64,000 nt of DNA from Sinorhizobium arboris LMG 14919 (GTDB lineage Bacteria > Pseudomonadota > Alphaproteobacteria > Rhizobiales > Rhizobiaceae), in the NCBI RefSeq assembly GCF_000427465.1, contig NZ_ATYB01000008.1:1302001-1366000 (forward strand), written 5' to 3'. Shown here one piece after another: positions 1-64,000 of this stretch (positions are counted from its first letter, which is position 1; the number at the start of each line of letters is the position of its first letter). A program made the translations under genes and the position numbers. A model generated the notes under the pieces. It saw only the letters and a list, made by a program, of their open reading frames with translations, was not told the origin of the DNA and made no database searches.

Positions 1-272
1 TGCCGGGTTATGTCGGCACCTGCGCCGCAATCCGCGACGCCGATTTCACGGAAGCCGCAGGCAGGATAGCGGTTCCGGTGCTCTGCGTCGTCGGCGACCA
101 GGACGGTTCGACGCCGCCGGACCTGGTCCGCTCGACGGCCGAACTCATTCCGGGCGCGCGGTTCGAGGTCATCCGCCGGGCGGGACATATCCCCTGCGTC
201 GAGCAGCCGGAGGCTCTGACGTCGGTGCTGAGGCGCTTCTTTCGATCCGTATTGCCTGGAGACAAACCATGA
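1..272 (+). CDS. pcaD: 3-oxoadipate enol-lactonase, C-terminal part (cut by window edge)
   Basis: Only the last ~89 codons are present, read in the frame starting at base 3. The alpha/beta-hydrolase C-terminal half is visible: a GYVGTCAAIRDADF stretch typical of PcaD, then VVGDQDGSTPP, which holds the catalytic Asp, and RRAGHIPCVEQP, which holds the catalytic His. PcaD hydrolyses 3-oxoadipate enol-lactone to 3-oxoadipate in the cytoplasm, the last ring-cleavage step of the protocatechuate branch. Its stop codon overlaps the pcaC start (ATGA at 269-272), so the two are translationally coupled. The gene begins left of the window. Confidence 0.9.
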   Translation, partial: PGYVGTCAAIRDADFTEAAGRIAVPVLCVVGDQDGSTPPDLVRSTAELIPGARFEVIRRAGHIPCVEQPEALTSVLRRFFRSVLPGDKP

Positions 273-673
273 GCGATGCTTCTGCGCCTTCCGAGCGCTA
301 CCGACAGGGAATGGCGACGCGCCGCGCCGTTCTCGGCGACAGCCATGTCGACCGGGCACAATCGGCGTCCACCGAATTCGACAGTCCCTTCCAGCAACTG
401 ATCACCGAAGCCGCCTGGGGGCATGTCTGGTCGCGCCCCGGTTGGACCAAGCGGGAGCGGTCGATCGTCACCATCGCGCTGCTCGCCGCCCTCGGGCAGG
501 ACGAAGAGGTGGCCATGCATGTCCGCGCCACTGCCAATACCGGGGCGACGCGCGAAGATGTTTGCGAGGCACTCCTGCATGTGGCCATCTATGCTGGGGT
601 TCCCGCAGCCAATCACGCGATCAAGATCGTCAAGCAGGTATATGCGGAAATGGATGCCGGCAGGACGGCGTGA
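269..673 (+). CDS. pcaC: 4-carboxymuconolactone decarboxylase
   Basis: This 134-residue protein has the normal length for a stand-alone PcaC of the CMD/AhpD-like all-helical family. It keeps the family features: RYRQGMATRRAVLGDSHVDRA at the N-terminus, WGHVWSRPGWTKRERSIVTIALLAALG in the middle, and HVRATANTGATREDVCEALLHVAIYAGVPAANHA towards the end. It decarboxylates gamma-carboxymuconolactone to 3-oxoadipate enol-lactone, the PcaD substrate. It overlaps pcaD by 4 bases and is followed by a 130-base gap holding a repeated extragenic element before pcaH. Confidence 0.95.
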   Translation: MSDASAPSERYRQGMATRRAVLGDSHVDRAQSASTEFDSPFQQLITEAAWGHVWSRPGWTKRERSIVTIALLAALGQDEEVAMHVRATANTGATREDVCEALLHVAIYAGVPAANHAIKIVKQVYAEMDAGRTA

Positions 674-716
674 CGGCTGCGTGGTGCCTTTGATCGTAGC
701 CGACTGAGAGACAAGA

Positions 717-776
717 GCATGCAGCAAATCAAAGCGCTGCAGCGAATTTCGCGCCTCTGATGAGACACCCGGCGCC
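717..776 (+). repeat. Extragenic repeat, copy 1
   Basis: A ~60-base stretch between pcaC and pcaH aligns over its whole length, with a few mismatches, to the reverse complement of 51171-51229. Shared pieces are CATGCAGCA, ATCAAAG, GCTGC and a GGCGCC end. Neither copy lies in a gene. It looks like a dispersed rhizobial extragenic element. Its position between co-directional pca genes means it is probably transcribed. Confidence 0.5.
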
Positions 777-803
777 ACAGATCAAGATGAGGGAGGAGCG
801 ACA

Positions 804-1553
804 ATGTCCCACAATCAGAACGGCAAGGTCGAAACGGGCGCCTTTTTTGCCCGCGACCGTGCCTGGCACCCGCCGGCCTTCGCGCCGGGGTACAAGACCT
901 CCGTGCTGCGCTCGCCGCAGAAGGCGCTGCTCTCGCTCGACGGCACCATATCGGAGATCACCGGCCCGGTCTTCGGCCATTCGATGCTCGGCGACCTCGA
1001 CAACGACCTGATCCATAATTTCGCCGGTCCCGGTGAAAGCGCAATCGGCGAACGCATCATCGTCCATGGCCGCGTGCTCGACGAACGCGGCCGCCCGGTT
1101 CGAGGTGCTCTTGTCGAGTTCTGGCAGGCGAATGCCGGCGGGCGCTACCGTCACAAGAAGGAAAGCTATCTGGCGCCGCTCGATCCGAATTTCGGCGGAT
1201 GCGGCAGAACGATTGCCGACGAGGACGGCCGTTACTGGTTCCGCACGGTCAAGCCCGGAGCCTATCCCTGGCCGAACGGGGTCAACGACTGGCGGCCGGC
1301 CCATATTCATTTCTCGATCTTCGGCCACGGTTTCGCCCAGCGCCTGATTACGCAGATGTATTTCGAAGGCGATCCGATGATCTGGAAATGTCCAATCGTC
1401 GGCACGATTCCGGACCGCCGGGCAATCGAGCAGCTGATCGCGGCTCTCGATTGGGGCAACACGGTGCCGATGGATGCGCGCGCCTACAAGTTCGACATCG
1501 TGCTGCGCGGCCGCCGCTCGACCTTCTTCGAAAACCGGCCGGAAGGGAATTGA
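804..1553 (+). CDS. pcaH: Protocatechuate 3,4-dioxygenase beta subunit
   Basis: This 249-residue intradiol dioxygenase subunit carries the Fe(III) site. The Tyr ligands fall in GGRYRHK and GAYPWPNG, and the two His ligands in WRPAHIHFS. It cleaves protocatechuate between the hydroxyls to give 3-carboxy-cis,cis-muconate. The N-terminus [20 protein letters not shown] is typical of PcaH. The start is supported by a GGGAGGAG ribosome site 5-12 bases upstream. It pairs with the alpha subunit encoded 10 bases downstream. Confidence 0.97.
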
Positions 1554-1563
1554 GGAGGCACCG

Positions 1564-2178
1564 ATGGTACAGGATCTCAGCATTCTCAAGGAAACCGCTT
1601 CGCAGACGGCCGGGCCCTATGTCCATATCGGCCTGACTCCGAATTTCTGCGGGATCGGCGGCGTCTATGAAAGCGATCTCGGCGCTTCGATGGTCAACGA
1701 CAAGACGCTCGGGCAGCGCATCACCGTATCGGGCCGCGTGATCGACGGTGCCGGAATGCCGCTCAGGGACGCGCTTCTCGAAATCTGGCAGGCGGACGCT
1801 GCCGGACTCTATAATTCGCCGTCGGAGCTGCGCGGTGTGGCGGATCCGAACTTTGCCGGCTGGGGACGTTCACCGACGAGCGCCGAAGACGGCGTCTTCA
1901 CCTTCGAGACGGTGAAGCCGGGCCGCGTTCCATTCCGCGGCGGTCGGTTGATGGCGCCCCACATCAGCTTCTGGATCGTTGCGCGCGGCATCAATATCGG
2001 TCTCCACACCCGCATGTATTTCCCCGACGAGGCGCCGGCGAACGCCGAGGATCCGCTGCTTTCCCGCATCGAGCACCGCCGCCGGGCCGAGACGCTTGTC
2101 GCGGCGGGCCGGGCGCCTAATTATGTCTTCGACATTCATCTCCAGGGCGAGAAGGAAACGGTCTTCCTGGATATATGA
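1564..2178 (+). CDS. pcaG: Protocatechuate 3,4-dioxygenase alpha subunit
   Basis: A 204-residue intradiol dioxygenase alpha subunit. The ATG at 1564 follows a GAGGAGG site and lies 10 bases after the pcaH stop; the open frame runs further upstream inside pcaH but starts there have no such support. Motifs include SQTAGPYVHIG, LEIWQADAAGLYNSP and MAPHISFWIVARGIN, the last being the degenerate counterpart of the His pair in PcaH, so iron is bound by the beta subunit only. The C-terminus FDIHLQGEKETVFLDI is standard for PcaG. Confidence 0.95.
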   Translation: MVQDLSILKETASQTAGPYVHIGLTPNFCGIGGVYESDLGASMVNDKTLGQRITVSGRVIDGAGMPLRDALLEIWQADAAGLYNSPSELRGVADPNFAGWGRSPTSAEDGVFTFETVKPGRVPFRGGRLMAPHISFWIVARGINIGLHTRMYFPDEAPANAEDPLLSRIEHRRRAETLVAAGRAPNYVFDIHLQGEKETVFLDI

Positions 2179-2261
2179 TCGTTCGGCAGCCCGCTCCCCG
2201 CGTTGCCGCATGCGTTTGAGGCTTCCTTCGAATCGAAGGGCGCGAGAGCTGGAGATGCGGC

Positions 2262-3317
2262 ATGACCTATTCGGCCTTCGACCACCCCTATCTTTCCGGC
2301 CTTCTCGGAGACGAGGCCGTGGCGGCGGAATTCTCCGTGGCCGCCGATGTGCGCGCAATGCTGGCCTTCGAGGCGGCCCTTGCGCGCGCGGAGGCGCGCC
2401 ATGGCGTCATCCCCGAAGCGGCCGCCGATCGCATTACCGAGGCATGTCGTGGCTTCTCTCCGGACGTCAGCGCAATGCGCCGCGCAACTTCCACGGACGG
2501 CGTGGTCGTACCCGAACTCGTGCGGCAATTGCGCCGGGCGGTCGGGGAAGAGGCGGCGGAACACGTCCATTTCGGCGCGACGAGCCAGGATGTCATCGAT
2601 ACCAGCCTCATGCTGAGGCTGAAGGCGATCGCCGAACTTTTCTCCGGCCGCCTCGGTACGGTGGTGACGGCGCTGGAGGAGTGCGACCGGCAATGGGGCG
2701 AGCGCCCGCTGACCGCCCATACGCGAATGCAGGCGGCAATCCCGATCACGGTCACCGATCGCCTGCGGAGCTGGATCGAGCCGCTGCTCGACCATCAGGA
2801 CAGGCTCGACGCCACCGAACTCGACCTTTTCGCCGTGCAGTTCGGCGGAGCCGCCGGTACGCTGGAAAAGCTCAAGGGCAAGGCCGACATCGTCCGCGCG
2901 ACGCTTGCGGAGGAACTCGCGCTGGTCGACTGTCCGCAATGGCACAATCAGCGCGCGGCGATTGCCGATTTCGCCCATCTGCTGTCGCTCGTCACCGGAA
3001 GTCTCGGCAAATTCGGCCAGGACGTGGCGCTGATGGCGCAGGCGGGCGACGAGGTCGTACTTGCCGGCGGCGGCGCATCCTCGGCCATGCCGCACAAGCA
3101 GAACCCGGTCGCCGCGGAGGTGCTCGTGGCGCTTGCGCGCTTTAACGCGACCCAGGTTTCCGCCATCCACCAGTCGCTGGTGCACGAACAGGAACGTTCG
3201 GGCTCCGCCTGGACGCTCGAATGGCTGATCGTACCGCAAATGGTCGGCGCGACGGCGGCCGCATTGAGGCTCTCCGCCGAGCTCGCCGGCAATATCCGGC
3301 GGATGGGGCGGGTATGA
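2262..3317 (+). CDS. pcaB: 3-carboxy-cis,cis-muconate cycloisomerase
   Basis: A 351-residue member of the fumarase/aspartase superfamily. It shows HFGATSQDVIDT near residue 106 and the superfamily signature SSAMPHKQNPVAAE near residue 273. It converts 3-carboxymuconate to gamma-carboxymuconolactone, feeding PcaC. It is about 100 residues shorter than Pseudomonas PcaB; I recall short forms in rhizobia, so I do not take this as truncation. It is the last pca gene in the window and ends just before a partial RIME-type repeat. Confidence 0.95.
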   Translation: MTYSAFDHPYLSGLLGDEAVAAEFSVAADVRAMLAFEAALARAEARHGVIPEAAADRITEACRGFSPDVSAMRRATSTDGVVVPELVRQLRRAVGEEAAEHVHFGATSQDVIDTSLMLRLKAIAELFSGRLGTVVTALEECDRQWGERPLTAHTRMQAAIPITVTDRLRSWIEPLLDHQDRLDATELDLFAVQFGGAAGTLEKLKGKADIVRATLAEELALVDCPQWHNQRAAIADFAHLLSLVTGSLGKFGQDVALMAQAGDEVVLAGGGASSAMPHKQNPVAAEVLVALARFNATQVSAIHQSLVHEQERSGSAWTLEWLIVPQMVGATAAALRLSAELAGNIRRMGRV

Positions 3318-3375
3318 GATTGGTGGTATTCTTCGCAACCCATTTGCGGCAAGGCTTGAGCAGGGTCAGGCGCGT

Positions 3376-3433
3376 TCGCTTGTCCCTGCCGCCCCGCCTG
3401 GCAGAGAAGGTGCCGGCAGGCGAATGAGGGGCG
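3376..3433. repeat. Partial RIME-type palindromic element
   Basis: The stretch contains CGCTTGTCCCT and then AGAAGGTGCCGGCAGGCG followed by AATGAGGGGCG. These match the right-hand half of the fuller elements at 15816-15933 and 38632-38743. It lies between the convergent ends of pcaB and treY, where it may act as a bidirectional 3' structure. Confidence 0.7.
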
Positions 3434-3458
3434 AATTCGGAAATCGAGTGCACCGTGC

Positions 3459-6086
3459 TCACGCCTCGACCAGCAGGGCGACCGGGAAATCGCGGAGAAT
3501 GTCTGCCACGGCAAGAAGAGGCCGGGTTTCGATGACTTTGCCCGTGGGAAGATTGCGCATGCGCTTGAGTTCGCAATTCTCGGGCCAGGCGAGAAAGGTG
3601 TTGCGCCACAGTTCCGGACGGATGGCCAGGCGGCCGTCCACCGTCTGGCCAAAGACAAGCCGCGGCACCACCGTGAGCGCAAAGCCGTGCTTGCTGCGAC
3701 GCATGAAGGCTGCGGCATGGCGTGAGCCCGGGCCTTCGACGGGCACGGCGCGATACTCGCCTTCTGCAAGACACGCCGCGCCGCGCCCCCGGCGATAGGT
3801 CAGTCCCATCGAGATCAAAGTCTGCTTGCAGTTTTCGAAATCGCTGATCGCCGGCGCTTCGGGCAGACTTGGAAGAGAGGCATGCGGTGAAAAACCGCGG
3901 CGGTTGTCGGGATCGACGAGGGAAAGGTCGACCCGTTCGCTGCCCTGATAGATATCGGGAATGCCGGGCGCGGTGAGCTTCACCAGCGTTTGCGAGAGGC
4001 TGTTGATCAGGCCGGCATGGATGAACGGTCCGGACGTTTTCTCGAAATCGCCGAGGAAAGACCGGTTCTGCCAGTCCAGGAGATCGCCGAGGAAGGCCTT
4101 GATCGCTGCTTCATAGCGCTCGTTCGGATCGTCCCAGCTCGTCCTGAGCTTTGCCTCCCGCAGCGCCTTCACGGCGAAATCGACCATCCGCTCGCGCAGA
4201 AAAATCAGGTCGTCTTCGTCACCAGGAGACGTGATGGGCCAGGCACCGAGCAGGCTCTGATAGAGGAATTGCTCGACCGAAGCGTCCGGTTTCTCACCGG
4301 CTGGGAGTCGGCCCATGCTTTCCGCATTCATCCCGTGCCAGCGGTCCGTCGCTGCGGCCCAGACTTCCGGCGCCTCGCTGACGACGTGGAGGCGGGCGCG
4401 CGCATCCTCCCCCCGCTTGGTGTCGTGCGTGGAGGTTGCCGACAGGCCGTGCGGCATCTGGCTTGCGCGATCCTGCATCATCGCATGGAAGCGGACGACG
4501 CCGCCGGGCGCCCAGAAAGGCGAGGCACCGACCTCGTTCGCCGCAAGATAATCGCCCCTCCGATAGAAGAAGGTGTCTTCGACCGCTTTGGCCATCACCG
4601 CGCCGCTCAGTTGCTGGAAGCGCGTGCGGAATGCGGACCGCAGCTTGCCGTCCGCCGAGTCGGTCGGCGCCCTGAGTGCGGAAACGATCGCTGCGATCTC
4701 GGCGCCGACGTCGGGTGAGCGCGCCGCTGCCTTCGCTGCGATCCCGTCGAGGAGGCGGCTGTCGTGCGCTCCGGGCCCCTGGTCGCCGACATAGGTCCGA
4801 TAGACGGGCAGTGCCGCCGCCAGCTGGCGAATGGCCTCACCGGTCCGCTCGTCCTGATCCGGAGCCCCATCGCCTGTGAAGCCAGCGGCCAGTCCGGTCA
4901 GCCGCCGGACTTCCGTATTGAAATTGCGGCCCAGGACCTGAAGCTTGCATCCCATGACCGCCTCTTCGGCCGCAGATCGCCTCTCCTCGCTTGAAAGCCA
5001 CGAAGACGGAGTGTCGTCGGAAAGAAGATCCGCGAGGGCCGATATGAACTCGTAGCCGGTAGCCCCGTCGACCGGCCAGTCGGACGGCAGCGTTTCGTTC
5101 TCGCCGAGTATTTTCTCGACGAGGATATAGGTGCCGTCGCCGGCCTCCCGGCGGAGCCGGTCGAGATAGCCCCTGGGATCGGCCAGGCCGTCGATGTGGT
5201 CGATCCTGAGCCCATCGATCAGGCCTTCCCGGACGAGGGCGAGCGCAAGCCGGTGGGTATCGGTGAAGACCGCGTCATCTTCGACGCGCATGCCGACGAG
5301 GCCGGCGACCTCGAAGAACCGCCGGTAGCTGAGCTTGTCCCGGGCCGTCCGCCAGCTCATCAGCCGCCAGGATTGCCTTCGATGCAGCCGGTCGAGCTGC
5401 AGCGTGTCTGCGGAGAACCGGGCGAGGGATTGGTCGAGTTCGGCAGCGAGCGATGGCGTCCCGACGACAGAGGCAAGTTCCGCGTGGAACTGTGCGGCGG
5501 TTTTCCATTCTGCCGTGCCGGCGACAGCCGCGATCCTTTCGAGCGCAGCATTGCCGATGCGCGGGATCGCCGCATAGCTGGCGGGATTGAGCGGATAGAG
5601 AGCCTGGTAATATCGAAACGCCAGGCAGCGGTGCTCGTGGTCGTATGCGAGGCGCAGATTGCCGGCTGCGACCTCTTCCTCAAACGACCGCCCGAGGAAG
5701 GGGAGCGTGAGCGGCTCCCGCCAGTCGATGTCGAAATAGTCGGCAAATTCGCTAAGGCGGCCCCATTCGATCACGCTGTGCCACCAGTCATTCTCGAGAT
5801 GCGCGGCCATGTGGTTCGGGACGATGTCCAGCACGAGACCGAGTCCTTCGGCCTTCAGCGCATGAGCGAGCCGGACCAGTCCATCGTAGCCGCCAAGCGC
5901 CGGGTCGATCTCGTTGTAGTCGACGATGTCGTAGCCATGGGTTGACCCCCGGACCGCGGTGAAAAGGGGCGAGGCGTAGAGGTGAGATATGCCGAGCCCG
6001 ACTAGGTGCGGGATCAACTCCACGGCTTTTGCGAAGTCCATCCCGTTGCGGAACTGGAGACGGTAGGTTGCGTCGGGCAGATGCAT
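3459..6086 (-). CDS. treY: Maltooligosyl trehalose synthase
   Basis: A GH13-family enzyme of 875 residues. It isomerises the reducing-end alpha-1,4 bond of maltodextrins to a trehalose alpha-1,1 bond. Visible motifs: the N-terminal TYRLQFRNGMDFAKAV, HLYASPLF, GSTHGYDIVDYNEIDPALGG, DIVPNHMA, the nucleophile region LRIDHIDGLADPRGYL, the acid region ILVEKILGENE, and ATSTHDTKRGED. ATG 6086 is preferred because the conserved TreY N-terminus begins there; a TTG at 6158 would add 24 unconserved residues. The partner treZ and glgX are not in the window, so treY is isolated here. Confidence 0.95.
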   Translation of the reverse strand: MHLPDATYRLQFRNGMDFAKAVELIPHLVGLGISHLYASPLFTAVRGSTHGYDIVDYNEIDPALGGYDGLVRLAHALKAEGLGLVLDIVPNHMAAHLENDWWHSVIEWGRLSEFADYFDIDWREPLTLPFLGRSFEEEVAAGNLRLAYDHEHRCLAFRYYQALYPLNPASYAAIPRIGNAALERIAAVAGTAEWKTAAQFHAELASVVGTPSLAAELDQSLARFSADTLQLDRLHRRQSWRLMSWRTARDKLSYRRFFEVAGLVGMRVEDDAVFTDTHRLALALVREGLIDGLRIDHIDGLADPRGYLDRLRREAGDGTYILVEKILGENETLPSDWPVDGATGYEFISALADLLSDDTPSSWLSSEERRSAAEEAVMGCKLQVLGRNFNTEVRRLTGLAAGFTGDGAPDQDERTGEAIRQLAAALPVYRTYVGDQGPGAHDSRLLDGIAAKAAARSPDVGAEIAAIVSALRAPTDSADGKLRSAFRTRFQQLSGAVMAKAVEDTFFYRRGDYLAANEVGASPFWAPGGVVRFHAMMQDRASQMPHGLSATSTHDTKRGEDARARLHVVSEAPEVWAAATDRWHGMNAESMGRLPAGEKPDASVEQFLYQSLLGAWPITSPGDEDDLIFLRERMVDFAVKALREAKLRTSWDDPNERYEAAIKAFLGDLLDWQNRSFLGDFEKTSGPFIHAGLINSLSQTLVKLTAPGIPDIYQGSERVDLSLVDPDNRRGFSPHASLPSLPEAPAISDFENCKQTLISMGLTYRRGRGAACLAEGEYRAVPVEGPGSRHAAAFMRRSKHGFALTVVPRLVFGQTVDGRLAIRPELWRNTFLAWPENCELKRMRNLPTGKVIETRPLLAVADILRDFPVALLVEA

Positions 6087-6200
6087 GGCGGTCTTGCGCT
6101 TGTCTGCCGGTAACCCCGGGGCCGGTGCTTTGTTCCCCGAGGGACGCCTCCGAAGCAAAGTCTTCTTGTTCGCGCATCGGGAATAGAATGGCGTTCCTTT

Positions 6201-6221
6201 AATCTACTAAATTTATAGATT
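6201..6221. promoter_or_regulatory. Inverted repeat in treY / FMN reductase divergent region
   Basis: AATCTA (6201-6206) and TAGATT (6216-6221) form a 6-base inverted repeat with a 9-base AT-rich spacer, in the only AT-rich stretch between the divergent genes. Its size and symmetry fit a regulator operator for the organosulfur operon or treY. Which protein binds is unknown. Confidence 0.35.
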
Positions 6222-6266
6222 TTGATTAATGCCACGGAAGCACGGATCTCACGGGGAGCTAAAGCG

Positions 6267-6827
6267 ATGCCGCAGACACGAGTGGTAGGGATTTCAGGCA
6301 ATATCACGCGTCCGTCCAAGACACGCGCATTCGTGGACCATATCGTCCACCGGCTGGCGGTCGATGCCGGCGCTTCGGCGCAGACCTTCGATATCGAGGA
6401 TTTCGGGGCGTCCCTGCTCCCTGCGAGAACGCTCGACGAACTCGCGCCGGAAGCGCGCTACGTCGTCGGCCAGATGCTAGCAGCGGACGTTCTGGTGGCG
6501 GGGTCGCCGACTTTCAAGGGAAGCTATACCGGCCTCTTCAAACACGTCTTCGACCTGCTCGATCCCTCTTCGCTCCGCGGCAAGCCCGTCATCCTCGCCG
6601 CGACCGGGGGCGGGGAACGCCACTCGCTGATGGTGGAGCATCAGTTGCGGCCACTGTTCGGCTTCTTCGAGGCATTGGCGATGCCGAGCGCGATCTACGC
6701 CTCGGACAAGGACTTTGCCGACGGCGCTCTCGCCTCGGAGGCAATCCATGCCCGCGTCGGAAGGGCGATCGGCGAGGCGCGGCAGGCGCTGGCTCGGACC
6801 GCCGGGGCGAGCCTTGCGGCGGCCTAA
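6267..6827 (+). CDS. NADPH-dependent FMN reductase (MsuE/SsuE-like)
   Basis: A 186-residue flavodoxin-fold reductase starting at ATG 6267 after GGGGAG. The N-terminal TRVVGISGNITRPSKTRAFVDHI holds the phosphate-binding SGN-RPSKT loop. VAGSPTFKGSYTGLFKHVFDLLD is the FMN-contact and dimer motif typical of MsuE/SsuE. It should supply reduced FMN to the two-component monooxygenase encoded 46 bases downstream. The operon context with a sulfonate-type ABC transporter suggests a role in organosulfur use. The exact sulfur substrate cannot be read from the sequence. Confidence 0.88.
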   Translation: MPQTRVVGISGNITRPSKTRAFVDHIVHRLAVDAGASAQTFDIEDFGASLLPARTLDELAPEARYVVGQMLAADVLVAGSPTFKGSYTGLFKHVFDLLDPSSLRGKPVILAATGGGERHSLMVEHQLRPLFGFFEALAMPSAIYASDKDFADGALASEAIHARVGRAIGEARQALARTAGASLAAA

Positions 6828-6873
6828 TGCGAGTACCAGGACAACTATGCAGGCAAATTCAACGGAGGCAGCA

Positions 6874-8223
6874 ATGACCAGACAGATCAAGCTTGGAGCC
6901 TTTCTCCCCGGCGGCGGCCAGCATATTGCCGCCTGGCGGCACCCGGACGCTCCGGCAGACGGTGCCACGAATTTCGAATTCCACAGAAGGCTCGCCGAGA
7001 CCGCGGAGCGTGGCCTGTTCGACGCCTATTTCCTCGCCGACAATCTCTCCGTCGGGCTTGGCGGCCGCGAAGGCGGCAATGCGAAGATAGCCGGCTTCGA
7101 GCCTGTCACTCTCTTTGCAGCACTCGCGCCGCTGACGACCCATCTGGGCTTCATCGCCACGGCATCGACGACCTATGAGGAGCCCTACACGCTCGCCCGC
7201 AAGTTCGCCTCGCTCGACCTGCTTTCCAACGGGAGGGCAGGCTGGAACGTGGTCACCTCCGCCGGCGACGAGACGGCGCGCAACTTCAACAGAGAAACGC
7301 AGCCGAGCCACGCCGAGCGATACGAACGCGCGCACGAGCACGTCGAGACCGTCAAGGCTCTATGGGACAGCTGGGAAGATGACGCCTTCATCCGTGACAA
7401 GGCGACCGGCCGCTTCTTCGATGCCGGCCGGGTTCACGACATCGACCACAAGGGCAAGCATTTCAGCGTAAAAGGACCGCTGAACGCGCCGCGCCCCGTA
7501 CAGGGGCACCCGGTCGTGGTGCAGGCGGGGCAATCCGAGGACGGACGCAGGCTTGCGGCGGCCGGCGCCGAGGTGATCTTCACCGCCCATCAGAACCTTG
7601 GTTCGGCGCAGGAATTCTACCGTGACATCAAGGCACGGGTGAAGCGCGCCGGGCGCAACCCCGACCACGTGCTGATCATGCCGGGGGTGGCCCCCTTTGC
7701 CGGTCGGACCGAAGAGGAGGCGCGTTCCAAATACGAAGAGCTGAATGCGCTGATCGTACCGGAGGACGGCGTGGCGCTCTTGAACGGCCTGACCGGCGGC
7801 ACGCTCGACCTGACGGGATATCCGCTCGATGGGCCCTTGCCCGTCAGCGACGAGACGGAGGGGATGAAAAGCCGGCAGGCGCTGATCCGGAAGATCGCGG
7901 ACGAGCATGGCTTTACCATCCGCCAACTCTACCAGTGGATCGCAACCGCACGCGGTCACTACACCGTTGTCGGCAGCGCCGAACAGATCGCCGATCAGCT
8001 CGAGGAGTGGTTCCTGAGCGAAGCCGCCGACGGGTTCAACATCCTGCCGCCGTGGCTTCCGGGTGCGCTCGACGATTTTGTCGATCTGGTCATCCCCATA
8101 TTGCAGCGACGCGGCCTGTTCCGCACCGCCTACGAGGGTCGGACGCTGCGGGAGAATCTCGGTCTTCCCCGTCCGGCGAACCCGTGGACTTTGGCGCGCG
8201 CGACCGTTCAGGCGGCCGAGTAA
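6874..8223 (+). CDS. FMNH2-dependent monooxygenase, NtaA/SnaA/DszA family
   Basis: A 449-residue luciferase-like (bacterial TIM-barrel) monooxygenase starting at ATG 6874 behind a GGAGG site. Characteristic stretches are LGAFLPGGGQHIAAWRHPDAP at the N-terminus, FDAYFLADNLSV, GFIATASTTYEEPYTLARKFASLD, GRAGWNVVTSAGDETARNFN and GHPVVVQAGQSEDGR. Relatives oxidise nitrilotriacetate, dibenzothiophene sulfone or alkyl sulfur compounds using FMNH2 from a partner reductase. The upstream FMN reductase fits that role. Annotation as NTA monooxygenase would over-reach. Confidence 0.88.
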   Translation: MTRQIKLGAFLPGGGQHIAAWRHPDAPADGATNFEFHRRLAETAERGLFDAYFLADNLSVGLGGREGGNAKIAGFEPVTLFAALAPLTTHLGFIATASTTYEEPYTLARKFASLDLLSNGRAGWNVVTSAGDETARNFNRETQPSHAERYERAHEHVETVKALWDSWEDDAFIRDKATGRFFDAGRVHDIDHKGKHFSVKGPLNAPRPVQGHPVVVQAGQSEDGRRLAAAGAEVIFTAHQNLGSAQEFYRDIKARVKRAGRNPDHVLIMPGVAPFAGRTEEEARSKYEELNALIVPEDGVALLNGLTGGTLDLTGYPLDGPLPVSDETEGMKSRQALIRKIADEHGFTIRQLYQWIATARGHYTVVGSAEQIADQLEEWFLSEAADGFNILPPWLPGALDDFVDLVIPILQRRGLFRTAYEGRTLRENLGLPRPANPWTLARATVQAAE

Positions 8224-8239
8224 GAGGGGAGACGCGAAA

Positions 8240-9085
8240 ATGAGCTTGCAGGAACTCGACAGGGCGATCGTCCACGAAGGCGGCAGCGTCAGCGCAAAAG
8301 CGGACGAGTATCTACGCAGGTCGGGCGCCGTCGCCGGCAGCTGGCTGTCGCGCTACGGACTGCTCATCGCCTTTCTTGCGCTCTGGCAGGCGGCCAGCAC
8401 CGCCGGCTGGATCAACCCGGCCGTGTTTCCGTCCGTCGGTGCCATCCTTTCCGCCCTGTGGACGGGAATTTCCGGTGGAGCCTTGCTCGACGACATCGCG
8501 ATCAGCCTTCAGCGCTCCGGCACCGCCTTTGTCGGCGCGGTGATCCTGGCTATACCGCTCGGTCTCTTGATGGGGCAGATGCGTCCGATCGAGAACGCAC
8601 TCGATCCCGTCCTCCAGCTTTTCCGCCAGACGTCCGCGCTCGCTCTCTATCCCGTTTTCATTCTGCTTCTCGGACTCGGCGAGGCGTCGAAAGTCTTCGT
8701 CATCTTTTGGGCGACGCTCTTTCCGCTGCTCCTGAGCACCATCGGCGGGGTGAAGGAAGTGGATTCCAAGCTGATCGAGATGGCGCGTGTCTATGGCGCG
8801 TCGCGTCTCACGGTGTTCCGTCGCGTGGTCCTCCCAGGCGCCGTTCCTTCGATCTTCGTCGGCCTGCGCTTGAGTGCAACGACTGCCCTGCTGTTGCTCA
8901 TCGCATCCGAGATGATCGGGGCCAACAAGGGCATCGGCTTCCAGGTCATGAACGCCCAGTACAATTTCCAGATTCCCCTGATGTTCGCGGCGATCTTCAT
9001 TCTCGCCGGGCTCGGGCTCGTCTCCAACTACGCGCTGGTCTTTGCGCAGCGCCGCCTCTGCCGCTGGAGCGACGTCTCGAACTAA
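8240..9085 (+). CDS. ABC transporter permease, SsuC/TauC family
   Basis: A 281-residue inner-membrane permease with about six hydrophobic segments. The cytoplasmic EAA-type loop reads LIEMARVYGASRLTVFRRVVLPGAVPSIFVGLRLS, as in SsuC/TauC. The ATG at 8240 is 16 bases after the monooxygenase stop. With the binding protein and ATPase downstream it forms an importer of the nitrate/sulfonate/taurine class, likely for the organosulfur substrate oxidised by the upstream enzymes. Confidence 0.9.
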   Translation: MSLQELDRAIVHEGGSVSAKADEYLRRSGAVAGSWLSRYGLLIAFLALWQAASTAGWINPAVFPSVGAILSALWTGISGGALLDDIAISLQRSGTAFVGAVILAIPLGLLMGQMRPIENALDPVLQLFRQTSALALYPVFILLLGLGEASKVFVIFWATLFPLLLSTIGGVKEVDSKLIEMARVYGASRLTVFRRVVLPGAVPSIFVGLRLSATTALLLLIASEMIGANKGIGFQVMNAQYNFQIPLMFAAIFILAGLGLVSNYALVFAQRRLCRWSDVSN

Positions 9086-9128
9086 CGGTCCCGGCATTTC
9101 AAGCTTCAGATCACGGAAAAGGTGACAC

Positions 9129-10121
9129 ATGACGATTTCCATTCGCGCCCTCGCATTGGGCAGCCTCTTCTCACTCGGCCTTTCCAGCCTTACGGCAGCA
9201 GCGGCTGCGGAACCGGTGACGCTGCGGTTCCTTGCAAGCCAGGGAAGCCTGTCGCCGCACGAGCTCGCCTATGAACTCGGCTATTTCGATGGCCTCGGCA
9301 TCAAGCTCGAGAATGTCGGTTACGCGGGAGGCGGACCCGCATCGCTCTTCGCGCTTGCCTCCGGCAGCGTCGACATCGGATCGGCGGCGACCGCAGCCGT
9401 CATCAACTCGATCGCCGGCGGAAACGACTTCGTCGCCGCCTTCCCGACCAACGGCATCAACGAGCAGGTCAAGAGCATCTTCTACGTGCTCGACAGCAGT
9501 CCAATCAGGACCATCGAGGAAATCGCCGGCAAAACGATCGCCGTGAATACGCTCGGGGCGCACCTCGACTATGCGGTGCGCGAGGCTTTGCACAGCAAGG
9601 ATTTGCCCGAAAACGCCGCGAACCTCGTCGTTGTACCCGGACCACAGCTCGAACAGACGCTCCGGTCGAACCAGGTCGACATCGCCGCCGTGGGATACTG
9701 GCAGGCGACGTTCAACGGGCAGATCCTCGAGCGCGGCGGCGTGCGTGCGATCTTCGACGACACGGATGTGCTTGGCGAGATCGCCGGGGGCTTTGCGGTT
9801 CTCCGCCGGGATTTCGTAGAGAAGAATCCGGAAGCGGCCAGGAATTTTGTCGAGCAATCCGCGCGCGCTGCTGACTGGGCACGCGAGCATCCCGAAGAAG
9901 CGCGCGCCGTGCTCGCCCGTATTCTGACCGAGCGTGGCGAGAACGGCGACCTCGCGCGGCATTGGACGGGGTTCGGCCTGCGGAAGGGCGCGCAAGCGAC
10001 GGAGCGCGATCTGGATTTCTGGATCGGCGTTCTCGAGCGCGAGGGCAGTCTGCCGCAGGGCAAGTACAAGGCAGCCGATCTTCTGTTCCGGCCGGACGCG
10101 ACGTCCGCCGCGGCGAATTGA
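9129..10121 (+). CDS. Periplasmic substrate-binding protein, SsuA/NMT1 family
   Basis: A 330-residue protein with a signal peptide (cleavage near LTAAAAAE). The mature part starts VTLRFLASQGSLSPHELAYELGYFDG and has SGSVDIGSAATAAVINSIAGG, the usual SsuA/ThiY-type ligand-site region. It delivers the substrate to the adjacent permease. The downstream ATPase starts within 10 bases, so all belong to one operon from the FMN reductase onward. Confidence 0.88.
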   Translation: MTISIRALALGSLFSLGLSSLTAAAAAEPVTLRFLASQGSLSPHELAYELGYFDGLGIKLENVGYAGGGPASLFALASGSVDIGSAATAAVINSIAGGNDFVAAFPTNGINEQVKSIFYVLDSSPIRTIEEIAGKTIAVNTLGAHLDYAVREALHSKDLPENAANLVVVPGPQLEQTLRSNQVDIAAVGYWQATFNGQILERGGVRAIFDDTDVLGEIAGGFAVLRRDFVEKNPEAARNFVEQSARAADWAREHPEEARAVLARILTERGENGDLARHWTGFGLRKGAQATERDLDFWIGVLEREGSLPQGKYKAADLLFRPDATSAAAN

Positions 10122-10130
10122 GGTGTGGAG

Positions 10131-10901
10131 ATGGCTGAAGTTCGAAGCCTGCGCAAGGGGGAGGTTTCGCTGCGCGATCTCTCGAAATCCTTCCAGATCA
10201 ACGGACGGCCGCTCAGCGTCCTCAGGAGCCTCAATCTGGACATCCGGTCCGGGGAATGCCTTGCAATCGTGGGCGCAAGCGGATCGGGCAAGACGACATT
10301 GCTGCGGGTTCTTGCGGGTCTCGAGACGGCCGATGCGGGCCGGGTGTTGATCGACGGCCGGCCGGTTGCCGGTGTGGGCAAGGAGCGCGCGGTCATATTC
10401 CAGGAGCCGCGGCTGCTTCCATGGTTGACGGTCCTCGGCAACGTGGCCTTCGGCCTGGAGGTCAGAGGCGAAGACTCAAAACGCGCCGAACAGCGTGCGC
10501 GTCACTACATCTCGCTTGTGGGCCTTGCCGATTTCCAGGACGCCTATCCGAAACAGCTTTCCGGCGGCATGGCGCAACGGGTCGGGCTTGCGCGGGCGCT
10601 GACGGTAAAGCCTGAGATCCTGCTGCTCGACGAGCCGCTGGGCGCCCTCGATGCGATGACGAAGCTGACCATGCAGCAGGAGCTCGAACGCATCTGGCGG
10701 GAGGAAAACGTGACGATGGTGCTCGTCACGCACGATCTTGAGGAAGCCATCTATCTGGCGGATCGCGTCCTCATCCTGCCGAAGCAGGAGGACGGAGCGC
10801 CGAGAACGGTCGACATCCACTTGCCCCGGCCGCGGGAGCGAAGCGAAGCACGTTTCGTGCGCTACAGGCAGGAACTGCTTCGGGAATTCGGACTGCACTA
10901 A
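10131..10901 (+). CDS. ABC transporter ATPase, SsuB/TauB family
   Basis: A 256-residue ATPase with Walker A GASGSGKTT, the Q-loop QEPRLLPW, signature LSGGMAQRVGLARAL, Walker B ILLLDEPLGALD and H-loop LVTHDLEEA. The QEPRLLPW stretch is typical of SsuB/TauB proteins. ATG 10131 is preferred over the GTG at 10125 because of the AGGTG/GGAG upstream. It energises the permease at 8240-9085 and ends the operon. Confidence 0.9.
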   Translation: MAEVRSLRKGEVSLRDLSKSFQINGRPLSVLRSLNLDIRSGECLAIVGASGSGKTTLLRVLAGLETADAGRVLIDGRPVAGVGKERAVIFQEPRLLPWLTVLGNVAFGLEVRGEDSKRAEQRARHYISLVGLADFQDAYPKQLSGGMAQRVGLARALTVKPEILLLDEPLGALDAMTKLTMQQELERIWREENVTMVLVTHDLEEAIYLADRVLILPKQEDGAPRTVDIHLPRPRERSEARFVRYRQELLREFGLH

Positions 10902-10989
10902 TGCGCACGCGCTTCCTCCATGATCCCCGGACAGAACAATAACCGGAAGATTATGGATTTCCGCCCATATTTCATTTTTGCATCACCGT

Positions 10990-11018
10990 TTGACATGGCA
11001 GACTGCCCGCTGTCGATT
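10990..11018 (+). promoter_or_regulatory. Candidate sigma-70 promoter for the liv-type operon
   Basis: TTGACA at 10990-10995 is followed after 17 bases by a weak TCGATT (11013-11018), upstream of the binding protein at 11078. Only the -35 element is convincing. Confidence 0.3.
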
Positions 11019-11077
11019 GCGATTGATGTGAAAGGAAGCGATGCCGGCCGGGAGTAGCGGCGTCGCGGGGAGGAAAT

Positions 11078-12250
11078 ATGAGAAGGATCATTCTGGCCGC
11101 GCTCGCGGCTCTGGCCACGAGCGTCGCGGCGCAGGCGGACACGATCAAGGTCGGCGTCGTCGGACCTTTCTCGGGTCCCTTTGCGCTGCAGGGCAAGAAC
11201 TTCAAGGCGGGCATCGACGCCTACATGGCGCTCAATGGCGCCAGGATCGGCGACGACGACATCGCGATCATCTACCGCGACGTGCCGCAGGCGGACCCGG
11301 CCCAATCCAAGGCGCTGGCGCAGGAGCTCGTGGTCAAGGAGGGCGTGCAATATCTCGCCGGCTTCTATTTCACGCCCGATGCGATGGCCGTCACGCCGCT
11401 GCTCGAGCAGGCGAACGTGCCGCTGGTGATCATGAATGCCGCCACCTCGGCGATCGTCACCAAGAGCCCGCTCGTCGTGCGCACCTCCTTCACGCTCTGG
11501 CAGACATCCACGCCGATCGCCCAGGTGGCGAAGGATGCCGGCGTCTCGAAGATCATCTCGGTGGTCAGCGATTACGGTCCGGGCGTCGATGCGGAGAATG
11601 CATTCAAGGTGGCCTTCGAGGCGGCCGGTGGCGAGATTGTCGAGGCGATCCGCATGCCGCTCTCGACCAATGATTTCTCGCCGATCATGCAGCGCATCCG
11701 GGATTCCGGTGCCGAAGGCGTTTTCGCCTTCCTGCCGTCGGGCCCGACGACGCTCGGCTTCGTCAAGTCCTTCAACGAAAACGGCCTCAAGGACGGCGGC
11801 ATCAAGTTCTTTGCGCCGGGCGACCTCACTCAGGAATCCGACTTGCCGGCGCTGGGCGACGCAGCGCTCGGCCTGCAGACGACCTTCCACTACGCCGTCT
11901 CGCATGATTCGCCGGAAAACAAGGCTTTCGTCGAAGCTGCAGCCAAGGCGATCGGCAATCCGGCCGAGCTCTCCTTCCCCGCTGTCGGCGCTTATGATGG
12001 CATGCATGTCATCTACAAGATGATCGAGGCGACGGGGGGCGAGCAGGACGCTCGGAAGGCGGTCGACGCCGTGAAGGGGCTCTCCTGGACGAGCCCGCGC
12101 GGGCCGGTGTCGATTGATCCCGAATCGCGCCATATCAGCCAGAACATCTATCTGCGCGAGGTCGCCACGGCCGATGACGGCACCTATTACAACAAGGAGA
12201 TCCAGACCTTCGAGAAACAGGGCGATCCCGGTCTTGCGGCGCTGAAGTGA
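11078..12250 (+). CDS. Branched-chain amino acid/amide-type ABC binding protein
   Basis: A 390-residue LivJ/LivK-class (Peripla_BP_6) protein. A signal peptide is followed by ADTIKVGVVGPFSGPFALQGKNFKAGIDAYMALNG, the standard start of the class. ATG 11078 follows GAGGAAAT. It should bind a leucine-like amino acid, amide, urea or an aromatic acid; the ligand cannot be told by eye. The permease and ATPase genes follow after a 196-base gap, a usual arrangement that allows the binding protein to be made in excess. Confidence 0.88.
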   Translation: MRRIILAALAALATSVAAQADTIKVGVVGPFSGPFALQGKNFKAGIDAYMALNGARIGDDDIAIIYRDVPQADPAQSKALAQELVVKEGVQYLAGFYFTPDAMAVTPLLEQANVPLVIMNAATSAIVTKSPLVVRTSFTLWQTSTPIAQVAKDAGVSKIISVVSDYGPGVDAENAFKVAFEAAGGEIVEAIRMPLSTNDFSPIMQRIRDSGAEGVFAFLPSGPTTLGFVKSFNENGLKDGGIKFFAPGDLTQESDLPALGDAALGLQTTFHYAVSHDSPENKAFVEAAAKAIGNPAELSFPAVGAYDGMHVIYKMIEATGGEQDARKAVDAVKGLSWTSPRGPVSIDPESRHISQNIYLREVATADDGTYYNKEIQTFEKQGDPGLAALK

Positions 12251-12308
12251 TCGGCGGTCAGTCCGGATCATTTCTCATGATGGCCTGGTGCATGCTTTTT
12301 CCGCTTCA

Positions 12309-12412
12309 ACCCTGTGCACGTCACAGGCATCCAGCAGCGTGGCGCGGGAAAGTTTTCCGGCCCGAAGATCTGGGTTGGCCGGCTTTCCGTGACGGGCGCA
12401 GGAATGAGGATC
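12309..12412 (+). repeat. Extragenic hairpin repeat between binding protein and permease
   Basis: CCTGTG (12311-12316) and CACAGG (12322-12327) form a hairpin, followed by CATCCAGCAGCG. The reverse complement of 22240-22290 has the same layout: a CTGTG/CACAG hairpin followed by AATCCAG. At 12388-12407 a decayed CCGTGACGGGCGCAGGAATG may be the other end of the element. It occupies the gap between two genes of one transporter and could set differential mRNA stability. Confidence 0.5.
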
Positions 12413-12446
12413 GAGGGCGAAGCCTGCCAACCGACAGGATGCGGTC

Positions 12447-13310
12447 ATGCAAACCATCTTCAGCATAGCGGTCGATGCGCTCGCCTACGGCATGGTGCTG
12501 TTCGTGATCTCGATCGGCCTTTCGGTCACCCTGGGCCTCATGCGCGTCGTCAACCTCGCGCATGGCGCCTTTGCCATGATCGGCGGCTATATCGCATCCT
12601 ACGCGGCGCGTGATCTCGGACTCGGCTACTCGGTCGCGGTGCTGATCGCGGTCTTCGGCACCATCGTCATCGCCATCCCGATCGAGCGCCTGCTCTACCG
12701 CCGCATCTACGGTCAGCCCGAGCTGACGCAGGTGCTGATGACGATCGGCATCACCTTCTGCATCATAGGCATCGCCAACTACGTCTTCGGCCCGACTCTC
12801 AAGACGATCCCGCTGCCGCCGAGCCTTGAGGGCTCCGCCGATCTCGGCTTCCGTTCGATCGCCGTGCACCGGATCTTCGCGATCGCCTGCGGTCTCGCCG
12901 TCGCTGCGGTTCTCTGGTTTGCGATCGAGAAGACCGCCTTCGGGGTCAAGCTACGCGCCGCCGTCGACAATGCGGCGATGGCGGCGGCGCTCGGAGTGCG
13001 CACGGAGGTCGTCTATGCCGTGAGTTTCGCAGTGGCCGTGGGCCTTGCCGCGTTCGGCGGCGTCGTCGGCGCGGAACTGCTGCCGGTCGAGCCCTATTAT
13101 GCGCTCCGATACATGGTCACATTCCTGGTGGTCGTTTCCGTCGGCGGTGCGGGGTCGATCCCGGGTGCACTTGCGGCCTGCCTCCTGCTTGGCGGCATCG
13201 ATACGACCGGGCGCTATCTCCTGCCGGAATTCGGAGAGTTCTTCTTCTATCTCGCCGTCATCGCCATCGTCTGCGTTTTTCCGCGTGGCCTTGCCGGGAG
13301 GATGAAGTAG
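12447..13310 (+). CDS. ABC transporter permease, LivH family
   Basis: A 287-residue hydrophobic permease. LGLMRVVNLAHGAFAMIGGYIASY near residue 30 is the hallmark of LivH. VSVGGAGSIPGALAACLLLGGIDTTG towards the C-terminus is the conserved loop that contacts the ATPases. It pairs with the LivM-type permease, whose GTG directly abuts its TAG stop. The ribosome site before ATG 12447 is weak. Confidence 0.92.
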   Translation: MQTIFSIAVDALAYGMVLFVISIGLSVTLGLMRVVNLAHGAFAMIGGYIASYAARDLGLGYSVAVLIAVFGTIVIAIPIERLLYRRIYGQPELTQVLMTIGITFCIIGIANYVFGPTLKTIPLPPSLEGSADLGFRSIAVHRIFAIACGLAVAAVLWFAIEKTAFGVKLRAAVDNAAMAAALGVRTEVVYAVSFAVAVGLAAFGGVVGAELLPVEPYYALRYMVTFLVVVSVGGAGSIPGALAACLLLGGIDTTGRYLLPEFGEFFFYLAVIAIVCVFPRGLAGRMK

Positions 13311-14318
13311 GTGACCATGGCAACGATGAGCGAAGCAGCCACGACGGTTCCTACGGGCAGGCAGGGGCTCGGCCGCGATCTTGCCGGCCTCGCCGTAATC
13401 CTGGTGCTGGCCGCGATCGGCTATCTCCTGTTTCCGAACAATCTGGCGCTGCTTACGAGGATCATCGCGATCGCGCTCCTGGTCCTCTCGCTCGACCTCG
13501 TCACCGGCTATTGCGGCGTCGCGACCCTCGGCCATGCCGCGCTGTTCGGCAGCGGAGCCTATGCCGCCGGCATCGCGGCCGTGCATTTCGGCATCACCGA
13601 TCCGCTCCTCATGCTCGCCGCAGGCATTCTCGGGGGTGCGCTGGCGGGGCTCGTCTGCGGGGTCGTGATCCTTCGGGCGCATGGTCTCCCGCAACTGGTG
13701 CTCTCGATTGCCCTCATCCATCTGTTTCATGAATTCGCCAACAAGGCCTCGTCCTGGACGGGCGGCAGCGACGGGCTGGCGGGTATCGCGCCCGACCCGC
13801 TCATCGGCCTTTTCGCCTTCGACCTCTGGGGCCGCACGGCCTATGTTTTCGGCGTCGTGCTGCTCGCAATCGTCCTCATTCTGCTGCGCGTCGTCGTGCG
13901 TTCGCCTTTCGGAATGCTTTGCCGCGGCATCAAGGAGGATCCGATCCGCATCCGGGCGATGGGCGCATCGCCGGCGATTGCCCTTATCAGGATGTACGCG
14001 ATATCCGGCGCGGTCGCCGGCGTCGGCGGGGCGCTCAACGCGATCTCGACGCAGGTCGTCGGTCTCGACAGCCTCTCCTTCACGCTTTCGGCCGAAAGCC
14101 TGGTCATGCTCGTGCTCGGCGGCACCGGCTCGCTCTTCGGGGCGCTTACCGGCACGATCGTCTTCATGTTCTTCGAAGACCTCGTCTCGGCGGCCAACCC
14201 GTTCCATTGGCTGACCATGGTCGGGGCCCTGTTGATCGCGGTCGTGCTCTTTGCGCCGAAAGGGCTTTACGGCACGGCAGCAGAGATCATCGCGCGGCGA
14301 CGGGGGGCGGGCCGATGA
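13311..14318 (+). CDS. ABC transporter permease, LivM family
   Basis: A 335-residue permease. LDLVTGYCGVATLGHAALFGSGAYAAGIAAVHFG is the LivM hallmark, with further helices and VLGGTGSLFGALTGTIVF near the end. The GTG at 13311 immediately follows the LivH stop; an in-frame ATG lies two codons later (13317). The TGA overlaps the start of the first ATPase gene (ATGA at 14315). Confidence 0.92.
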   Translation: MTMATMSEAATTVPTGRQGLGRDLAGLAVILVLAAIGYLLFPNNLALLTRIIAIALLVLSLDLVTGYCGVATLGHAALFGSGAYAAGIAAVHFGITDPLLMLAAGILGGALAGLVCGVVILRAHGLPQLVLSIALIHLFHEFANKASSWTGGSDGLAGIAPDPLIGLFAFDLWGRTAYVFGVVLLAIVLILLRVVVRSPFGMLCRGIKEDPIRIRAMGASPAIALIRMYAISGAVAGVGGALNAISTQVVGLDSLSFTLSAESLVMLVLGGTGSLFGALTGTIVFMFFEDLVSAANPFHWLTMVGALLIAVVLFAPKGLYGTAAEIIARRRGAGR

Positions 14319-15079
14319 GCGCCATATTCGAAGTCAGAAATCTCAAGCGCTCCTTTGGCGGCCTCGCCGTCACCAACGATGTCAGCCTTTCCATGGCGCC
14401 GGGCGACCGCGTCGCCCTGATCGGCCCGAACGGTGCCGGCAAGACGACCTTCGTCAATCTCGTCACCGGCAATCTGAAGCCGGATGCCGGAGAGGTACGG
14501 ATCGGCGGCGAAACCGTCACCCATATCGATGCGATCGGCCGTGTCCGCCGCGGACTCGTCCGATCGTTCCAGGTGACGCGCCTTTTCCAGGACATGACGC
14601 CTGCAGAGCACGTGGGGCTCGCTATATTGCAGCGCGACGGTCGGGCAGGCCGCATGTTCGGCAATTTCCTGGCAATGCGCGGGGTGATGGCGGAAGTCGC
14701 CGTGCTGCTCGGCAAGCTGGGTCTGCGCGATCTCGCCCACCGGCCGGTGCGCGAGATCGCCTATGGCCAGCAGCGGCTGCTGGAGATTGCGATGGCGCTG
14801 GCGCTCAAACCCAGGGTGCTGCTGCTCGACGAGCCGGCCGCAGGCGTGCCGCAGAGCGACACCGGCCGCATCGAGCAGGCGCTCGCCGATCTTCCGGGCG
14901 ATCTCGCCGTGTTGATGATCGAACACGACATGGATCTCGTCTTCCGTTTTGCCAAACGCGTGATCGTGCTTGCTGCCGGCACGGTCATCTTCGACGGTTC
15001 TCCAGCCGACGTCACCAAGGATCAGCGTGTGCGCGAAGCCTATCTCGGGAGCTATGCCGATGCCAGCAGCGCCGCTTGA
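14315..15079 (+). CDS. ABC transporter ATPase, LivG family
   Basis: A 254-residue ATPase: Walker A GPNGAGKTT, a signature of the LivG type (AYGQQRLLEIAMALAL) and Walker B LLLDEPAAGV, then MIEHDMDLVF. In many LivG proteins the Walker B segment runs LDEPAAGLN; here it is LDEPAAGVPQSD, a small variation outside the catalytic Glu. It overlaps LivM by 4 bases and LivF by 20 bases, giving tight coupling. Confidence 0.92.
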   Translation: MSAIFEVRNLKRSFGGLAVTNDVSLSMAPGDRVALIGPNGAGKTTFVNLVTGNLKPDAGEVRIGGETVTHIDAIGRVRRGLVRSFQVTRLFQDMTPAEHVGLAILQRDGRAGRMFGNFLAMRGVMAEVAVLLGKLGLRDLAHRPVREIAYGQQRLLEIAMALALKPRVLLLDEPAAGVPQSDTGRIEQALADLPGDLAVLMIEHDMDLVFRFAKRVIVLAAGTVIFDGSPADVTKDQRVREAYLGSYADASSAA

Positions 15080-15776
15080 GGTCCACAATCTCTCCGCCGG
15101 CTATGGACCGACACGGGTGCTGGAGGGGGTCTCCTTCTCGGTGCCTGCCGGCGCGCGGCTTGCGGTTCTCGGGCGCAACGGCATGGGCAAGACGACGCTG
15201 CTTGCTACGCTCGCCGGCCAGACGCGGCGTTACGACGGACGCATCCGCATCGGCGGAGCCGACGTCACGACGCTGCCGAGCGCTTCGCGCGCCCTGAAAG
15301 GCCTCGGCTTCGTGCCGCAGGCGCGCTGCGTTTTCCCGTCGCTGACCGTCGAGGAAAATCTCTTCGTAGGCCTCAAGGGCCGGCCGAGGACGGCGCTCAG
15401 CGAAGCCTTTGAAATGTTTCCGCGCCTCTACGAGCGGCGCAGGAATCTGGGCTCGCAGCTTTCCGGTGGCGAGCAGCAGATGCTCTCGACCGCCCGGTCG
15501 ATCCTTGGCCGGCCCTCGGTCCTGCTTCTCGACGAGCCGCTCGAAGGACTGGCACCGGTCATCTGCGAGGAGCTGATGAAGGCTTTCACCGATCTTGCGA
15601 AGACCGGCGACATGACCATCCTGCTCGTGGAGCAGCGCATCCAGAGTGCTCTGGACTTTGCCGATCGCGTGATCATTCTCGAGCGTGGCAGGCTTGCCTG
15701 GAGCGGAGCGCCGGAGGCGCTGGCGAAGGAGCACGCCACGGTCGAACGGCTACTGGGGGTCGGCGGGCTGCAATGA
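15060..15776 (+). CDS. ABC transporter ATPase, LivF family
   Basis: A 238-residue ATPase with Walker A GRNGMGKTT, signature LSGGEQQML, Walker B LLLDEPLEGLAP and LVEQRIQSALDFADR, all as in LivF. ATG 15060 is chosen over ATG 15054 because of the spacing from CGGGAG at 15046-15051. It completes the five-gene transporter and is followed directly by a RIME-type element. Confidence 0.92.
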   Translation: MPAAPLEVHNLSAGYGPTRVLEGVSFSVPAGARLAVLGRNGMGKTTLLATLAGQTRRYDGRIRIGGADVTTLPSASRALKGLGFVPQARCVFPSLTVEENLFVGLKGRPRTALSEAFEMFPRLYERRRNLGSQLSGGEQQMLSTARSILGRPSVLLLDEPLEGLAPVICEELMKAFTDLAKTGDMTILLVEQRIQSALDFADRVIILERGRLAWSGAPEALAKEHATVERLLGVGGLQ

Positions 15777-15815
15777 GCTGTTGCCCGTTGTTCAACCCGC
15801 TTGAACACCGTGATT

Positions 15816-15933
15816 GCCCCTCTCCTCGGGTTTAACCCGAGGACTAGCCCTCTCCCCGCAGGCGGGGAGAGGGGACTTACGGAGCATGCCGCTTGTCCCT
15901 TCGGGTGCCGGCAGGCGGATGAGGGGCGATTCT
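15816..15933. repeat. RIME-type element with two hairpins
   Basis: The element starts GCCCCTCTCC and ends GATGAGGGGCG. It has a palindrome CCTCGGGTTTAACCCGAGG (15824-15842), a hairpin CCCTCTCCCCG/CGGGGAGAGGG (15848-15873) and the GCTTGTCCCTTCGGGTGCCGG arm. It fits the rhizobial intergenic mosaic element family described in S. meliloti. It sits between convergent livF and the cyclase gene and may terminate both. Confidence 0.8.
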
Positions 15934-15938
15934 CTTAT

Positions 15939-17888
15939 TCATTCTGACAGCCGTTCCCGCTCGCGCTCGTAATAGCGCGCGAGAGAAGGCAGGTCCTTTT
16001 TCAGCACATCGAACAAACCGTCATCGGCAGCGACCTCGCCGCTGTATTTCCGGGCGAGATAGGCGCGGTGGCGTGCGAGCGCCGGTTCCGAAGCGCCGTC
16101 GACCACGGTGAAGACCGGAGAGACTGCGCTGCGCCCCTTGACGGTGATGCGGTCGAGCTCGGCGACCGGGAATTTCCGGGCGGCGAGTGCTGCCGTACGC
16201 TCTCCGAGAAGCAGCGGCACGCCGTAGTCCTTGGAGGCGCCTTCGAGGCGGGAGGCGAGATTCACCGCGTCGCCCAGCGCCGAATAATCGAAGCGGCGGG
16301 CCGAGCCCATATTGCCGACGACGCATTCTCCCGTGTTGATGCCGATGCCGATCCTCAGCGTCTTCGGCGGACGTCGCGCCCCTTTCGCTTCCGCTTCCAG
16401 CTCTGCGTTCAGACTATTGAGCGCCGTGAGCATGTCGCGCGCCGCCTGAACGGCATGGACGGCATGGTCGGGGTCGTCGAGGGGAGCGTTCCAGAAGGCC
16501 ATCAGGCAGTCGCCGATATATTTGTCGATCGTGCCGCGTCGGTTGAGCACGGCTTCCGAAAGGGGCGTCAGGAGCCGGTTGATCAACGTCGTCAGCCCTT
16601 CCGGATCGTCCTTCATGTCCTCCGAGATGGTGGTAAAGCCGCGTACGTCGCAGAAGAGGACCGTGAGCGTCCGTCTTTCGCCGCCGAGCTTCAATTGCGA
16701 GGGATCGCTTGCAAGCCGCTCCACGAGGGCCGGCGAGAGATATTGCGAGAAGGCACGGGTGATCTCGCGGCGACGCCGTCTTTCTTCCGCATAATCGAGG
16801 CCGGCCTGCCCGACCGCCACGCCAAGAAAGGCAAGTGCCGGGGCGAGCGGCGAGACGAACACGTGGCCGATGCGCATCAGGCCATAGCTTGCAAGGAATA
16901 TCAGAGCGAGGGCGAGGGCGCCGTAACCGAGGGTTTTCCAGCTCGTAGGCCTGAGGACTGCGAGGGCTGCGGCCAGGCTGGCGAGGATGATTGCCGCGAT
17001 GGCGACGGCCGCACCCGCCCGCCTGACGAACAGGCGATGCACGAGATTGTCGTAGATGGTCGCGTGGATTTCGGCGCCGGCGACGCGGCCGCGTGAGAAG
17101 ACCGTGTCGGAGGTGGGGAAGGCATCGACGCCGCCGCCCGCGAGGGACGGCGCGTTCTGCAGGCTCAGGCCCACGATGACGACTCGATCACGGAACATCC
17201 CCTCGGGCAGGAAATTCGCGGGGTCGAGCGCCTGATAATAGGAAACGGTCGGGTAGGTGCGCGCCGGGCCGAAGGTCTGCATCAGGGCCCGTCTCGGGGG
17301 AGGCGCAGGTTCTGCACCAGCGACTGTTGCGAGCGTCACGGCGAAGCCGTCCGGATAGGAGGGTATCTGCCTGAGCGTGCCGTCGCCGCTGAGGTTAACC
17401 GAGGCGATGCCCACCTTCGCGCCCCGTTCCAGCAGGACGGGAAGGGGCTCGGTCCGGACGAACTGCTCGGCCTGCGGCGTCCGGATCAGCGTCTCGTCGC
17501 CGGCAAGCACGACGTCGGGCCCGAGGACCTCGGCAAGCGCGAGATCGTTCTCCGGCGCGACGGCCGGTTCGGCGAAGACCACGTCGAGAGCGATCGCCCG
17601 GGCGCCGGCGGCCCTCAGAGCCTGGATCAGCCGGGCGTGCAGGGCTCGCGGCCAGGGCCATTGGCTGCCGATCTCGGCCATCGACGGTTCGTCGATCGCG
17701 ACGATAACGGGGCCGTCTTCCGGGAGAGCCGGCCGGCCGAGGACCGAGAGATAGTCGTAGGCGCGCAGGTCGGCGAGCGACCAGGAGCCGGTCAGCGAGA
17801 CGAGCGAGACGAGCGCGGCCACGAAGGTCATGAGGACGGCAAGCTTTGCCCGCCGCGGGGAAAGGCGAAACTGGCGAGGGGCGTTCAT
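15939..17888 (-). CDS. CHASE2-domain adenylate cyclase (class III)
   Basis: A 649-residue inner-membrane protein: helix ~15-37, a periplasmic CHASE2 sensor ~40-285, three helices ~290-360, then a class III cyclase domain ~400-600. Catalytic residues are intact: metal Asp414 (FCDVRGFTT) and Asp460 (IGDCLMAF), adenine-choosing Lys456 and Asp534, transition-state Asn543 and Arg547 (VNLASRLE). It should make cAMP in response to a periplasmic cue. Its ATG overlaps the stop of the upstream FecR-TPR-barrel gene (ATGA at 17885-17890 region, minus strand), so an outer-membrane protein and this cyclase are co-translated. Pyrimidine specificity is not suggested. Confidence 0.93.
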   Translation of the reverse strand: MNAPRQFRLSPRRAKLAVLMTFVAALVSLVSLTGSWSLADLRAYDYLSVLGRPALPEDGPVIVAIDEPSMAEIGSQWPWPRALHARLIQALRAAGARAIALDVVFAEPAVAPENDLALAEVLGPDVVLAGDETLIRTPQAEQFVRTEPLPVLLERGAKVGIASVNLSGDGTLRQIPSYPDGFAVTLATVAGAEPAPPPRRALMQTFGPARTYPTVSYYQALDPANFLPEGMFRDRVVIVGLSLQNAPSLAGGGVDAFPTSDTVFSRGRVAGAEIHATIYDNLVHRLFVRRAGAAVAIAAIILASLAAALAVLRPTSWKTLGYGALALALIFLASYGLMRIGHVFVSPLAPALAFLGVAVGQAGLDYAEERRRRREITRAFSQYLSPALVERLASDPSQLKLGGERRTLTVLFCDVRGFTTISEDMKDDPEGLTTLINRLLTPLSEAVLNRRGTIDKYIGDCLMAFWNAPLDDPDHAVHAVQAARDMLTALNSLNAELEAEAKGARRPPKTLRIGIGINTGECVVGNMGSARRFDYSALGDAVNLASRLEGASKDYGVPLLLGERTAALAARKFPVAELDRITVKGRSAVSPVFTVVDGASEPALARHRAYLARKYSGEVAADDGLFDVLKKDLPSLARYYERERERLSE

Positions 17889-20800
17889 CAGAACCGCACT
17901 TTGACGGTGCCCTTGACCGTGGGACCCCAGCCGGGCAGCCCGTCCCGTATCTCGAATTCCTCATCAAGCAGATTGAAGCCGGCGAGCTCCACCTCGATCC
18001 GCTTGTCGAAGGGCTCCCACTGAAGAGCGGCGTCGAGCGTCCAGAAGTCGTCGTGCGTTATCGGACCCTCTGCGCGCTCGCCTACGTAATTTGCGGCAAC
18101 GGTCGTTTTGACGTTGGCCGTGCTCACCCAGGTAAGTGCCAGCTGGCCCGAATATTCGGGAAGGAAGGGAAGGTCGCCGGCGCCGCCTGCCGAGAGGTCC
18201 TCGCTTTCGGTGCGCGCCACCGTCGCCGAAAGACCCAAGCCGTGGCCGAATGCCAGATTGGCGGTCACTGCGAAGCGGTCGAGTCGACCCTTGTCGAAAG
18301 GGAAATCCGTCCTTGCCGCCAGGAAGGGACTGATGATCGGGATGGGTATCGAACCGTCATGAATTTCCTGATGCTGATAGTCGATCGCCGTAAACAGCCA
18401 GTCCGTCCACTCGGCATCCCAACGCAGCGCCAGCGTGTCGGCATAGCCCTCCGTACCGATCAAAAACTGGTTGGGCTGCAGCCCGACTATGCCGACCGGC
18501 GCGAGCGTGGCGGAGCCGAAATTATAACCTTCCCGCTGAACGGCGGCACGGAGCCAGTGACCCTCTGCCGGCGCCCAGGCGACGCCGAGCTTCGGTTCGA
18601 GCCGGACGTCGTTGTTGTTGACATCTTCGATATAGCGGGCGAACAGTGCGCCTTCGATCTTGAGGTCGGGCGTGATTTCATAAAGGCCGTCGACATAGGC
18701 TTTGGCGACGGCTTGCGTAAAATCGAATCGGGTCGGCGCGGCAAAGCTGAAATGCGTCCGCAAGTCCGATTGCACCTTCCCGCCCTCGATGCCATAGCGC
18801 CACGTCAGGTCGCCCTGCCCATACATGTGGTTGAGCGCGGCGATGTAGGTTCGTTCCCTGCTATCCAGATCGAATTCGGTTTGGGTGCCTGCATCGGAGA
18901 GGGCCAGGCTGTCGCCCGTGCGCAATTCCTTGAAGAAGAGGGCGGCATTGCCGACGTTGCGGTAACCGAATGTGTGGCTCCAGGCGAGGCCGGAAATCAG
19001 GCCGGAAGACTCGTCACCCAGTTCGAGGTCCGGCGGAACCGGCAGAAGCTGCTGGAATTCATCGACGTCCGAATAGTTCGCGAAGGCGACGACGCGGTCG
19101 TCGGGAGTGGGGCTGGCCGTGACATAGCCGTTGCCACCGATTACCCGCAGTTCGCGTTCCAGTCGCGCGCCTTCGGATTCGACCGTATCGCGGGGCTCCT
19201 CCCACTGAAAGGTGCCGGAAACGCTGATCGGGAAGGGCGAGACCGTAAAGCCGCGAACCGCCGCTTCCCCGATCCACCCGGTATGATCCTCATTGGCGGT
19301 GAACCCGCCGCCCAACTCCGCTTCGAAGAAGGGAGAACGCAGCAGATTGGCCGTCCGCTCGCGGCTGGCGAGCATGTGCGGTTCGATCAGAAGCCCCTGG
19401 ATGAGCGCGGAAAAGCTGGCCGGATTGACCGTGTTCGTGATCGCGTTCGCTGCGAAATCGTAAGCGTTGAAGAAGGGATTGACGCTGCCGCGGACCGCCT
19501 GGTCGACATAGCTTGCAGCGGTGAAGGGATCGAAGACGGCGTCGCCGTAGTATTGGCCCCAGGCATCCAACCCCTGCAGGCGGAAGGCGTCGTTAAGCGT
19601 CGAGCCCTGCTCCTGGTTGGCGCCGAGTGCCGCCGTGTCGCCGCCCTTGGCGCGGGTGCGGCGCAGGGCTTCCTGAGCGTTGCGAATGGCCGCATCGGCG
19701 TCATAGGCATCGATCGCGATCGCGGTTCTGACCGTCGCCACGACCGGATCGTTCGGATCGAGCCGGTCGGCGTTGTCGAGCGCCTGAGCTGCCGGAATGC
19801 GGTCGCCCTTCTCGTAATGCGCGGCCGCGAGCAGAAGCTGGGCGTTCGAATAGGCAGGGTTGGCCGTCGAGCCGGCGAGCAGGTCTTCGACCGCCTTGTC
19901 GGCCTCGCCGTTCTGCATGTGATAGCGGCCGCGCGCCACCAGCGCCACGTCGAAGGAGGGGTCGACCGAAAGCGCGGCGTCGATCTCCCGCTTCGCCTCG
20001 GCCATCCGCATCTCGTCCATGTATTGAATTGCCAGGTTTGCATGGGAGACGGGATCGAGCGGATCGAGCGCAATGGCCTGCTTGAATGCAGCCTCGGCTG
20101 CCCGGTTGTCGCCGCGCGCGCCCTGTACCAGACCGAGGGAATTCCAGATGGACGAGGAGCCCGGAGCGGTTTTCAGGGCCCTGTTGAGATCCTCAAGGGC
20201 GGCCTCGAGATCGTTGTCGATGTGATAGCGATAATGGGCGCGTGCCTCGAGCGCCGTCGGGTCTTCAGGGTCGATCGAAAGCGCCCGTTCGACGCCGTCG
20301 CGAAGCTCGTCGCGATCATCCAGCAGGAGGGCGAACTGCGCGCGTGCCGCGGGCAGGGTCGGGTCGTCGGGATATTGCTGCTCGGCCTTTTTCATCATCG
20401 CGATCGCCGCAGGGATGTCCTCCCGGAAACCGGCGGTCCAGGCCCGGGCCATGCCCGCATAGCGGCCGCTTGCGTTGCGCGGCGGCTCCTCCACACGGGC
20501 AGGATCGGCGAGCCCGCGCGCAAAATAGCCGCCATAGGCCGCGATCGTGCGGCGGCTCGGGTCGAGGTTGCGTTCGGCCCTCGCGAACAGGCCCGCCGCC
20601 TCCTTATACCGGTTCGAAGAACCGGCGATCAATGCCCTGACGAGGTCGGCACGTGCCGCCTGGGAGCGGGTCAGGCCGCGGCTCGTCGCTTCCGCGAGCG
20701 CGGCCTGAGCCTTGTGACGGCCATCGAGGGAAAGATAAATCTCCGCAAGCGTCAGCCATTCCTCGGCCGAGCGTGATGCTGCCGGCAAGGCCTCGATGCG

Positions 20801-21478
20801 CGCACGCTCGCGGCGCATTTCGGGAACGCTGAAGGGTGTGGCCGGCATCCAGACGAAGGCGTTGCGAAGCGACAGATGAAAGAGCATCTGCTCGCGATCC
20901 TTCGGCGTCACGATCACGATCTTCGTCGGCGCGCTGCCGATCGCGGCAACGGCGCCTTCGCCCTGCTGCACCGTCACGCTGCCATAGGCATTGCTGAGTT
21001 CGACGACCCCTTCGAGGACGACGAGCGAGGTCTTGCCATCGGCACCGACGGTAAGCGTCCAGTCGGTGCCGCGGATGGCGGCGGTTGCGGCAGGCGTGTC
21101 GATCAGCAGGCCCTCGCCACCGCGCTCGGCGCGCGCCCAGATGGTACCTGCCTGCAATTCGAGATTCGAGTCGCCTCCGCCAATCTCCTTGACCCGCAGC
21201 GCGGTGTTTCGCCCGAGCCTTATCTGCGTGTGATCCCGGAAGAGCACGGCGAGCGCACCCGTGGCGTTGGTCCGCAGCACGTCGCCGGGAAGCAGATCCT
21301 GGGCGAGGTCTACGACCCGCCAGTTGGAAACGTCGACAAAGCGGACCTCCTCGCCGGATTTGCGGGCAATGACGGAGCCGGCTGCGGGGGCCGGGCGCGG
21401 AACCGTCTCGGCAAGCGCCCCCAAGGGAGCAACAAGCGTCACCGCGGCAAGCAATGCCCCCGTTCTTCTTCCCCGCAT
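17888..21478 (-). CDS. FecR-TPR-beta-barrel outer-membrane protein (NsrA-like)
   Basis: A 1196-residue exported protein. ATG 21478 follows GAGGGG and begins a signal peptide (cleavage near ALAETV); upstream in-frame starts are unsupported. A FecR-like domain lies at ~30-165 (GDVLRTNATGALAVLFRDHTQI, IRGTDWTLTVG), TPR-type helices at ~225-580 (DPLDPVSHANLAIQYMDE and similar units), and a beta-rich C-terminal half ends GTVKVRF with the terminal Phe of outer-membrane barrels. This layout resembles NsrA of S. meliloti, an outer-membrane protein needed for plant-signal perception upstream of adenylate cyclases (recalled, not checked). It overlaps the CHASE2 cyclase gene, suggesting joint work as a surface sensor. 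Confidence 0.8.
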   Translation of the reverse strand: MRGRRTGALLAAVTLVAPLGALAETVPRPAPAAGSVIARKSGEEVRFVDVSNWRVVDLAQDLLPGDVLRTNATGALAVLFRDHTQIRLGRNTALRVKEIGGGDSNLELQAGTIWARAERGGEGLLIDTPAATAAIRGTDWTLTVGADGKTSLVVLEGVVELSNAYGSVTVQQGEGAVAAIGSAPTKIVIVTPKDREQMLFHLSLRNAFVWMPATPFSVPEMRRERARIEALPAASRSAEEWLTLAEIYLSLDGRHKAQAALAEATSRGLTRSQAARADLVRALIAGSSNRYKEAAGLFARAERNLDPSRRTIAAYGGYFARGLADPARVEEPPRNASGRYAGMARAWTAGFREDIPAAIAMMKKAEQQYPDDPTLPAARAQFALLLDDRDELRDGVERALSIDPEDPTALEARAHYRYHIDNDLEAALEDLNRALKTAPGSSSIWNSLGLVQGARGDNRAAEAAFKQAIALDPLDPVSHANLAIQYMDEMRMAEAKREIDAALSVDPSFDVALVARGRYHMQNGEADKAVEDLLAGSTANPAYSNAQLLLAAAHYEKGDRIPAAQALDNADRLDPNDPVVATVRTAIAIDAYDADAAIRNAQEALRRTRAKGGDTAALGANQEQGSTLNDAFRLQGLDAWGQYYGDAVFDPFTAASYVDQAVRGSVNPFFNAYDFAANAITNTVNPASFSALIQGLLIEPHMLASRERTANLLRSPFFEAELGGGFTANEDHTGWIGEAAVRGFTVSPFPISVSGTFQWEEPRDTVESEGARLERELRVIGGNGYVTASPTPDDRVVAFANYSDVDEFQQLLPVPPDLELGDESSGLISGLAWSHTFGYRNVGNAALFFKELRTGDSLALSDAGTQTEFDLDSRERTYIAALNHMYGQGDLTWRYGIEGGKVQSDLRTHFSFAAPTRFDFTQAVAKAYVDGLYEITPDLKIEGALFARYIEDVNNNDVRLEPKLGVAWAPAEGHWLRAAVQREGYNFGSATLAPVGIVGLQPNQFLIGTEGYADTLALRWDAEWTDWLFTAIDYQHQEIHDGSIPIPIISPFLAARTDFPFDKGRLDRFAVTANLAFGHGLGLSATVARTESEDLSAGGAGDLPFLPEYSGQLALTWVSTANVKTTVAANYVGERAEGPITHDDFWTLDAALQWEPFDKRIEVELAGFNLLDEEFEIRDGLPGWGPTVKGTVKVRF

Positions 21479-21503
21479 TTCCGAAATACCCCTCGCAATA
21501 GTG

Positions 21504-21516
21504 AATCCAGTGGATT
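21504..21516. promoter_or_regulatory. Perfect palindrome upstream of nsrA-like gene
   Basis: AATCCAGTGGATT is a perfect 13-base palindrome 26 bases upstream of the start at 21478, within the 129-base divergent region. It could be an operator for the minus-strand operon. The binding protein is unknown. No clear TGTN8ACA-type cAMP-receptor site was seen in this region. Confidence 0.35.
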
Positions 21517-21537
21517 TATAGGGAGGAAAAGTCAAGT

Positions 21538-21551
21538 GCCCAGTTTTGGGC
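21538..21551. promoter_or_regulatory. Inverted repeat GCCCA-N4-TGGGC in divergent region
   Basis: GCCCA (21538-21542) and TGGGC (21547-21551) form a perfect short inverted repeat midway between the NsrA-like gene and the PycTM-like gene. It may be an operator shared by both directions. Confidence 0.3.
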
Positions 21552-21607
21552 GTATGCTTTTACTGGCGGAGTGTAATAAAGAGGAGACGAATAGAGGGGA
21601 GTGGCGG

Positions 21608-22153
21608 ATGGAAGCAGGGGGAAATCTGTATAGGCTCGATCCTCCAAGTGAAGGAGCGGCGCCGGAGGCGATGCTGGGGGCCTATTACGACCACATCAGG
21701 AAGGTAAATGATGTCTTTGCCGATCAGATAAAGACATCCGATCAGAAAGCCGCCTATATATTCACTTTCATGTTCGCTTTTCTGGTGACGTCGCAAGAAG
21801 GGCGCAGTGTCTTTGCCTGGCAGCGCTATGCGGAGGGCAGCACCATCCCGATGGTGTTCTCGGCTATGCTTGCGCTTGCCTCGATCTTCTCGATCGTGTC
21901 GGCGATCCTCGTGGTCCTGCCCAGGAAAAGCGCAACCTCGACGACGCTGTTCTGGGGCGCCTGGTCCCGTCATCGGGAGAGCTTCATGCGGGCAGCAGGG
22001 GCTGGCGATCGGGCTTATCTTTTCCGCCAATATGCCGAGAACGCGGACGCGCTTGCGGCGATCGCCTGCGGCAAATACCGTTGCGTCAGCTTCGCCTTCC
22101 GCGGGCTGCTCGTAACGGTGCTTTCCTATATCTGCCTTCTGGCGGTGAAGTGA
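21608..22153 (+). CDS. PycTM-like (DUF5706/SLATT-type) membrane protein, possible Pycsar-like effector
   Basis: A 181-residue protein, ATG 21608 behind GAGGGGAG. A short soluble N-terminus with an amphipathic helix (YYDHIRKVNDVFADQIKTSDQKA) leads into helix ~48-62, helix ~80-105, a ~55-residue cytoplasmic linker rich in charged residues, and a third helix ~164-180 at the very end. The DxK-A start of the first helix, the 2+1 helix layout and the size match the PycTM effector family (DUF5706), whose members open the membrane when bound by a cyclic nucleotide. It is divergent from a class III cyclase operon, which supports a cyclic-nucleotide link. The assignment is by eye, without a profile search. 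Confidence 0.55.
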   Translation: MEAGGNLYRLDPPSEGAAPEAMLGAYYDHIRKVNDVFADQIKTSDQKAAYIFTFMFAFLVTSQEGRSVFAWQRYAEGSTIPMVFSAMLALASIFSIVSAILVVLPRKSATSTTLFWGAWSRHRESFMRAAGAGDRAYLFRQYAENADALAAIACGKYRCVSFAFRGLLVTVLSYICLLAVK

Positions 22154-22239
22154 TCGGCGCGGAGCGATGCTCCGGCCTAGTCTGCAGGAATCCGCGGTAA
22201 AAGGCGGTTCGTGCCAGGTTCTACGGAGGGTCCCGCTCA

Positions 22240-22290
22240 TCCCAAGGACTTGGGCTGACTGGATTCCTGTGACGAACACAGCAATAAGGG
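22240..22290 (-). repeat. Extragenic hairpin repeat (second copy)
   Basis: Read on the minus strand this gives GCTGTGTTCGTCACAGG, then AATCCAGTCAGCCCAAGTCC, the same hairpin-plus-ATCCAG layout as 12309-12341 on the plus strand. It lies between the convergent PycTM-like gene and the GntR gene. Confidence 0.5.
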
Positions 22291-22314
22291 GAGAAGACGC
22301 ATTTCCTGCGTCCT

Positions 22315-23001
22315 CTAAACCGCGTCGCGCACCCTCTCCCAGGCCTTCGTCAGATGGCGGCCCAGCACTTCCGATAGCCTGGCCTGGTTGCGCGCTTCCA
22401 GAGCGGTGATTATTTCCTCATGTTCTGCGACCGCCGCGGCCCATTTCTCCGGGCCCTCATGTCCGATGAAGCGGATGCGCTTCAGCCGCGTCTGCAGCAC
22501 GGCATGCATGTCGGCGAGGGCTGCATTGCCCGAAAGGCGGGCGATAGCGGTGTGGATGTCCTGATTGAGCTTGTAGTATTGCATCCGGTCGCCCGCCTCG
22601 TAGCGGCGCACCATTTCGTCGTGGAGCGCCCGCACTTCAGCGATCTCCGCATCGGTCGCGGCCTCGCAGGCAAGTCTGCCTGCGAGCTCCTCCAGCGTCC
22701 GCAGCACGGTGAGCATGTCCCGGACGTCCTTGGCGCTGAAGCGCTTGACGACGGCGCCGCGGCTCGGGACGAGCTCCACCAGACCCTCGCTCGCCAGATA
22801 CTTGATCGCCTCGCGCAGCGGCGTGCGCGATACGCCGAGCTGCTCGCCAAGCTGCCCCTCGTGCAGGCGGCTTCCGGGTGCAAGATCGCCCTCGATGATC
22901 ATGTCGCGCAGATGGCTGACCAGCGTGTCGTGCAGTGCGGTGCGCCGGATGGGTCCCGGGCCGCCCGTGAGCCGCTGCTCCAGTGATTTGATTTCGTTCA
23001 T
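22315..23001 (-). CDS. GntR-family (FadR/FCD) transcriptional regulator
   Basis: A 228-residue regulator. The winged helix-turn-helix lies at ~20-85 (GSRLHEGQLGEQLGVSRTPLREAIKYLASEGLVELVPSRGAVV), followed by an all-helical FCD ligand domain with ALHDEMVRRYEAGD and a His near SHLRD-type positions. FCD regulators usually sense carboxylic or sugar acids. It is transcribed away from pdxA2-tctCBA and is the probable local repressor of that operon. The start has no strong ribosome site. Confidence 0.88.
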   Translation of the reverse strand: MNEIKSLEQRLTGGPGPIRRTALHDTLVSHLRDMIIEGDLAPGSRLHEGQLGEQLGVSRTPLREAIKYLASEGLVELVPSRGAVVKRFSAKDVRDMLTVLRTLEELAGRLACEAATDAEIAEVRALHDEMVRRYEAGDRMQYYKLNQDIHTAIARLSGNAALADMHAVLQTRLKRIRFIGHEGPEKWAAAVAEHEEIITALEARNQARLSEVLGRHLTKAWERVRDAV

Positions 23002-23118
23002 TTGTTTCGTCTGAGCTTCGGACCGCCGCGCGGGCCTTCCCCTTGAGTGTGGGCGATTGAATCAGTGCCGCCTCATTCAAGCATGGAGACTGCCTCCGCT
23101 ACCGTCAACAGAAAATGC

Positions 23119-23134
23119 TGCATACAGAATACAA
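23119..23134. promoter_or_regulatory. Candidate GntR/FCD operator upstream of pdxA2
   Basis: TGCATACAGAATACAA shows imperfect symmetry (GTATTC-TGTATGC on the other strand) and has the size of FCD-type sites. It lies in the 198-base divergent region between the regulator and pdxA2. Confidence 0.3.
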
Positions 23135-23199
23135 AAGACTTGATGCAGAATGCTGAATGACGTATGAGGCATCGAAGTACGAAGCGGAGGACATCTCGA

Positions 23200-24246
23200 A
23201 TGACGACACCAGGAGCGGATGGAACGAAGGAGCGGCGGCCTGTGATTGCGCTGGCCATGGGCGACCCCGCGGGGATCAGCCCGGAATTGACGGCGCGGCT
23301 GCTGGCCCTTTCCGACATCCGCGACGCGGCGCACATCATTGCCATCGGCGATCGCCGCATCCTCGACGAGGGTGCCCGGGTTGCCGGCGTCATGCTGGAA
23401 CTGGAAGCCGCTTCGCTCGAAGCGCTCGATAATGCCGGCACAGCCCGCCACGTCTTCGTGGACCTCGCCCATCTCGATCCGGCCGATGTGGTACGCGGCG
23501 AGGCGACACTTGCCGGCGGTACCTTCGCCACGCGCAATTTCCGCACCGCGCTCGAACTCGCCCATGCGGGCAAGGCCGATGCCGTCTGCTTCACGCCCTT
23601 CAACAAGAAGGCGATGCGCTTCGCCTATCCCGGTTATGACGACGAGATCCGCTTCGTCGCCGATGTGCTTTCCTTCACCGGAAAAGTTCGCGAATTCAAT
23701 GTTCTCGAGAAGGTGTGGAACGCGCGGGTGACGTCGCATATCCCGCTCAAGGACGTGGCATCCCATCTGTCGGTGGAGGCGATCCTCGCCGAACTCAAAC
23801 TGACGCAGGCCTGCCTCAAGGATGCTGGCCACGAGGAGGCGAAGATCGCGGTTGCGGGGCTCAATCCGCATGCCGGCGACGGCGGCAGCTTCGGCATGGA
23901 AGAGATCGACATCATCGAGCCGGCGGTCGAAAAGGCCAAGGCGCTCGGCTTCAACGTCGAGGGGCCGTTTCCGGCCGATACGGTCTTCCTTCGGGCGCTC
24001 AAGGAAGGCTTCAACGCGGTGATGACCATGTATCACGACCAGGGTCAGATCGCCATGAAGATCATCGGCTTCGATAAGGGCGTGACGATGATGGGGGGGC
24101 TGCCGTTCCCGCTCTGCACGCCCGCACACGGCACCGCCTATGACATCGCCGGCAGGGGTATCGCCGATATCGGCGCAACGCGCGAGGCGATCCTGCTTGC
24201 GGCCCGCATGGCGAAGAAAAAGCGGGCGCTTTCGGCTGCTGCCTGA
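23200..24246 (+). CDS. PdxA-family dehydrogenase (PdxA2-like)
   Basis: A 348-residue member of the 4-hydroxythreonine-4-phosphate dehydrogenase family, a beta-decarboxylating NAD enzyme class. IALAMGDPAGISPELTARLL begins the fold. Metal-binding His residues sit in ARVTSHIPLK and MTMYHDQGQIAMK, and PAHGTAYDIAGRGIADIGATREA is the usual C-terminal block. ATG 23200 follows GCGGAGG. Location in a sugar-acid operon rather than with pdxJ points to the PdxA2 subgroup that oxidises four-carbon sugar-acid phosphates. The substrate here is inferred only. Confidence 0.85.
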   Translation: MTTPGADGTKERRPVIALAMGDPAGISPELTARLLALSDIRDAAHIIAIGDRRILDEGARVAGVMLELEAASLEALDNAGTARHVFVDLAHLDPADVVRGEATLAGGTFATRNFRTALELAHAGKADAVCFTPFNKKAMRFAYPGYDDEIRFVADVLSFTGKVREFNVLEKVWNARVTSHIPLKDVASHLSVEAILAELKLTQACLKDAGHEEAKIAVAGLNPHAGDGGSFGMEEIDIIEPAVEKAKALGFNVEGPFPADTVFLRALKEGFNAVMTMYHDQGQIAMKIIGFDKGVTMMGGLPFPLCTPAHGTAYDIAGRGIADIGATREAILLAARMAKKKRALSAAA

Positions 24247-24321
24247 ATTCGCACGCTTTCGATGAATACCGGCGTGAGGGGAGGTCTCGCGCCGAAATCC
24301 AGCTCAATGGGAGGACCACGC

Positions 24322-25308
24322 ATGAAAAAATCCGTCTCCATCGCCGTAATCGCGGCCGCCGCTTTCGGCCTTGCCGCGCCGGCATCGGCCTTCGAGCCGA
24401 ACCGCCCGGTCGAATTCGTCGTCACCGCCGGCCCCGGCGGCGGCACCGATATCTTCGCGCGCACCATCCAGGCGATCATCGGCAAATACGAGCTGATGAA
24501 GGCACCGGTCGTCGTCACCAACAAGGGCAGCGCCGGCGGCGCCGAAGGCTTCGTCTACACGGCTGGCTACAAGGGTGATCCCTACAAGCTCGCCTTCGGC
24601 ACCAACAATGCCTACCTGCTGCCGGTGCGCGCCAAGGTGCCCTATACATCCGAGGACCTGACGCCGGTCGCCTCACTCGCGTCCGACGAGTTCGTGCTCT
24701 GGGTGAACGGCAAGGCGGACTACGCGACGGCTGCCGATTTCGTGGCCAAGGCGAAGGAAGGCGGCCTGAAGATCGGCGGCAGCCAGTCCAAGGACGCCGA
24801 CCAGATTCTGACCTCGATGATCAATGAGGTGACCGGCGCCAAGATCAGCTACATCCCCTTCAAAAGCGGCGGCGAGGCGGCCGTTCAGCTCGCCGGCGAG
24901 CATCTCGACGCCAATGTCAACAATCCGAGCGAGAACCTCGGTCAATGGCAGGCCGGCATGGTCAAGCCGCTCTGCGTCTTCAAGAGCGCGAAGTTCACGA
25001 GCGACGCCAAGGTCGCCGGCGACAAGGCCTGGAGCGACATTCCGACCTGCAAGGAAGCCGGGATCCCGATTGAAAACTACTCAATGCCGCGCACCGTCTG
25101 GCTGCCGGCCGGCGTCGAGCAGGAGGTCGTCCAGTTCTATGCGGATGTGCTCCGCAAGGTCTCCGAGACGCCGGAATGGGCGAAATATCTCGCCGACAGC
25201 TCGCAGTCTCCCGGCTATGTGACCGGCGACGAACTCAACGCCGTCATCGAAAAGGATAGCACGACGGTCGGCGAAGTGCTGAAACGCGAAGGCTGGCTCG
25301 CCAACTAA
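24322..25308 (+). CDS. TTT-family periplasmic binding protein (TctC-like)
   Basis: A 328-residue Bug/TctC receptor with a clear signal peptide (MKKSVSIAVIAAAAFGLAAPASA) and the family start RPVEFVVTAGPGGGTDIFARTIQ. ATG 24322 follows GGAGGACC. It captures a carboxylate for the TctB/TctA membrane units encoded next. Given its operon it probably binds a sugar acid rather than citrate. Confidence 0.93.
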   Translation: MKKSVSIAVIAAAAFGLAAPASAFEPNRPVEFVVTAGPGGGTDIFARTIQAIIGKYELMKAPVVVTNKGSAGGAEGFVYTAGYKGDPYKLAFGTNNAYLLPVRAKVPYTSEDLTPVASLASDEFVLWVNGKADYATAADFVAKAKEGGLKIGGSQSKDADQILTSMINEVTGAKISYIPFKSGGEAAVQLAGEHLDANVNNPSENLGQWQAGMVKPLCVFKSAKFTSDAKVAGDKAWSDIPTCKEAGIPIENYSMPRTVWLPAGVEQEVVQFYADVLRKVSETPEWAKYLADSSQSPGYVTGDELNAVIEKDSTTVGEVLKREGWLAN

Positions 25309-25413
25309 GGTCAGGTCACCGGGCGCTTGGGAGCCAAGGTAAGGATGCGGGCCGACCGCATCCGGCCCCGGCCCTCCCATGCGTCCGTTTCTCCGCTCGG
25401 AAAGGTCACGGTC

Positions 25414-25914
25414 ATGAGTGAGAACAGTGCGAATGGGGTCAGCCGCTTTGCGGTGGAACTCGGCGTCGCCGCGCTGACGGGCGCCTTCGGCATCGCTGTC
25501 TGCTACGGCTCCCTCGACATCGGCGCGGGCTGGACCGACATGGGCCCGGATGCGGGCTATTTCCCCTTCTATATCGGCCTGCTCATCATTCTCGGCAGTC
25601 TCGCCAATATCGCGCACGCATTCTTCAAGCATCGCGGTACGGGCGAGGTCTTCCTCGACGGCGCCCGTAGCAGAGTGGTCGCCTCTTTCCTGCTGCCGGT
25701 TGCGGCCTTCGCCGCCGCTTCCGCCTGGCTGGGGCTCTATGTCGGAACGGCGCTCTACATCGCCGCGACCATGCTCTTCCAGGGGCGCTACAAGTGGTGG
25801 ATCTCGATCCCCGCCGGACTCGGCGTCTCGATCTTCTTTTTCATCGTTTTCGAAATCGGCTTCCAGGTTCCGCTGCTGAAGGGACCGGTCGAAGCCTGGT
25901 TCGGAATTTACTGA
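25414..25914 (+). CDS. TTT-family small membrane subunit (TctB-like)
   Basis: A 166-residue protein with about four hydrophobic segments. GAGWTDMGPDAGYFPFYIGLLIILGSL is the conserved TctB segment after helix 1. The start at ATG 25414 avoids an unconserved extension. It is the small permease partner of TctA. Confidence 0.88.
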   Translation: MSENSANGVSRFAVELGVAALTGAFGIAVCYGSLDIGAGWTDMGPDAGYFPFYIGLLIILGSLANIAHAFFKHRGTGEVFLDGARSRVVASFLLPVAAFAAASAWLGLYVGTALYIAATMLFQGRYKWWISIPAGLGVSIFFFIVFEIGFQVPLLKGPVEAWFGIY

Positions 25915-25948
25915 CCCGCAAGGGTGCAGTGCTTGCGGGAGGAATGAC

Positions 25949-27487
25949 ATGGAAAATATCGGTCTTCTGATCGATGGCTTCGGCCACATCCTCAGCTGGA
26001 ACCACCTCCTGCTGATGATGGTCGGCGTGACGCTCGGCATCCTCGTCGGCGTGCTGCCGGGTCTCGGTGCGCCGAACGGCGTGTCGCTGCTCCTGCCGCT
26101 CACCTTCTCTATGGACCCGATCTCGGCGATCATCCTCTTGTCCTGCATGTATTGGGGCGCGCTTTTCGGCGGCTCCACGACGTCGATCCTCTTCAATATT
26201 CCGGGCGAGCCCTCCTCGGTCGCCACCACATTCGACGGCTATCCCATGGCCAAAGCCGGTCATGCGAGCCGGGCGCTGACGCTCGCCTTCGTTTCGGCCG
26301 GGCTCGGCGCGCTTGCCGGCGTCGTCATGATCACCCTGCTTTCGGGCTGGGTGGCGAACTTTGCGCTCAAATTCTCCTCGCCCGAATATTTCGCCGTCTA
26401 TTTCCTCGCCTTTGCGAGCTTCATCTCCATGGGCGCTCAGTCGCCCTTCAAGACGCTCGTCTCGATGATGCTCGGCTTCGCGCTCGCCTCCATCGGCATG
26501 GATACGATCTCGGGCAGTCTGAGGCTCACCTTCGACATTCCCGAACTGATCAAGGGCGTGAGCTTCCTCATCGCCGTCATGGGGCTTTTCGGCATCGGTG
26601 AACTCCTGCTGACGACGGAAGAGGGGCTCCGCTTCGAAGGCATCAAGGCGCGGGTGCGGCTTGCCGAGATCGGCAGGACACTGATCGAGATCCCGCGCTA
26701 CTGGCTGACGATCGCCCGCTCGACGATCATCGGCATCTGGATGGGGATCACGCCGGCCGGCCCGACCGCCGCCTCCTTCATGAGCTATGGCGTCGCCCGG
26801 CGCTCGGCGCGCGACAAGTCGATGTTCGGCAGGGGCGAGCCGCGCGGCATCGTCGCGCCCGAGACGGCCGACCATTCCGCCGGCACATCGGCCCTGCTGC
26901 CGATGCTGGCGCTCGGCGTCCCGGGTTCCGCCACCGCCGCGGTGATGATGGGCGGGTTGATGATCTGGGGCCTGACGCCCGGCCCGATGCTCTTCACCGA
27001 TCGCCCGGATTTCGTCTGGGGCCTGATCGCCTCCATGTATCTCGGCAATGTCGTCGCCGTCTTCCTCGTGATCGCGACGGTGCCGCTTTACGCCTCGATC
27101 CTGCGCGTGCCGTTCTCTATCATCGGACCGATCATCGTAGCGGTCATTTTTTCAGGGGCTTACCAGGTCGCGAACTCCGTCTCGGACATCTTCATGGTGA
27201 TCGGCTTCGGTCTCCTCGGCTATGTCTTCAAGAAGCTCGACTATCCGCTGGCGCCGCTGGTTCTCGCCATGGTGCTCGGCGACAAGGCGGAAGACGCCTT
27301 CCGCCAGTCGATGCTGATGTCGGGCGGCAGCCTCAATATCTTCTGGTCGAACGGTCTTGTCTCCGCCCTGATGGCTGTTGCCCTTGCGCTTCTTCTTTCG
27401 CCGCTGTTCTTCTGGCTGATCGGCACGTTGCGCAAGCGCAAGAACAAGGTTGCCGCTTCGAGCGGCGGCGGCAACGCGGCGGCCTGA
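25949..27487 (+). CDS. TTT-family large permease (TctA-like)
   Basis: A 512-residue polytopic protein with the TctA signature regions: [63 protein letters not shown], and the second repeat GTSALLPMLALGVPGSATAAVMMGGLMIWGLTPGP. It is 34 bases downstream of tctB with GGGAGG before the start. A paralogue is at 54527-56044. Confidence 0.94.
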   Translation: MENIGLLIDGFGHILSWNHLLLMMVGVTLGILVGVLPGLGAPNGVSLLLPLTFSMDPISAIILLSCMYWGALFGGSTTSILFNIPGEPSSVATTFDGYPMAKAGHASRALTLAFVSAGLGALAGVVMITLLSGWVANFALKFSSPEYFAVYFLAFASFISMGAQSPFKTLVSMMLGFALASIGMDTISGSLRLTFDIPELIKGVSFLIAVMGLFGIGELLLTTEEGLRFEGIKARVRLAEIGRTLIEIPRYWLTIARSTIIGIWMGITPAGPTAASFMSYGVARRSARDKSMFGRGEPRGIVAPETADHSAGTSALLPMLALGVPGSATAAVMMGGLMIWGLTPGPMLFTDRPDFVWGLIASMYLGNVVAVFLVIATVPLYASILRVPFSIIGPIIVAVIFSGAYQVANSVSDIFMVIGFGLLGYVFKKLDYPLAPLVLAMVLGDKAEDAFRQSMLMSGGSLNIFWSNGLVSALMAVALALLLSPLFFWLIGTLRKRKNKVAASSGGGNAAA

Positions 27488-27538
27488 CCCGCCGCTCGTC
27501 CCATATCCTAGCTCCAATTCAATCCCGAGGAGTCCGAC

Positions 27539-28480
27539 ATGGCGCCACGCAAATGGAACCGTGACAACTGGCCGATTGCGGCCGCGATGATCCAGTACCC
27601 CAACCTTTTGCCGGACGGCCGCTCGGTGCAGGACCAGCCGGTCGAGGAGTGGGCGGCAACGCTCGCCGACGTGGTCGATGCCGGCTTCACCGAACTGGAT
27701 CCGACCGACAGCTGGATACGGCTCGCGGACCTTTCGGCGGAGAGGCTTGACGAATTCGTGGGTCTGACCCGGTCTCTCGGCCTCACCATACCGGCGATCT
27801 CCACCTCACGGCGCAGCCTCATCGATCCGGAACATGGCGAGGAATATCTCGCCTACGGGCACCGGGTCATCGAGGCGGCCGCCGCTGTCGGCGCAGGTTC
27901 CGTGTCCTTCGGCTTCTTCGGCCCGCTGACGGAGGCGCAGAAGAAGGTACTCTGGTTCTGGACCGTCGACGGCTTGAGAAATCCGGACGACGCGGAAACC
28001 TGGCAGATGGCGGTTTCCCGTGTTCGCGAACTCGGCCGCCATGCGGAGGAACTCGGCATCGAAGTTTCGCTGGAGATGTATGAGGACACCTATCTGGGCA
28101 CGGCCGACAGTTCCGTGCGCTTCGTTAAGGAGGTCGGCCTCGCCAATGTCGGCATCAATGCCGATCTCGGCAATCTCATCCGCCTGCACCGGCCCGTGGA
28201 ACATTGGCACGAAATGATGGCGAAGGTTGCGCCTTTTGCCAAATACTGGCACGTGAAGAACTACAACCGCACGGAAGATCCGGCATCGGGCATCATCGTC
28301 ACCCATCCGGCCCCGCTCGAATTCGGCCTCATCAATTATCGGGCGGCAATTCGCATGGCGCTGGCGCATGGCTACGACAGTCCCTTCCTCTGCGAGCACT
28401 ACGGCGGCGACGGCCTTTCCGTCAGCGCCGCCAACCGCGACTATCTGAGGCGTATCCTGCCTCGCCAAGAAGGACATTGA
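27539..28480 (+). CDS. Xylose-isomerase-like TIM barrel enzyme (OiaC-like)
   Basis: A 313-residue sugar-phosphate isomerase/epimerase-type TIM barrel. Four metal-binding positions can be read: Glu in VSLEMYEDTY, Asp in GINADLGNLI, His in KYWHVKNYN and Glu in FLCEHYGGDG. This size and the neighbouring DhaKL-type kinase recall 3-oxo-isoapionate decarboxylase (OiaC), which yields L-erythrulose, next to L-erythrulose kinase (LerK). It could equally be an isomerase for another ketose. The fold is firm; the reaction is inferred. Confidence 0.75.
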   Translation: MAPRKWNRDNWPIAAAMIQYPNLLPDGRSVQDQPVEEWAATLADVVDAGFTELDPTDSWIRLADLSAERLDEFVGLTRSLGLTIPAISTSRRSLIDPEHGEEYLAYGHRVIEAAAAVGAGSVSFGFFGPLTEAQKKVLWFWTVDGLRNPDDAETWQMAVSRVRELGRHAEELGIEVSLEMYEDTYLGTADSSVRFVKEVGLANVGINADLGNLIRLHRPVEHWHEMMAKVAPFAKYWHVKNYNRTEDPASGIIVTHPAPLEFGLINYRAAIRMALAHGYDSPFLCEHYGGDGLSVSAANRDYLRRILPRQEGH

Positions 28481-28496
28481 AGGGGACATTGAAGCG

Positions 28497-30215
28497 ATGA
28501 CCACGATCTTTGACGCTCCGGAAGATTTCGCCACGACCGCACTTGCCGGTTTCGCAGCGATCTATCAGCGCAACGTCCGCCTGGTGAAAGGCGGCGTCGT
28601 GCGCTCGACCAAGGTGCCGAAGGGCAAGGTCGCCGTCGTCGTCGGCGGCGGCTCGGGGCATTATCCAGCCTTTGCCGGCTATGTCGGCCCGGGGCTCGCC
28701 GACGCCGCGGTCGCCGGCGATGTCTTTGCCTCGCCCTCGACGGCCGCGGTAGCCCGCGTCTGCCGCCATGCCGATCAGGGCGGCGGCGTGCTTCTCGGCT
28801 TCGGCAATTATGCGGGCGATGTCCTGAATTTCGGGGTTGCGGCCGAACGGCTTCGATCCGAAGGCATCGACGTGCGCATCCTGCCGGTGACCGACGACGT
28901 GGCGAGTGCGCCTGCGGAGATGTCGGCCAAGCGCCGCGGGATTGCGGGCGACCTCGTCGTCTTCAAGATCGCCGGCGCGGCGGCGGAAGCCGGCGAATCG
29001 CTCGACGAGGTCGAGCGGCTCGCGCGTCACGCCAATGATCGCACCGTTTCCTTCGGTGTCGCCTTCGGCGGCTGCACACTTCCGGGCGCCGCCGGTCCGC
29101 TCTTCACTGTGCCGAAGGGCCAGATGGCACTCGGCCTCGGCATTCATGGGGAACCGGGCGTCAGCGAAGAGACGGTTGCGACGGCGACCGACCTCGCAAA
29201 GCTCCTGACCGGCAAGCTCCTTGCCGAGCGCCCCACCGGCGCCAGGAAGGTGGCGGCCGTGCTGAACGGCCTCGGCTCGACCAAGTACGAAGAACTTTTC
29301 GTGTTGTGGACGGCGGTCGCAAAGCAACTGGCCGAGGCGGGCCTTGAGGTCGTCGACCCCGAATGCGGCGAATTCGTCACCAGCCTCGACATGCAGGGCT
29401 GCTCGCTTACCCTTCTCTGGCTTGATGAAGAGCTGGAGGCGCTCTGGCGCGCGCCGTCGGATGCACCGGTTCTGCGCAAGGGCGTCATCATCGCCGCCGA
29501 ACCGGCGACCGACGAGATCGCCGACGCCGACGGTCCGCAGTCTTTCGGTCCCGCATCGGAAGCTTCGCAGGAAAGCGGTAAATGCATCGCGCGGCTGATC
29601 GGCGGGATTGCCGAGGCCCTCAAGGAGGCGGAAGAGGAACTCGGCCGCATCGACGCCTTTGCCGGCGACGGCGATCACGGCCAGGGCATGAGCCGCGGCT
29701 CGGCCGCCGCATTCGACGCAGCACAGACTGCGGTCGCGGCAGGGGCAGGGGCTGCAAGCGTGCTTGCCGCCGCCGGCGACGCCTGGGCGGACCGCGCCGG
29801 CGGCACGTCGGGCGCTATCTGGGGCCTGGCTCTGCGCTCCTGGAGCAATGCCTTCAGCGACGACGAGAAGGTGAGCGATGCGGCGATCGTAAACGGTGCC
29901 CGCCTTGCACTCGACGGCGTCACGCGCCTCGGCCGCGCGCGCGTTGGCGACAAGACGCTGGTCGATGCGCTGGTGCCCTTCGTGGAGACGCTGGAAAGGC
30001 AATCTGCCGCCGGCAGGCCGCTTGCGGAAGCCTGGAACGCGGCGGCCAAGGCCGCACAGGAGGCCGCCGATGCGACCTCCGCGCTGACCCCGAAACTCGG
30101 CCGCGCGCGGCCACTGGCCGAAAAGAGCATCGGCCACCCGGATGCGGGTGCGGTTTCGCTCGCGCTGGTGGCCCGGGTGGCGGGTACGTTTTTGAGGGAA
30201 GCTGCGGCGGCTTGA
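28497..30215 (+). CDS. Fused DhaK-DhaL kinase (dihydroxyacetone/erythrulose kinase-like)
   Basis: A 572-residue ATP-dependent kinase. The DhaK domain (~1-330) has GGGSGHYPAF and LGLGIHGEPGVSEE, whose His binds the keto-substrate covalently. The DhaL domain (~365-570) has DAFAGDGDHGQGMSRG for Mg-ATP and GHPDAGAVSLALV near the end. ATP-type fused kinases phosphorylate dihydroxyacetone or erythrulose. In this operon, behind a TIM-barrel enzyme and a TTT transporter, erythrulose is the better guess. It is 16 bases downstream of the TIM barrel gene and ends the operon before a RIME-type element. Confidence 0.85.
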   Translation: MTTIFDAPEDFATTALAGFAAIYQRNVRLVKGGVVRSTKVPKGKVAVVVGGGSGHYPAFAGYVGPGLADAAVAGDVFASPSTAAVARVCRHADQGGGVLLGFGNYAGDVLNFGVAAERLRSEGIDVRILPVTDDVASAPAEMSAKRRGIAGDLVVFKIAGAAAEAGESLDEVERLARHANDRTVSFGVAFGGCTLPGAAGPLFTVPKGQMALGLGIHGEPGVSEETVATATDLAKLLTGKLLAERPTGARKVAAVLNGLGSTKYEELFVLWTAVAKQLAEAGLEVVDPECGEFVTSLDMQGCSLTLLWLDEELEALWRAPSDAPVLRKGVIIAAEPATDEIADADGPQSFGPASEASQESGKCIARLIGGIAEALKEAEEELGRIDAFAGDGDHGQGMSRGSAAAFDAAQTAVAAGAGAASVLAAAGDAWADRAGGTSGAIWGLALRSWSNAFSDDEKVSDAAIVNGARLALDGVTRLGRARVGDKTLVDALVPFVETLERQSAAGRPLAEAWNAAAKAAQEAADATSALTPKLGRARPLAEKSIGHPDAGAVSLALVARVAGTFLREAAAA

Positions 30216-30236
30216 TACGCTTGCGGCGGCGGATTT

Positions 30237-30337
30237 GCCCCTCTCCCCGTCTGCGGGGAGAGTGGACTTAAGGATCTGCGGCTTGTCCCTTCTCCGCGCC
30301 GAAACGGGGAGAAGGTCGCGGCAGCGGGATGAGGGGC
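30237..30337. repeat. RIME-type palindromic element
   Basis: The element begins GCCCCTCTCCCCG and ends GATGAGGGGC. It has two hairpins: CTCTCCCCGTCTGCGGGGAG at 30241-30260 and CTTCTCC...GGGGAGAAGG around 30289-30315. It lies between the convergent kinase and phn operons, where it can act as a terminator for both. Confidence 0.8.
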
Positions 30338-30353
30338 GTCATACGCGCGGCGC

Positions 30354-30968
30354 CTAACTATACCGCACCAGAAACTCTTCCGCCGTCAACTCCCGGAAAT
30401 CATCGAGCGTGCGGCGCAGCTTGGCGTGGTCCCAATCCCACCAGGCGAGCCGGTCCATGGCTTCGCCGACCCGGGCCGTGAAGCGCTCGCGGATGAGCTT
30501 TGCAGGCACGCCGCCGACGATCGTGTAGGATGCGACATCCTTGGAGACGACGGCACCGGCACCGATCACGGCTCCGTTGCCGACACTCACGCCGGGCAGA
30601 ATCGTCGCGCCATGGCCGATCCAGACGTCGTGGCCGATTGTAACGCGGTTCTGCCGGCGCCAGGCGAAGAGATCGTGGTCGGGCTCCGCATCGTCCCAAT
30701 ACATCGGCGCGCGATAGGTGAAGTGATGCAGCGTCGCCCGCCAGGTCGGATGGTTGGTGGCATTGATGCGCACGGCTGCGGCGATGTTGACGAATTTGCC
30801 GATCGACGCGCACCAGATCGACCCGTCCTGCATGATGTAGGAATAGTCGCCGAACTCCACCTCGTCGAGGCGCGAGCGTTCCTGGACTTCGGTGTAGCGG
30901 CCGAGGGTCGAGTTCACGACGCTCGCAGTCGGATGGATGGTGGGTTCGAGGCCGAGTTTCTGGCTCAT
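30354..30968 (-). CDS. Hexapeptide-repeat acetyltransferase of the phosphonate cluster
   Basis: A 204-residue left-handed beta-helix protein: [54 protein letters not shown] is the acetyl-CoA-binding coil region, preceded by an insertion with [15 protein letters not shown]. It matches the transferase family that regularly accompanies C-P lyase genes. It may acetylate an aminophosphonate or a pathway intermediate; the exact role is not settled. Its ATG overlaps the phnL stop, so it is the last gene of the phn operon. Confidence 0.82.
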
Positions 30969-31672
30969 GCGGCGTACTTCCTCGGCGAGAATTCCGAGAC
31001 GTCGATGATGCGATCGGCGACCGCCTCGCGTACCTCCTCGTCATGAAAAATGCCGATCAGTGCCGTGCCGGCCGCCTTCTTCCCGGCGATCATTTCCACC
31101 ACCACGGCGCGGTTCTTCGCATCGAGCGAGGCCGTCGGTTCGTCGAGGAGAAGGATCTTGTGGTCGGTGATGAAGCCGCGGGCGATATTGACCCGCTGTT
31201 GCTCGCCGCCAGAGAAGGTGGCCGGCGGCAGAGCCCAGAGTTCCCTCGGTAGGTTGAGCGTCGAAAGCAGTTCGGCCGCACGCTCCCGCGCGTCCGCCGC
31301 TGCCACGCCGCGCGCCTGCAAGGGCTCGGCGACGATGTCGAGGGCGGAGACGCGCGGTACGACACGCAGGAACTGGCTGACATAGCCGAGCGTCGTGCGG
31401 CGCACCTCGAGCACGGTGCGTGGCTCGGCGGTCGCGAGGTTCACCAGGCGGCCGTCATGTTCCACCAGGATCTGGCCTTCGTCGACGCCGTAATTTCCGT
31501 AAAGCATCTTGAGGATCGAGCTCTTGCCGACGCCGGAGGGGCCGCCGAGCACGACGCATTCGCCGGCCTTCACCGAGAAGGAGACGTCAGCGACCACCGG
31601 CAGGCGCACGCCGTCGCGAAGGTGCATGGTGAAGCTTTTCGCGACTTCCGAAACAACGAGGGGAGTTGGCAT
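30965..31672 (-). CDS. phnL: C-P lyase complex ATP-binding protein PhnL
   Basis: A 235-residue ABC-type ATPase without permease partners nearby. Walker [11 protein letters not shown], signature [15 protein letters not shown], Walker [13 protein letters not shown] and [15 protein letters not shown] at the H-loop. [23 protein letters not shown] is typical of PhnL. It is an accessory component of the C-P lyase core that acts on phosphonates; it lies 33 bases after phnK. Confidence 0.93.
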
Positions 31673-31705
31673 GGCTTTTACTTTCCGTTGCGCATTGTCA
31701 ATGCG

Positions 31706-32482
31706 TCACACCTGAAGAATCGAGGAAACGAGGAGCTGCGTGTAGGGCTCGCGCGGATCGTCGAGCACCCGGTCGGTCAGACCCTGCTCGATGACGGCGC
31801 CGTCCTTCATCACCATCATCCGGTGCGAAAGGAGGCGTGCCACGGCGAGGTCGTGGGTGACGATGACCGCCGCAAGGCCGAGGTCGTGGACGAGGCCGCG
31901 AACCAGATCGAGCAGGCGTGCCTGCACCGAGACGTCGAGGCCGCCGGTCGGCTCGTCCATGAAGACGAGGCGGGGTGAGGTGACCAGATTGCGGGCGATC
32001 TGCAGGCGCTGGCGCATGCCGCCGGAGAAGGCGCGCGGCTGATCGTCGATCCGGCCCTCTTCGATTTCCACACGCCTCAGCCAGTCGCCTGCCGCCGCGC
32101 GGATATTGCCGTAGTGCCGGTCGCCGACGGCCATCAAGCGCTCGCCGACATTGGCGCCGGCCGAAACCGTCATCCTCAGCCCGTCAGCCGGGTTCTGATG
32201 CACGAAGCCCCAGTCGGTGCGCATCAGGAAGCGCCGCTCGGCCTCGCTCATGCGCGCGAGGTCCCGATACTGGCCGTCGCGCATATGGTACTCCACGATG
32301 CCGGATGTCGGCATCAGCCGGGTCGAAAGGCAGGAAAGCAGTGTGGTCTTGCCCGATCCGGATTCCCCGACGATGGCGAGCACCTCGCCCGGATAAAGGT
32401 CGAAGGAGACGTTACGGCAGCCGATGCGGCTTCCATAGAATTTCGAAACGTCACTGACTTTCAGAAGCGGCACGGCGCTCAT
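31706..32482 (-). CDS. phnK: C-P lyase complex ATP-binding protein PhnK
   Basis: A 258-residue ABC-type ATPase: Walker A GESGSGKTT, signature FSGGMRQRLQIARNL, Walker B LVFMDEPTGGLDVS, H-loop VIVTHDLAVAR. TDWGFVHQNPADGLRMTVSAGANVGERLMA is a PhnK-specific segment. ATG 32482 overlaps the phnJ stop (TGA at 32479-32481). It docks on the PhnGHIJ core complex and drives ATP-dependent conformational change. Confidence 0.95.
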   Translation of the reverse strand: MSAVPLLKVSDVSKFYGSRIGCRNVSFDLYPGEVLAIVGESGSGKTTLLSCLSTRLMPTSGIVEYHMRDGQYRDLARMSEAERRFLMRTDWGFVHQNPADGLRMTVSAGANVGERLMAVGDRHYGNIRAAAGDWLRRVEIEEGRIDDQPRAFSGGMRQRLQIARNLVTSPRLVFMDEPTGGLDVSVQARLLDLVRGLVHDLGLAAVIVTHDLAVARLLSHRMMVMKDGAVIEQGLTDRVLDDPREPYTQLLVSSILQV

Positions 32483-33372
32483 TCTGCAGCCTCCTGGCTT
32501 TCTTTCGCGGCGGGGGCCAGCATGGCACCGGCATGGCCGTGCGCCCGGCGATCTTCGCAATGGTCGGTGTCGGAGCAGACGAACATGCGCCCGCCCTTGT
32601 CGTCGAGCACCACCTCGTCGAGATAGACGTTCTCGGCGCCGCAAAGGGCGCAGGGCTTGTCGAATTTCTGGACCTCGAAGGGGTGATCCTCGAAATCGAG
32701 GCTGACGACCTCCGTATAGGGTGGCACCGCATAGATGCGCTTCTCCCGGCCGGCGCCGAAGAGCTGGAGGGCTCCCGACATATGCATTTTCGGATTGTCG
32801 AATTTGGGCGTCGGCGAAGGGTCCATGACGTAGCGGCCTTCGACCTTCACGGGGTAGGCGTAAGTGGTGGCGATATGGCCGTTCCGGGCGATGTCCTCGT
32901 AGAGCTTCACATGCATGAGCCCGTATTCTTCCAGCGCATGCATCTTGCGCGTCTCGGTTTCGCGCGGTTCGAGGAAGCGAAGAGGTTCCGGGATCGGTAC
33001 CTGATAGACGAGCGTCTGCCCCTCTCTTAATTGCTCCTCTGGAATGCGATGGCGCGTCTGAATGATCGTCGCCTCCGTCGTCCTTGTGGTGACGGCGACG
33101 TCGGCGACCTTCTGGAAGAAGGCGCGGATCGAAACGGCGTTCGTCGTGTCGTCGGCGCCCTGGTCGATGACCTTGAGCACGTCGTGGGGTCCGAGGATGG
33201 AGGCGGTCACCTGTACGCCGCCCGTGCCCCAGCCATAGGGCATGGGCATCTCGCGGGAGGCGAAGGGCACCTGATAGCCTGGGATGGCGATCGCCTTCAG
33301 GATCGCCCGGCGGATCATCCGCTTCGTCTGCTCGTCCAGATAGGCGAAGTTGTAAGTTGCGAGGTCGTTCAT
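32479..33372 (-). CDS. phnJ: Carbon-phosphorus lyase catalytic subunit
   Basis: A 297-residue radical-SAM enzyme of unusual type. The Cys cluster is complete: CALC near residue 243, then FVCSDTDHC; the latter includes the residue that forms the thiyl radical in E. coli. It converts 5-phosphoribosyl-1-phosphonate to ribose cyclic phosphate and the free alkane. The N-terminus ATYNFAYLDEQTKRMIRRAILKAIAIPGYQVPF is standard. It overlaps phnI and phnK by 4 bases each. Confidence 0.97.
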   Translation of the reverse strand: MNDLATYNFAYLDEQTKRMIRRAILKAIAIPGYQVPFASREMPMPYGWGTGGVQVTASILGPHDVLKVIDQGADDTTNAVSIRAFFQKVADVAVTTRTTEATIIQTRHRIPEEQLREGQTLVYQVPIPEPLRFLEPRETETRKMHALEEYGLMHVKLYEDIARNGHIATTYAYPVKVEGRYVMDPSPTPKFDNPKMHMSGALQLFGAGREKRIYAVPPYTEVVSLDFEDHPFEVQKFDKPCALCGAENVYLDEVVLDDKGGRMFVCSDTDHCEDRRAHGHAGAMLAPAAKESQEAAE

Positions 33373-34475
33373 TCGGCGGCCTCCTTCATGCCGTCCTTGC
33401 CGCCGGCCTGGGCGGCTTCGTATTCGCGGCGCATGCGCCTGACCAGGTCGAGCTCTGCCTGGAAGTCGACGTAATGCGGCAGCTTCAGGTGCTCGACGAA
33501 GCCGGTAGCCTGGACATTGTCCGCATGCGAGATGACGAACTCCTGATCCTGGGCGGGAGCAACGATATCCTCGTCGAATTCGTCGGTCCGGAGCGCCCGG
33601 TCTACCAGCGACATCGACATGGCCTTGCGCTCGCTTTGGCCGAAGACGAGCCCGTAGCCGCGGGTGAACTGCGGCGGTTGCTGGGCCGAGCCCTTAAACT
33701 GGTTGACCATCTGGCATTCGGTCACGCGGATTCTGCCGAGCGAGACGGCAAAGCCCAGTTCCGGCAGGTCCAGTTCGACCTCGACCTCGCCGATCCTGAC
33801 CTCGCCGACGAAGGGATGGGTGCGGCCATAGCCGCGCTGTGTGGAATAGGCGAGCGCCAGGAGAAACCCTTCGTCGCCGCGCGCGAGCGCCTGCAGGCGG
33901 AGGTCGCGCGCCATCGGAAATTCCATCGGCTCGCGCGTGAGATCGCCCGCCACATGGCCTTCCGGCATCCGGCCGTCGCCCTCGATCAGGCCCTCGCCGT
34001 CGAGAATGTCGGAGACGCGCATGACGTGTTCGCCCGGCTCCTTGAGCGCCGGCTCATCGACAGGCTCCTCGCCGATCAGCGATGGGTCGAGAAGTCGGTG
34101 CGTATAGTCGAAGGTCGGGCCAAGAAGCTGGCCCCCTGGCAGATCCTTGTAGGTCGCCGAGACGCGCCGTTCGACCTTCATCCTTGCGGTGTCGACCGGT
34201 TCGCAATAGCCGAAGCGCGGCAGAGTGGTGCGGTAGGCGCGCAGGATGAAGATCGCCTCGATCATGTCTCCGCGCGCCTGGCGCACGGCAAGCGCCGCAA
34301 GCGCACGGTCGTAAAGCGAGGCCTCGGCCATCACGCGGTCGACGGCGAGCCCGAGCTGCTCGACGACCTGTTCTATGGTGATCGCGGGCAGCGCCCGGTC
34401 GCCGCGCCGGCGGTCGGCCAGCAGCCGGTGAGCATTGGCAATGGCGGCTTCTCCGCCCTTGACGGCTACATACAT
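33369..34475 (-). CDS. phnI: C-P lyase core subunit PhnI (nucleosidase)
   Basis: A 368-residue protein starting MYVAVKGGEAAIANAHRLLADRR at ATG 34475 with GGGAG upstream; the longer open frame crosses into phnH. Regions such as LRAYRTTLPRFGYCEP, RISATYKDLPGGQLLGPTFDYTHRLLD (VSATYKD here) and LALAYSTQRGYGRTHPF are PhnI-typical. It transfers the phosphonate onto ribose by displacing adenine from ATP. Confidence 0.95.
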   Translation of the reverse strand: MYVAVKGGEAAIANAHRLLADRRRGDRALPAITIEQVVEQLGLAVDRVMAEASLYDRALAALAVRQARGDMIEAIFILRAYRTTLPRFGYCEPVDTARMKVERRVSATYKDLPGGQLLGPTFDYTHRLLDPSLIGEEPVDEPALKEPGEHVMRVSDILDGEGLIEGDGRMPEGHVAGDLTREPMEFPMARDLRLQALARGDEGFLLALAYSTQRGYGRTHPFVGEVRIGEVEVELDLPELGFAVSLGRIRVTECQMVNQFKGSAQQPPQFTRGYGLVFGQSERKAMSMSLVDRALRTDEFDEDIVAPAQDQEFVISHADNVQATGFVEHLKLPHYVDFQAELDLVRRMRREYEAAQAGGKDGMKEAAE

Positions 34476-34479
34476 GCGC

Positions 34480-35085
34480 TTACTCCCGCTCGAGTCTGGT
34501 GGTGCGCGGCAGGCAAAGCGCTGCCTGGCGCGCCGTAAGGACGAGATCGATGCCGCGCGGAAAGATCGCCCGGTTGGCCGCCCAGAGGTCGAGGAACACG
34601 TCGGGCAGGCCCTTCGGAGCGATGACGATCCCGTTCTTGATTCCCGGTCCCCTGCCGATGAGCGGCTGCCCGCCTTCGAGCGCTTCCACCTCGACCACGA
34701 GCGTGGTGGAACGGTCGGGATATTCCTGCGTGCCGAGAGCGAACTGGTCGAAGCCCGGCACGGCCGCGCCTTTCTCGAAGAAGGCAAAGCGGGCCTCGTC
34801 CTTCGTTTCGGTGACGCCGGCGCCGGTGTGAAAGGCGATCCACTTCGGCGCCGAGGATCTGGAGAGCGCCGGCGATAGCCAGACCGGCGTGTCATGGTCG
34901 CAGAGCGTGAGCGCGACAGCTCCGCTTGCCTCTCCGAGCGGCGCCGGCGGGGCTGCAGCAGTGGAAAGCCGGCCGATGGTGCCCGGGCGGGCGAAGCAGT
35001 CCATCAGGCTGCGGAACACGGACTGCGCCTCGAAGACGGGATCGGCGAATGCGCCGCTATAGATTTGCGATTGGGCGGTCATCAA
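34480..35085 (-). CDS. phnH: C-P lyase core subunit PhnH
   Basis: A 201-residue PhnH: YSGAFADPVFEAQSVFRSLMDCFARPGTI at the N-terminus and GIDLVLTARQAALCLPRTTRLE at the C-terminus are family landmarks. It is a structural/accessory subunit of the PhnGHIJ complex. Its ATG overlaps the phnG stop (35082-35085). Confidence 0.95.
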   Translation of the reverse strand: MMTAQSQIYSGAFADPVFEAQSVFRSLMDCFARPGTIGRLSTAAAPPAPLGEASGAVALTLCDHDTPVWLSPALSRSSAPKWIAFHTGAGVTETKDEARFAFFEKGAAVPGFDQFALGTQEYPDRSTTLVVEVEALEGGQPLIGRGPGIKNGIVIAPKGLPDVFLDLWAANRAIFPRGIDLVLTARQAALCLPRTTRLERE

Positions 35086-35552
35086 TCCTCTCCGCGGACC
35101 ATGGTGAAGAAGTCGACGCGGGTCGCGGCCGTTTCCTCGGCCTTGCGACGGTCTTCCGCATCGAGGCGAGCGGCTACCTGCTCGTGCAGCGCCTCGACGC
35201 TTGCGCGATGCGCTGCGCTCTGAAAGAGCGCGTCGAAGATCGCTGCAAAGCGGGCGCGTGCCTTGTCGGTGCCGAGCAGCTGCCCATGGCCGATCTCGCC
35301 GGTCGAAAGCCGCACGGTGGCGCGTGAAACGGTGGCCTCGCCCAGATTGAAAGGATCACCGCCGCCGCCGATCTTGCCGCGCACCATGACGAGCCCGGTT
35401 TCAGGACCGCGCACCGGCGCGACCTCCGGCTTGTCGTCGATCGCGTCCCAGGCCGCGGAAAGTTCGCCGAGCGTCGCGCGCGCCAGAAGCCGCATGCCTT
35501 CCCGGCGCTGAGCGACGCCTTGATCGTCACTTGTCTTCGCTGCGTTCATCAT
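35082..35552 (-). CDS. phnG: C-P lyase core subunit PhnG
   Basis: A 156-residue PhnG (or 155 if the second of two adjacent ATGs, 35549, is used; its spacing from GGAG is better). RREGMRLLARATLGEL, GLVMVRGKIGGGGDPFNLGEATVSRATVRL and GHGQLLGTDKARA are typical. First gene of phnGHIJKL; phnM, phnN and phosphonate transport genes are not in the window. Confidence 0.94.
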   Translation of the reverse strand: MMNAAKTSDDQGVAQRREGMRLLARATLGELSAAWDAIDDKPEVAPVRGPETGLVMVRGKIGGGGDPFNLGEATVSRATVRLSTGEIGHGQLLGTDKARARFAAIFDALFQSAAHRASVEALHEQVAARLDAEDRRKAEETAATRVDFFTMVRGED

Positions 35553-35564
35553 CTCACTCCAAAA

Positions 35565-35582
35565 TGTCTATTGATCTAGACA
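35565..35582. promoter_or_regulatory. PhnF-type operator upstream of phnG
   Basis: TGTCTA-TTGATC-TAGACA is a perfect 6-base inverted repeat with a 6-base spacer, 13 bases upstream of the phnG start. This is the size and symmetry of HutC-type GntR operators. The divergent PhnF-like repressor is the obvious candidate ligand. Confidence 0.6.
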
Positions 35583-35617
35583 ACTATACATCTTATAACT
35601 TTCCATAACCTTCGCAA

Positions 35618-35635
35618 ATGACAGGCCTGTGACAT
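35618..35635 (-). promoter_or_regulatory. PHO-box-like direct repeat for phn operon
   Basis: On the minus strand TGTCACAGGCCTGTCAT gives two TGTCA half-sites with an 11-base period, as in PhoB boxes, followed ~20 bases on by TTATAAG as a possible -10. The same bases form a wider near-palindrome GCAAATG...CATTTGC. It fits phosphate-starvation control of phnGHIJKL. Confidence 0.55.
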
Positions 35636-35674
35636 TTGCTAGGAAACTGGCGGCGAAGAAGCGGGGCGAAGAAG

Positions 35675-36409
35675 ATGGTGGCGAAGGTCGTCGAACGGCA
35701 GATGGGCGTGGCGCTATGGCGGCAGATTGCCGACAGGATACGGCTCGCGATCAGCAACGGCGACTATGACGCGACCGGCATGGTGCCGCCGGAGACGGCC
35801 CTTGCATCGGAATTCGGCGTCAATCGCCATACGGTCCGCAGCGCGCTGGCCGCACTCGCGGAGGAAGGACTGGTGCGCGCGGTGCAGGGGCGCGGCACGA
35901 TGATCGAGCGCAAGGATCGTGTGAGCTATCCGATCTCGCGGCGCACTCGCTTCTCGCAAGGTCTCGGCCGCCAGGTGAGGGAAATCGGAACAGAGCTCCT
36001 GGGGCATCGCCAAGTGTCGGCAAGCGGCGAAATTGCCGCTGCGCTTGGCGTCCCCCCGGGCACCCCTCTCATTGAGCTCAGCACCGTCAGCAGCGGCGAC
36101 GGGCGGCCGCTTTCAACGGCGGTCAGCTATTACCCCGCCGAGCGTTTTGCGAGGATGGCGAACGAATATGCGCGGCTCGGCTCGGTCACCAAGGCCTTTG
36201 CCGAGCATGGGCTCGACGACTACGTCCGTGTCTCGACGGAGATCGTCGCGCGGCACGCGGAGGCAGAGGAACTCTCGCTTCTGAAACTCTCGCCGGGGGC
36301 GATCGTCATGGAGACGCAATCGGTCAATGCCGATCTCGAAGGCCGCCCGGTCGAATATTCGCGAACGCGCTTTGCCGCCGACCGGATGAAGCTCCGGATC
36401 GAGACTTGA
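35675..36409 (+). CDS. phnF: GntR/HutC-family regulator, PhnF-like
   Basis: A 244-residue repressor: winged helix ~12-80 (VPPETALASEFGVNRHTVRSALAALAEEGLVRAVQGRGTMIE) and a UTRA effector domain (STVSSGDGRPLSTAVSYYPAERF, LLKLSPGAIVMETQSVNADLEGRPVEYSRTRF). The ATG at 35675 gives a normal PhnF length; a TTG at 35636 would extend it. Divergent from phnG, with both candidate sites lying between them. It most likely represses the phn operon until phosphonate or a metabolite is present. Confidence 0.88.
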   Translation: MVAKVVERQMGVALWRQIADRIRLAISNGDYDATGMVPPETALASEFGVNRHTVRSALAALAEEGLVRAVQGRGTMIERKDRVSYPISRRTRFSQGLGRQVREIGTELLGHRQVSASGEIAAALGVPPGTPLIELSTVSSGDGRPLSTAVSYYPAERFARMANEYARLGSVTKAFAEHGLDDYVRVSTEIVARHAEAEELSLLKLSPGAIVMETQSVNADLEGRPVEYSRTRFAADRMKLRIET

Positions 36410-36430
36410 ACTCGGCCGGACGCCGCGGAC

Positions 36431-38569
36431 CTACACGTTTCGCCGCTTGCCTTCGATCAGATCCAGTACGGCGCGCGCGGCGTCGAGTACTTGGGTGCCG
36501 GGGCCGAAGACCGCGGTGACGCCATTTTCCATCAGATAATCATAGTCCTGCCGAGGGATGACACCGCCGCAGACGACGATGATGTCCTCGCCGCCGCGCT
36601 TCTTCAGCGCCTCTGCGAGTTGCGGCATCAGCGTCCTGTGGCCGGCGGCAAGCGATGAAACGCCGACAACGGTGACCTCTTCGGCGAGCGCCAGATCGGC
36701 GGCTTCCTCCGGCGTCTGGAACAAGGGGCCTGCGACGACATCGAAGCCGATATCGCCGAAGGCGGATGCGATCACCTTGGCGCCGCGGTCGTGCCCATCC
36801 TGGCCGAGCTTGGCCACCATGATCTTCGGCTTCTGGCCGAAGCGCTTCGTCACTTCGGCGAGCCGCCCGGCGAGTACGCCGAGTTCCGGATCGCCTTCGT
36901 AAGCCTTGCCGTAGATATCGGTGACGACTTCCGGAATGGCGGTGTAATCGCCGAAAGCCTCGCGCATGGCGTCGGTGATTTCACCGACGGTGGCGCGCGC
37001 CCGGGCAGCCTCGACCGCGGCTGCGAGCAGATTTCCCTTGCCGCTGCGCGCCACATCGGCCAGCGCTTCCAGCGCTTGCTTCATCTTCTGCGAGTCCCGG
37101 CGCCGCCTGGTCTCCTCGATGCGCTTGACCTGTGCCGTCCGAACCGCGGCGTTGTCGATCTGGAGAATGTCGATCGGTTGCTCGTTATCGAGCCGGTACC
37201 TGTTGACGCCGACGATAACCTCCTCGGCGCGGTCGACGGCCGCCTGACGCCGGGTCGCGGCCTCCTCGATCAGCCGCTTCGGCAGGCCGGCATTGACTGC
37301 CTTCGTCATGCCCCCCAGCGCCTCCACTTCCTCGATCAGGGCCCAGGCCTTTTCGGCGAGCTCGTTCGTCAGGCTTTCGACGTAGTAGGAGCCGGCAAGC
37401 GGATCGGCGACCTTCGTCACGCCGGTCTCGTGCTGCAAGATCAACTGCGTATTGCGAGCGATACGGGCGGAGAAATCCGTCGGAAGCGCCATCGCCTCGT
37501 CGAAGGAATTGGTGTGAAGCGATTGCGTGCCGCCGAGCACGGCGGACATCGCCTCGAAGGCGGTGCGGATGATGTTGTTGTAGGGGTCCTGTTCCTGGAG
37601 CGAGACGCCGGACGTCTGGCAATGGGTCCGCAGCATCAGGGAGGACGCCTTCTCGGGTTTGAACTCCTTCATGATCCGCGTCCAGAGGAGCCGCGCGGCG
37701 CGCAGCTTCGCCGCCTCCATGAAGAAGTTCATGCCGACCGCGAAGAAGAAGGAGAGCCGGCCGGCGAAATCGTCGACGTTGAGCCCCTTGGCGAGTGCTG
37801 CGCGCACATATTCGCGCCCGTCGGCAAGGGTGAAGGCCAGTTCCTGCACGAGCGTCGCGCCTGCCTCCTGCATGTGATAGCCGGAGATCGAGATCGAATT
37901 GAACCTCGGCATCTCCTTCGCCGTGTATTCGATGATGTCGGCGACGATCCGCATCGAGGGTTCCGGCGGATAGATATAGGTGTTGCGGACCATGAACTCC
38001 TTGAGGATGTCGTTCTGGATGGTTCCCGACAGCTTGTCGCGCGACACGCCCTGTTCCTCGCCGGCGACGATGAAGGAGGCGAGGATCGGGATCACCGCGC
38101 CGTTCATGGTCATCGAAACGGAGATCCTGTCGAGCGGAATCCCGTCGAAAAGGATCTTCATGTCCTCCACCGAGTCGATCGCCACCCCTGCCTTGCCGAC
38201 ATCGCCCTCGACACGCGGGTGGTCGCTGTCATAGCCGCGGTGTGTGGCGAGGTCGAAGGCGACCGAGACGCCCTGCTGACCGGCAGCGAGGTTCCTGCGG
38301 TAGAAGGCGTTGGAGGCCTCAGCCGTCGAGAAACCGGCATATTGCCGGATCGTCCAGGGCCGGCCGGCATACATGGTGGCGCGGGGGCCGCGCACGAAGG
38401 GTTCGAATCCGGGGAGCGAGGTCAGATGGCCGATGCCGGAGATGTCGTCGCTCGTATAGAGCGGCTTGATGTCGATGCCCTCGGGCGTGTGCCAGACGAG
38501 GCTCTCGGGGGAGGCCTTCAGCTCCTTCTCGGCGAGGGCTTCCCAGTCCTTGATGGTTTTTTCGCTCAT
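36431..38569 (-). CDS. bhbA: Methylmalonyl-CoA mutase (BhbA)
   Basis: A 712-residue adenosylcobalamin enzyme. The TIM-barrel substrate domain (~1-550) includes [50 protein letters not shown] and [11 protein letters not shown]; the C-terminal cobalamin domain has [16 protein letters not shown] with the axial His, then GVSSLAAGH and [12 protein letters not shown]. It isomerises methylmalonyl-CoA to succinyl-CoA. ATG 38569 follows GGAGTGG. It is the last step of the propionyl-CoA pathway with pccB/pccA upstream; the epimerase and the MeaB chaperone are not in the window. Confidence 0.96.
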
Positions 38570-38631
38570 TGGTTCCACTCCGAATAGCTTTGGCCGGGGC
38601 TTGGCCCTCATCGGTACCGATGAAACCGCAA

Positions 38632-38743
38632 GCCCCTCATCCGCCTGCCGGCACCTTCTCCCCGCAAGCGGGGCGAAGGAGACTCGCGGCGCAGTCTTAA
38701 GTCCCCTCTCCCCGCGTGCGGGGAGAGGGCTAGGGTGAGGGGC
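38632..38743. repeat. RIME-type palindromic element between pccA and bhbA
   Basis: It begins GCCCCTCATCCGCCTGCCGG and ends GGGTGAGGGGC. Hairpins: CCTTCTCCCCGC...GCGGGGCGAAGG at ~38653-38679 and CCCTCTCCCCGCGTGCGGGG with its complement GAGAGGG at ~38703-38728. It splits a co-directional operon, so its structure lies in the bhbA leader and may attenuate or protect the message. Confidence 0.8.
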
Positions 38744-38795
38744 AAAGCTGCCGCTCCTCACGGCGGCATCTCAGCGCCTCCTCAACGCTGAACCA

Positions 38796-40808
38796 TCACT
38801 CGAACTCCATGATCAACTCGTCCACCGCGAGGCTCGCGCCGGCTTCGATGGCCACACGCTTCACGACCGCACGCTTTTCCGCTCTCAGAATGTTTTCCAT
38901 CTTCATCGCCTCGACGACGGCGATCGCCTGTCCGGCCTCGACCGTTTCGCCGGCCGTGACCGTGATCGACGTCACCACCCCCGGCATCGGGCAGAGCAGC
39001 ATCTTCGACGTGTCCGGCGGCAGCTTCTTCGGCATCAGCCGGGCGAGCTCGGCGATGCGCGGGCTTCTGACCCGTGCAACGACGTCGATTCCGCGCCAGC
39101 GCAGCCGGATCCCGGTGCCGGCAAGCTCGACCTTCACGCTCATGGGCTGATTGTCGATGTTGAAAGCGCTGCGGGTGCGGCCGGGCGCCCAGTCGGTTGC
39201 GACGGACACGGATGTCCCGTCGGCGAAGCGGACATAGGTACCGTCGGCGGAAGCTTCGCATGTGACCTGAATTTCGTGCCCGTCGAGGCTCGCCACCCAT
39301 GCATGGCCGACGACGCGGCGGTGGTTGCCGATGGTGCCCGAAATCCGGCTGGCACGCTCCTGCAGCGTCTGGTTGACCGTCACCGCGACGGCGGCGAGCC
39401 TCCGAGCGGATGCCTCATCCGGCGCCACGCCGTGAAAGCCGCCGGCAAACTCCTCGGCAATGTAGGCCGTGGTCAGCCGTCCCTCACGGAAACGCTCCTG
39501 CTGCATGACGGCTGCGAGGAAGGGCAGGTTGTGGCCGATGCCCTCTACCTCGAATGCATCGAGCGCATCGGCCATCGCCCGGACCGCCGTCGGCCGGTCC
39601 GGTCCCCAGGTACAAAGCTTGGCGATCATCGGGTCGTAATACATCGAGATCTCGCCGCCTTCGAAGACGCCGGTATCGTTGCGGATGACGGTACCGTCCG
39701 CCTGCGCGCCTTCCTCCGGCGGGCGATAGCGCGTAAGCCGGCCGATCGAGGGCAGGAAATTGCGGTAGGGGTCTTCCGCATAAAGTCTGCTTTCGATGGC
39801 CCAGCCGTCGAGCTTCACGTCTTTCTGGGCGAAAGCGAGCTTCTCTCCGGCCGCGGCGCGGATCATCTGTTCGACGAGATCGAGTCCGGTGACGAGTTCG
39901 GTTACCGGATGCTCGACCTGCAGCCGCGTGTTCATTTCGAGGAAGTAGAAGTTGCGGCCGGCGTCCACGATGAACTCGACCGTGCCGGCCGAATAATAAC
40001 CGACGGCTTTTGCCAGCGCGACCGCCTGCTCGCCCATGGCGCGGCGCGTTTTCTCGTCGAGGAAGGGCGAGGGCGCCTCTTCGATGACCTTCTGGTTCCG
40101 CCGCTGGATTGAGCATTCGCGCTCGCCGAGATAGACGACATTGCCATGCATGTCGCCGAGCACCTGGATTTCGATGTGGCGGGGCTCGGTGACGAATTTT
40201 TCGATGAAGATGCGATCGTCGCCGAAGGAGCTTTTCGCCTCGTTCTTCGACGACTGGAAGCCCTCGCGTGCCTCGCGTTCGTTCCAGGCGATCCGCATTC
40301 CCTTGCCGCCGCCGCCGGCGGAAGCCTTGATCATCACCGGAAAGCCGATCTCAGCGGCGATGCGCGCGGCCTCGTCCGCATCTTCGATCAGACCCATGTG
40401 GCCGGGAACGGTGGAGACGCCCGCTTCGGCGGCGAGCTTCTTCGAAGTGATCTTGTCGCCCATCGCCTCGATCGCCCGGACCGGCGGGCCGATGAAGGTC
40501 ACGCCTTCCTTCTCCAAAGCCTCGGCGAAGGCGGCGTTTTCGGAGAGGAAGCCGTAGCCCGGATGCACGGCATCCGCCCCGGTCCTGCGGATCGCCTCGA
40601 GGATATTCTCGATGACGATGTAGGACTGGCTGGAGGGGGAGGGGCCGATATGGACGGCCCCGTCCGCCATGCGCACATGCATGGCGTCGCGGTCGGCATC
40701 CGAATAGACCGCGACGGTCGGGATGCCGAGAGTCTTCGCGGTGCGGATGATGCGGCAGGCGATTTCACCACGATTGGCGATGAGGATCTTTTTGAACATG
40801 TGTCCCAT
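38796..40808 (-). CDS. pccA: Propionyl-CoA carboxylase alpha subunit
   Basis: A 670-residue biotin-dependent subunit: biotin carboxylase domain ~1-450 (KKILIANRGEIACRIIRTA, ASAGGGGKGMRI, FLEMNTRLQVEHPVTELVTGLDLVEQ) and a C-terminal biotin carrier with VEAMKMENIL, whose Lys takes biotin. The first ATG (40808) follows GGGAG; a second ATG is at 40799. It carboxylates biotin, which pccB uses to make methylmalonyl-CoA. The pccB stop is 12 bases before its start. Confidence 0.96.
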   Translation of the reverse strand: MGHMFKKILIANRGEIACRIIRTAKTLGIPTVAVYSDADRDAMHVRMADGAVHIGPSPSSQSYIVIENILEAIRRTGADAVHPGYGFLSENAAFAEALEKEGVTFIGPPVRAIEAMGDKITSKKLAAEAGVSTVPGHMGLIEDADEAARIAAEIGFPVMIKASAGGGGKGMRIAWNEREAREGFQSSKNEAKSSFGDDRIFIEKFVTEPRHIEIQVLGDMHGNVVYLGERECSIQRRNQKVIEEAPSPFLDEKTRRAMGEQAVALAKAVGYYSAGTVEFIVDAGRNFYFLEMNTRLQVEHPVTELVTGLDLVEQMIRAAAGEKLAFAQKDVKLDGWAIESRLYAEDPYRNFLPSIGRLTRYRPPEEGAQADGTVIRNDTGVFEGGEISMYYDPMIAKLCTWGPDRPTAVRAMADALDAFEVEGIGHNLPFLAAVMQQERFREGRLTTAYIAEEFAGGFHGVAPDEASARRLAAVAVTVNQTLQERASRISGTIGNHRRVVGHAWVASLDGHEIQVTCEASADGTYVRFADGTSVSVATDWAPGRTRSAFNIDNQPMSVKVELAGTGIRLRWRGIDVVARVRSPRIAELARLMPKKLPPDTSKMLLCPMPGVVTSITVTAGETVEAGQAIAVVEAMKMENILRAEKRAVVKRVAIEAGASLAVDELIMEFE

Positions 40809-40820
40809 CGGGTTCTCCCG

Positions 40821-42353
40821 TCAAAGCGGGATGGTGTCGTGTTTGCGCCAGCGGGTCTCGACCTGCTTGTTGCGCAAGGAGGCGAAGGCGCGGGCGATGC
40901 GGCGTCGGGAGGAGTGCGGCATGATCACCTCGTCGATGAAGCCTCTCTCGGCGGCGACGAAGGGATTGGCGAAGCGCTCTTCATATTCTTTCGTCCGGGC
41001 TGCGATCTTCTCGGGATCGCCGAGTTCGGAACGGTAGAGTATCTCGGTCGCGCCCTTGGCGCCCATCACGGCGATCTCGGCCGTCGGCCAGGCATAGTTC
41101 ACGTCGGCTCCTATGTGTTTGGATGCCATGACGTCATAGGCGCCACCATAGGCCTTGCGCGTGATCAGCGTCACCATGGGAACCGTCGCCTGGCTATAGG
41201 CGAAGAGCAGCTTGGCACCGTGCTTGATGACGCCGCCATATTCCTGGCTCGTGCCCGGCAGGAAGCCCGGCACGTCGACCAGCGTCAGGATCGGGATCGA
41301 GAAGGCGTCGCAGAAGCGGACGAAGCGGGCCGCCTTGCGCGAGGAATCGATGTCGAGGCAGCCGGCGAGAACCATCGGCTGGTTGGCGACGACGCCGACG
41401 GTCTGGCCCTCGATGCGGATGAAGCCGGTGATGATGTTGCGGGCGAAGCTCGCCTGCAGTTCGAAGAAATCGGCTTCGTCGGCAATGGCGAGGATCAGTT
41501 CCTTCATGTCGTATGGCTTGACGGCACTGTCCGGGATCAGGCTGTCGAGGCGCATCTCTATGCGTCCCGGATCGTCATGGAAGGGCCGGACCGGCGGCTT
41601 CTCGCGGTTGTTGAGCGGCAGGAAATCGAAGAGCAGGCGCACATGTTCGAGCGCCTCTATGTCGTTTTCGTAGGCGCCGTCGGCGACGGAGGATTTCGTC
41701 GTATGCGTGCGGGCGCCGCCGAGCTCTTCCGCGGTCACGATCTCATTGGTGACCGTCTTGACGACATCCGGGCCGGTCACGAACATGTAGGAACTGTCGC
41801 GCACCATGAAGATAAAGTCGGTCATCGCCGGCGAGTAGACGGCGCCGCCGGCGCAGGGGCCCATGATCACCGAAATCTGGGGAATGACGCCCGAAACCTC
41901 TGCGTTGCGGCGGAAGACCTCGGCATAGCCGGCGAGCGAGGCGACACCCTCCTGGATGCGGGCGCCGCCGGAATCGTTGAGGCCGATCACCGGCGCACCG
42001 TTGCGCGCGGCCATGTCCATGATCTTGCAGATCTTCTGGGCATGCGTCTCGGAGAGCGAGCCGCCGAGGACCGTGAAGTCCTGGCTGAAGACATAGACCT
42101 GGCGGCCGTTGATCGTGCCCCAGCCGGTGACGACGCCGTCGCCTGGGATCTTCTGGCCAGCCATGCCGAAATCGACGCTGCGATGCGTCACGTACATGTC
42201 GTATTCTTCGAAGGAGCCCTCGTCCAGAAGCACGTCGATGCGCTCGCGGGCCGTCAGCTTGCCCTTGCCGTGCTGCGCAGCGATGCGGCGTTCGCCGCCG
42301 CCCGCCCGCGCCTCGGCCCGTCGGGCTTCCACCTGCTCAAGTATCGCACGCAT
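40821..42353 (-). CDS. pccB: Propionyl-CoA carboxylase beta subunit
   Basis: A 510-residue carboxyltransferase of the crotonase-like fold: [27 protein letters not shown] at the N-terminus, [24 protein letters not shown] and [17 protein letters not shown] form the oxyanion and acyl-CoA sites, and [28 protein letters not shown] the biotin side. ATG 42353 follows GGGAGGAG. First gene of pccB-pccA-bhbA, divergent from the ScfR-type regulator. Confidence 0.96.
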
Positions 42354-42398
42354 CGCTCTCCTCCCGTTTTTTGCTGATTGTGCAGAGGCTTGCCGACC

Positions 42399-42493
42399 TT
42401 CGCAATAGCGCCGAAGGCCGGATGGAAAAACCGTCGATCATGTGCAAAGGTGAAACATACAAAATTGCGAAGCGCAAATTGCAAAATTGCGAA
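42399..42493. promoter_or_regulatory. Clustered ScfR/PccR-type operators
   Basis: The 8-mer ATTGC(G/A)AA occurs directly at 42464-42471, 42478-42485 and 42486-42493, and inverted (TTCGCAAT) at 42399-42406. GTGCAAAG at 42442-42449 is a degenerate extra. Rhodobacter PccR binds paired TTTGCAAA-like sites, so these probably control pccB and the regulator itself. Confidence 0.65.
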
Positions 42494-42506
42494 ACGGGCT
42501 GCAAAC

Positions 42507-43925
42507 ATGGCGATCGGCAAGCTTTATATCGGCCGCAAGGTCAGGGATCTGAGGGATGGCAAGCGGCTGACCCAGGGGCAGTTCGCCGAGCGCATAGGCA
42601 TTTCGACGAGCTACCTCAACCAGATCGAGAACAACCAGCGGCCCGTCTCTGCGGCGGTGCTTCTGGCGCTCGCGGAGAAGTTCCAGATCGACATCGCCGA
42701 GCTTTCCTCCGGCGAAAGCGACCGGCTTCTGTCGGCGTTGTCGGAGGCCTTGAGCGATCCCCTGTTCGAGACATACTCGCCGAGCCTGCAGGAGCTGAAG
42801 CTCGTCGCGCAGAACGCGCCGGGGCTCGCACATGCGCTGATCTCCTGTCACCAAGCCTATCGGCGCAACAGCGAACAGCTCGCCAGCATAGACGATACGA
42901 TCGGCCGCGGCGCTTCCTTCGTGGAGACGACGCCTTACGAAGAGGTGCGCGACTTCTTCCACTTCGTCGACAACTACATTCACGAGATCGACATGCTTGC
43001 CGAGACGCTTGCGGACGGTCTCGGCCTCGGCGACGGCGACAACCACGCGGCCCTCGCCGCCTATCTGGAAGCGCGCCACGGGGTGCGCGTCGTCCGCGGC
43101 GCGGCCGGCGACGAGGCGATCCGCCGTTTCGATCCGCGCGCCCGTGTACTGACGCTCAATCCTTATGCGCCGGCGGCCACGCGCGACTTCCAGCTTGCAT
43201 TGCAGATCGCCCAGCTGCACGCCCGCGAGGAGATCGACCGGGTGGCGGGAAGCGCCGGATTCCGGACCGAGGAAGCCTATGAGATCTGTCGAATCGGCCT
43301 GCAGAATTATTTCGCCGGCGCGCTGATCCTGCCCTACCAGCCGTTCCTGAAAGCCGCGCGCGAGTTGCGCCATGACATGGAGCTCCTCGCAGCCCGTTTC
43401 GGCGCCTCTCTGGAACAGGTCTGCCATCGGCTTTCGACGCTCCAGCGGCCAGGCCAGAAGGGCATCCCGATCTTCTTCGCGCGGATCGACCGGGCCGGCA
43501 ACATCACCAAGCGCCACAGCGCCGCCAAGCTGCAATTCGCCCGTTTCGGCGCGGCCTGTCCGCTCTGGAACGTGCACCAGGCCTTCGAGACCCCTGGCCG
43601 GATCATTCGCCAGCTTGCCGAGACTCCGGATGGCGTGCGCTATCTCTGTCTTGCGACCCAGATCACCAAGGGCGGCGGCGGTTACCGGGCCGCCCATCCG
43701 CGCTATGCGCTGGCGCTCGGCTGTGAGATCTCCTACGCCGACGCCTTCGTCTATGCGGACGACATGGATCTCGGCAATCGCGCCGCTTACGATCCGATCG
43801 GCATTTCCTGCCGCATTTGCGAGCGCACCAGATGCGCAAGTCGCGCCGTGCCGCCGCTCAAGCGCAAGCTGATTGTCGACCATGACATGCGCGGCGCACT
43901 GCCGTATCGTTTGAGTGAGAGCTGA
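42507..43925 (+). CDS. Short-chain fatty acyl-CoA regulator (ScfR/PccR/RamB family)
   Basis: A 472-residue regulator. An XRE helix-turn-helix at ~8-62 (RKVRDLRDGKRLTQGQFAERIGISTSYLNQIENNQRPVS), an IrrE-like middle region and a C-terminal block ending CRICERTRCASRAVPPLKRK with clustered Cys, as in ScfR proteins. These sense propionyl-CoA or related acyl-CoAs and switch on carboxylase genes. Divergence from pccB and the operator cluster between them make it the pccB-pccA-bhbA regulator. ATG 42507 lies just past the operators and lacks a strong ribosome site. Confidence 0.9.
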   Translation: MAIGKLYIGRKVRDLRDGKRLTQGQFAERIGISTSYLNQIENNQRPVSAAVLLALAEKFQIDIAELSSGESDRLLSALSEALSDPLFETYSPSLQELKLVAQNAPGLAHALISCHQAYRRNSEQLASIDDTIGRGASFVETTPYEEVRDFFHFVDNYIHEIDMLAETLADGLGLGDGDNHAALAAYLEARHGVRVVRGAAGDEAIRRFDPRARVLTLNPYAPAATRDFQLALQIAQLHAREEIDRVAGSAGFRTEEAYEICRIGLQNYFAGALILPYQPFLKAARELRHDMELLAARFGASLEQVCHRLSTLQRPGQKGIPIFFARIDRAGNITKRHSAAKLQFARFGAACPLWNVHQAFETPGRIIRQLAETPDGVRYLCLATQITKGGGGYRAAHPRYALALGCEISYADAFVYADDMDLGNRAAYDPIGISCRICERTRCASRAVPPLKRKLIVDHDMRGALPYRLSES

Positions 43926-43933
43926 TCTCCCTT

Positions 43934-43953
43934 TCTGTTCGTTTTTGAACAGA
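43934..43953. promoter_or_regulatory. Inverted repeat TCTGTTC-N6-GAACAGA
   Basis: Perfect 7-base arms at 43934-43940 and 43947-43953, located 9 bases after the regulator stop and ~87 bases before the acyl-CoA dehydrogenase. It lacks a following T-run, so it is either a weak terminator or an operator for the valine-type operon. Confidence 0.4.
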
Positions 43954-44039
43954 TACTGTGAGAATTTACGCCTGTGCCTGTACGGCATTTGTTGTAACTA
44001 GGCGCTACACCATCACTATGCGGTCAGGAGGACATGCAT

Positions 44040-45182
44040 ATGGATTTTCGCCTGTCGGAGGAACAGGAGGCCATCCGCACGATGGCGCTCGATTTTGCGC
44101 GGGATGAGATCGCGCCCCACGCCGTCGACTGGGATCAGCAGAAGCATTTTCCGGTGGAGACGTTGCGCGCGGCGGCTGCGCTCGGAATGGCCGGCATCTA
44201 TGTCCGCGACGATGTCGGCGGAACGGGACTTACCCGCCTCGACGCGGCAATGATCATCGAGGCGCTCGCGACCGGCTGCCCGGCGATCGCCTCTTTCGTT
44301 TCGATCCACAATATGTGCGCCGGTATGATCGACCGCTACGGCACGGACGAGCAGCGCCGCCGCCTGCTTCCGCCGCTTCTCACGATGGGGGTTCTGGCGA
44401 GCTACTGCCTGACGGAGCCCGGCTCCGGCTCGGACGCGGCCGCACTCAAGACAAAGGCGGTGCGCGAGGGCGACGCCTACCTGCTTACCGGCCAGAAACA
44501 GTTCATTTCCGGCGCCGGCGAGTCCGGCCTCTATATCGTCATGGCTCGCACTGGCGAGGAGGGGCCGAAGGGTATCTCCGCCTTTATCGTCGAGAAGGAA
44601 GCTTCGGGGCTCACCTTCGGTGCCAACGAGAAGAAGATGGGCTGGCATGCCCAGCCGACGCGGGCAGTGATGCTCGACAATGTTCGCGTTCCCCTGGCGA
44701 ACCGCCTTGGGGCGGAGGGCGAGGGCTTCAGGATCGCCATGGCCGGCCTCGACGGCGGCCGGCTCAACATCGCCGCCGCTTCGCTTGGCGGCGCGCAATC
44801 CGCTTTCGACAAGGCGCTCGCCTATGCTCAGGAAAGGCGGGCTTTCGGAAAGGCGATCGGCGAATTCCAGGCGCTGCAGTTCCGCCTTGCCGATATGGCG
44901 ACGGACCTCGAAATCGCCCGGACCTTCCTCTGGCGGGCGGCCTCCGCGCTCGATGCGGCGGATGCGGAGGCGACGAAGCTCTGCGCCATGGCCAAACGTT
45001 TTGTCACGGATCGCTGCTTTGCTGTCGCCAATGACGCACTGCAATTGCATGGCGGCTACGGCTATCTCGCCGAGTACGGAGTCGAGAAGATTGTCCGCGA
45101 CCTGAGGGTGCACCAGATACTCGAAGGTACCAACGAGATCATGCGGCTGATCGTGTCGCGTGCGATCATGGGACGGAAATAG
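44040..45182 (+). CDS. Acyl-CoA dehydrogenase (isobutyryl-CoA type)
   Basis: A 380-residue FAD enzyme. CLTEPGSGSDAAALKTKA and FISGAGESGLYIVMART form the FAD/substrate regions, and QILEGTNEIMRLIVSRAIMG holds the catalytic Glu in the short-branched-chain/isobutyryl-CoA position. ATG 44040 is preferred over 44034 because of the spacing from AGGAGG (44026-44031). The following hydrolase and dehydrogenase define valine breakdown, so isobutyryl-CoA to methacrylyl-CoA is the likely reaction. Confidence 0.9.
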   Translation: MDFRLSEEQEAIRTMALDFARDEIAPHAVDWDQQKHFPVETLRAAAALGMAGIYVRDDVGGTGLTRLDAAMIIEALATGCPAIASFVSIHNMCAGMIDRYGTDEQRRRLLPPLLTMGVLASYCLTEPGSGSDAAALKTKAVREGDAYLLTGQKQFISGAGESGLYIVMARTGEEGPKGISAFIVEKEASGLTFGANEKKMGWHAQPTRAVMLDNVRVPLANRLGAEGEGFRIAMAGLDGGRLNIAAASLGGAQSAFDKALAYAQERRAFGKAIGEFQALQFRLADMATDLEIARTFLWRAASALDAADAEATKLCAMAKRFVTDRCFAVANDALQLHGGYGYLAEYGVEKIVRDLRVHQILEGTNEIMRLIVSRAIMGRK

Positions 45183-45194
45183 GAAGGATTTTCG

Positions 45195-46259
45195 ATGGAA
45201 ATGCAGACCACGCTTCCGGAGGTCATTGTCGAACGCCAAGGCGCGATCGGCAGGCTGCGGCTCAACCGTCCACGCGCACTGAACAGCCTCAACCGCACGA
45301 TGATCCGCGCCATCGCTGCGGCTCTTACCGAATTCGAGCGCGATCCGGCGGTCGCCGCAGTGCTTGTCACGGGGGAGGGCGAACGGGGCCTCTGCGCCGG
45401 CGGCGACATCCGCATGATCTACGAAAGCGGCCGCGAACGACCAGAGGAAGGTGCGCAGTTCTGGCGCGAGGAGTTCATCGTCAACAGCCGGATCTCGGCC
45501 TATCCCAAGCCGTATATCGCGATCATGGACGGCATCGTCATGGGCGGCGGCGTCGGCGTTTCTTCCCACGGCAGCCACCGTGTCGTGACCGAGAGGACGC
45601 GGTTCGCCATGCCGGAAACGGGAATCGGCTATTTCACCGATGTCGGCGCAACCTGGCTCCTGCCGCGTGCGCCCGGCGAATTCGGAACCTATCTCGGACT
45701 GACGGGCCGCGATATCGGTGCTGCGGCGGCAATCCATGCGCGGCTTGCCGACAGCTTCGTGCCGTCGGGGAAGATCGGCGAACTCCTTGCGAGGCTCTTC
45801 GAGCTTTCCGCGTCGGCCACGGCCGACGACATCTCGGCACTGATCCGCGCCGTTTCGAACGAGCCTCCGGCATCGGCTCTGCTCGACCACCTGCCCGTCA
45901 TCGACCGCTGCTTCGCCTTCGATAGCGTCGAAGAGATTCTCGCGGCGCTGGAGACGGAGGGGTCGGATTTCGCGCGCGAGACGCTCGAACTCCTGAAGAC
46001 CCGGTCGGCGATTAGCCTCAAACTGACGCTGTCGCTTCTAAGGGCAGGGCGCTCCAGCGCAACCCTCAACCAATGCCTTGAACGGGAATATGCCGCGACC
46101 CTTGGCATGCTTTCCAATCCGGATTTCTACGAAGGGGTCAGGGCGGCGGTGATCGACAAGGACCGGCGCCCGAAATGGTCCGTAGGGCTTTCCGAAGTTA
46201 CGCCCGATGTGCTCGCCCGGTTCGGAAGGAACGACGGCAAGCCGCTTTTTGCCGGGTAG
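45195..46259 (+). CDS. 3-hydroxyisobutyryl-CoA hydrolase (crotonase family)
   Basis: A 354-residue crotonase-fold protein, longer than simple enoyl-CoA hydratases and typical of HIBYL-CoA hydrolase. RLNRPRALNSLNRTMIRAI starts the fold, GLCAGGDIRMIYESGR and GGGVGVSSHGSHRVVTERTRFAMPETGIGYFTDVGATWLLPR carry the oxyanion and Glu/Asp catalytic region. It frees 3-hydroxyisobutyrate for the downstream dehydrogenase. Twelve bases separate it from the dehydrogenase upstream. Confidence 0.88.
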   Translation: MEMQTTLPEVIVERQGAIGRLRLNRPRALNSLNRTMIRAIAAALTEFERDPAVAAVLVTGEGERGLCAGGDIRMIYESGRERPEEGAQFWREEFIVNSRISAYPKPYIAIMDGIVMGGGVGVSSHGSHRVVTERTRFAMPETGIGYFTDVGATWLLPRAPGEFGTYLGLTGRDIGAAAAIHARLADSFVPSGKIGELLARLFELSASATADDISALIRAVSNEPPASALLDHLPVIDRCFAFDSVEEILAALETEGSDFARETLELLKTRSAISLKLTLSLLRAGRSSATLNQCLEREYAATLGMLSNPDFYEGVRAAVIDKDRRPKWSVGLSEVTPDVLARFGRNDGKPLFAG

Positions 46260-46319
46260 GCGTAACGCCGCCGGCGCATCGGTTGTTTGCGACAGTATCA
46301 GTTGAGGAGGAGAGGCAAG

Positions 46320-47216
46320 ATGACGAAGATCGCCTTTATCGGGCTTGGCAATATGGGCGGGCCGATGGCCGCCAATCTGGTGAAGGCGGGCCACGCGGTA
46401 ACCGGCTTCGACCTTTCGGAAGCCTCGCGCAATGCCGCCGCCAGGACGGGCGTCTCCGTCGCCGGCTCGATCGCCCAGGCCGTGCGCGAGATGGAGTGCG
46501 TCATCACCATGCTGCCGGCGAGTACGCATGTTCTTTACGTATGGGACGAATTGCTCGGCTTCGTCGATCCCGGCACGCTTCTGATCGACAGCTCGACGAT
46601 TGATGTCGAGAGTGCGCGCAAGGTGCACGGCCTTGCGGAAAAGGCCGGCTGCCCTTCGCTCGACGCGCCGGTGTCCGGCGGCACCGCCGGGGCGGCGGCC
46701 GCTACGTTGACCTTCATGGTCGGAGGGAGCGAGGGCGCCTTTTCGCGCGGCAAGCACCTGCTCGAAGCCATGGGCAAGAAGATCGTCCATTGCGGCGACG
46801 CCGGCGCCGGCCAGGCGGCGAAGATCTGCAACAATATGATCCTCGGGGTCTCCATGGCGGCGGTCTGCGAGGCCTTCGTGCTCGCCGAGCGGCTCGGCCT
46901 CTCGCACCAGGCGCTCTTCGACGTGGCCTCGACTTCGTCGGGGCAGTGCTGGTCGCTGACGTCCTATTGCCCGGTGCCCGGTCCGGTTCCGACCTCGCCT
47001 GCCAATGGTGGCTACAAACCGGGTTTCGCCGCGAGTCTCATGCTCAAGGACCTGAAACTCTCGCAGCAGGCTGCCAGCGCCAGCGGTGCGGCAACTCCGA
47101 TGGGCGCGCAGGCGACGCAGCTCTACAGCCTCTTCGAGAAGCTCGGCCACGGGGGCGACGATTTCTCTGCGCTGATCCATCTTCTCAGGGGGAACGAGGA
47201 GACGAAGGCGGGTTAG
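46320..47216 (+). CDS. mmsB: 3-hydroxyisobutyrate dehydrogenase
   Basis: A 298-residue beta-hydroxyacid dehydrogenase: NAD loop IAFIGLGNMGGPMAANLVKAG, substrate motif DAPVSGGTAGAAAATLTFMVGG, and the catalytic Lys in GAGQAAKICNNMIL. It oxidises 3-hydroxyisobutyrate to methylmalonate semialdehyde. The ATG at 46320 follows GAGGAGGAGAGG. The product can yield propionyl-CoA, which the neighbouring carboxylase/mutase genes assimilate. The semialdehyde dehydrogenase (mmsA) is not in the window. Confidence 0.93.
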   Translation: MTKIAFIGLGNMGGPMAANLVKAGHAVTGFDLSEASRNAAARTGVSVAGSIAQAVREMECVITMLPASTHVLYVWDELLGFVDPGTLLIDSSTIDVESARKVHGLAEKAGCPSLDAPVSGGTAGAAAATLTFMVGGSEGAFSRGKHLLEAMGKKIVHCGDAGAGQAAKICNNMILGVSMAAVCEAFVLAERLGLSHQALFDVASTSSGQCWSLTSYCPVPGPVPTSPANGGYKPGFAASLMLKDLKLSQQAASASGAATPMGAQATQLYSLFEKLGHGGDDFSALIHLLRGNEETKAG

Positions 47217-47261
47217 GGGCTGCGGGTTATCCCCCTCTGGCCTGCCGGCATCTGCCAATCC

Positions 47262-48011
47262 TCACATCTGAACGGTCATCCCGCCGTCAACAGTGAGGGT
47301 GATTCCGTTGACGAAGCTCGCGGCCGGGGAAGCGAGGAAAACGGCGGCTGGGGCGATCTCTTCCGGCCGCCCCCATCGCTTCAGCGGAATGCGCATGTCG
47401 ACGAAGGCCTTGAGCGCCGGATCGGCTGCGAGATGCGCATTCGTCTCGGTTGCGAACCAGCCGGGCGCGATTGCGTTGACTGTGAGATTGTCGGTGCCGA
47501 GCTCGACCGCCAGGGAACGCGTCAGCGCCGAGAGCCCGCCCTTCGCCGCCGTATAGGCGGGATCGCCCGCCCGCGCCGCGAAGGCGGCAATCGAGGTCAC
47601 GAAGATCAGTCGCCCGGCGGACGAACGCCTGAGATAGGGCAGCGCAGACTTTGCCACGGCGTAAGCCGCCGTAAGGTCGGTGTTCAACAGGGCAGCGAAT
47701 TCGTGCGGCTCCATGGCTTCCGTTCCGCGGCGGTCGCGTTCGCCGACCGCGTGTATCAGAATATCGAGCCCGCCTGTCTTCTCGACGGTGGCAGCAATGA
47801 TTGCCCCGGCATCGCGGGTTATGTCGCCGGCCGCAATCCCGATCTCGATCCCATCGCCCTGAAGCCGTTCGCGCACCTCCTGAAGGTTCTGGCCGTTGCG
47901 GCCGTTGATCACCGCCCAGGCGCCGGCCCTCGCGAGCGCCTTGGCCATTTCCAGCCCGAGGCCGCGTCCGCCGCCGGTAACGAGTGCCGTCTTGCCGCTG
48001 AGGTCGAACAT
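47262..48011 (-). CDS. Short-chain dehydrogenase/reductase
   Basis: A 249-residue classical SDR: TALVTGGGRGLGLEMAKALARAGAWAVINGRN is the NAD(P) site, VTSIAAFAARAGDPAYTAAKGG carries the catalytic Ser, Tyr and Lys, and FVNGITLTVDGGMTVQM is the C-terminus. ATG 48011 follows GGAGGAGGG. It resembles gluconate-5-dehydrogenase-type SDRs. The adjacent UxuB-like gene suggests hexonate or sugar-alcohol metabolism; the substrate is not determined. Confidence 0.85.
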   Translation of the reverse strand: MFDLSGKTALVTGGGRGLGLEMAKALARAGAWAVINGRNGQNLQEVRERLQGDGIEIGIAAGDITRDAGAIIAATVEKTGGLDILIHAVGERDRRGTEAMEPHEFAALLNTDLTAAYAVAKSALPYLRRSSAGRLIFVTSIAAFAARAGDPAYTAAKGGLSALTRSLAVELGTDNLTVNAIAPGWFATETNAHLAADPALKAFVDMRIPLKRWGRPEEIAPAAVFLASPAASFVNGITLTVDGGMTVQM

Positions 48012-48030
48012 GGCCCTCCTCCGCCTGCCT

Positions 48031-49506
48031 TTAACTCTGAAAGCTTCGCAGCGTTGCCGCCGACCCGTTCCGGAGGAGCCCATCCAGCGCCTTGATCAGC
48101 GCCGCACGGAACGAAGTGCTCGCCGGAAGGTCCGTGCCGAAGACGTCCGTCATCGTCAGAAAGGCATCGACGATGCGATCCGGCTCGTCAATTCCCTGCG
48201 CCAGCCCGGCAATCCGGGCGGCATGCGGATCGCGCACGTCGATGGGACGGCCCCCCTCGTCCAGGCCGCGCGCATAGCGCATCCAGGCGGCAACCCCAAG
48301 CGCCAGCCGGTCATAGCCGGCCCCGGCCTGCAGCCGGTCGCGGATTGAGCCGAGAAGGCGCTGCGGCAGCTTCTGCGAGCCGTCCATGGCGATCTGCCAG
48401 GTGCGGTGGCGAAGCGCCGGATTGCGAAAGCGCTGAAGCAGTTCGGCCCGATAGGCCGGAAGGTCGAAGCCGGGCAGTTCCGGAAGGGTCGGGCTCACCT
48501 CGTCGCGCATCAGCCCTTCGATCAACGCTTCCATGCCCGCAAGCGCCATGGCGTCCGCCACCGTCTCGGCACCGGCAAGATAGCCGAGATAGGCAAGCGT
48601 GGAATGGCTTCCGTTCAGAAGCCGGAGTTTCATGAACTCGAAGGCGGAAACGTCCTGGACGAAGAGCGCTCCCGCCTTCTCCCAGGCCGGGCGGCCAAGC
48701 GGGAATTCCTCCTCGATCACCCATTGCCGGAAGGGTTCGGTCATGATCGGCCAGGCATCTTCGAGCCCCAGTGCTGCGGCGACCGCGCTCCGGTCGGCGT
48801 CGGTGGTGGCCGGAACGATGCGGTCCACCATCGTCGAAGGCGACGCGATGTTGCCAATAGCGGCGGCGAGGGCGGGATCGCGCAACGCCGCGAACTGCGT
48901 GACGATACGCTTCAGGACGTGACCGTTCCCCGGGAGATTATCGCAGGAGAGCAGCGCGAAGGGCGCGATACCGGCGCTGACGCGGCGCGACATCGCCTCC
49001 ACGATGAAGCCGATCGCGGAACGCGGGCGAGCCGTGTCCGCGAGATCGTGGACGATATCCGGGTGGCTTTCGTCGAGCGTGCCGGTTGCCGGATTGTGGC
49101 AATAGCCCTTTTCCGTAATCGTCAGCGACACGATGCGCGTGGCCGGATCTGCCATGCGGCGGAGCACGGCTTCGGGATCCTCCGGTGCGCAAAGTAGTTC
49201 GACGACGCTGCCGACGACGCTGAGCTCCGTTCCGCCGCCGTCCTGGACCGCAAGAGTGTAGAGCCCGTCTTGCGGTTGAAGCGCGTCGCGGGTCTCCGGG
49301 CTGCGCAGCGAGACGCCGCAAATGCCCCAGGACGGGTCCTCGGAGAGCAGCGCATCGGTGTACACGGCCTGGTGGGCGCGATGAAAGGCGCCGATGCCGA
49401 GGTGGACGATGCCGACAGTAACTGCCCCGAGGTCGTAATCGGGCCTTTTTACGGTGCCCGGCAGGCGGTCGATCGTCTTACTCGAAAGCCGCATCAGAAG
49501 GCCCAT
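48031..49506 (-). CDS. Mannitol dehydrogenase/fructuronate reductase family (UxuB-like)
   Basis: A ~491-residue polyol-specific long-chain dehydrogenase: the Rossmann motif VGIVHLGIGAFHRAHQAVYTD near the N-terminus and FEFMKLRLLNGSHSTLAYLGYLAG carrying the active-site Lys, Asn and His. ATG 49506 or ATG 49494 could be the start; both have weak ribosome sites. A UxuR-like palindromic site lies ~155 bases upstream, which favours fructuronate/mannonate metabolism over mannitol. The SDR gene follows 19 bases later in the same direction. Confidence 0.85.
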   Translation of the reverse strand: MGLLMRLSSKTIDRLPGTVKRPDYDLGAVTVGIVHLGIGAFHRAHQAVYTDALLSEDPSWGICGVSLRSPETRDALQPQDGLYTLAVQDGGGTELSVVGSVVELLCAPEDPEAVLRRMADPATRIVSLTITEKGYCHNPATGTLDESHPDIVHDLADTARPRSAIGFIVEAMSRRVSAGIAPFALLSCDNLPGNGHVLKRIVTQFAALRDPALAAAIGNIASPSTMVDRIVPATTDADRSAVAAALGLEDAWPIMTEPFRQWVIEEEFPLGRPAWEKAGALFVQDVSAFEFMKLRLLNGSHSTLAYLGYLAGAETVADAMALAGMEALIEGLMRDEVSPTLPELPGFDLPAYRAELLQRFRNPALRHRTWQIAMDGSQKLPQRLLGSIRDRLQAGAGYDRLALGVAAWMRYARGLDEGGRPIDVRDPHAARIAGLAQGIDEPDRIVDAFLTMTDVFGTDLPASTSFRAALIKALDGLLRNGSAATLRSFQS

Positions 49507-49661
49507 CCTTTTCCGGGACCTGCTTGTCCGGTGCCTGCGACCGGCATCGCGTTCGCAGGCCGCAAGGTTGCGCCTTGCGCCGTGAATCGCGTGGCAATTA
49601 CCGTCACGTACCTGGGGTGTCTGGCATCCACGCGGCTTCCTCCCTGCGTCGTTTGGCTGCA

Positions 49662-49678
49662 AAACTGGTATATCAGCC
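49662..49678. promoter_or_regulatory. UxuR/ExuR-like operator
   Basis: AAACTGGTATATCAGCC matches the enterobacterial UxuR consensus AAATTGGTATACCAATT at 12 of 17 positions and has the near-palindromic core TGGTATATCA. It is upstream of the UxuB-like gene. No GntR gene adjoins it in this window, so the regulator would act from elsewhere. Confidence 0.4.
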
Positions 49679-49805
49679 GCCGGAGGCGCGTCAACCGAGG
49701 TCGCTTTGCTGCCTATTCGGGCATAGGTCCGATCATCGGCACGGTAAGGCTGCAGACCGGCGTGCCGCTGCAGCGGTCACTCAAATGCCACAAAACTGGA
49801 GAGGC

Positions 49806-49858
49806 TCACGCAGGATCGAGCACGATCTTCGCCGCCCGCCCGCCGCGCAACTGCGCCG
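49806..49858 (-). pseudogene. Possible C-terminal remnant of a medium-chain dehydrogenase
   Basis: On the minus strand a short frame reads AQLRGGRAAKIVLDPA then stop; this looks like the C-terminus of quinone-oxidoreductase/zinc alcohol dehydrogenase proteins. An in-frame stop lies only a few codons upstream, so no gene is intact. Such a gene would have preceded uxuB in the same direction. The match is short and from memory, so chance is possible. Confidence 0.3.
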
Positions 49859-49969
49859 ATCGTCTTCACCGCAGCTCAAGAGGCTGTGCATTCGGGACGG
49901 GCATCACCCTTCACGGACCTGCATGAGAAGGTTCGCCGCGACCAAAGCCGAAAAGCGAGGTTCACTGCG

Positions 49970-51034
49970 ATGCATTCCATCCGAGACCGTCTTCCCGTCT
50001 CAATTATCATAGCGAATTACAACTATGCGCGGTTCCTGAGCCGTGCGATCGACAGCGCCCTCGGCCAGGACTACGCGCATGTCGAGGTTGTCGTCGTCGA
50101 CGATGCGTCGACCGACGGGTCGTCCGAGGTGATCGAGTCCTACGGCGGGCGGATCAGGGCCTGCCTCCGGGAGGAAAATGGCGGCCACGCAGCAGCGTTC
50201 AACACCGGTTTCGCTGCAAGTCGTGGGGCGATCGTTCTCTTCCTCGACGCCGACGACTATCTTTACCCGGCTGCCGTTTCCGAATTGCTTGCCCAATGGG
50301 GTGACGACACGGCCCAGATGCAGTTCCGGCTGCATCTGGTGGACGAGGACCTGCGCGTCAAGGATATCTTCCCGCCCCCGGAGGTCCCGTTCGACTCCGG
50401 CGACGTAACGCCGCAACTGGCGCGCCGCGCACGATACCAGACGACGGTCACCAGCGGACTGGCTTTTGCACGCTCGGCTCTCGATGTCATCATGCCGGTT
50501 CCGGAAACCGAGTTCCGGCAGGGCGCCGACGGCTATCTGGTCACGCTCGCCCCGCTCTACGGAAAGGTAACGTCGCTCGAAGCCTGCCTCGGCGCCTACC
50601 GGATGCACGGCAGCAATCATTCCGTCTTCGCCGAAAAACTCGGGCAGAGGGCGCGCTGGAGGGTGGAGCATGATTTTCACCGGCTGCATGCTCTTAACGA
50701 ACAGGCGGCCGATGTCGGACTGTCGGTTTCGCCGAATGCGAACCTGCGTGACCCGGTGCATCTGGAGGAGCGCCTCGCATCGCTCTGCACTGACAGCGGA
50801 CGCCATCCGGTGGCCGCGGATTCGAGACTCGGCCTCGCCGCTCACGGTGCCGTCGCCAGCATGCAGATGAACGTCTCGCTGCGCCGTCGTGCCATGCTGG
50901 CAGCCTGGTTCGTCTCCGTCGGGTTGCTGCCGCAACGAATGGCGCAGGCGGTTCTTTCGTGGAAACTCGTCGCCTCCTCCCGGCCGGCATTGCTCACGCG
51001 ATTGTCGAAAACAATTCGTCACGCGATGGGTTAG
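49970..51034 (+). CDS. Family 2 glycosyltransferase
   Basis: A 354-residue GT-A fold enzyme: VSIIIANYNYARFLSRAIDSALGQDYAHVEVVVVDDASTDGSSEVI at the N-terminus and the metal-binding FLDADDYLYPAAV near residue 92. A C-terminal helical part without clear transmembrane helices follows. ATG 49970 has GCGAGG 9 bases upstream. It would transfer a sugar to a surface polysaccharide or lipid; no other polysaccharide genes adjoin, so the acceptor is unknown. Confidence 0.88.
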   Translation: MHSIRDRLPVSIIIANYNYARFLSRAIDSALGQDYAHVEVVVVDDASTDGSSEVIESYGGRIRACLREENGGHAAAFNTGFAASRGAIVLFLDADDYLYPAAVSELLAQWGDDTAQMQFRLHLVDEDLRVKDIFPPPEVPFDSGDVTPQLARRARYQTTVTSGLAFARSALDVIMPVPETEFRQGADGYLVTLAPLYGKVTSLEACLGAYRMHGSNHSVFAEKLGQRARWRVEHDFHRLHALNEQAADVGLSVSPNANLRDPVHLEERLASLCTDSGRHPVAADSRLGLAAHGAVASMQMNVSLRRRAMLAAWFVSVGLLPQRMAQAVLSWKLVASSRPALLTRLSKTIRHAMG

Positions 51035-51170
51035 CTGAGTTTGCAGCCAGACGCGACCAAGGTTCACAAGGAGAAAGTTGAAAGGCCGCCTGTACCCGCC
51101 GCCAAACCCGACACATATTGCGCAGGTGAGGCCATCGCGCGTCTTGCCGGGCGAGCGGAGACTACCCTAC

Positions 51171-51229
51171 GGCGCCGCGCCTCTTGTCAGACGCGCAAAG
51201 GTCGCAGCACTTTGATCTGCTGCATGTTT
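51171..51229 (-). repeat. Extragenic repeat, copy 2
   Basis: This is the second copy of the ~60-base element at 717-776, in reverse orientation, starting at the GGCGCC end. It lies in the GT2/HAD intergenic gap. Its outer part CTGCATGTTT (51220-51229) is also an exact inverted match to AAACATGCAG at 51258-51267, so a 48-base stem-loop can form just before the HAD gene. Confidence 0.5.
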
Positions 51230-51287
51230 TTGCCCTTCAATCGAATAGGATTAAAGGAAACATGCAGTAGCAACCGGGAGAAAGAAC

Positions 51288-51962
51288 ATGCGCATGGAAC
51301 CCGTCTTCCTGTTCGATCTGGACGGCACACTCGTCGACAGCGTCTATCAGCACGTGCTTGCCTGGAAGGAAGCCCTCGACGCAGAGGGGATCGACCTTTC
51401 GGTCTGGCGCATCCATCGCAAGATCGGCATGAGCGGCGGGCTCTTCACCGACCAGCTGCTGCGCGAAACGAGTATGGAAATCAGCGGTGACAGGGTTGCG
51501 CGATTGCGGCAACGCCACGCCGAGGCCTACAGGCGGCAGGCGGACAGCATAAGGCCATTGCCCGGCGCGCGCGAGCTTCTAACGTGGCTCACCGATGCGA
51601 GGATCTCCTATGCGATCGCAACGAGCGGGCGGATGGAGACTGCCGCCGTCAATCTCGCCGCGCTCGGCGTCGATCCGGCGGTCGTGCCGGTCGTGACGCG
51701 AGACCTCGTCAAATATGCCAAGCCCGATCCGGATCTCTTTCTCGCCGCCGCCGAACAGCTCGGAGCCCCGATAGAGACGGCGGTGGTGGTCGGCGACAGT
51801 ATCTGGGACATGCTGGCGGCGGTGCGCTGCCGTGCTCTGGCCATCGGCCTGCTGAGCGGAGGCTACGGACACGAGGAGTTGCGACATGCGGGCGCCTACC
51901 GCATTTTCGAGGATCCAGCCGATATGCTGAACCATATCGATGAGGTCGGCGGGCGGCGGTGA
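51288..51962 (+). CDS. HAD-superfamily phosphatase (subfamily IA)
   Basis: A 224-residue HAD hydrolase: motif I FLFDLDGTLVDS with the nucleophile Asp, motif II in IATSGRMETA, motif III Lys in VKYAKPDPDLF and motif IV VVGDSIWDMLAA. The cap insertion after motif I is of the C1 type. It is like phosphoglycolate or beta-phosphoglucomutase-like phosphatases; the substrate cannot be deduced. ATG 51288 follows CGGGAG. Confidence 0.85.
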   Translation: MRMEPVFLFDLDGTLVDSVYQHVLAWKEALDAEGIDLSVWRIHRKIGMSGGLFTDQLLRETSMEISGDRVARLRQRHAEAYRRQADSIRPLPGARELLTWLTDARISYAIATSGRMETAAVNLAALGVDPAVVPVVTRDLVKYAKPDPDLFLAAAEQLGAPIETAVVVGDSIWDMLAAVRCRALAIGLLSGGYGHEELRHAGAYRIFEDPADMLNHIDEVGGRR

Positions 51963-51981
51963 GCGGGGATAACCGCCCGCT

Positions 51982-52167
51982 TCAGTGCTTCGTTTCGTCG
52001 CTCAGGGCCTCTTCGTGATACCAGCAGCCATCGACGGCGGCGCACGCATCCGACGGAGTGAGGTCCGGTTTGCGCTGGATTTCGGAACGCCGCTCCTCGG
52101 CCTTCCGCGACACTGCTGCCGGAAACTTCAGGATCGTCGCAGACTTGCCGTCAAGACTCGTGGCCAT
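51982..52167 (-). CDS. DUF2735-type small protein near glnII
   Basis: A 61-residue hydrophilic protein, ATG 52167 after GGGAG. The N-terminus MATSLDGKSATILKFPAAVSRK has the S-A-x-I-x-x-FP pattern of the DUF2735 family, whose genes are often found beside glnII in rhizobia (from memory). It then has a charged middle and CAAVDGCWYHEEAL near the end. A role in nitrogen stress is only inferred from the neighbourhood. Confidence 0.6.
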   Translation of the reverse strand: MATSLDGKSATILKFPAAVSRKAEERRSEIQRKPDLTPSDACAAVDGCWYHEEALSDETKH

Positions 52168-52618
52168 GCTCTGGTCTCCCGTGAGTTCTAAGGAGAAACA
52201 TAGTGCAACCAAGTGGGATTTGCACATGATTTACGCGAATTGCCGAAAATTCGTTCAATTCCCTGCCGGAATCGCAAGCATTCTCCAGCGCTCGCGCTGA
52301 CGCCTTGGTGGCGGGTGCGCTTTTTTAGGCAGCGGCACCTGTCCGACATTCTTTAGGCAGAGGTTTTCCTGCCGCGGAGCGCCGAAACGGACTTGCGGCC
52401 AAAACGGCTCTGGGCGCCGGTCCGGAGGCGGGGGGTCGCCGTATCGTTTTGAATTCGCCGCATGTTTTTCCACTCAGGCTGCCTCCGATCCGAGGAGGGT
52501 GCCGAGCCTTGGGCGGCAATGCCGACGAGTCTCTGAGGCTGCGTCCGCCGTACGCGCCGCACCGATTCGCTCCGAGGCGGTGACGCCGCCCGAAAAAGAA
52601 TCCCCCAAGCCGCCCAAC
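52168..52618. other. Long intergenic region upstream of glnII
   Basis: About 450 bases between the divergent DUF2735 gene and the glnII promoter. Several short open frames run through it on the minus strand (for example 52325-52624) but have Arg/Pro-rich, low-complexity products and no ribosome sites, so I take them as noise. No full NtrC site (TGCACC-N5-GGTGCA) was found, only scattered GCACC/GGTG half-sites at 52309, 52334 and 52559. Confidence 0.5.
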
Positions 52619-52633
52619 TGGCACGTTTGATGC
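52619..52633 (+). promoter_or_regulatory. Sigma-54 promoter of glnII
   Basis: TGGCACGTTTGATGC matches the -24/-12 consensus TGGCACG-N4-TTGC, with GG at 52620-52621 and GC at 52632-52633 and exact spacing. Transcription would start near 52645, giving an ~86-base leader. glnII genes of rhizobia are known sigma-54/NtrC targets. Confidence 0.85.
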
Positions 52634-52730
52634 TTCACGGGAATCGTTCCCTGGCGGTTGAGCGCATGTGGCGCTGAGGCCGCGTCAGGATTTGCTCAGA
52701 CTGCAAGCACCACGTTAGAGAGATTCGATA

Positions 52731-53765
52731 ATGACCAAATTTAAGCTCGAGTACATCTGGCTCGATGGTTACACGCCCGTAGCAAATCTTCGCGGGAAGA
52801 CGCAGATCAAGGAATTCGATGCGTTTCCGACGCTCGAGCAGCTTCCGCTCTGGGGCTTCGACGGCAGCTCGACCATGCAGGCCGAGGGCCGCAGCTCCGA
52901 TTGCGTGCTGAAGCCGGTTGCCGTTTATCCCGATCCGGTCCGCACGAATGGCGCATTGGTCATGTGCGAGGTCATGATGCCGGACGGTAAGACGCCGCAC
53001 CCGTCCAATACCCGCGCGACGATCCTCGACGACGAAAGCGCCTGGTTCGGCTTCGAGCAGGAATATTTCTTTTACAAGAACGGTCGCCCGCTGGGCTTCC
53101 CGGAGCAGGGTTATCCGGCGCCGCAGGGTCCTTACTATACCGGCGTCGGCTATAAGAATGTCGGCGACATCGCACGCCAGATCGTCGAAGAGCACCTCGA
53201 CATCTGCCTCGCCGCGGGCATCAATCACGAAGGCATCAACGCCGAAGTGGCCAAGGGTCAGTGGGAATTCCAGGTCTTCGGAAAGGGCTCCAAAAAGGCT
53301 GCCGACGAAGTCTGGCTGGCGCGCTACCTCCTTCTGCGCCTGACGGAGAAATACGGCATCGACGTCGAGTTCCACTGCAAGCCGCTCGGCGATACGGACT
53401 GGAACGGCTCCGGCATGCACGCCAACTTTTCGACCGCCTATATGCGCGAAGTCGGCGGCAAGGATTATTTCGAAGCGCTGATGGCAGCCTTCGAGAAGAA
53501 CCTGCACGACCACATCAGCGTCTACGGCCCGGACAACCACATGCGCCTGACCGGCAAGCACGAGACTGCGCCTTGGGACAAGTTCAGCTACGGCGTGGCC
53601 GATCGCGGCGCCTCGATCCGCGTCCCGCACAGCTTCGTCAACAACGGCTACCGCGGCTATCTCGAAGACCGCCGCCCGAACTCCCAGGGCGACCCCTACC
53701 AGATCGCTTCGGTCATCCTGAAGACAGTTTCGAGCGTACCGACGCAGGTCGCCAAGGTCGCCTGA
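52731..53765 (+). CDS. glnII: Glutamine synthetase II
   Basis: A 344-residue eukaryotic-type glutamine synthetase, the normal length for rhizobial GSII. Motifs: KLEYIWLDGYTPVANLRGKT, LWGFDGSSTMQAEG, the ATP/glutamate site AAGINHEGINAEVAKGQWEFQVF, and GSGMHANFSTAYM with the metal-binding His. It makes glutamine from ammonia and glutamate under nitrogen limitation and is heat-labile in known cases. It is transcribed from the sigma-54 promoter at 52619 and ends with a strong terminator. Confidence 0.98.
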   Translation: MTKFKLEYIWLDGYTPVANLRGKTQIKEFDAFPTLEQLPLWGFDGSSTMQAEGRSSDCVLKPVAVYPDPVRTNGALVMCEVMMPDGKTPHPSNTRATILDDESAWFGFEQEYFFYKNGRPLGFPEQGYPAPQGPYYTGVGYKNVGDIARQIVEEHLDICLAAGINHEGINAEVAKGQWEFQVFGKGSKKAADEVWLARYLLLRLTEKYGIDVEFHCKPLGDTDWNGSGMHANFSTAYMREVGGKDYFEALMAAFEKNLHDHISVYGPDNHMRLTGKHETAPWDKFSYGVADRGASIRVPHSFVNNGYRGYLEDRRPNSQGDPYQIASVILKTVSSVPTQVAKVA

Positions 53766-53785
53766 TCTCTCCCGAGGCATTTCAT

Positions 53786-53816
53786 GGCGCCGACGCCCCG
53801 TCGGCGCCATTTTTTT
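53786..53816 (+). terminator. Rho-independent terminator of glnII
   Basis: GGCGCCGACG (53786-53795) and CGTCGGCGCC (53799-53808) form a perfect 10-base stem with a 3-base loop, followed by ATTTTTTT. It lies 21 bases after the glnII stop and is the clearest terminator in the window. Confidence 0.92.
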
Positions 53817-53919
53817 ATAAGATCGGCCGCCTGAAGAGGCCGCCGTTATACCCTGCGGGGTGCACGATCGCGGGTACATCGCAGCTTGCCGGTACGACTT
53901 CGCCGAGCCACGCGACAGC

Positions 53920-54113
53920 ATGCGTAAACTATCGGAAAATCCGGAGCTCGAGGGCGAATACAAGGGCTGGTCGGAGAGCCGGAACAGCTTCAACGGGGGC
54001 TGAACGATCCGAAATCCGAGGCGGTGCAGGAGAAGTGGCAGAAGTCGTACTTCCGCGGGGTGTGCCCGTCCGGCGCAGCGGGCCGGAGGACCACCGCAGC
54101 CTATTGCGGCTGA
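53920..54113 (+). pseudogene. Possible broken small ORF after glnII
   Basis: A 27-residue frame from ATG 53920 (MRKLSENPELEGEYKGWSES...) stops at 54001. One base back, the frame at 54003 continues with NDPKSEAVQEKWQKSYFRG to a stop at 54111. Both halves have protein-like composition unlike random GC-rich sequence, so a single small gene with a one-base shift is possible. No ribosome site is obvious and no family was recognised. Confidence 0.25.
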
Positions 54114-54214
54114 AGCCGTCGGCGGGTGTGATGGGTGCGCGGTTCCGACACGGCGCGCCGCCATCTTGTGTCGGCGCGGTCCCGTTCCATGTTGAGGCGC
54201 TGGCCCGCTTGAGG

Positions 54215-54379
54215 TCAGCTGCGGCGGTTGTCAGGGAAATTTGCCGGGTCGATCCCGAGGATACGGAGATCCTGCGCCTTGGGGCGACGGTGCCCTTCGA
54301 CGGCGGCGGCCGCAGCGGTTGCGGCGCCGAGTACGGCGAAGGCGCGGCCGATGAAGCCCATGCGGTTCTTGCTGGTCAT
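54215..54379 (-). CDS. Small membrane protein (54 residues)
   Basis: A short frame starting at ATG 54379: MTSKNRMGFIGRAFAVLGA leads into an alanine-rich hydrophobic stretch (~residues 9-27), then HRRPKAQDLRILGIDPANFPDNRRS. The layout is a single N-terminal helix and a basic tail with a conserved-looking DPANF segment. The longer frame up to 54472 has no support. No family was recognised. The next gene, TctA-like, is on the same strand and begins beyond 54527. Confidence 0.45.
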   Translation of the reverse strand: MTSKNRMGFIGRAFAVLGAATAAAAAVEGHRRPKAQDLRILGIDPANFPDNRRS

Positions 54380-54526
54380 CTCTTTGCTCGCTTTCGTTTT
54401 CTGTTCGATGAGCAAAAGATGGGCCCGGCAGGGTCGTTTTGCAATGCACAAAACATCAGCCCAGCCATGCAACGAAAGCAGGCCCGACGGCGCTGCCGGC
54501 GGGCCTGAAGGAGTACGGGCGCAGGC

Positions 54527-56044
54527 TCAGTCTTCGCTGGCGGCGAGCTGCGCAAGAACTTCGCCGCGGCCGCGGGCCCTAAGGATCAGCGGCACGACAA
54601 GCGCGAGTGCGGCGATCACCAGGAGCACGGCCGCGATCGGCGAAGTGAAGAGCACGGTGATATCGCCCTGGCTGATCGAGAGCGCCCTGCGGAGCTGCTG
54701 CTCGGCGAGCGGCCCGAGGATCAGGCCGACGACGACCGGCGCGATCGGATAGCCGAAGACGCGCATGACGTAGCCGAGCAGGCCGAAGGCCAGCAGCATG
54801 CCGAGCTCGAACACCGACGGATTTGCGCCAATGGTGCCGAGCGTCGCGAAGAGCAGGATACCCGCATAGAGCCACGGTTTCGGGATCGTCAAAAGCCTGA
54901 CCCAGAGCCCGATCAGCGGCAGGTTGAGCACGAGCAGCATGAAATTGGCGATAAGGAGGCTTGCGATCAGGCCCCAGACGAGCTGAGGGTTGGTTGCGAA
55001 GAGCAGCGGCCCCGGCTGAAGCCCGTATTGCTGGAAGCCGGCGAGCATGATCGCAGCCGTCGCAGTCGTCGGCAGACCGAGCGTCAGGAGCGGCACCAGA
55101 GTGCCCGCCGCAGAAGCGTTGTTGGCGGCTTCCGGGCCAGCCACGCCCTCGATGGCGCCGTTGCCGAATTCCTCCGGGTGCTTGGTCAGGCGCTTCTCCG
55201 CCGCATAGGAGAGGAAGGTGCCGATCTCGGCGCCGCCGGCCGGCATGGCGCCGATGGGAAAACCGATGAAGGTGCCGCGCAGCCACGGCTTCCAGGAGCG
55301 TGCCCAATCCGTGGCGCTCATCCAGACCGAGCCCTTCACTGCTTCCACCTTATCCGGACCGCGATCGCCCTGCGCGGCGATGAACAGCGTCTCGCCGATG
55401 GCGAACATGGCGACGGCGAGCGTCGTTACCTCGATGCCGTCGAGAAGGTCGGGGACGCCGAAGGAGAGGCGCGTCTGGCCGGTCAGTTGGTCGATGCCGA
55501 TGCAGGCAAGCGCCAGGCCGATGAAGAGCGAGGTAAGCCCACGCAGCGTCGAATCGCCGAAGGCTGAGGAGACGGTGACGAAAGCGAGCACCATCAATGC
55601 GAAATATTCGCGCGGCCCGAAGACGAGCGCCAGCTTGACGATGTAGGGCGCTATGAACGCGAGGCCGAGCGTGGCGATGAGCCCGGCGACGAAGGAGCCG
55701 ATGGCCGCCGTTGCAAGCGCTGGGCCGCCGCGCCCGGCGCGGGCCATTTTGTTGCCCTCGAGCGCCGTGACGATCGAGGCGCTTTCACCCGGCGTGTTGA
55801 GCAGGATCGACGTCGTCGAACCGCCATACATGCCCCCATAGTAGATGCCGGCGAACATGATGAGCGACCCGGCCGGATCGAGCCGATAAGTGACCGGCAA
55901 AAGCAGTGCGACGGTCAAGGCCGGGCCGATGCCGGGGAGCACGCCGACGGCGGTGCCGAGCGTTACGCCGATGAGCGCGTAGAGAAGGTTCATCGGCTGG
56001 GCAGCGACCAGCAGCCCCTGCAGCAGGAAATCGAAAGTACCCAT
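54527..56044 (-). CDS. TTT-family large permease (TctA-like), second system
   Basis: A 505-residue polytopic protein with the TctA hallmarks [63 protein letters not shown] and [24 protein letters not shown]. It is the permease of the tctC-tctB-tctA operon transcribed leftward. Neighbouring regulators match the TctD/TctE type that controls such transporters. Confidence 0.94.
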
Positions 56045-56058
56045 GGTTGTCGGCCTCT

Positions 56059-56550
56059 TTAGAAGAACAGGCGTTCAAGCGGCCCTGCGGGCAGCGACAA
56101 TTGCAGGAGCTTGGCGAAGATCGCCCAGACGACGAAGCTGAACGCGACGCCGACCGGTACCGTCAGCCATAGTTTGCGTTTGCCGAAGCCGCGTGCCGTG
56201 AGGGCGAAGAGAACGCCGGTTGCGATCGAAAAGCCGAGCGTGTTCAAGAGCAGCATCTGCGCCGCAAGCCCGGCGACGATCCAGACGACCGGCCCGAATT
56301 GCTGGTGGTCGCGTTCGGGAAAGTCACCGCGCCAGGCTTCGATCGCCGTCCAGACCGCAAGGGCGATGAGACCGCAGGCGATCGCATAGGGAACAGTCAC
56401 GGGCCCGACTTGCGAGTAACCCGCAAGGCCGCTCAGACGCGATACGTCCCAAAAGATCACGCCCGCGATCACCGCGAGAACGGCAGCGATGATCAGCGCC
56501 GCCCAATCGGGGCGGCGCGTTTCGACGGTAGGGTTGTTCCCCTTGTTCAT
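56059..56550 (-). CDS. TTT-family small membrane subunit (TctB-like), second system
   Basis: A 163-residue protein with about four hydrophobic helices; [16 protein letters not shown] and [23 protein letters not shown] are the usual TctB start. Its ATG overlaps the upstream tctC stop (56547-56550), and its stop is 14 bases before the TctA-like gene, so the three are one operon. Confidence 0.88.
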
Positions 56551-57491
56551 TTGACCAGTCCGATGTCCTTGAGGACGGTTTCGGTTGCGGAAATGTCCTT
56601 GCCGAGCTGCTCCTCGAAGGCCTCACCGGCGAGATAAGTGTCCTGCCAGCCCTTGCTCTTCAGAACTTCCTGCCAGCTTGCGGATTTGGCAAGTTTCTCG
56701 ACATCGGCCGAGACCGCGGCCTTCTGTTCTTCCGTGAGGCCCGGGGCGGCGGCGACCATGCGCCAGTTTTCGACGACGACATCGAGGCCAGATTCCTTCA
56801 GGGTCGGCGCGTCGATGCCTTCGATGCGCTCAGCGCTCGATACGGCGAGCAGGCGGAGCGTCCCGGCCTTAACCTGCGACTCGAATTCGCCATAGCCGGA
56901 AATCCCGGCGGTCACCTGGCTGCCGAGGATCGCGGCGAGCGCTTCGCCGCCGCCGGAATAGGCGATGTAATTGATCTTGGTCGGATCGACGCCGGCGGCC
57001 TTGGCGATGAGACCGACCGCGATGTGGTCGGTGCCGCCGGCCGAGCCGCCTGCCCAGGAAACGGCGCCCGGGTCCTTCTTCAGCGCCTCGACGAGATCTT
57101 TCATCGTCTGGATCTCGGAGGCGGCGGGAACGACGATTGCCTCATATTCGCCCGTGAGTCGCGCGATCGGCGTCACGTCTTTGAGCGTCACCGGCGAATT
57201 GTTGGTGAGGATCGCGCCGACCATGACGTAGCCGCCGACGAGAAGCGCATTCGGGTTGCCCTTCTGCTGGCTCGCGAACTGCGCGAGGCCGATCGTGCCG
57301 CCGGCGCCCGGAACGTTCTGAACCTGCACGTTGCCGGAAATGCCTTCCTGCTGCATGACGGTCTGCATGGACCGGGCGGTCTGATCCCAACCGCCGCCGG
57401 GATTGGCCGGCGCAATGATCGTGTAGTCGGCGGCATAGGCCGGCAGAGCGAGTGCGCCGGCGAGAATGGATGCGAGAAAGAAGTGTTTCAA
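56547..57491 (-). CDS. TTT-family periplasmic binding protein (TctC-like), second system
   Basis: A 314-residue Bug/TctC receptor: signal peptide KHFFLASILAGALALPAYA, then ADYTIIAPANPGGGWDQTARSMQ. The start is a TTG at 57491, placed 7 bases after GGAGG; the longer frame from 57632 has a poor, Pro-rich N-terminus and no signal peptide. The use of TTG suggests limited translation. It should bind a tricarboxylate or other carboxylate. Confidence 0.9.
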   Translation of the reverse strand: MKHFFLASILAGALALPAYAADYTIIAPANPGGGWDQTARSMQTVMQQEGISGNVQVQNVPGAGGTIGLAQFASQQKGNPNALLVGGYVMVGAILTNNSPVTLKDVTPIARLTGEYEAIVVPAASEIQTMKDLVEALKKDPGAVSWAGGSAGGTDHIAVGLIAKAAGVDPTKINYIAYSGGGEALAAILGSQVTAGISGYGEFESQVKAGTLRLLAVSSAERIEGIDAPTLKESGLDVVVENWRMVAAAPGLTEEQKAAVSADVEKLAKSASWQEVLKSKGWQDTYLAGEAFEEQLGKDISATETVLKDIGLVK

Positions 57492-57664
57492 GGTCGGTCC
57501 TCCGTGAGGCGCGCTTTCGTCACGCGCACGCTGATTATCGTTCGCGAACGGGAGAAGCGGTTGGTCGACGTCAGCGGCGACCATAGACCGGACTGGTGAT
57601 TCCTCCCGATACGCGCCGGCGCCCGCCTCCACGGTTCGCCGGTGACCCTAAGCAACATAGAAAG

Positions 57665-57682
57665 CTGACATTAACCTGACAT
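57665..57682 (-). promoter_or_regulatory. Direct-repeat site upstream of tctC (OmpR/PhoB-type)
   Basis: CTGACAT occurs at 57665-57671 and again at 57676-57682, an exact 11-base period. On the minus strand this is TGTCA-N6-TGTCA, the spacing of OmpR-family response-regulator sites. It lies ~175 bases upstream of the TTG start and could bind the neighbouring TctD-like regulator or PhoB. Confidence 0.5.
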
Positions 57683-57725
57683 CAAGTCCGCTTCGCGTAA
57701 ATGACATGTTTGCCTGGCGATTTAT

Positions 57726-58793
57726 TCACTGCAGGCGCAGCATCTCGTTCCAGCGGGCAATCAGCCGCGCCCGCTTGACCTGGTCGAGATAGACCATAAG
57801 TCCGGGACTGACCGGCACGGGTTTCAACTGACCTCCGAGCATTTCCCGCATGGTGTTCGCGGTATTCTCGCCGGCGACATCGGGACTGACGGCCGGGATC
57901 TGCAGCTCGCGCGCCATGATCGTCTGGCCTTCCTTCGACATGAAGAATTCGAGATAGCGCCGGCCGAGTTCAGGGTCGGCCGCGGCCTGCGGCACCAGCC
58001 CGATGCGCGACATCACGACCGTGTAGTCTTTCGGAAGAACGATGCCGACATCCGGATGGCGCGATGCCCAGTCGGCCGCATAGGAGCCGAGGATGTTGTA
58101 GCCGAGGACGAAGCGCCCGTCGGAGATCCTCTCGAGGATCGCCTGACTGGTCGAATAGAGTTTCACTCCGGCCGCCCCCATCGTCCGGATCACGGTCCAG
58201 ATGTCGCCGAACTGTTCCTGATCTCGCGACATGAAAAGGAAGCCGACGCCGGAACGTTCGATGTCGTAGGTGCCGATGCGGCCGAAGACGGCGTTTCCCT
58301 TCCGCTTGAGGTAATCGACGAATTCGGCGCGCGTCGCCGGCGGCCGCTCGTCCCTGAAGCTCGGCTTGTGATAGACGAAGACGGCCGGTTCGAAGGTCAG
58401 CGCGTAGGCCGTATTGCGCCAGTTCGCCCAGGCCGGCCAGCGCCCGCTCATCGGCAGGTCGCTGCGTTGCGCATAACCGTCGTTGCTGAGCTTGACCTGC
58501 AAATCCATGGCCGAGGAAAAGGCGAAATCTGCGGTCTTCTCGCCGGCATCGGTCTCTTTGACGATTCTGTCGTAGATTTCGCCGGTCAGCATGTCTTCGT
58601 AGCGGACCGCGACGTCCGGATTGGCCTTCTGGAAGCCGCCGATCATCGGTCTCGCCAAGGGTTCGTCCAGCGAGGAATAGACGGTCAGGACCGGTGCGGC
58701 CGCCTCACCCGAGAGAGCCGGGAAGAGCGTCGCCGCGGCCTCCGCCAGCGCGGTCGACAGGATCAAAAAACCGAGAGAAATCAAGAACCGCAT
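57726..58793 (-). CDS. Periplasmic solute-binding protein (ABC type) beside TctDE-like system
   Basis: A 355-residue extracellular binding protein. Signal peptide MRFLISLGFLILSTALAEAAA; VLTVYSSLDEPLARPMIGGFQKANPDVAVRYEDMLTGEIYDRIVKE is typical of Fe3+/spermidine-type binding proteins. No permease or ATPase gene is adjacent. It is divergent from the response regulator by 77 bases. It may therefore act as a periplasmic signal-presenting partner of the sensor kinase. Confidence 0.82.
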   Translation of the reverse strand: MRFLISLGFLILSTALAEAAATLFPALSGEAAAPVLTVYSSLDEPLARPMIGGFQKANPDVAVRYEDMLTGEIYDRIVKETDAGEKTADFAFSSAMDLQVKLSNDGYAQRSDLPMSGRWPAWANWRNTAYALTFEPAVFVYHKPSFRDERPPATRAEFVDYLKRKGNAVFGRIGTYDIERSGVGFLFMSRDQEQFGDIWTVIRTMGAAGVKLYSTSQAILERISDGRFVLGYNILGSYAADWASRHPDVGIVLPKDYTVVMSRIGLVPQAAADPELGRRYLEFFMSKEGQTIMARELQIPAVSPDVAGENTANTMREMLGGQLKPVPVSPGLMVYLDQVKRARLIARWNEMLRLQ

Positions 58794-58870
58794 GAATCCA
58801 CAATGCCTCAGAGCGTTGCCGTTCACAAGCAAGCTCGCGACCGGTAAGGTGGTTTCGGGGAGAGGCGATA

Positions 58871-59548
58871 TTGCGTATCTTGCTGGTTGAGGACAATCGG
58901 GCCCTGGCGGAGGGTCTTTCGACGCTTCTGCGGGGAAGCGGCTATGCCGTCGACGTCGTGAGCGACGGTGCGTCCGCCGATGCGGTCGCGGCCGCCGAAA
59001 GCTTCGATCTCGTGATCCTCGATTTGAACCTGCCGGAAATGGATGGGCTCGACGTGCTGCGCGCCATGCGGGCAAGGCAGAACCGAGCGGCGGTTCTGAT
59101 CCTGACGGCGCGCGGCACGCCGGAGGAGCGCGTCAGGGGCCTCGATCTCGGCGCCGACGATTACCTGATCAAGCCCTTCGACATCGGTGAGTTCGAGGCT
59201 CGCGTGCGGGTTCTGCTTCGCCGGCAGGCGGGCTTGCGCGCCTCCGTCGTCAGCTACGGCAATGTCTCGCTCGATCTCACGTCGCGGAGTTTCACCTCGG
59301 GCGGCATGCCGATCGAAATTCCGGCGCGCGAGCTCGGTCTTCTCGAGCTCCTGTTCATGCGCGCCGGAAAGGTCGTCGCCAAGGACGCGATCGTGCAGTC
59401 GCTGACGGGCCTGGACGACGATTTGAGCCCCAATGCGATCGAGCAATATGTGAGCCGGCTGCGCAAGCGCCTCGCGCCTTACGGCCTCACCGTTCGCACC
59501 GCCCGGGGCATCGGCTATTATCTCGACAAGACGGCCGGTCCCGAATGA
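58871..59548 (+). CDS. OmpR-family response regulator, TctD-like
   Basis: A 225-residue regulator: receiver domain ~1-115 with the acidic pocket LLVEDN, phospho-Asp in VILDLNLPEMDGLDVL and Lys in LIKPFD, then a winged helix ending LTVRTARGIGYYL. The start is TTG 58871 behind GGGGAGAGG; MRILLVEDNRALAEGL is the correct N-terminus. It overlaps the sensor kinase gene by 4 bases. Its probable target is the tctCBA operon on the other side of the binding protein. Confidence 0.9.
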   Translation: MRILLVEDNRALAEGLSTLLRGSGYAVDVVSDGASADAVAAAESFDLVILDLNLPEMDGLDVLRAMRARQNRAAVLILTARGTPEERVRGLDLGADDYLIKPFDIGEFEARVRVLLRRQAGLRASVVSYGNVSLDLTSRSFTSGGMPIEIPARELGLLELLFMRAGKVVAKDAIVQSLTGLDDDLSPNAIEQYVSRLRKRLAPYGLTVRTARGIGYYLDKTAGPE

Positions 59549-60939
59549 AAGCCCCCGGAGTGACGAAGGCGGTCTATTCGTTGCGGCGCAGGCTGCTCGG
59601 CTGGCTCCTGATCTCGACCGCGGTGATCGGCGTCGTCGCGCTGATGGATACCTACCGCGAAGCGGTCAAGACGGCGGACGCTGTTTCCGACCGGGTGCTC
59701 GCCGGCTCGGCACTGGCGATCGCCGAGAGGGTGGTCGTCGCCGAAGACGGCTCGCTGCAGGTCGATATTCCCTATGTTGCGCTGGAGATGCTGACATCCG
59801 CGGCGCAGGACCGGGTCTTCTACCGGGTGGACGGGCCCCCCGGTCGGTTCATCACCGGTTACCAGGCCCTGCCGTCGCTTCCCGAAGGCACCGGCCAATC
59901 GGCGACCTTTGCCGACTCCGTCTTTCGCGGCGAGCCGATCCGTGTCGCGGCGCTCAGACGCTCCGCCTCCACCGGCGTCAATTCCGTTCCCTTCGTCGTC
60001 ACCGTGGCCGAGACGACGATCGCCCGACGCCAGCTCGCACGGACCATCCTCATCCGCTCGGCCCTGCGTCTGGGGCTGATGATCGCCGGGGCGGCGGTGA
60101 TCGTATGGGTCGCCGTCACTTTCTCGCTGAGGCCCCTCTACCGTCTTGGCGATGCGATCGCCGCGCGCAGTCCCGACGATCTGCACCCGATCGGCGAGCG
60201 GGTGCCGAACGAAGTCCAGGGGCTCGTCGAAACCGTCAACTCCTTCATGGTCCGCCTGCAATCGGCGCTCGATGCGCTTCGGCACTTCACCGGCAATGCC
60301 AGCCATCAGCTCAGGACACCGCTTGCGATCATCCGCACGCAGCTTGCTCTGGCGCAGCGGGCGACGACGATCGAGGAAACGCGGACGGCCGCGATGAAGG
60401 CGGATGAAGCCGTCGCCAATGCTGAGCGCATTCTCGCGCAGCTGCTGCTGATGGCGAAGATCGATGCCGCCGGGCGGGACGAGGCGCGGGGCTTGGTGCG
60501 CGTCGAGCTCGTCGGACTTGCTCGCGCCGTCACTGCGGACCATGTCCCGGCGGCAGGCGAGGCCGGTATCGACCTCGGTTTTGCCGGCGAAGGCGAACAC
60601 TGGATACGCGCCGAACCTCTGCTGGTTGGCGAGCTCCTGAAGAACCTGATCGGCAATGCCCTGCTCTATGCGGGCCGCGGCGCGGAGGTCACCGTACGCG
60701 TAGAGAGCCGGGACCACTCGGTCCTCCTGGAAGTGGAGGATAATGGCCCGGGCATTCCGGCGCAGATGCGTGAGGCGGTGCTCAAGCGCTTCCGGCGCGG
60801 CGGCGAGGAAACGCCCGGCACGGGACTCGGCCTGCCGATCGTCGAGGAGATCGCAACGCTCTACGGCGGGACGATGCGGCTGGAGGAGGGCGAGGGCGGT
60901 CGGGGGTTAAAGGTGGTGGCGGTGTTTCCGGCGGGGTGA
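59545..60939 (+). CDS. Sensor histidine kinase, TctE-like
   Basis: A 464-residue inner-membrane kinase: helix ~15-32, a periplasmic 2CSK-type sensor domain ~33-165 (RVFYRVDGPPGRFITGYQALP), helix ~172-190, HAMP, then the H-box FTGNASHQLRTPLAIIRTQ and the ATPase domain with N-box LLKNLIGNALLYAG and GTGLGLPIVEEIATLYGG. It phosphorylates the upstream regulator. The 2CSK sensor is typical of TctE and close relatives, which respond to di- or tricarboxylates. Confidence 0.92.
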   Translation: MKAPGVTKAVYSLRRRLLGWLLISTAVIGVVALMDTYREAVKTADAVSDRVLAGSALAIAERVVVAEDGSLQVDIPYVALEMLTSAAQDRVFYRVDGPPGRFITGYQALPSLPEGTGQSATFADSVFRGEPIRVAALRRSASTGVNSVPFVVTVAETTIARRQLARTILIRSALRLGLMIAGAAVIVWVAVTFSLRPLYRLGDAIAARSPDDLHPIGERVPNEVQGLVETVNSFMVRLQSALDALRHFTGNASHQLRTPLAIIRTQLALAQRATTIEETRTAAMKADEAVANAERILAQLLLMAKIDAAGRDEARGLVRVELVGLARAVTADHVPAAGEAGIDLGFAGEGEHWIRAEPLLVGELLKNLIGNALLYAGRGAEVTVRVESRDHSVLLEVEDNGPGIPAQMREAVLKRFRRGGEETPGTGLGLPIVEEIATLYGGTMRLEEGEGGRGLKVVAVFPAG

Positions 60940-60975
60940 GCGGTGGCGCGGCATATGGGTCGGGCGGCGGGGAAG

Positions 60976-61005
60976 CCCCCCGCTGCCCGGCAGAGCAGCG
61001 GGGGG
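60976..61005. repeat. GC-rich inverted repeat after the kinase gene
   Basis: CCCCCCGCTGC (60976-60986) and GCAGCGGGGGG (60995-61005) form a perfect 11-base stem with an 8-base loop, running into a longer G-tract. It lacks a T-run. It could end transcription of the two-component operon or just be a structured spacer. Confidence 0.45.
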
Positions 61006-61030
61006 GGGGAGCCCCTTGCGCTGCACTCCA

Positions 61031-61066
61031 AATCAAACGGCCCGCCGCGAAAGGTCCGCGGCAGGC
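61031..61066 (-). terminator. Terminator of the sugar ABC operon
   Basis: On the minus strand GCCTGCCGCG and CGCGGCGGGC (61057-61066 and 61040-61049) pair with a 7-base loop, followed by CGTTTGATTT. This is a plausible Rho-independent terminator just after the rbsB-like stop. Confidence 0.65.
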
Positions 61067-61093
61067 CTTGTCTTCGCTATCTCTGAGGCCCGA

Positions 61094-62044
61094 TCAGAAC
61101 GGCGAATCGGGGAAATAGAAGTCCTTGGCGTTTTCCTGGGTCACCAGCGTCGCGTCGATCGTGTAGGTGCCGCGAACCGGAACCTGCCCGTAGAAGTTGG
61201 CAGCGGTCATTTCGAGCGCCGTGCCGACCATTGCCGGCGGGTAGAGCACGTCGACCGGGATCATCTTGTCGCCGTCCATGACCTTCTTGATCATGTCCTT
61301 CGAACCGGCTCCGGCGACCACGTACTGGATGTCGGTGCGCTTGGCCTGGTCGATCGCCTGCAGCACGCCGACGGCCATGTCGTCGTCCTGGCACCATACG
61401 ACGTCGATCTGCGGATACTTGGTCAGGTAGTCCTGCATGACCTTGAAGGCGTCGTCGCGGTTCCAGTTGCCGTATTGGCGATCGAGGATTTCGACCTTGG
61501 AGCCGGCGATGCCCTGGTCGAAGCCGTCCTGGCGCTGCTGGTCGATCGGGATCGGCAGGCCGCGAATGACGACCACCTTGGCTTCCGGGGTCGTGGCCTT
61601 GATGTATTCGCCGGCGACCTGCCCGAGCGCCGGGTTGTTGCCGGCGACATAGAGGTCACGCACGCTGTTGTCGTTGGTCGAGGGCGCGCGGTCCACCAGC
61701 GCCACGAAGGTGCCTTTGCCCTTGACTTCCTTGATCGCATTGACCAGCGGATCCGGGTCGGTCGGCAGGATCACGAGAGCGTCGATTCCCTGCGTCTCGA
61801 GGTCCTGCACCGCGTTGGCCTGGCTCGCCGGATCGGGCGAGGTTTTGACGATGACGTTGAGGCCCGGATGCCGCTCCATGAGCAGCTTTGCAACGCGCTC
61901 GGCGTGGAACACGACACCGGCGGTCCAGCCATGGTCGGCCGCGGGGATCGACACGCCGATCGTTACCTTCTTGTCTTGCGCATGGGCTGCACCCGTTAGT
62001 GCCATCAGCGCGACGGCGGCAATGCCCATTAATCCCTTTCGCAT
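61094..62044 (-). CDS. Sugar ABC periplasmic binding protein (RbsB-like)
   Basis: A 316-residue Peripla_BP_4 protein. Signal peptide (cleavage near GAAHAQ), then KKVTIGVSIPAADHGWTAGVVFHAERVAKLL, and WCQDDDMAVGVLQAIDQA with the hinge/ligand Asp residues. ATG 62044 follows GGAGGAA. It binds a pentose, hexose or polyol; the ligand is not predictable by eye. It follows the permease gene after 65 bases. Confidence 0.9.
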   Translation of the reverse strand: MRKGLMGIAAVALMALTGAAHAQDKKVTIGVSIPAADHGWTAGVVFHAERVAKLLMERHPGLNVIVKTSPDPASQANAVQDLETQGIDALVILPTDPDPLVNAIKEVKGKGTFVALVDRAPSTNDNSVRDLYVAGNNPALGQVAGEYIKATTPEAKVVVIRGLPIPIDQQRQDGFDQGIAGSKVEILDRQYGNWNRDDAFKVMQDYLTKYPQIDVVWCQDDDMAVGVLQAIDQAKRTDIQYVVAGAGSKDMIKKVMDGDKMIPVDVLYPPAMVGTALEMTAANFYGQVPVRGTYTIDATLVTQENAKDFYFPDSPF

Positions 62045-62109
62045 GCTTCTTCCTCCCAATGATTCAAGGTCTTGGCTGATGTGGCCGGATCGTTTTCGAT
62101 CCGGCTTGG

Positions 62110-63120
62110 TCACGATTTGCGTACCAGCGAGCGCTGGACGAGCATCGCGATGATGATGATCGCACCCTGCATCGCGCCGATCAGGTATTCGCTGATGAAG
62201 TTCGACAGGAGCATGATGTTACCGACCAATTCGAGAATGAATGCACCACAGATCGTACCCCAGACACGGCCCGCGCCGCCCTTGAGCGCCGTTCCGCCGA
62301 CGACCACCGCGGTAATGGCCTGCAGTTCCCACAGCATGCCCGTCGTCGCCGAGGTGGAGCCGAGGCGCGGCACGTAGAGCAGCACGGCGATGGCGACGCA
62401 GAGGCCCTGGATGACGAAGGCAATGGTGCGCACGCGGTTGACGGCGATGCCGGAATAACGGGCGACGTCGCTGTTGGAGCCGACGGCGACGACGTGCCTG
62501 CCGTAACGCGTGCGATAGAGGATGAAAGCGGCGACGGCGGTGACGGCGAGAATGACCGCGATCGGCACCGGCACGCCAAGAATGCTGCCGAAATAGGCCG
62601 GGCGATAGAGCTCCTGTATTCCCGGCTCCTGCAGAGTGATCGCGCCGCCTTGCGAAAGCCAGGTGGTAAGGCCGCGATAGATGCCCATCGTGCCGAGCGT
62701 GGCGATGAAGGGTTCGATCCTGCCGACCGTGGTGATCAGCCCGTTGGCGAGGCCGCAGGCGCTGCCTGCCGCGACTGCGAACACGACCGCGGCCGTAAGC
62801 ATCAGTGCCGGATCGGCGATCACGCCGGAATTCATGAACAGGATCATCAGGCTCGCCACGAAGGCGACCATAGAACCGACGGAAAGATCGAGATCGCCCG
62901 CGGAAATGACGAAGGTGGCGCCCACCGCAATGATGGCAATGAACGCGCTGCGGGTCGCCACATTGGCGAGATTGTTGAGGCTGATGAAGTTGGGGTTGAC
63001 CATGGCCCCGACGACCAGCAGCAATGCAAGCGCCGCAAACGGCGCAACGGCCCTCAGATCGACGTCCCGCCAGCTCCGGCGGTGCGTTGTGACTTCTATG
63101 CTTTCCTCGTTCACGCTCAT
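62110..63120 (-). CDS. Sugar ABC permease (RbsC-like)
   Basis: A 336-residue permease of the ribose/xylose family with about nine hydrophobic helices; LSVGSMVAFVASLMILFMN and YSGIAVNRVRTIAFVIQGLCVAIAVLLYVPRLGS followed by ELQAITAVVVGGTALKGGAGRVWGTICGAF are the family loops. It lies between the ATPase gene (upstream) and the binding protein (downstream), the order of an rbsACB-type operon read on the minus strand. Confidence 0.92.
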   Translation of the reverse strand: MSVNEESIEVTTHRRSWRDVDLRAVAPFAALALLLVVGAMVNPNFISLNNLANVATRSAFIAIIAVGATFVISAGDLDLSVGSMVAFVASLMILFMNSGVIADPALMLTAAVVFAVAAGSACGLANGLITTVGRIEPFIATLGTMGIYRGLTTWLSQGGAITLQEPGIQELYRPAYFGSILGVPVPIAVILAVTAVAAFILYRTRYGRHVVAVGSNSDVARYSGIAVNRVRTIAFVIQGLCVAIAVLLYVPRLGSTSATTGMLWELQAITAVVVGGTALKGGAGRVWGTICGAFILELVGNIMLLSNFISEYLIGAMQGAIIIIAMLVQRSLVRKS

Positions 63121-63195
63121 GTCCAGATCAACCTCCCGCCCCGGAACCCCGGGGGAACCCTTTTTCTGTGCCTGCCCCTGCCGCGGTCGACACGG

Positions 63196-64000
63196 TCAGG
63201 CGGCAGCCATTTTCTTGAGCCCGGCTGCATAACGCATGATTTCCTGTTCGGAGATCTCATCTCCCTCGAGCATGCCGACGATCCGTCCCTCGCGCATGAC
63301 CGCGACCCGGGTGCAAAGCCCGATGACCTCCGGCATCTCGGAAGAGACGACGATGATGGAGCGACCATCGCGCGCCAGCGCCGAGATGAAGTGATAGATT
63401 TGCTGCTTGGTGCCGACATCGATGCCGCGCGTCGGCTCGTCGATGATGATGATATCCGGTTCCGTTTCCATCACTTTGGCAAGCAGCAGCTTCTGCTGAT
63501 TGCCGCCGGACATGCGCCTGGCGATCACGTTGCCGTCGCGCACGCGGATGTCGAAACGGCGGCGCGCCTTTTCGAGTGCGGCCGCCTCGCTCGCGGGGCT
63601 GAGATAACCGATGCGGTCATGCCGGTCGAGCGATTGCAGCGTCAGGTTCGACGTCATGCCGGAATTGAGCAGCAGGCCCTTCGACTTGCGGTCCTTGGTC
63701 ATGTAGGCAAGACCGCGCCTGTTGGCCGCATGCACGTCCCCCGAAGGCAGGATTTCTCCTCGTATCGCCACCTCGCCCGAAAGGCGGGACCTGAGGCCGG
63801 CGACCGCCTCCATGAGTTCTGTCCGGCCCGAGCCGATCATGCCCGAAAAACCGAGGATTTCGCCTTTGCGCACCTCGAAACTGGCGTCCTTGACATAGCC
63901 GGTCGACACGGCGTCCACACGGAGCACCACTTCTTCGTCGACGTCGGGCTCCTTCTTGGTCGGATAGAGGCTCGACATTTCGCGCCCGACCATGAGTTGC
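63196..64000 (-). CDS. Sugar ABC ATPase (RbsA-like), C-terminal part
   Basis: Only the second half is present; the frame is open through the right edge. This is the second ATPase domain of an RbsA-like double ATPase: degenerate P-loop FSGMIGSGRTELMEAVAGL, a YMTKDRKSKGLLLNSGMTSNLTL insertion, signature MSGGNQQKLLLAKV and Walker B IIIIDEPTRGID. The MVGREMSSLYP segment is the family linker. It powers the downstream permease. Confidence 0.92.
   Translation of the reverse strand, partial: QLMVGREMSSLYPTKKEPDVDEEVVLRVDAVSTGYVKDASFEVRKGEILGFSGMIGSGRTELMEAVAGLRSRLSGEVAIRGEILPSGDVHAANRRGLAYMTKDRKSKGLLLNSGMTSNLTLQSLDRHDRIGYLSPASEAAALEKARRRFDIRVRDGNVIARRMSGGNQQKLLLAKVMETEPDIIIIDEPTRGIDVGTKQQIYHFISALARDGRSIIVVSSEMPEVIGLCTRVAVMREGRIVGMLEGDEISEQEIMRYAAGLKKMAAA

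What the first reader, a model, noticed from the sequence alone, without database searches (positions are those of the whole stretch)
15939..22153. Outer-membrane sensor, CHASE2 adenylate cyclase and a PycTM-like effector in one locus
A FecR-TPR-beta-barrel protein (17888-21478) is co-translated with an intact class III adenylate cyclase carrying a periplasmic CHASE2 sensor. A divergent 181-residue protein has the helix layout of the PycTM effector of the Pycsar anti-phage system. Known Pycsar systems use a soluble pyrimidine cyclase; here the cyclase has adenylate-type residues (Lys456, Asp534) and is membrane-bound. This could be a surface-sensing system that gates a membrane effector by cAMP, a link between symbiotic signal perception and Pycsar-type effectors not described to my knowledge.
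Basis: partly seen in the sequence, partly recalled or inferred. Interest (0 to 1): 0.85.

Follow-up and report, generated by a model that had tools for sequence, protein, structure and literature searches.

The report
Pycsar-family effector beside NsrA–CyaK receptor
A membrane protein from a bacterial anti-virus effector family sits, and has been kept across a whole bacterial family, next to the receptor and cyclase genes that rhizobia use to sense a plant signal, which suggests an overlooked membrane output of that signalling pathway.

Summary
The locus is real and two of its three genes are already known. The FecR-TPR-barrel gene and the CHASE2 cyclase gene are nsrA and cyaK, the plant-signal receptor and adenylate cyclase of Sinorhizobium (PMC5498481, PMC7529298). 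The divergent 181-residue protein is a genuine PycTM-family member (PF18967, E 2.3e-11, over the cut-off; 41 of 41 homologues scanned match).

New is that this PycTM gene is a conserved third member of the locus. Of 80 homologues kept from named genomes, 79 lie beside a CHASE2 cyclase: 73 with NsrA, 6 (all Shinella) head-to-head with the cyclase alone. In one of the 73, PycTM and cyaK are consecutive on one strand, 52 bp apart. In 200 related genomes PycTM and CyaK occur together in 51, PycTM alone in 1, CyaK alone in 6. Pycsar-like loci in the same family are sporadic; 5 of 6 lie near soluble PycC-type cyclases.

Best explanation: a membrane effector downstream of CyaK's cyclic nucleotide. 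Gating by cAMP is inferred, not shown; killing is unlikely. It is not a standard Pycsar system by the tests made. I found no paper linking PycTM to CHASE2 cyclases or NsrA, in a limited library.

The parts
15939..17888 (-). cyaK orthologue: CHASE2 receptor-type class III adenylate cyclase, 649 aa
   Evidence: Pfam CHASE2 and Guanylate_cyc; next gene to nsrA annotated cyaK in S. meliloti ml28 pSymB; active-site residues D414, K456, D460, S536, N543, R547
17888..21478 (-). nsrA orthologue: FecR - TPR - predicted outer-membrane beta-barrel protein, 1196 aa; stop overlaps the cyaK start (TGATG)
   Evidence: Pfam FecR and TPR; 85.6% identical to the pSymB protein of S. meliloti 1021 and to the gene annotated nsrA in CP140934.1; overlap read
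21479..21607 (.). divergent promoter region with conserved blocks (AATCCAGTGGATT palindrome 21504-21516; AAAGTCAAG 21528-21536; GCCCAGTTTTGGGC 21538-21551)
   Evidence: Intergenic sequences of 32 genus loci; AAAGTCAAG upstream of PycTM in 69 of 80 named loci, in 0 of 80 regions after one base shuffle each
21608..22153 (+). PycTM-family (PF18967, DUF5706) membrane protein, 181 aa, three hydrophobic segments
   Evidence: Pfam E 2.3e-11 and PADLOC PycTM E 3e-15; hydropathy; AlphaFold2 model pLDDT 74.5, helices 19-61, 79-103, 119-132, 135-180

Best explanation
The window holds the nsrA-cyaK receptor-cyclase operon of a Sinorhizobium, together with a divergently transcribed PycTM-family gene that is an inherited third component of the same signalling locus. 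Shown here: the identities, the PycTM family membership, and the conserved linkage to the cyclase. Published: NsrA and CyaK pass an outside protein signal (free ribosomal protein uL2 is the candidate) to cAMP. Inferred: the PycTM protein is a membrane output of that pathway. Cyclic nucleotide made by CyaK (most likely cAMP) would act on the cytosolic helices of PycTM and change the state of the inner membrane, alongside the known transcriptional output through Clr. The effect is probably regulatory rather than lethal, since an S. meliloti strain making cAMP was reported not to grow more poorly.
For: Linkage to the cyclase: of 52 PycTM loci in 200 relatives (window included), 46 carry the full triad, 2 the cyclase alone, 1 is cut by a contig end inside nsrA, 3 have neither. 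Of 80 loci from named genomes (a set that overlaps the first), 79 lie beside a CHASE2 cyclase. PycTM follows the cyclase rather than the barrel: 6 Shinella loci have cyclase and PycTM head-to-head without nsrA; L188 has PycTM then cyaK on one strand 52 bp apart with nsrA on the opposite strand; 9 of 9 barrel-gene loci read that lack a cyclase have no PycTM. Co-occurrence: both in 51, PycTM only 1, CyaK only 6, neither 142 of 200 genomes; by genus 20/1/6/128, Fisher 6e-19 without correction for phylogeny. One complete genus member (G015) lacks all three. Purifying selection on PycTM like that on its partners, median dN/dS 0.150 against 0.151 (cyclase), 0.130 and 0.142. PycTM and cyclase tree distances correlate, r 0.87, n 83. 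In Pycsar, PycTM is the receptor of the nucleotide made by the partner class III cyclase (PMC11224242 passages).
Against: I found no binding, membrane or genetic data for this PycTM. PycTM without a cyclase within about 7-8 kb occurs in 4 places (L039, L051, L052, L192); G100 has no CyaK-type cyclase at E 1e-60. The nsrA-cyaK pair without a linked PycTM occurs in 7 of the 17 loci (in G119 and G152 a PycTM lies elsewhere in the genome). PF18967 is a broad family: in 11 other genomes of the class its 12 loci matched none of my CHASE2 or cyclase queries at E 0.01, some stretches being cut by contig ends, so family membership alone does not imply nucleotide gating. One S. medicae copy is frameshifted beside intact nsrA and cyaK.
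Confidence: 0.5

Rival explanations
1. The PycTM protein is not an output but an accessory subunit or regulator of the NsrA-CyaK complex, for example a brake on CyaK in the inner membrane, and needs no nucleotide ligand.
For: Tight linkage with a membrane-bound cyclase in three gene arrangements; similar purifying selection.
Against: In Pycsar-like loci of the same family, PycTM accompanies soluble cyclases, where a membrane subunit role is less natural; 4 PycTM copies lie away from any cyclase found.
Confidence: 0.2
2. It is a surface-triggered defence or danger-sensing variant of Pycsar: NsrA detects protein released by lysed cells, CyaK makes cAMP, and PycTM alters the membrane to protect the cell or stop phage.
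For: PycTM family; crude extracts of E. coli, S. meliloti itself and yeast activate NsrA-CyaK, as does purified E. coli uL2 (PMC7529298 passages); the triad occurs in Gellertiella and the cyclase-PycTM pair in Shinella, as well as in named rhizobia.
Against: Present in 32 of 33 genomes of the genus (one copy frameshifted); strong purifying selection; neighbours are transport and metabolic genes: of four scanned against PADLOC two had no hit and the two ABC transporter ATPases matched only models that I take for general ATPase matches (best mad3, E 7.7e-21); making cAMP did not reduce growth in S. meliloti (PMC5498481 passage).
Confidence: 0.12
3. PycTM is a membrane protein of unrelated function that stays next to nsrA because the two share a divergent promoter region.
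For: Conserved blocks in the intergenic region; PycTM genes without a detected cyclase beside unrelated genes exist in other families.
Against: Where nsrA is not at the locus (Shinella), PycTM stays with the cyclase, and in L188 it sits directly before cyaK, without the AAAGTCAAG block; an outer neighbour is not kept (GntR found at only 15 of 52 loci).
Confidence: 0.12

Closest known systems
NsrA-CyaK pathway of Sinorhizobium meliloti (autoregulation of infection)
   Same: Orthologous genes in the same order: NsrA 85.6% identical to S. meliloti 1021; CyaK is the next gene in the annotated S. meliloti ml28 record.
   Different: The passages I read of the papers on it do not mention the divergent PycTM gene. 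The 2018 NsrA paper could not be read.
Pycsar (PycC + PycTM)
   Same: PycTM-family protein encoded beside a class III nucleotide cyclase.
   Different: The cyclase is a CHASE2 membrane receptor with adenylate-cyclase residues, not a soluble pyrimidine cyclase; the locus is near-fixed in the genus rather than sporadic; no anti-phage or pyrimidine evidence.
Clr, the cAMP-dependent transcription regulator of S. meliloti
   Same: Known cAMP output of CyaK, CyaD1 and CyaD2 (PMC5498481 passages).
   Different: A DNA-binding protein encoded elsewhere; PycTM would be a membrane output encoded at the receptor locus.

Membership tests
PycTM / PF18967 (DUF5706) | Scores above the curated family cut-off | tested here: met
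   44.5 bits against 27.2; 41 of 41 homologues match PF18967 at E 0.01 or better; profile comparison with 9 other PycTM proteins 96.4% probability, E 1.2e-9
PycTM / PF18967 (DUF5706) | Residues shared with the other PycTM proteins, and membrane segments | tested here: met
   Of five residues invariant in 9 other PycTM proteins (A28, K31, P84, R85, K152), K47, P105 and K156 are invariant and R106 nearly so in both of my alignments, while A28 aligns with S44, which is Ser or Ala; hydropathy peaks at 51-69 (weak), 86-104, 162-180
Pycsar system | PycC-type soluble pyrimidine cyclase | tested here: not met
   Architecture differs: CHASE2 domain and predicted membrane helices. Only the catalytic core matches PycC models (88.5 bits, residues 402-550). 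That score alone does not separate: of three soluble cyclases from Pycsar-like loci two score 326 and 718 bits but one only 73.7. R547 and S536 are kept where two of these cyclases have Lys and Val; K456 is Ser in one and Lys in the other. Nucleotide preference itself was not testable
Pycsar system | PycTM or PycTIR gene next to the cyclase gene | tested here: met
   79 of 80 named loci; in 72 of them the long nsrA gene lies between the two
Pycsar system | Sporadic defence locus (recalled expectation) | tested here: not met
   32 of 33 genus genomes carry it, one frameshifted; PycTM and cyclase tree distances correlate; annotated neighbours are transport and metabolic genes
Pycsar system | Effector answers cCMP or cUMP; protects from phage | not testable with these tools
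   Needs purified protein and phage assays
NsrA-CyaK receptor-cyclase pair | FecR-TPR-barrel protein overlapping a CHASE2 cyclase gene, orthologous to the named genes | tested here: met
Class III adenylate cyclase | Two metal Asp, Lys, Asn and Arg of the active site (roles recalled) | tested here: met
   D414, D460, K456, N543, R547 invariant in 90 of 90 homologues; the second base-specifying position 536 is Ser in 88 and Thr in 2
SLATT effector families | Pfam SLATT match | tested here: not met
   Only PF18967 matched up to E 1

The most novel reading that the evidence does not exclude
NsrA-CyaK-PycTM is an ancestral Rhizobiaceae danger-sensing system: the outer-membrane receptor detects free ribosomal protein released by lysed neighbours (phage, predators or stressed plant cells), cAMP rises, and a PycTM-family membrane effector puts the cell in a protected or quiet state. 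Legume symbiosis later reused the sensor to limit further infection. To my knowledge it would be the first PycTM-type effector driven by cAMP and by an extracellular signal.
Probability: 0.12. Interest if true: 0.92.

Novelty: new variant of a known kind. Interest (0 to 1): 0.7.

Why it matters
NsrA-CyaK is a studied way in which rhizobia read a plant signal, and the only output of it that I met in the passages read is transcription through Clr. A conserved partner from an anti-phage effector family points to a second, membrane output that a single deletion in a laboratory strain can test. It would also show that PycTM-type effectors serve ordinary cAMP signalling and are not confined to pyrimidine-based defence, which affects how defence-finding tools label such genes.

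Tried and rejected
Pycsar defence island: rejected as a label, because the cyclase has a different architecture and the locus is near-fixed. Asp534 as a specificity residue: rejected on alignment. PADLOC scores as proof that CyaK is no PycC: dropped, because one soluble cyclase from a Pycsar-like locus scores lower than CyaK. Clr box in the divergent promoter: the published consensus HGTYHCNNNNGRWACW was not found in the window intergenic region (best 3 mismatches); among the genus loci listed, one came within 1 mismatch, the others 2 or 3 (list cut at 12 forms). Solved PycTM structure: none found by sequence (one hit at E 0.96). PycTM in viral contigs: no relative. One of my own promoter patterns matched nothing (0 of 80) and was dropped. 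The AATCCAGTGGATT palindrome as a regulon marker: one exact site in the genome, and 31 places with one mismatch against 4 for the reversed control pattern, not followed further. NsrA-type proteins elsewhere in the class: 2 of 372 genomes including the window's own, but at most two candidates per genome were scored, so this is weak. Rows dropped: L064 and L078 were left out of dN/dS, 60 random pairs were drawn and only those with dS between 0.05 and 2.5 kept (55 for PycTM, 60 for the others); of 178 relatives found the tool kept the best 80; of 12 second barrel copies in the genus I read 6.

Full report
What is there. The cyclase has a CHASE2 sensor domain and a class III catalytic domain; the 1196-residue protein has FecR and TPR matches, with only a very weak Pfam hit for the barrel (E 0.29); the 181-residue protein matches Pfam PF18967 (PycTM, Pycsar effector) at E 2.3e-11 and 44.5 bits, above the curated cut-off of 27.2, and two PADLOC PycTM models, best E 3e-15. 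No other PF18967 match at E 0.001 was found in the 6.85 Mb genome. The stop of the barrel gene overlaps the start of the cyclase gene by one base, TGATG.

The sensing half is known. The barrel protein is 85.6% identical to a protein on pSymB of S. meliloti 1021, and in S. meliloti ml28 (CP140934.1) the matching gene is annotated nsrA, the next one cyaK, and the divergent one 'DUF5706 domain-containing protein'. The small protein is 93.9% identical to its S. meliloti 1021 counterpart. CyaK is SMb20776 (PMC5498481, passages read). NsrA and CyaK are required for the response to plant 'signal 1', for which free ribosomal protein uL2 is the candidate; crude extracts of E. coli, S. meliloti and yeast are also active (PMC7529298, passages). 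A 2026 paper gives the same outline (PMC13001267, passages).

The PycTM gene is a lasting part of the locus. A protein search of 200 related genomes found homologues in 52, including 32 of the 33 members of the genus, one of them frameshifted. Around these 52 loci, 46 have cyclase and barrel gene on the other side of a short divergent region, 2 have the cyclase alone, 1 is cut by a contig end inside nsrA, and 3 have neither within about 7 kb. An outer neighbour, the GntR gene, is found at only 15 of the 52 loci, so the trio is the conserved unit. In a scan of named genomes, which overlaps the first set, 178 relatives were found and the best 80 kept; 79 of 80 lie beside a CHASE2 cyclase. Of these, 72 have the window's arrangement. 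Six, all Shinella, have PycTM and cyclase head-to-head without nsrA between them. One (L188) has PycTM followed by cyaK on one strand, 52 bp apart, with nsrA on the opposite strand beyond it. One (L192) has no cyclase or barrel gene found. In the plasmid collection PycTM matches occur in 72 records, of Sinorhizobium (65), Rhizobium (5) and Neorhizobium (2).

PycTM follows the cyclase rather than the barrel. Nine of nine barrel-gene loci read that lack a cyclase have no PycTM (six of the twelve second copies in the genus, plus three others). Seven loci have barrel and cyclase but no adjacent PycTM, and one (G043) only a weak PycTM match. Across 200 genomes PycTM and CyaK occur together in 51, PycTM alone in 1, CyaK alone in 6, neither in 142; by genus 20, 1, 6 and 128 (Fisher 1.4e-39 and 6.3e-19, not corrected for shared descent). 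In two of the 51 (G119, G152) PycTM and cyclase are unlinked, and in one (G117) the contig ends. One complete genome of the genus, G015, lacks all three genes. Median dN/dS in the genus is 0.150 for PycTM and 0.151, 0.130, 0.142 for cyclase, FecR-TPR part and barrel part. Tree distances of PycTM and cyclase correlate at r 0.87 for 83 loci, and Shinella is one clade in both; shared species history alone could give much of that.

It differs from Pycsar-like loci in the same family. PF18967 finds 57 of 200 genomes at E 0.001, 56 above the cut-off. Six loci lie outside the NsrA-linked group; five have a soluble PycC-type cyclase near and one none found. In PADLOC, three cyclases from these loci match PycC models with 718, 326 and 73.7 bits, and the two effectors scanned match best a '2TM effector' model and next PycTM, E about 1e-29. 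In the class as a whole PF18967 occurs in 12 of 385 genomes including the window's own; the other 12 loci in 11 genomes matched none of my CHASE2 or cyclase queries at E 0.01, some stretches being cut by contig ends. So the family is broad, some members seem solitary, and the name PycTM alone does not prove nucleotide gating.

The cyclase is of adenylate type. Aligned to solved class III cyclases, the metal residues are D414 and D460, the base-specifying pair K456 and S536, and the transition-state pair N543 and R547 (the roles are recalled family knowledge). All but S536 are invariant in 90 of 90 homologues; S536 is Ser in 88 and Thr in 2. Two soluble cyclases from Pycsar-like loci have Val at the S536 position and Lys at the R547 position; at the K456 position one has Ser and the other Lys, so Lys456 alone does not rule out another substrate. 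CyaK's core scores 88.5 bits to one PycC model, more than one of those soluble cyclases does; the clear difference is architecture. The papers cited above treat CyaK as an adenylate cyclase.

The small protein. Hydropathy gives strong membrane segments near 86-104 and 162-180 and a weaker one near 51-69. AlphaFold2 on 41 sequences gives mean pLDDT 74.5 and pTM 0.62, all helical: 19-61, 79-103, 119-132 and 135-180 in the main. The alignment is shallow and the model is moderate. Highly conserved polar residues lie in the first long helix (N34, D39, Q40, D45, Q46, K47) and in the last (N145, K156, Y157), candidates for a ligand or contact site (inference).

The shared promoter region has conserved blocks: AAAGTCAAG upstream of PycTM in 69 of 80 named loci, including all six Shinella but not L188 or L192, and in 0 of 80 regions after one base shuffle each; an AGTGT-N12-ACACT repeat in 44 of 80. 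No Clr box was found in the window region.

How it most likely works. Shown: gene identities, family membership, lasting linkage to the cyclase. Published: NsrA and CyaK raise cAMP on an outside protein signal. Inferred: PycTM is a membrane output of that nucleotide. A lethal pore of the Pycsar kind is unlikely for cAMP in these cells, since a strain making cAMP did not grow more poorly (PMC5498481 passage; that this strain carries the PycTM gene is inferred from the species). Rivals are a regulator of CyaK, a danger-sensing or defence role, and mere promoter sharing; the last is weakened by Shinella and L188.

What is in print. Searches of the held library: 'Pycsar' with 'CHASE2', 0 papers; 'DUF5706', 0; 'Pycsar' with 'rhizobi', 2, seen as a listing with abstract starts only and unrelated by these; SMb20773 to SMb20777, 1 paper, for SMb20776 only; 'PycTM' with 'cyclase', 4 listed, one read in passages; two broader Pycsar searches, listings only apart from passages of PMC9117128; NsrA searches, 7 and 4 papers listed, of which passages of PMC7529298, PMC13001267 and PMC9927233 were read. 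The library lacks most subscription journals, and the 2018 NsrA paper was not held, so an earlier remark on the neighbour gene cannot be excluded. That the neighbour would be SMb20774 is my guess from numbering.

Noticed in passing
L131 8001-8542 (same locus as L078), S. medicae USDA1037: The PycTM gene is split by a frameshift while nsrA and cyaK match without stops. Two S. meliloti records (CP130047, CP130056) also show split PycTM matches, but there nsrA is split too, which suggests sequencing errors.
   Followed up: partly
window 21504-21516: Perfect palindrome AATCCAGTGGATT between nsrA and PycTM, present exactly in 24 of 32 genus loci and the only exact match to AATCCRSYGGATT in the genome; a likely operator for an unknown regulator.
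   Followed up: partly
L098, L099, L100, L106, L107, L108: A second NsrA-like protein, 40-44% identical, is present in 12 of 33 genus genomes; the six copies read have no CHASE2 cyclase match nearby.
   Followed up: no
L111 1303-2067, L112 7502-8293, L113 7504-8316: Pycsar-like loci in Rhizobiaceae with a large PycC-type cyclase, a protein of 254-270 residues with a conserved Cys/His-containing stretch, and PycTM in a row; the middle gene was not identified.
   Followed up: no
L215, L216, L217 at 4950-5498: Three genomes of another family carry a PycTM gene in the same place before the same two genes, with no cyclase match nearby, which suggests a non-defence role for some PycTM proteins.
   Followed up: no
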